Source of the DNA: Desulfuromonadaceae bacterium GWB2_53_15
Lineage (GTDB): Bacteria > Desulfobacterota > Desulfuromonadia > Geobacterales > Pseudopelobacteraceae
DNA length: 18,548 nt
Assembly: GCA_001824455.1 (NCBI GenBank)
Contig: MHXL01000048.1
Coordinates: 1,856 to 20,403 of the forward strand
Reading direction: 5' to 3'
The position numbers and the translations under genes are program-made. Below are positions 1 to 18,548 of this stretch, piece by piece; the first letter of the stretch is position 1, and the number at the start of each line of letters is the position of its first letter. The notes below the pieces were generated by a model. That model was not told the DNA's origin. It made no database searches and was given only the letters and a program-made list of their open reading frames with translations.

Positions 1-43
1 GTCTAGAGTAACACCCGGAACTCCTCCGTAAGGGCCGATGAAA

Positions 44-92
44 TGTGGGCAACCGCTGATCCAGACTGCCACAGGGAACAGCGGTTGCCACA
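44..92. repeat. Hairpin / inverted repeat, 11-bp perfect core
   Basis: GGCAACCGCTG at 48-58 is exactly complementary to CAGCGGTTGCC at 79-89, with a 20-base loop. The stem extends outward through TGTG/CACA with a single bulged G. No run of T follows, so this is not a standard intrinsic terminator. It could be the end of an upstream transcription unit, a regulatory site or part of a dispersed repeat. Confidence 0.6.
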
Positions 93-387
93 AGACTGTC
101 CTTTCTTCGCTTGCACACCTCCTCTGTGGGAAGGATATTGATTGAAGCATCAGTTTTTCCTGGTATTCGCCCCCTTGAATAATGTTGTTGCCTGAACTCA
201 CCAAACTTAATCCCAAGCTATCCTGCATTCAACCTTGCAAACATTTCTGGAAAAACCGCCCTATTTCATGAAGCACTTCGACATCTCCCAGGGCACCGGC
301 CTTGCCTATGCTCGACCCAACCGAAAGAAAGCATCCGCATCATTGAATTGAACTTGGATTGGTAACATAAAAAGACCTTGTTCCCCC

Positions 388-415
388 TTGACTTTTTTTA
401 AGGATAATATATATT
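388..415 (+). promoter_or_regulatory. Probable sigma-70 promoter of the efflux operon
   Basis: TTGACT at 388-393 and TATATT at 410-415 are separated by 16 bp, close to the sigma-70 consensus, and lie about 40 bases before the TolC-like start codon. The -10 region overlaps a 7-bp AT-only inverted repeat (408-414 and 423-429, 8-base loop). That repeat could be a repressor operator, but AT-only symmetry arises easily by chance and no regulator gene is in the window. Confidence 0.5.
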
Positions 416-453
416 GTTTTTCATATATAAAATAACTTACCAGGAGTAGCCGC

Positions 454-1800
454 GTGAAACGTGCCTTCGGAGTATTAGCACTGCTTTTTATGTCCGCCGG
501 TTATGCGCAGGCGGCACCGTCCGTCCGGAGTTTTACGCTGAAAGAAGCCATCGGCATGGCCCTGGAGAATAACAACCTGATCAAGGCGGCCGGATTCCGT
601 TCCAAGGCAGCTCAAGAGGGGATAGCCATAACGAGTTCAGGCTATTATCCGCACCTGTTTTTCGAAGAGACCTTTGGCGCATCCAACTCGCCGACTCAAA
701 CCTTCATGATGAAGCTCGATGAGGGGCGCTTCGCCCAGAATGATTTCAACATCAGCAACCTCAACCACCCCGGCACCTGGCATGACTTCAAGACAGCCCT
801 GACAGTGCAACAACCGCTATACTCCCCTGCACTGGCCCCTGCCCGGAATGTGGCCGAAAAAGAGGCTGAAAAAGAGCAGCTGAGCGCCGATGCCGTCAAA
901 CAGGATGTTGCCTTTCAGGTGTTACGACTCTATCTGGATGTCCAGAGGTCCGAAGCTCAGTACAAGGCTGCGGAAAAGGCAGTGAGCGAAGCACAGGAGC
1001 ACAGGCGGCTTGCCGCCGTACGGAGCCAGGCTGGAACCGGACTGCGTTCGGATGAACTCCGGGCGCGGACGCATCTGTCATCCGCCGAACAGCAGCTTAT
1101 CACGGCTCTTAACGACCGGATTCTGACTAAGATGCAGCTGGGCATCACCGTTGGCCTCAAGGATGGCGAAAAAGCCGACATTGCCGAACCATTGACGCGC
1201 CTTGCCAGACCCCCCCAGCCCGATGAACTGACCAGGGCAGCGCTGGAGAACAGAAACGACCTGCGCCGGACCCGGGTCGAGCTGGAGAAAGCCGATGCGT
1301 CGCTCAAGCTGGCCCGAAGCGGTTATCTGCCTGCGATCGATGCCTTTGCATCTTACCAGCTCAACGCCAAGGACGTGCCCTTCGGCGCCGATAACGACGC
1401 CTGGATGACAGGGGTTAACCTCAAATGGAACATATTCGAGGGCTTTCGCACCAACCGCGAGCGTGACCGCGCAACGGCTGAACGCTCCGCAGCCGCCCAG
1501 ATGCTGGAAGGAAAGACCAAGGACATCAGATTCCAGGTACAGGAAAGTTTCTTGCGGCGCGAGGAGATGGGCAAACGTCTGGAAGTAGCCCGGCATGCCC
1601 TGTTGGATGCCGAGGAAACCGTGCGTCTGCTGAGCAGACGCTTTGAAAACTCGCTAGCCACCATGGTTGAGCTGCTCGATGCCCAGACGGCCCTGAATCA
1701 GGCCCGGGCCAACCTGGTGGACACCGAGGCCAATTACGCCCTGGCCGGCGGGCGGGTCTATTATGCCGCCGGGATATTTCTGAAGGAGATGCTGAAATGA
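454..1800 (+). CDS. TolC family outer-membrane efflux channel
   Basis: This 448-residue protein is the outer-membrane duct of a tripartite efflux system. It has a Sec signal peptide at residues 1-20, probably cut after AQA. The mature protein is an alternation of long amphipathic helices rich in Ala, Glu, Arg and Gln (for example around residues 125-215 and 330-430) and short strands, with the two internally repeated OEP halves expected of the TolC family. The length is typical. The GTG start at 454 follows AGGAG at 442-446 with a 7-base spacer. Its stop overlaps the start of the membrane-fusion gene (ATGA), which implies translational coupling and assigns it to the adjacent RND pump. It is presumably trimeric, spanning the outer membrane and periplasm. 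The substrate cannot be read from the sequence. Confidence 0.9.
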   Translation: MKRAFGVLALLFMSAGYAQAAPSVRSFTLKEAIGMALENNNLIKAAGFRSKAAQEGIAITSSGYYPHLFFEETFGASNSPTQTFMMKLDEGRFAQNDFNISNLNHPGTWHDFKTALTVQQPLYSPALAPARNVAEKEAEKEQLSADAVKQDVAFQVLRLYLDVQRSEAQYKAAEKAVSEAQEHRRLAAVRSQAGTGLRSDELRARTHLSSAEQQLITALNDRILTKMQLGITVGLKDGEKADIAEPLTRLARPPQPDELTRAALENRNDLRRTRVELEKADASLKLARSGYLPAIDAFASYQLNAKDVPFGADNDAWMTGVNLKWNIFEGFRTNRERDRATAERSAAAQMLEGKTKDIRFQVQESFLRREEMGKRLEVARHALLDAEETVRLLSRRFENSLATMVELLDAQTALNQARANLVDTEANYALAGGRVYYAAGIFLKEMLK

Positions 1801-2915
1801 GGTCATCCAGATTTTGCATGGCGCTGGGCCTGATGGCAACGCTGTCCGTTGCCGGTTGTTCCGCGAAGCAGCACGAAGCGGGGAAAAAACCGGGCACAGC
1901 GGCAACTGTCGTCAAAGGGACAACAATAGAAACCGTCAAATCCGCCGCCATAGCAGAGACGCTGGAGGTGGTCGGCACGGTTCAGGCGCGGACCAGCGCC
2001 GTAGTTTCAACCCGCATCCCCGGCACCGTCAGCGTGCTGCGTGTGCGCGAAGGAGACCGGGTCAAGAAGGGGCAACTGCTGGCCCAGCTGGATGCGCAGG
2101 AGAACCAGGCCACAGCTGCCGTGGCCTTCGCCGGCATTGACGAGGCCAGACACGGCCTGGATGAGGCGCTTTCCCGTAAAAAACTGGCCGACACCACCTT
2201 TGAGCGCTACCACAGGCTCTTCAACGAGCAGGCCGTAACCCGCCAGGAATTCGACACTAGGCAATCCGAAAAGGAACTGGCCGCCCAAGGCGTTGCCCGG
2301 GCCGAGGCCCGCCTGAAACAGGCCCAGGAGGGATCACGGGCGGCCACGACCATGTCTGACTATACCCGGATCGTCGCCCCCATCTCCGGGATCATCACCA
2401 GCAAACAGGTTGATCTGGGGGCAACCGTCTTCCCGGCCCAGCCACTGATGACCATCGAGGACGAGGGTAGCTACCAGCTGGAACTGGCCGTGCCGGAGTC
2501 ACAGGCAACCAGAATCAAGGCGGGAACAGCGGTCCTGGTCACACTGGACGCCCTGGATGCATCCTTCAGAGCAAATATTGCCGAGATCGTCCCCACTGCC
2601 GACCCTGCCAGCCGCACCTTCCTCGCCAAGATCAAGCTGACCCAAAAAGGGCTTAAATCCGGCATGTTCGGACGAGGCGCGCTGAATCTTGGGACAACGG
2701 TCAATGGTATAACCGTGCCGCAAAAATCCGTCGTCGAACGCGGGGCGCTGACCTCGCTCTGGGTGCTGGATAAAGACAGCATCGCCCGCATGCGCTTGGT
2801 CAAGACCGGCAAAACCGTTGGCGAACGGGTGGAGATCCTCTCCGGCCTGTCGGATGGCGAGAAGGTTGTTGTCGGCGGCGTGGAAAAGGTCAGCGAAGGG
2901 GCGAAGGTGGAATAA
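1797..2915 (+). CDS. RND efflux periplasmic adaptor (membrane-fusion) lipoprotein
   Basis: This is a 372-residue HlyD/AcrA-type adaptor that should bridge the inner-membrane RND pump and the TolC-like channel. The N-terminus is a lipoprotein signal with lipobox VAGC and the lipidated cysteine at residue 21. A biotinyl-lipoyl-like half motif, EGDRVKKGQLLAQLD, occupies residues 85-99. It is followed by an alpha-helical hairpin of about 80 residues (roughly 100-180), the second lipoyl half beginning near YTRIVAPISGIITSKQVDLG, and beta-barrel and membrane-proximal domains to the end. The order is that of the RND adaptor family. The ATG overlaps the upstream stop by four bases, so the two proteins are translationally coupled. 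The gap to the pump gene is filled by an inverted repeat. Confidence 0.9.
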   Translation: MRSSRFCMALGLMATLSVAGCSAKQHEAGKKPGTAATVVKGTTIETVKSAAIAETLEVVGTVQARTSAVVSTRIPGTVSVLRVREGDRVKKGQLLAQLDAQENQATAAVAFAGIDEARHGLDEALSRKKLADTTFERYHRLFNEQAVTRQEFDTRQSEKELAAQGVARAEARLKQAQEGSRAATTMSDYTRIVAPISGIITSKQVDLGATVFPAQPLMTIEDEGSYQLELAVPESQATRIKAGTAVLVTLDALDASFRANIAEIVPTADPASRTFLAKIKLTQKGLKSGMFGRGALNLGTTVNGITVPQKSVVERGALTSLWVLDKDSIARMRLVKTGKTVGERVEILSGLSDGEKVVVGGVEKVSEGAKVE

Positions 2916-2925
2916 CATCAAAATC

Positions 2926-3065
2926 CACCACGGAGACACTGGGCCACAGAGAAAGTCTAAGTATAATACTTGGTTACGGTGTGTTTGATTGCAATTAGTT
3001 TTTACTTGTTGTCCACAGTTATGCGATTTTAAAGTTTTTCTCAGTGCCTCTGTGTCTCTGTGGTG
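2926..3065. repeat. Imperfect inverted-repeat element (family A) between adaptor and pump genes
   Basis: The left arm at 2926-2954 begins CACCACGGAGACAC. The right arm at 3037-3065, reverse-complemented, begins CACCACAGAGACAC. The arms match at 24 of 29 positions and enclose about 80 bases. The motif resembles the 'CACAGAGACACAGAG' type of dispersed intergenic repeat that I have seen in Geobacter-like genomes; this is recollection, not a search. The spacer includes a 13-bp palindrome, AAGTATAATACTT, at 2959-2971, which contains a TATAAT hexamer without an obvious -35. The right arm ends only 15 bases before the pump start codon, so RNA folding could affect pump translation. Confidence 0.75.
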
Positions 3066-3079
3066 AAAGGTTTTTTAAA

Positions 3080-6000
3080 ATGCTGCATCTCGGTTTTGCC
3101 GGCAAAATCGCCCGCGCCTTTATCAACTCAAAACTGACCCCGCTGATCGTAGTGGCCTCGCTCCTGCTCGGTCTTTTCGCCATAAAAATGACCCCGCGTG
3201 AGGAAGAACCACAGATCGTGGTGCCGATGGTTGACATCTATCTGCCCATGCCCGGCTCGTCACCTCTGGAGGTGCAGGAACGGGTGGTCAAACCCTTCGA
3301 AGGGAAGCTGTGGGAGATCAAGGGGGTCGAGTACCTGTATTCCATGAGCCGCCCCGGCATGGGCATCATCACCGTGCGTTTTCTGGTGGGACAGCCGCTG
3401 GAGGAGTCGCTGGTCAAGCTCTACAACAAGGTCATGAGCAACCGCAACGTGCTCCCTCCCGGTGCGGGCGAACCGCTGGTAGTGCCCAAGTCCATTGATG
3501 ATGTGCCGATCCTGGCCCTGACCCTCTGGTCGGAGCGCTATGATCACGGCACCTTGCGAAATGTAGCTCGCGAGGTCTGTGACGAATTGAGAAAGAGCGA
3601 AAATGCCGCCGAAACGGAGATCAAGGGGGGATTCTCCCGACAACTGCGGGTGACCTTGGACGCTCCGCGTCTTGCCGGCTACGGCCTTTCAGTGCTGCAG
3701 GTGGCAGGCGCCCTGCAGAAGGGGAACACATCCCTGCCCTCTGGCAGCTTCTCCAGTGGCAACAAGGAGATGCTGGTGGAGACCGGTGGGTTTCTGGACA
3801 ACACCGAGGCGGTCAAGCGACTCGTGGTAGGGGTATATGGCAGCAAGCCGGTCTACCTGTCAGACGTGGCCCAGGTCGAGGATAACCTCAAAGAACCCAC
3901 TGATTATGTCTTTTTCGGCCTGGGTCCGGGTGCAGACAAAAAGGGGATCTCGGGCAAGGCCAGCCAGGATTACGCGGCAGTCACCATCTCGGTCGCCAAA
4001 CGCAAAGGTGCCAACGCTACCTGGGTAGCCGAGGATCTGGTCAAAAAGGTGGAGTCGCTCAAAGGGAAAATCATCCCCTCCGACGTGCAGGTCACAATCA
4101 CCCGCAATTATGGCGAAACCGCCAAAGAGAAAAACAATGAGCTGCTGTTCCACATGTTCCTGGCAGCCATCTCGGTCACGATTCTGATCGCGCTCTTCAT
4201 GGGGTGGCGCGCCGGGGCGGTAGCTGCCATCGCCATCCCGGTCACCCTGGCCCTGACCATCCTGATCTTCTACCTGATCGGCTACACCCTCAACCGTATC
4301 ACGCTCTTCGCCCTGATCTTCTCGATCGGCATCCTGGTGGACGACGCCATCGTGGTGGTGGAGAATATCCACCGCTACTTTACCACCACCATCATGGAGC
4401 CCCTGGATGCCGCCATCAAGGCCGTTGACGAGATCGGCAACCCCACGGTGCTGGCCACCTTCGCCGTGATCGCCTCGATCCTGCCAATGGGTTTCGTGGG
4501 CGGCCTGATGGGCCCCTACATGCGGCCGATCCCGGTCGGGGCCAGCATGGCCATGCTCTTTTCCATGCTGATCGCCTTCATCGTCACCCCCTACTTCGCC
4601 TTCCGCTTCATGAAGGGTGAATCGCACCACGGTTCGTCAGAAGGGGTTGCCGACTCCAAGCTGACCGTATTTTACCGCAAGTGGATGGGGCGCCTGATCC
4701 ACGAAAAGCGCCTGCGCTACGGTTTCCTGGGCGGAGTGGTGCTCCTGCTGCTTATATCCTGCTCCTTGATCGGTTTTAAGGCTGTTACGGTCAAGATGTT
4801 GCCCTTTGACAACAAGAACGAGCTGCAACTGATCATTGACGCCCCGGACGGCACGCCGCTGGAACAGACCGCCCGCATGACTCGCGAGATGGGTGACGCC
4901 CTGCGTGGCGTGCCGGAGGTAACCGACTTCCAGATGTACATCGGCACCAGCGCCCCCTTTAACTTCAACGGTCTGGTGCGGCACTATTACCTGCGTAAAG
5001 GGGCCAGCCTGGCCGACATCCAGGTCAACCTGCTGCATAAGGAGGAGCGCCAGGATCAATCCCACGACATTGCCAAGCGCATCCGGCCGCTGGTCAAGAC
5101 CATTGCCGACCGGTATGGCGCTCGGGTCAAGGTGGCCGAGATCCCGCCCGGCCCGCCGGTACTGGCGACCCTGGTGGCCGAGGTCTACGGCCCGGATGAC
5201 AACTCCCGCGCCGGCATTGCCGCCAAGGTCAAGGCGATTCTGGCCAAGACAGCCGGTGTGGTGGATGTGGACTGGTACCGCGAGGATAACCAGGCCAAGC
5301 TGACCTTTGCTGTAGACCGGGAAAAGGCAGCCCTCTCCGGCATCGCCGTGGAGGATGTGGCCAGAACCCTGGCCATCGCCCTTCATGGTCAGGATACCGG
5401 CCTGTTGCACCTGCCCAGGGAGAAGGAGCCGGTGGCCATCAACCTGCGCCTGCCCGCAGCCCAGCGCAGTTCTGCCGCTAGCCTGTCTTCAATCCAGGTT
5501 GCCGGGCCTCGGGGGAATGTGCCGCTCTCGCAGCTGGTGCGCGTCAGCACCGCCAACGAGGAGAAGACCCTCTACCGCAAGAACCTTAAGAATGTGGTCT
5601 ACGTGACCGCAGACGTGGCCGGGCAGATTGAGGCACCGGTCTACGCCATCCTGAAGATGCAGGAGGAGATCAGCGCCCTGCCGACCCCTGACGGCCACAA
5701 GATCGAAGTACTGGCATCCCGCCAACCCTGGAGTGAAGAGCACATCGGCATGAAGTGGGATGGCGAATGGCACATCACCTACGAGGTCTTCCGCGATCTC
5801 GGGATTGCTTTTGTCGCGGTGATGGTGCTGATCTATGTTTTGGTAGTGGCCTGGTTCAAGGACTTTACCACCCCCTTGGTGATCATGGCCCCTATCCCGC
5901 TGACCCTGATCGGCATCCTGCCGGGCCACGCCGCTTTTGGGGCCTTCTTTACCGCCACCAGCATGATTGGCTTCATCGCCCTGGCCGGGATTATCGTGCG

Positions 6001-6373
6001 CAACTCGATCATCCTGATCGATTTTGCCGAGATGAAACGCCGCGAAGGGATGGCGCTGGATGAGGCCATCATCGAGGCCGGAGCGGTTCGTTTCCGCCCC
6101 ATGCTCCTGACCGGTGCGGCGGTGGTGGTGGGTAGCTTCGTGATCGTCTTCGATCCGATCTTCCAGGGACTGGCACTGGCCATGATGTTCGGCGAGATCG
6201 CCTCCACAACGCTGTCGCGGGTCACCATTCCGATATTGTATTACATGGTGCAGAACTGGAAGGAACGGCATGATGTGGCATTGGCACTTGCCGATAATTC
6301 TGCAGGGCGGCCGATGTCGGGTGAATGGGAAAATATCGATACGCACGTTGATGATTCTGGCGATGATATTTAA
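3080..6373 (+). CDS. RND efflux pump, AcrB/HAE-like inner-membrane permease
   Basis: This 1097-residue protein is the proton-driven inner-membrane pump of the tripartite system. I choose the ATG at 3080: GAAAGG at 3065-3070 lies 9 bases upstream, and the protein then starts with the usual short amphipathic stretch before TM1 ([16 protein letters not shown]). The reading frame is open to a GTG at 3044, but that lies inside the inverted repeat. The family order is visible: TM1, a large periplasmic loop, TM2-TM6 with the TM4 motif [13 protein letters not shown] (residues 417-429, Asp421 and Asp422 in proton relay), TM7, the second loop, then TM8-TM12. In TM10 the motif reads [14 protein letters not shown], so Arg974 stands where AcrB has the relay lysine. 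The substrate is unknown; the neighbours hint at thiol, sulfur or metal stress. Confidence 0.92.
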
Positions 6374-6391
6374 CAAGTAAAAAAGCATGAG

Positions 6392-6441
6392 CAGGATAAT
6401 CAGGATTTTTCACAAGCAATGCAGTTATCCCGATCATCCTG
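6392..6441. repeat. Imperfect inverted repeat (family B) after the pump gene
   Basis: CAGGATAATCAGGAT at 6392-6406 pairs with ATCCCGATCATCCTG at 6427-6441 with 13 of 15 positions matching. The sequence continues into TTATCCCTGTAAAG on the right. It resembles a second class of dispersed 'AGGATNATCAGGAT' intergenic repeat and is unrelated to the elements at 2926-3065 and 6904-6990. It begins 18 bases after the pump stop codon. It may end or stabilise the efflux message, but there is no adjacent T run. Confidence 0.65.
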
Positions 6442-6508
6442 TTATCCCTGTAAAGAAAGGTCTTATCAATTGTTCTGGTCTAAAAAGTCAAAACCGTCAT
6501 TGGAAGGA

Positions 6509-6898
6509 ATGGAGCTGGCCGAACATTGCCAGCTGGAAGCCGAGGCGCTCTACCGCTCCGGCAAGTATCACTGCGCCGAGGCGGTCATGGAAGCCATTCG
6601 CAGACACTTCTCACCCGAGACGCCAGAGTCGGTGGTTAGCACCGTCTCCGGTTTTGGTGGTGGCTCCGGCGCGGGCTGCATCTGCGGAGCAGTGTCGGGG
6701 GGCACGGTGGCCATTGGCCTGGTATTGAATGACAAAAAGGCAACCACCCATCTGACCAAGGAACTGCACATCTGGTTCAAGGAAAAGTATGGAGTAACCT
6801 GCTGCAAGACCATCCGTGCGAACAACGCAAAGGGTATTTGTCCGCTGCTGACCGGAGAGGTCGCGGGCAAGATCGCGGAAATGCTGTCTAGAAAATAA
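6509..6898 (+). CDS. C_GCAxxG_C_C family cysteine-rich protein
   Basis: A small, probably cytoplasmic protein (129 residues from this start) of the C_GCAxxG_C_C family, whose function is not established; members are suspected to bind metal or take part in redox chemistry. The family pattern is clear: Cys22 in GKYHCAEAV, GCICGAVSGG with Cys57 and Cys59, the pair Cys98-Cys99 in VTCCKTI, and Cys111 in ICPLL. The start is uncertain. The ATG at 6509 opens the conserved part, but GGAAGG at 6502-6507 sits too close. A TTG at 6470 lies 9 bases after AAAGAAAGG (6452-6460). The frame is also open to an ATG at 6419, which falls inside the family B repeat. The gene sits between the pump and a YgaP-like membrane protein and is likely co-transcribed with them. 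Confidence 0.85.
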   Translation: MELAEHCQLEAEALYRSGKYHCAEAVMEAIRRHFSPETPESVVSTVSGFGGGSGAGCICGAVSGGTVAIGLVLNDKKATTHLTKELHIWFKEKYGVTCCKTIRANNAKGICPLLTGEVAGKIAEMLSRK

Positions 6899-6903
6899 AT
6901 ATC

Positions 6904-6990
6904 GTAGGGGCGTATCCTTGTGATCGCCCGCCTTTGACGTAGGTTGCAATATATTATTTAAAAGCGGGCGAATACAAGATTCGCCCCTAC
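6904..6990. repeat. Imperfect inverted-repeat element (family C) before the YgaP-like gene
   Basis: The left arm at 6904-6931 begins GTAGGGGCGTATCCTTG. The right arm at 6964-6990, reverse-complemented, begins GTAGGGGCGAATCTTG. The arms can be aligned over about 27 positions with one indel and a few mismatches, around a 32-base AT-rich centre. The GTAGGGGCGAAT core resembles a widespread dispersed intergenic repeat of mobile, MITE-like character in several bacterial phyla, as far as I recall. It fills nearly the whole gap between the two genes and ends 8 bases before the GGAG ribosome binding site. Confidence 0.75.
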
Positions 6991-7010
6991 AGGAAACAGG
7001 AGAAACACAC

Positions 7011-7235
7011 ATGAAAGAAGAATTCTACATCGAGCGGATTGTCCGCATCGTGGCCGGGTCATTCGTCATCATCTCGCTGCTTCTGGCCCACTTCCACAGC
7101 CCAAACTGGCTCTGGTTCACCGGCTTCGTGGGACTGAACCTGTTCCAGTCCGGTTTTACCCAATTCTGCCCGATGTTCAACATCCTGGAAAAAATGGGGG
7201 TGCCGAGATTTCCTAAAAATTGCTGCGGCAAATAG
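7011..7235 (+). CDS. YgaP-like (DUF2892) inner-membrane protein
   Basis: A 74-residue membrane protein with two predicted hydrophobic helices (about residues 10-27 and 31-48), joined by a short HSPNW turn, and a short cytoplasmic tail containing [13 protein letters not shown]. The [12 protein letters not shown] opening and the [15 protein letters not shown] segment are the signature of the DUF2892/YgaP transmembrane module. In E. coli YgaP this module is fused behind a rhodanese domain and the protein handles persulfide or thiocyanate. Here it stands alone, and a separate exported rhodanese is encoded at 13829-14206. The ATG follows GGAG at 6999-7002 with an 8-base spacer. The tail also ends in a Cys-Cys pair (NCCGK). 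Confidence 0.88.
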
Positions 7236-7245
7236 TCGGCCAGCC

Positions 7246-7273
7246 CGGCAGGCCCCTGGCCTGCCGAGTTTTT
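7246..7273 (+). terminator. Intrinsic terminator after the YgaP-like gene
   Basis: CGGCAGGCC (7246-7254) and GGCCTGCCG (7258-7266) form a perfect 9-bp GC-rich stem with a CCT loop, followed after AG by five T residues (7269-7273). It begins 11 bases after the stop codon. It marks the end of the efflux transcription unit and the left edge of the accessory insert. Confidence 0.85.
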
Positions 7274-7439
7274 ATACTCCCGCCCACCATACCCGCATGA
7301 GCTGACTACCTCTCTGAGAAAACTCCGGTGTTAGCTGGCTGCGCCAGCACTCACTATTACACTGTTTTGATATCGCAATGATTGTTGGAATCTGCTAAAA
7401 AGTAGTGAACTTCGGCCCACCGGAATGCAGGATTGTTTT

Positions 7440-7455
7440 GCATGGTTTGCCATGC
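7440..7455. promoter_or_regulatory. Short palindrome upstream of the nuclease-STAND gene, possible operator
   Basis: GCATGGTTTGCCATGC is a perfect 6-bp inverted repeat around TTTG, 69 bases before the ATG at 7524. Its size and place fit an operator or a small hairpin in the leader. I see no convincing -35/-10 pair in this gap, and the regulator is unknown. Confidence 0.3.
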
Positions 7456-7523
7456 GGGTAGCGGCAGAGGCAGCGAGGGGATAGAGTAAAAGTATTTCAG
7501 TCGAGGCAAAGGTGTGTAGCAAA

Positions 7524-10500
7524 ATGTCCTCATCAGGTGCAAAAGCAGCTCTTGAAGGTTACCGCAAACAAGCCCTTTACACGCTTGCCTGCATCCTTCA
7601 TCAGGATGGACAGAACCTGATTTTTCAACCTGAAGGCACCGAGGATTTGGCGGTGTTTCGTGGGCAACACCTGCTTCGCACCATACAGGTTAAAGCCTAT
7701 TCCGGCAATCTGACGCTCTCCAGCTTTACACCGGAAAAACCGAGATCCTTCTTTCACAGGGTAACGGATCATGCAGCAGACGATGACCTTGAAATCGAAG
7801 TGGTCAGTTTTGGGCAAATCGGCGCGGAAATAGAAGGCGCTTGGTCAGGCGACGAACAACACTGCGCATCAGTCAGAACAAAGCTTCTTGGTCACAAGTT
7901 TAGCGATGCACAGATAGACACCATATTCAACCGGTTACAATGGAAAAAGGTCGATGAGGAATCGCTGCAAAGACAGTTTTTTGATTTCTTACGTGATTCA
8001 GCAGCCGGAGGTGACCCGGAAACCGCCTTCGATCTGCTTACTATCTGGATATATTTTGCTGCTGAGAAGAAACAGAGGATTATCTATTCCGAACTGATTG
8101 CCAAGATCAACGCCATTGGCACATACAACGCCGAACGCTCCGCTCGTCATCAGGAATGGGGCAATTCGATCATCCCCATTGAAGATACACCGGTTGATTC
8201 AAGTCGAAATGAGCAACTCGCCAAAGAATTCTACAACGGTATATCTACGCGCTATTCCCACATTCTTGCCGGATTCGATGTTCCTCGCCATGACAGACTG
8301 AATGCAATTGAGCAAGCCTTTGCCTCCGATGCACATACGGTTATTATTCACGGTGCGTCCGGCCAGGGCAAAACAACCCTTGCCTTGCGCTTCCTGCATG
8401 ACTACGTGCCGGAACATTGGCGCTACTCGATTCGCTACATGCAAGACAAAAACCAGATAGCTCGCGTTGCCAATGCGCTGGCCGGGCAATTGCGTGTCGT
8501 CAATGCCCCTTTGTATCTGCATCTTGATGTATCGCCACGTGACCATGAGTGGCCGGAGCTAGTCAAAAACCTGCTCGATGAGAAGAATATCCGCATTCTT
8601 ATTACCATCCGGGAAGAAGATCTAGCCAGGAATACAGTTTCCGATACCGAACTTGATTTCCCCAAAACTATACCCCTCGTTTTCAATGAGAGCGAAGCAC
8701 GTACTATCTATGGACGGTTGTTGGAACAAGGTGTAACCGCGTCGTTCCCTTCATTCGACGATGCCTGGGTTCGTTTTGGAGGCGATGGTCCGCTACTGGA
8801 GTTTGTCTATTTCATCACACAAGCTGAATCTCTGAAAAATCGCCTCCACAACCAAGTGCTTCGGCTGCGAGAAGAAGTGAGGACCAATAAGCTTTTTCCC
8901 GAGGAGTTTGCATTTATGCGGGTCTGTTCGGTGGCAAGCGCCTTTGAAGCCAGGATTGATGCGGCTTCGCTTGCCGCAGAACTGAAACTGAAAGATCCCG
9001 TTCGCACTCTTCAACTTCTCGATGAGGAATATTTGCTCCGCTCCTCCCACGATAGGCGACATGTTGAAGCATTGCACCCCATTCGCTCGGAAATACTTGC
9101 CCATGAATTGACCGACCCAGTATTCGAGCCATGGCGTGAAGCAGCACAACTGGCTATCTATCATATGCCGGAACCTGACCTCGAAGCATTTCTGTTGTAT
9201 GCATTTGCCCGGCGACCGGAAGACGTCGAGTTTCTTGTTGCGGCCATTTACCGGTATTGCCCCAAAACGTGGTCAGGTGTAGCAGCCATTATGCGCGCCT
9301 TGATCTGGCTTGGCGTGAAAGAGTATGTGGATGCAAACATGCCGCTGATTGTTGAAGCGCGGACATTGTTTACCCAGGCATGGTACATGGCGCTGAAATT
9401 CGATATCAGCGGCATTTCTTCTGATGGTGATGCCGGACTTCTTGGTGCGTTTAAGCTGCTTGAATTTTCTGCAGTCGATACAGTAGAAAACCTGCGTTTG
9501 AAACAAACGGACAGGCACACCGTTTTTATCAGATTAACCGCATGGATAAATGACAGCGACAGCAAACCGCACGCCCCGCAAACTGTCTCGGACTGGTCTG
9601 GCTTCGCTGAGGCGCATTTCTGGATTCGGCATCTTAAACTTGAAACAACAATGACCGATTCCGTGGCGTTATTGGACTTGTCTTGGCCTTTGGAACAGCT
9701 CTCGTTCAGAGGCTTTGGCGAGGTTCTCCTCAGCCTGTCGTACGCCCCCGAAGCTGTCTACCAAAAGGTCATTAAGCCTCTTCAACGCCATATCATGGAA
9801 CGTTTCTGCGCAGAAACCAAAACGATTGCAATTGAAGAAACCAACGAAATGGTTTGTGCTCATTATCTGGTTCCCATGGAGTCGCCCGAGAACAGCACGG
9901 ATAAGAAGAACCAAAACCAGACGGGAGATCGACTGGAGACAGAAGCCATCAAGCTGTTAGGCCTGTTGCGCATGTATGCTCCTGATCGAAAGGCATATGG
10001 TGTGCAAGGATACGGGCATAATTTGCGCTTTATTCCAATGCCGTTTGATCGGACTGCAAAAGGGCCGGTGGAGTCGAGATATTTGCCCCCGGAATGGCCA
10101 GTCAAAATTAACGCTATTTTCCGCAACCTGGGTGACCTCCATTTTCGTAGCGCCACATGGCAGGAATACGCAGAAGCAACGGTTGAGATTCGAGAGCAGG
10201 TTATTATGGCACTCAACGCCCTTGTAAAAGCCTTGACCGCCTATTTTGCAGGGAACAGGGCCGAAATACTGTCTAGAAAACTGCCGCAGGAGTTATGGAG
10301 TGAGAGTAACAAGGCGGTTAACCAGAATTTGAGTCTGCCGAGAATAGCTGTCGATGAATGGGGATTGGTCGGAGAAGGCGGTGGTACCTCTGAAAATGAA
10401 TCCGCCGTGAAGACCCGAAAAGACCAGTCCATAGCTCTTGTGCTCCAGGCGTATCAACCGTATTTGAAAACAAAAAATGAATATTTTTCTTCGCTGGGGA

Positions 10501-11693
10501 ATTATTTTAATCAGTCTGCACAGTCTCTGATAATCAACAGCGCCATTGGTCGGATGAAGACAAATTATGAACGTGAGCAATACCTGAGACGGGTTTCTGA
10601 GCTTGGTTACAAACCCAACACGGATCGACTGAGCTTGCATAATCTGGGTGACGCATTAAAAGCGCTTGCCGGATTTCAACAAACCTTTCACGAGCTGTTA
10701 TCCGTATTCATTGCTACTGAACGCCTCCATAAACTGGAAAGTAGAGAGAGGAATGTTTTCACTACGGCCTGGGCCTTATGGTATCAATTTGTATATCATC
10801 CCGAAAACAAATGGGATTCCGCCGATGTGCGTGCTGTTGCGGCGTTTGATCGGGCTCAGAGTAAAATGATGGACAACATAAAACGTCGGCTGAACACATT
10901 GCCCGATTCTGGATGGAGCGGTTCGATCATCAGTGAAGCAGCACTCTGGGAAGGGTGGCCAAGTCTCTGGTTTCGTCTTGATGCAGAAAATTCACTGGCG
11001 ATTATTGAGGCTTATCAAAAGCTCGTACAGATGCTTGAAGAAGCGTTTGCACCGATGGATATCAGGACGCTGAAACATTATGTTCTTGATCTCAAATGGC
11101 CGCACATATTGATTGTCCCGTTCGTTGCCGGAGAGTATTTGCAGAATGGAGTCTGGCATCTTTCATCTTGTCTTTTCTGGGGTGGAGAGAAGGTCTTGGA
11201 TCCCGAAAAAACCTGGCTGTTCATGCCGAGAGAAGTTGATTCCGAAGTGTTGCAGCAACTTGGTATAGAATCAGTCGAGCCAATAACTCCGGGGAAAATA
11301 CAGCTACTGCAGCAGGCTGCTTCAGAGCTGTTAGTGTATGTTGATCACTTGGCGGACTTACGTAAAACGCCTGATAACCTTGATGAAATCGGTATGGCGA
11401 TTCTCCAGAAACATGTTGTTTTAAAGGCGCAAGAGGCCTCAGAGGCGTTAACCCGGCTGATAGAACAGATGCAGGTATTGCTGGACGAAGTCAACGCTGG
11501 TGTTTTTGATTCATCGCCGCATGCCGATGAAATCCGGGTGCTCTTGGTAAACATCTGGAAATGTGTTATGCCAGATGGCAATACTGAAAATACCTATGAA
11601 ATCAAGCTTTCAGATTGTGATCAATGGGCGGAAAAATTGCTGGAAGGGCTTGGGCATATGACAATGCTGAATCATTTTTATCTGCATTTTTAG
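7524..11693 (+). CDS. Avs-like nuclease-STAND NTPase (candidate anti-phage defence protein)
   Basis: This is a 1389-residue multidomain protein. The first 100 or so residues look like a PD-(D/E)xK nuclease of the DUF4297/Cap4 type: GYRKQALYTLACIL helix, then Glu40-Asp41 and Gln55-Val-Lys57 in TIQVKAYSGNLTLSSF. A linker to about 250 is followed by a P-loop NTPase with Walker A GASGQGKT (277-284), a probable Walker B LYLHLD ending at Asp335 and the STAND-like TIREED at 361-366. A winged-helix-like segment follows at about 460-525. The remaining 850 residues are helical, without a family I can name, and would be the sensor in known Avs proteins. The ATG at 7524 is preceded by AAAGG (7508-7512); an in-frame GTG at 7512 is less well placed. 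Codon use is visibly more AT-rich than in the flanking operons. The function is inferred from architecture only. Confidence 0.75.
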   Translation: MSSSGAKAALEGYRKQALYTLACILHQDGQNLIFQPEGTEDLAVFRGQHLLRTIQVKAYSGNLTLSSFTPEKPRSFFHRVTDHAADDDLEIEVVSFGQIGAEIEGAWSGDEQHCASVRTKLLGHKFSDAQIDTIFNRLQWKKVDEESLQRQFFDFLRDSAAGGDPETAFDLLTIWIYFAAEKKQRIIYSELIAKINAIGTYNAERSARHQEWGNSIIPIEDTPVDSSRNEQLAKEFYNGISTRYSHILAGFDVPRHDRLNAIEQAFASDAHTVIIHGASGQGKTTLALRFLHDYVPEHWRYSIRYMQDKNQIARVANALAGQLRVVNAPLYLHLDVSPRDHEWPELVKNLLDEKNIRILITIREEDLARNTVSDTELDFPKTIPLVFNESEARTIYGRLLEQGVTASFPSFDDAWVRFGGDGPLLEFVYFITQAESLKNRLHNQVLRLREEVRTNKLFPEEFAFMRVCSVASAFEARIDAASLAAELKLKDPVRTLQLLDEEYLLRSSHDRRHVEALHPIRSEILAHELTDPVFEPWREAAQLAIYHMPEPDLEAFLLYAFARRPEDVEFLVAAIYRYCPKTWSGVAAIMRALIWLGVKEYVDANMPLIVEARTLFTQAWYMALKFDISGISSDGDAGLLGAFKLLEFSAVDTVENLRLKQTDRHTVFIRLTAWINDSDSKPHAPQTVSDWSGFAEAHFWIRHLKLETTMTDSVALLDLSWPLEQLSFRGFGEVLLSLSYAPEAVYQKVIKPLQRHIMERFCAETKTIAIEETNEMVCAHYLVPMESPENSTDKKNQNQTGDRLETEAIKLLGLLRMYAPDRKAYGVQGYGHNLRFIPMPFDRTAKGPVESRYLPPEWPVKINAIFRNLGDLHFRSATWQEYAEATVEIREQVIMALNALVKALTAYFAGNRAEILSRKLPQELWSESNKAVNQNLSLPRIAVDEWGLVGEGGGTSENESAVKTRKDQSIALVLQAYQPYLKTKNEYFSSLGNYFNQSAQSLIINSAIGRMKTNYEREQYLRRVSELGYKPNTDRLSLHNLGDALKALAGFQQTFHELLSVFIATERLHKLESRERNVFTTAWALWYQFVYHPENKWDSADVRAVAAFDRAQSKMMDNIKRRLNTLPDSGWSGSIISEAALWEGWPSLWFRLDAENSLAIIEAYQKLVQMLEEAFAPMDIRTLKHYVLDLKWPHILIVPFVAGEYLQNGVWHLSSCLFWGGEKVLDPEKTWLFMPREVDSEVLQQLGIESVEPITPGKIQLLQQAASELLVYVDHLADLRKTPDNLDEIGMAILQKHVVLKAQEASEALTRLIEQMQVLLDEVNAGVFDSSPHADEIRVLLVNIWKCVMPDGNTENTYEIKLSDCDQWAEKLLEGLGHMTMLNHFYLHF

Positions 11694-11837
11694 TAGTTGA
11701 TGGAATATCCTAGTACGATATCCGTCGATGGTTCGAAGCTGAGCTGAAATAAATCCCACTTTGAGAAACATGCAGTAAGGTCTGTCGAATTACAATTTCC
11801 AATGCGACATTAGACAATGATGTAACGAGGCTATACA

Positions 11838-12866
11838 ATGAGCAACAAATCGCCAATACAGAACAACAGCCAGTTTCTTGTCTATCAAACCGAGGATGGA
11901 AAACTGAAAATTGATGTGCGATTCGAGGGTGAGACCGTCTGGTTGTCGCTCAACCAGCTTGCCGAGCTATTCCAGCGGGACAAGTCGGTCATCTCCCGAC
12001 ATATCAAAAATGTCTTTGATGAAGGAGAATTGCTCCCGGAAGGAACTGTTGCAAAATCTGCAACAGTTCAAATAGAGGGGAATAAGCAGGTTACCCGCGA
12101 GATAGAGTTTTTCAACCTCGATATGATCATCTCGGTCGGCTACCGCGTGAAAAGCACTGTTGCCACCCGTTTCCGAATATGGGCCACTCAGCGATTGCGG
12201 GAATACATCGTCAAAGGGTTTGCCCTTGATGACGAACGCCTGAAAAACCCAGACCTGCCCTTCGACTATTTTGAGGAACTGACGCGCCGGATTCAGGATA
12301 TCCGCACTTCCGAGCGACGATTCTACCAGAAAATCACGGACATCTACGCCACCAGCATAGACTATGATCCCACGCAGGAGATCAGTATCGGGTTCTTCAA
12401 AACTGTTCAGAACAAGGTCCATTGGGCTATTACCGGACAGACCGCAGCAGAGATTATCCACGACCGGGTAAACGCCACCAAGCCCAACCTGGGGCTGACT
12501 AACTGGCGCGGTGCAGTGATTCGAAAGCAGGATGTGACCATTGCCAAAAACTACCTCACCGAGCCGGAGCTGGCTGCACTCAATAATCTTGTGGAGCAAT
12601 ACCTTGTCTTCGCCGAAGGTCAGGCCATGCGCCGTGTGCCTATGTACATGGCGGACTGGGTCAATAAACTGGATGCCTTCCTTACGCTCAACGACCGTGA
12701 CATTCTCACCCACGCGGGACGTATTTCCCACGAAATGGCGCAGTCCAAGGCCGATCTGGAATATTGCAAGTATAAGACACTGACAGCCACAGACGTTCGC
12801 CCTGTGGACAAAGACTTTGAGCAGGCTGCGCGGGCTCTGCCTAAAGCGCCTCGCACGAAAAGTTAG
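11838..12866 (+). CDS. RhuM family protein (COG3943-type, putative DNA-binding)
   Basis: This 342-residue protein matches the virulence RhuM family, first named from Salmonella SPI-3. Recognisable segments are VWLSLNQLAELFQRDKSVISRHIKNVFDEGEL (about residues 35-66, helix-turn-helix-like), FFNLDMIISVGYRVKSTVATRFRIWATQRLREYIVKGF (about 92-129), and the C-terminal LTNWRGAV...YLTEPELAALNNLVEQYLVFAE region. The length is normal for the family. The biochemical role is unknown; such genes are common beside restriction-modification and other defence loci. The ATG follows GAGG at 11827-11830 with a 7-base spacer. It starts 144 bases after the nuclease-STAND stop on the same strand, so it may be a partner, a regulator or only a co-resident of the same island. 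TACAAT at 11791-11796 could be a -10 element, but its -35 is not clear. Confidence 0.85.
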   Translation: MSNKSPIQNNSQFLVYQTEDGKLKIDVRFEGETVWLSLNQLAELFQRDKSVISRHIKNVFDEGELLPEGTVAKSATVQIEGNKQVTREIEFFNLDMIISVGYRVKSTVATRFRIWATQRLREYIVKGFALDDERLKNPDLPFDYFEELTRRIQDIRTSERRFYQKITDIYATSIDYDPTQEISIGFFKTVQNKVHWAITGQTAAEIIHDRVNATKPNLGLTNWRGAVIRKQDVTIAKNYLTEPELAALNNLVEQYLVFAEGQAMRRVPMYMADWVNKLDAFLTLNDRDILTHAGRISHEMAQSKADLEYCKYKTLTATDVRPVDKDFEQAARALPKAPRTKS

Positions 12867-12983
12867 CGTGGCGGAGCGCCAGTCAGGTAGGTCGCATTCA
12901 TCGACGGTCTGAAAATTTCCCACAGGGTGTAATAATTGGTTCGGTAATACAGAACGTAACTAATCTTACGAGGTATAAATCAA

Positions 12984-13817
12984 ATGAACTACCGCCTAAC
13001 CGTCCTGTGCGAGAACAGTGTCGGCCCCATCTCCGGTACGCTGGGGGAGCATGGTTTTTCTGTGCTTATAGTGCCAAGCGAAGGTGCACCGCTCCTGTTC
13101 GATACCGGCCAGGGACTGACCCTGCTGCACAATGCCCGCCGGATGAACAAGGATCTCTCCAGGGTGCAGAAGGTGATCCTCTCCCACGGCCATTATGACC
13201 ACGCCGGCGGACTGCTGCCGCTGCTTAGGGAGTGCGGCCCCAAGCAGGTCTACGGCCACCCCGGAATCTTCAAGCCGCGAAACAGGATCAAGGACACGGG
13301 TGAATGTTATCCGATCGGCATACCCGCCAGCCGGGCAGAACTGGAGGCGGCAGGCGCAACCTTCGATCTTTCGAAGGATTTCCGTGAGATCGCACCGGGC
13401 ATATACCTGACCGGCGAAGTACCGCGGGTGACCGATTTTGAAACTGGCGATCAAGGGTTGTACTGCGATTGCACCGGCCAGGAATTGGACATAACGCCCG
13501 ATGACCAGTCGCTGGTGCTGGAGACGGATAAAGGCTTGGTGGTCATCCTGGGGTGCTGCCATGCGGGATTGGTAAATACATTGGAGCATGTAGCTTATAT
13601 GACCGGCAGACGGGATATTTTTGCCGTGATAGGCGGCACACACCTCGGATTTTGCAGTCAGGAGCAGATCGAGAAGACTGTGGCCGCTATTCGGGCACTG
13701 GGGGTAACAAAACTGGCTGCCGGTCACTGCACCGGCTTTGCCGCTTCGGCCCGCTTGTCACGGGAGTTGCCGAGAGAGTTTCAGGTTGCCCTGGTTGGGT
13801 ACACATTAGAGCTATAA
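12984..13817 (+). CDS. Metallo-beta-lactamase-fold hydrolase, DHPS-like family
   Basis: A 277-residue soluble protein with the MBL metal site HGHYDH (residues 68-73), preceded by LLFDTGQG and followed by the later metal ligands in LGCCHAGLVNT, GGTHLGF and AGHCTGF. The pattern fits the group annotated from archaeal MJ0301 as 7,8-dihydropterin-6-methyl-4-(ribofuranosyl)-aminobenzene-phosphate synthase-like; that activity should not be assumed here. There is no signal peptide, so it is cytoplasmic. The ATG is 10 bases after GAGG at 12970-12973. Its TAA overlaps the ribosome binding site of the rhodanese gene, so the two form an operon. Cooperation with rhodanese recalls persulfide dioxygenases, but the sequence lacks a clear ETHE1-type layout. 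Confidence 0.87.
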   Translation: MNYRLTVLCENSVGPISGTLGEHGFSVLIVPSEGAPLLFDTGQGLTLLHNARRMNKDLSRVQKVILSHGHYDHAGGLLPLLRECGPKQVYGHPGIFKPRNRIKDTGECYPIGIPASRAELEAAGATFDLSKDFREIAPGIYLTGEVPRVTDFETGDQGLYCDCTGQELDITPDDQSLVLETDKGLVVILGCCHAGLVNTLEHVAYMTGRRDIFAVIGGTHLGFCSQEQIEKTVAAIRALGVTKLAAGHCTGFAASARLSRELPREFQVALVGYTLEL

Positions 13818-13828
13818 GGAGCTTGTGA

Positions 13829-14206
13829 GTGATTAAAACGTATTTGCTGACGATTGCAGCGGCATTGATACTGGCAACGCAGGTATTCGCAGCCACACGG
13901 GATGTCTCCTCGCGGGAGGCAAAAAACCTGCTGGCCAAGAATGGCGCCATCTATCTGCTGGATGTGCGCACATCGCAGGAGTTCAGTCAGGCCAGGCTGT
14001 CCGGGGCGGTGCTGATCCCGATCGGAGAATTTGAGCGGCGCATCAGCGAGGTGCCGAAGAATAAACCGATCCTGGTGTACTGCGCGGTCGGCTCCCGTTC
14101 AAAACCGGTGGCAGACCTGCTCACCCAGCGGGGCTACAAGGAAGTCTACCACATGGCAGACGGCATAGTCGGCTGGTATCGCAACGGGTTTCCGATCCAA
14201 CGCTGA
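13829..14206 (+). CDS. Exported rhodanese-domain protein
   Basis: A 125-residue single-domain rhodanese with a Sec signal peptide (residues 1-21, cleavage after VFA), so it acts in the periplasm. The domain runs from SSREAKNLLAKNG through LLDVRTSQEFSQARLSGAVLIP to the active-site loop CAVGSRS, with Cys85 as the persulfide-forming residue, and ends with GYKEVYHMADGIVGWYRNGFP. It should transfer sulfane sulfur between thiols or cyanide, though the physiological donor is unknown. The GTG start at 13829 follows AAGGAG at 13816-13821 by 7 bases; this motif overlaps the stop codon of the MBL gene, indicating coupling. The matching membrane module (YgaP-like) is encoded on the other side of the accessory insert. 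Confidence 0.9.
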   Translation: MIKTYLLTIAAALILATQVFAATRDVSSREAKNLLAKNGAIYLLDVRTSQEFSQARLSGAVLIPIGEFERRISEVPKNKPILVYCAVGSRSKPVADLLTQRGYKEVYHMADGIVGWYRNGFPIQR

Positions 14207-14220
14207 TTCCGCTTGATGCC

Positions 14221-15132
14221 CTACCAGCCCATATCCAGGGCTAACCGAAAGAAGGGTACATTGTCGATCCCCATACCGGACCGGTTCCCATCATAAAAAT
14301 CGAATCGGCGATCAAAGGCATAACCGATCGCACCAGTCAGCTTGACGGCAGGCTGCGGCAGATATTCAACGCCTCCCATCACCTTGTAATCACGGTATTT
14401 TATAACCTTGGCCCCCAGCGAACGGTCTTTGAGTTCATATTCGTCGCTGGCAAAGTCCCCGCCAACGAAAAAGCTCATTTCGCGTGATGCGTTGTAGATT
14501 ACAGCGGGACGCGGTGCAATTATGGACAGTCGCCATCGTTCGTCAAGCTGATAGGTAATCCCGATGGCTGGTATGATCGTTGAATCATGATTGCCGAACC
14601 GATAAGCGAATCCCCCAACCAGAGTAATGCCGCTATCAAAGGCATAGCCCCCCAATGCCAACACCGGCAGCCGCAGGTCATCGCTGCCGATATCACTAAA
14701 ATCACTATATAATCCCGGATAGACCTTCAAAGTCACAAAGCTTTTATCGTTGATGCCGTAGTGTGCGCCAGCTTCGAGAAAAAGGGCATGCAAGTCCTGT
14801 GGCAGACCGACAGAAGTTGACGCATCAATGTGCTTGAGTCCATAGCCGCCACCAATGGTCAATGTCATTTTGCTGTCAAGTTTATGGTTTTTCACCAGCC
14901 TGAAACGATAATCGCTTATGCCGACTGAAGCAGCTCTGCCTTCAAGATCCGCTGCAGGCAGGATACCGAGCGCCATCTGGCTGTTCCAATCGGAAGTGGG
15001 CTTTAACGGCAATACCCTGTCGCGCTCCACCACATCCGAACTGCCGGCCGCACACAATCCCTGCGGCACGGCAAAGACAGCCAGAACAACAGCAGCCATA
15101 AAACCGCAATGAACCATACGGATTATTTTCAT
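14221..15132 (-). CDS. Exported outer-membrane beta-barrel protein (DUF6268-like)
   Basis: A 303-residue protein with a signal peptide (about residues 1-28, cleavage after LCA). The mature part is a run of amphipathic strands with alternating aromatic and polar residues and short turns, such as MTLTIGGGYGL, SFVTLKVYPGLYSDF and GITLVGGFAYRFG. It ends in an outer-membrane type C-terminal strand, FRLALDMGW, with a terminal aromatic residue. This resembles the DUF6268 group of outer-membrane barrels; the family name is a recollection and the cargo is unknown. The ATG is preceded on the minus strand by a strong AAAGGAGGG at 15138-15146. It converges with the rhodanese gene, only 14 bases separating the two stops, and I see no hairpin terminator there. 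Confidence 0.75.
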   Translation of the reverse strand: MKIIRMVHCGFMAAVVLAVFAVPQGLCAAGSSDVVERDRVLPLKPTSDWNSQMALGILPAADLEGRAASVGISDYRFRLVKNHKLDSKMTLTIGGGYGLKHIDASTSVGLPQDLHALFLEAGAHYGINDKSFVTLKVYPGLYSDFSDIGSDDLRLPVLALGGYAFDSGITLVGGFAYRFGNHDSTIIPAIGITYQLDERWRLSIIAPRPAVIYNASREMSFFVGGDFASDEYELKDRSLGAKVIKYRDYKVMGGVEYLPQPAVKLTGAIGYAFDRRFDFYDGNRSGMGIDNVPFFRLALDMGW

Positions 15133-15146
15133 CAGAACCCTCCTTT

Positions 15147-15441
15147 ATTTTGCCTAAAAAACTGTATACATTACTGCCTACCCGAACACTAATAAATGCT
15201 CATGCTACTGCTTAGTGAAGTCATTGTCACGGCAATAAAACATCGGTTTTTTTATAAAGTATTTTGTTATTTTAGTTTCTTGTGTTATTTAACGTAGATA
15301 AATTTTTTACTTTTCCTCAGGCAGTATATGCCAATGCTACGAAGCTTGTAAATTCCGGAGTGTGCTGCCAGAGGGAACAAGTTGGGCCAAGATCTTTTCG
15401 GTTTAGTTACAGAACTTAACGACAAGGGGAGGTAGTGGAGT
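15147..15441. promoter_or_regulatory. Divergent regulatory gap between the barrel gene and pckG
   Basis: This gap serves two divergent genes and is strongly AT-rich in its middle (about 15240-15320, many T runs). No textbook -35/-10 pair stands out in either direction. Near its right end, GGGGAGGT at 15426-15433 is a strong ribosome binding site 8 bases before the pckG ATG. On the minus strand, TATACA (15165-15170 complement) could be a -10 for the barrel gene, with only a poor -35. No coding potential is seen. Confidence 0.45.
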
Positions 15442-17301
15442 ATGAGTTACGATGTTCCGAACAACGAACAACTGATGAAGTGGGTGGAAGAAGTTACGGC
15501 TTTGTGTCAGCCTGAAAGGATACATTGGTGTGACGGGTCACAGGAAGAGTATGACGCTCTCTGCAACCAGCTGGTGCAAGGCGGCACGTTCAAAAAACTG
15601 AACCAGGAAAAGCGCCCCAACAGTTACCTGGCATGCTCTGATCCTGGCGATGTGGCCCGTGTTGAAGACCGTACCTTTATCTGCAGCATCTCCAAACAGG
15701 ATGCGGGCCCGACCAACAACTGGACGCCACCCAAAGAGATGAAGGAAACCCTGCACAAGCTCTTCAAGGGCTGCATGCGCGGCCGCACCATGTATGTGAT
15801 TCCCTTCAGCATGGGCCCGCTCGGCTCACCGATTGCCAAGATCGGCGTTGAGATCTCGGACTCCCCCTATGTTGCCGTAAATATGCGTATCATGACCCGC
15901 ATGGGTAAGGCTGTCCTGGATGTGCTCGGCAACGGCGAGTTCGTTCCCTGCCTGCATTCGGTAGGCGCCCCTCTGGAGCCGGGACAAAAAGATGTGCCCT
16001 GGCCCTGCAACAAGGAAAAATATATCGTCCATTTCCCCGAAGAACGCTCGATCTGGTCGTATGGCAGCGGTTACGGCGGGAATGCCCTGCTGGGCAAGAA
16101 GTGCCTGGCCCTGCGGATTGCCTCCAAGATTGCCAAGGATGAAGGCTGGCTGGCCGAGCATATGCTCATCCTGGGAATTGAATCACCAAATGGCGAAAAG
16201 ACCTACCTGGGGGCCGCCTTCCCCAGCGCCTGCGGCAAGACCAACCTGGCTATGCTGGTGCCGCCCGAAACCTTCAACAAGACCGGCTGGAAAATCTCGA
16301 CCGTTGGCGACGACATCGCCTGGATCAAGCCCGGACCGGATGGGCAACTGTATGCCATCAACCCCGAATACGGTTTTTTCGGCGTGGCCCCCGGCACCTC
16401 GGACGCTACGAACCCGAACGCCATGGCCTCATGTACCAAGAACTCCATCTTCACCAACGTGGCGCTGACCCCGGATGGCGATGTATGGTGGGAAGGGATG
16501 ACGGACACACCCCCCGAGAAGCTGATTGACTGGCAGGGCAACGAATGGACCCCCGGCTGCGGCAGAAACGCTGCTCACCCCAACTCACGTTTCACCTCAC
16601 CGGCAAGCCAATGTCCCTCCATCGATCCGGAATGGGAAAATCCCAAAGGTGTACCGATGAGCGCCTTTATCTTTGGCGGACGCCGCAACACCGTCATCCC
16701 GCTGGTGTACCAGGCCTTCAACTGGAGCTTCGGCGTCTATCTGGCCGCCACCATGGGTTCCGAGACAACAGCGGCCGCAACCGGCGCCGTTGGCAATGTC
16801 CGTCGCGACCCCTTTGCCATGCTCCCCTTCTGCGGATATCACATGGCCGATTATTTTGCCCACTGGCTGCAGGTCGGACGGACAACACCCAAACCGCCCC
16901 GCATCTTCAGCGTCAACTGGTTCCGCAAGGATGCCAACGGCAAGTTCCTCTGGCCAGGTTATGGCGAAAACATGCGCATCCTCAAATGGATCGTGGAACG
17001 GGTCAACGGCCATGCAGCCGCCGTAGAAAGTCCGCTGGGCTGGATGCCGCGCCACGAAGACCTGGACTGGAATGGTCTGGATAGCGTCACCCGTGAACAG
17101 TTCTATGATTTGATGTCGGTTGACCGCGATGTCTGGAAGGATGAGATCATTTCCCACGAGGAGCTGTTCGTCAAGATGTACGACCGACTGCCCAAGGAAT
17201 TCATGCACATCCGCGAACTGATTCTTTCCGGCCTGTGGCGCTCTCCGGAACACTGGGAACAGTTTGATCCAACCGCCGACGCGGATGGCTTTAACGATTA
17301 G
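15442..17301 (+). CDS. pckG: Phosphoenolpyruvate carboxykinase, GTP-dependent
   Basis: A 619-residue cytoplasmic enzyme interconverting oxaloacetate plus GTP and phosphoenolpyruvate plus CO2 plus GDP, at the junction of the TCA cycle and gluconeogenesis. The length is typical for the GTP family. Key signatures are the P-loop [13 protein letters not shown] with the reactive Cys264 and Lys266, and the metal-binding kinase-2 segment GDDIAW with Asp290 and Asp291. The conserved [25 protein letters not shown] and the C-terminal [17 protein letters not shown] segment (here [15 protein letters not shown]) confirm it. The ATG at 15442 is preceded by a strong GGGGAGGT. An intrinsic terminator follows the gene. 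Another PEP carboxykinase of the ATP family lies directly downstream, an unusual pairing. Confidence 0.96.
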
Positions 17302-17358
17302 AACCACGCAGCCTTATTGCGTTGCCATAGACTGCAAGAACACAACAATGCCGTAACC

Positions 17359-17412
17359 AAAAAGCTGGACGACATTGCCGGATTACAACGGTTTTGTCGC
17401 CCAGCTTTTTAT
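17359..17412. terminator. Strong hairpin terminator between pckG and pckA
   Basis: AAAAAGCTGGACGACA (17359-17374) pairs with TGTCGCCCAGCTTTTT (17395-17410) over 16 positions with one mismatch, leaving a 20-base loop. The A tract on one side and T tract on the other make it usable in both directions. It separates the two PEP carboxykinase genes into distinct transcription units. Confidence 0.85.
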
Positions 17413-17438
17413 TTTAGTACGTTAGTTTCGGCTTAGGC

Positions 17439-17467
17439 TCGACATGACACTTTTGAGTGGTACACTC
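17439..17467 (+). promoter_or_regulatory. Possible pckA promoter with an overlapping palindrome
   Basis: TCGACA at 17439-17444 and TACACT at 17461-17466 are 16 bp apart and could form a sigma-70 type promoter 34 bases upstream of the start codon. The -10 hexamer overlaps a perfect 5-bp inverted repeat, GAGTGGTACACTC (17455-17467), which is well placed to be a repressor operator. Both assignments are by eye. Confidence 0.4.
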
Positions 17468-17500
17468 TGAATTGTTCCGAATCCATCAGGAGGTAGTACT

Positions 17501-18548
17501 GTGAAATTCAATGATGTTACCCGTGGCTCCGGACTCGAAGAACACGGCATCACCAATGCAAACCTGATCTACTGGACACCACCCACGGCTGTCCTTTATG
17601 AACAGATTGTAAAGCGTGGCGAAGGACTGGTTTCACACCTGGGTGCCATTGCCGTCAAAACCGGCCACTATACAGGCCGCGCCGCAAACGAAAAGTTCAT
17701 CGTGGATGAGCCGAGTACGCATGAAAACATTGCCTGGGGCAAGGTCAATAAACCCTTTGAATCAACCAAGTTCGATGGTTTGTATAACCGGATGCTGGCT
17801 TACATGCACGGCAAGGACTTGTTCGTTCAGGACTGTTTTGCCGGGGCCGACAAGGAACATCGCCTTCCTATCCGCGTTATTACCGAGAAGGCCTGGCATT
17901 CGCTCTTTGCCCGTAACATGTTCGTGCGCGCCACCGAGGCAGAGCTTGATAATCACCGGCCGCAGTTTACCGTGATCAACATGCCCAACTTCCATTCCAT
18001 ACCCTCGCTGGACAGTACCAATTCTGAAGCATTCATCATCATCCATTTCGCCAGGAAGTTGATCATAATCGGCGGTACAAGTTACGCCGGCGAAAACAAA
18101 AAATCGATCTTTACCATCCTTAATTACTTGCTCCCAGTCGAGAAAAAAATCCTCTCGATGCACTGTTCTGCCAACGTTGGTCCTAAAGGTGATTCGGCCA
18201 TTTTCTTTGGCCTTTCCGGGACCGGCAAAACAACTCTCTCCGCAGATCCGAATCGCTCGCTGATCGGTGACGATGAGCATGGCTGGGATGACAAGGGCAT
18301 CTTCAACTTTGAAGGCGGCTGTTATGCCAAGATCATCAAACTATCCAAGGAATCCGAACCGGAGATTTACGAAACCACCCGCAAATTCGGCACGATCCTG
18401 GAAAATGTTTCCATCGACACCCATACCCGTCGCGTCGATCTGGACGACGACTCCTTTACTGAAAATACCCGGGCCTCCTATCCCTTGACCCATATTCCCA
18501 ACATCGTACCTTCGGGAACAGCCGGACATCCAGCCAACATCATTATGC
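17501..18548 (+). CDS. pckA: Phosphoenolpyruvate carboxykinase, ATP-dependent (3' end beyond window)
   Basis: The first 349 codons of a gene whose family is usually about 530 residues; it runs off the right edge with no stop. It catalyses oxaloacetate plus ATP to phosphoenolpyruvate, CO2 and ADP. Visible family signatures are ANLIYWTPPTAVLYEQ near the start, the active-site segment KTGHYTGRAANEKFIV, IGGTSYAGENKKSIF, the P-loop GLSGTGKTTLS (Walker A residues 237-244), and the kinase-2 and metal-site segment LIGDDEHGWDDKGIFNFEGGCYAK. The GTG start at 17501 follows AGGAGGT at 17488-17494 with a 6-base spacer. This family is unrelated in overall sequence to the GTP enzyme encoded immediately upstream, so this is not a simple tandem duplication. 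Confidence 0.95.
   Translation, partial: MKFNDVTRGSGLEEHGITNANLIYWTPPTAVLYEQIVKRGEGLVSHLGAIAVKTGHYTGRAANEKFIVDEPSTHENIAWGKVNKPFESTKFDGLYNRMLAYMHGKDLFVQDCFAGADKEHRLPIRVITEKAWHSLFARNMFVRATEAELDNHRPQFTVINMPNFHSIPSLDSTNSEAFIIIHFARKLIIIGGTSYAGENKKSIFTILNYLLPVEKKILSMHCSANVGPKGDSAIFFGLSGTGKTTLSADPNRSLIGDDEHGWDDKGIFNFEGGCYAKIIKLSKESEPEIYETTRKFGTILENVSIDTHTRRVDLDDDSFTENTRASYPLTHIPNIVPSGTAGHPANIIM

Follow-up and report, generated by a model that had tools for sequence, protein, structure and literature searches.

Results

An insert carrying a giant single-chain gene

We analysed an 18,548-nucleotide stretch of DNA from Desulfuromonadaceae bacterium GWB2_53_15 (the window). It contains a 5.75-kb insert that is missing from all 37 relatives tabulated and that holds two genes, one with a Cap4-STAND-sensor layout and one of the RhuM family (Table 1). 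The first gene was inserted at a site that is empty in relatives, and both this insertion and the CAAAT repeats at its junctions are newly reported here. No repeat of at least 8 bases, direct or inverted, was common to the two insert ends when about 110 bases per side were compared. The terminator-like hairpin at the left end belongs to a class that is weak as a whole, with 7 sites found versus 6.4 expected in shuffles. Pfam scans of six neighbours gave an RND pump, C_GCAxxG_C_C, RhuM, MBL, rhodanese and PEPCK, and no SMC-like LmuB or HerA gene was found among these six (the window ORFs 454-2915 and 14221-15132 are outside this set). The window had no Rfam match at gathering scores.

The gene is a single intact ORF on the + strand, read from an ATG at 7524 to a stop at 11691-11693 and encoding 1389 aa, as the first-pass annotation had placed it; the longest version of the same ORF starts at a GTG at 7512 and encodes 1393 aa. 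The motifs listed in that annotation (E40-D41, Q55-V-K57, GASGQGKT at 277-284 and TIREED at 361-366) were all recovered in the translation. The gene is under purifying selection, with dN/dS values of 0.16 and 0.17 against two alleles (84% identical).

Table 1. Features of the insert and of the encoded protein, in window positions
Feature	Position	Strand	Basis
CAAAT, left 5-bp direct repeat copy at insert junction	7229..7233	.	
5747-bp insert with this gene and RhuM	7234..12980	.	Comparison with relatives
Terminator-like hairpin and T run, insert's left end	7246..7266	+	9 pairs, 8 G-C
Cap4-STAND-sensor gene, 1389 aa	7524..11693	+	ORF, relatives, alignment
Cap4/DUF4297-type PD-(D/E)xK nuclease domain, about residues 1-204	7524..8135	+	Predicted fold
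E-D ... Q-V-K active-site motif, residues 40-57	7641..7694	+	Invariant 50/50; D41, Q55, K57 invariant 43/43
STAND NTPase, residues 205-440 (PF25199 nSTAND_NTPase5 / PF20720 nSTAND3)	8136..8843	+	Pfam scans, structure matches
Walker A GASGQGKT, residues 277-284	8352..8375	+	Translation; S279-K283 invariant in both alignments
TIREED, residues 361-366, ending strand 356-363, includes R363	8604..8621	+	Translation, alignment, model
GGDGPLLE, residues 419-426	8778..8801	+	E426 invariant in both alignments
Winged-helix-like segment, residues 441-535	8844..9128	+	Predicted structure
LHPIR, residues 517-521, within winged-helix-like segment		+	H518 and R521 invariant (43 sequences)
Putative sensor, residues 536-1389, mostly helical, strand-bearing near 767-850 and 1131-1214	9129..11690	+	Model
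RhuM family gene, insert's second gene	11838..12866	+	PF13310 E 1.6e-110; PADLOC PDC-S05
CAAAT, right 5-bp direct repeat copy at insert junction	12981..12985	.	

Relatives and conserved residues

A chance origin of the gene is excluded because 289 proteins match it at E ≤ 1e-3 (7988 candidates scored). The relatives, which number in the hundreds, are bacterial for the most part, and most of the 120 listed matches span the query over almost its whole length. We aligned the window protein with 49 relatives picked among these 120. Invariant in all 50 sequences were E40, D41, Q55, K57, S279-K283, D335, R363, E365, D366, E426, H518 and R521. A second, broader alignment of 43 sequences, the window protein included, kept D41, Q55, K57, S279-K283, R363, D366, E426, H518 and R521 invariant, with E40 and E365 at 90% or above.

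Across the relatives' loci there was no conserved neighbour gene; the largest neighbour clusters comprised 6 loci and varied in distance and orientation. RhuM was rejected as a general functional partner, with no blastp match at E ≤ 1e-5 in 1295 ORFs from these loci. A candidate second copy in the same genome (L002) was also rejected, since the match spans residues 1-44 only and is a remnant.

Domain order of the protein

The chain runs from a nuclease through a STAND switch to a long C-terminal region. In an AlphaFold2 model of residues 1-560 (mean pLDDT 90.6), the N-terminus is predicted to adopt the PD-(D/E)xK fold of Cap4/DUF4297 nucleases, and the D ... (E/Q)xK active site is present, with D41, Q55 and K57 as its residues. 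The nuclease fold proposed at first reading holds up, including in the structure prediction that had been suggested as its check. Residues 1-240 gave no match to Pfam PF14130 at E ≤ 5; 13 of the 43 sequences in the broader alignment match it at E ≤ 1e-3. The closest sequence model was that of LmuA, PDLC03848, which matches 32 of the 43 at E ≤ 1e-3 and the window protein at E 1.5e-7 over residues 3-86, a likeness to LmuA-type nucleases at domain level only. The modelled domain also matches LmuA folds.

A STAND NTPase followed by a winged-helix-like segment had likewise been proposed, and both Pfam matches and predicted structure support this. PF20720 (nSTAND3) scored 28.1 bits against a cut-off of 27.2, and 33 of the 43 aligned sequences match it at E ≤ 1e-3. 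PF25199 stayed under its cut-off of 34 bits when the whole protein was scanned (32.7 bits) and reached 35.3 bits with residues 220-560. The P-loop with its Walker A motif and the STAND-type domain match identify a STAND protein, and the modelled NTPase and winged helix have an Apaf-1/NLR-like layout. Structural alignments with SAMD9, Apaf-1 and NLRP9 extend to residue 560, and the switch was structurally most similar to human SAMD9 and Avs5. In STAND nomenclature, R363 is a sensor-1-like arginine and GGDGPLLE a GxP-like motif; LHPIR is placed like the MHD motif.

The C-terminal region (residues 535-1389) is confidently folded in its AlphaFold2 model (mean pLDDT 86.9, pTM 0.82). As one block it had no Foldseek match at E ≤ 1e-3 in PDB or in the viral structures of BFVD. 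Pfam gave no family at E ≤ 0.05 for the window protein's C-terminal piece, and when the C-terminal pieces of 45 sequences were scanned, each family that appeared did so in 2 of them at most. A profile of this region matched 3 of 297 genomes drawn from the phylum: the one that carries this gene, and two others in which the match was weak or partial. These data agree with the first-pass annotation, which could not place the C-terminus in a named subfamily.

Effector exchange in cyanobacterial relatives

In some cyanobacterial relatives the switch and sensor are kept and the nuclease is replaced by a fused protease-like domain. In others it is replaced by a short motif common to an upstream TIR or small gene; in L068 and L030 the NTPase has this motif at its N-terminus, and the product of the upstream gene carries it again at its C-terminus. 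The same motif arrangement is described for BASS amyloid NLR signalosomes of filamentous bacteria (PMC7889193). This exchange of effectors is newly reported here, and by analogy the shared motif may serve bacterial amyloid (BASS) signalling. The window protein differs in having its effector in cis.

Comparison with known systems

No whole-chain model in Pfam, PADLOC or NCBIfam fitted the protein. PADLOC includes Avs models; the NCBIfam scan gave no Avs-named model at E ≤ 1, in a library whose inclusion of Avs1 and Avs4 models is unconfirmed. At E ≤ 1e-3 the genome that carries the gene had no match to NF041813 (Avs2), NF041816 (Avs3a) or NF041814 (Avs5), whereas NF041816 scores 2811 bits in a different genome of the order. 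The relatives L084 and L085 were discarded as Avs2 references, their Avs2-model matches being below cut-off; L084, when scanned, was a DUF4062 protein.

When the front half was searched with Foldseek, Avs3 (8dgc) ranked first; its hhalign probability with this half was 85.9, and it shares with the window protein a Cap4-type nuclease, a STAND NTPase and a long C-terminal region in one chain. However, the C-terminus reached an hhalign probability of only 0.1 with the Avs3 sensor, and the window protein has 1389 aa versus about 2100 in Avs3. Its NTPase fits nSTAND5/nSTAND3 models and not NACHT: PF05729 gave 17.4 bits (cut-off 26.7), compared with 36.8 in a true Avs3a. The nSTAND3 domain is reported in Avs5 (PMC12931631) and is what the window protein has in common with it, by a match just above cut-off. 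The window protein differs from Avs5 in having a Cap4-type nuclease in place of SIR2 (no SIR2 domain in a Pfam scan at E ≤ 1) and in its length, the Avs5 model having 763 positions.

The SAMD9 family, as described in PMC5445408, has GGT/S at Walker A and AlbA_2 and SIR2-like N-terminal domains that some members have lost. By comparison, the window protein has an intact GKT with an invariant K283, and its N-terminus is occupied by a Cap4-type effector, whose fold takes up residues 1-203; neither AlbA_2 nor a SIR2-like domain was found in the Pfam scan. With the nucleases of Lamassu (LmuA) and HerA-DUF4297 it shares a fold and motif identical in kind, but here the nuclease is fused to its own STAND switch.

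Discussion

We consider it likely that the gene encodes a single-gene, Avs-like STAND defence receptor with a nuclease effector, a phage-type trigger and an abortive outcome. Our best reading is that it works like Avs3 but falls outside Avs2, Avs3 and Avs5 as modelled. The first-pass annotation had suggested a phage-sensing defence nuclease, possibly of a new Avs branch; the Avs-like domain order bears this out in part, while the Avs2, Avs3 and Avs5 models exclude the protein and its sensor does not align with that of Avs3.

At rest, the sensor (residues 536-1389) and winged helix would keep the ATP-binding module closed. The sensor would bind a molecule from the invader, for which a conserved phage protein is the likeliest candidate, and binding may lead to nucleotide exchange in the NTPase and oligomerisation. 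The oligomer would bring the Cap4-type nuclease domains together, and these would probably cut dsDNA of phage and host alike, so that infection might be stopped by cell death or arrest.

The same switch and nuclease could respond to plasmid or other foreign DNA, a DNA end or a replication intermediate, and not to a phage protein; Lamassu-type systems have triggers of this kind. The closeness of the nuclease to LmuA, in both sequence model and fold, would fit such a trigger, as would a sensor that cannot be aligned with that of Avs3. We nevertheless think it unlikely, because the LmuA similarity is attributable to the Cap4 domain, residues 3-86 being sufficient for it, and because the six scanned neighbours include no SMC-like LmuB and the relatives have no conserved neighbour. 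It is very improbable that the protein is a diverged true member of Avs3 or Avs5. The top Foldseek match and the narrow nSTAND3 match speak for such membership; against it are the lack of NF041816 and NF041814 matches in the genome, the C-terminal comparison with Avs3, the low NACHT score and an N-terminus that is Cap4-like and not SIR2. We give next to no credence to a non-defence, MalT-like STAND regulator of transcription or signalling with an inactive nuclease, given a catalytic motif that does not vary across the 50-sequence alignment, effectors exchanged for TIR or protease-like ones in relatives, and a locus that lies on an insert.

Beyond the preferred reading of an Avs-like defence receptor, we tentatively raise the possibility that the protein represents its own class of prokaryotic immune receptors. 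Such a class would have one ancient switch-sensor module, spread over many phyla and archaea, with a sensor unlike solved structures that senses one conserved invader feature. Its killers would be exchangeable (in cis, a Cap4 nuclease or a trypsin-like protease; in trans via amyloid motifs, TIR or BELL-like proteins), and its NTPase core would be a bacterial relative of the human SAMD9 core that has kept a working P-loop. A Cap4-nSTAND5 receptor was not found described in the titles and abstract openings searched, nor was PF25199 mentioned in the papers searched; most subscription papers lie outside this search, which makes both weak evidence of novelty.

The finding would extend the Avs/bacterial NLR repertoire by one widespread receptor family, with the putative C-terminal sensor an obvious target for trigger screens. 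One set of homologues shows the swap of an effector in cis for others whose recruitment in trans may depend on a short shared motif. For work on the SAMD9-type switch, the family supplies a bacterial protein whose P-loop is intact.

The study gene and its insertion site

Each motif that the first-pass annotation had named for the study protein, among them a Walker A sequence, was found at the residue assigned to it. Of 7988 candidates scored in a search of a large protein database, 289 were relatives at E <= 1e-3, and among the matches listed (best 120 of 289) most were ~1370–1425 aa with near full-length coverage. Judged from these similarities, the study protein is a member of a real family. 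With a nuclease-less cyanobacterial relative as query, 880 proteins were obtained (7994 scored; 120 listed).

In relatives of the window, the small DUF2892-like gene runs into the MBL gene; read by eye, 10 of 11 displayed junctions have the stop overlapping the start. The spacing between the RND pump and the MBL gene is 222–1337 bp in 37 of 37 tabulated relatives vs 6613 bp in the window; this count excludes genomes with the two genes on different contigs or one below threshold, four in which the pump is fragmented (G117, G119, G135, and G137; gaps about 218–1472 bp by eye), and four that have the two genes widely separated on a single contig (G049, G059, G078, and G129). Because of these last four genomes, the pump–MBL order is not universal. 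At all 12 fetched sites both insert flanks align and the insert is missing. One of the 12 (L129) has about 1.1 kb of different DNA at the same spot, and the site at window 7229–12985 may therefore be a recurrent insertion point.

The repeat at the insert junctions would fit a short target duplication or microhomology, weakly on its own because CAAAT is present 14 times in the window. On the insert, no gene was seen besides the study gene and RhuM, and therefore no transposase. Measured in 1-kb windows, GC content is 0.45–0.50 over 7001–12500 and 0.53–0.63 over 2001–7500. Elsewhere in the same genome, a gene that weakly matches an Eco57I methylase (21.6 bits, cut-off 25.3) is followed downstream by the remnant of a second copy, 44 codons long and 86% identical.

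Coordinates of features in the window and at other loci
Locus	Position	Feature	Details
Window	7011–7235	DUF2892-like gene	74 codons + stop; label assigned by eye
Window	7229–7233 and 12981–12985	CAAAT	5-bp direct repeat at both insert junctions
Window	7234–12980	Insert	5.75 kb; carries study gene and RhuM; separates DUF2892-like and MBL genes
Window	7524–11693 (+)	Study gene	stop-free reading frame of 1389 residues
Window	12984–13817	MBL gene	
L002 (window genome, contig C89)	314–445	Remnant of second copy	
L068	2828–3463	Upstream gene	TIR domain
L068	3511–4800	Switch gene	interrupted
L030	9454–9891	Upstream gene	146 residues
L030	9917–13573	Switch gene	
L020	9572–9970	Small upstream gene	
L021	9578–9970	Small upstream gene	
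L067	9578–9970	Small upstream gene	

Distribution and neighborhood of relatives

The genome that contains the window is incompletely assembled (1.83 Mb, 52% complete). An order-wide search gave a match in 4 of 141 genomes, the window's own counted. Geomonas edaphica, whose genome is in the same order (Geobacterales, by inference from this relative), has a relative 50–51% identical to the study protein. Two genomes of the order (loci L084 and L085) encode STAND-like proteins of about 1460 aa that score 369–462 bits with the Avs2 model, under its cut-off; the L084 protein carries DUF4062. On genome contigs, relatives are encoded at 105 of 361 pattern matches. By their record titles, the 80 loci kept include Geobacteraceae, Desulfobacteraceae, cyanobacteria, Methylobacter, planctomycetes, flavobacteria, Paenibacillus, and Chloroflexi, together with two putatively archaeal MAGs (labelled Thorarchaeota and Methanoflexus). 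A search of IMG/VR gave one locus with a relative (L083).

Genes near the relatives include GajA-, LmuB-, and MkoC-type genes. At E <= 1e-20, 153 PADLOC families were matched by near vs 48 by far neighbors, in a scan that took 110 ORFs each from 321 near and 277 far ones and was made without six loci (five near-duplicates and the viral contig). We place little weight on this excess because the near ORFs are longer (43,201 vs 27,335 residues), a subset was scanned, and the counts are of families matched, with the number of matching members per family not given.

Exchange of the effector

We built two profiles, one of the nuclease part and one of the switch part, and scored them on 196 family proteins, the study protein among them; these are the 316 sequences fetched less the 120 that the Avs3 search had contributed. 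The switch profile matches all 196 and the nuclease profile 169. The remaining 27 were classed by eye: 15 have 17–29 residues of either of two short motif types followed by the switch, seven start directly at the switch, and four are apparent fragments. The last (P0252) has PF13365, which we take to be a trypsin-like protease domain, fused at the nuclease's position with the same junction to the switch. Because the effector is exchanged among relatives, these comparisons strongly support reading the family as an effector–switch–sensor receptor.

At two cyanobacterial loci, L068 and L030, the short N-terminal motif in the nuclease's place is repeated near the C-terminus of the upstream product. 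In L068, the upstream TIR protein (PF13676, E 2.2e-33) carries MTQQNFNYGRDQNIIN close to its C-terminal end; the switch gene opens with MTQQNINYGRDQFIIN. In L030, the upstream product ends in QTKTGDNNTNFFGGSHNHGK and the switch gene has QTGTDNTNFFGGIHFHG near its start. This is the layout of bacterial amyloid signalling sequence (BASS) signalosomes, where the effector has at its C-terminus a motif that recurs at the N-terminus of the NLR encoded next to it (PMC7889193). Such motifs accompany BELL proteins and, more rarely, TIR proteins, chiefly in actinobacteria and cyanobacteria (PMC7889193). By analogy, we infer that the L068 and L030 motifs may form amyloid.

In Microcoleus and Lyngbya (L020, L021, and L067), a related gene of 131–133 residues lies directly upstream of a nuclease-less switch gene; the one copy scanned (L021) had no Pfam match.

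The putative sensor end and selection

The model of residues 535–1389 is good (pLDDT 86.9, pTM 0.82) and is predicted to be helical for the most part, with strand-bearing segments near 767–850 and 1131–1214. A Pfam scan of 45 C-terminal sequences found any one family in at most two. Comparison of the C-terminus with PDB sequences gave nothing under E 0.5, and Foldseek of its model against PDB and BFVD gave zero matches at E <= 1e-3. The front half of the study protein aligns with Avs3 (hhalign probability 85.9), whereas its C-terminus gave no alignment with the Avs3 sensor (probability 0.1).

Conservation declines along the protein. The mean share of the commonest residue is 0.64 in the NTPase, 0.61 in the winged helix, and 0.57 in the nuclease. 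For the C-terminus it is 0.42–0.48 as far as residue 1255 and 0.38 over the final 134 residues. Falling C-terminal conservation would be expected of a recognition region, and also of a merely tolerant one.

Compared with two alleles of about 84% identity, the study gene has dN/dS of 0.16 and 0.17. Fourfold-site divergence from both, in small blocks of 14–36 sites each, is lowest (0.06) at residues 561–630, and reaches 0.64–0.73 at 981–1050 and 0.57–0.70 at 1261–1330. This unevenness (window 9129–11690 vs L003 and L005) hints at recombination among alleles, which may be mosaic.

Proposed mechanism

Anatomy, predicted folds, invariant residues, selection, the inserted locus, and effector exchange are shown here. 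The study protein most likely works like Avs3. A putative ligand would occupy the sensor, and nucleotide-driven assembly of the receptor would follow. Upon assembly, the Cap4 nuclease domains would cluster and would cut dsDNA indiscriminately, with abortive infection as the presumed outcome. By those membership tests that could be run, with Avs1 and Avs4 compared to a lower standard, the study protein falls outside Avs2, Avs3, and Avs5; it is Avs-like in its proposed working.
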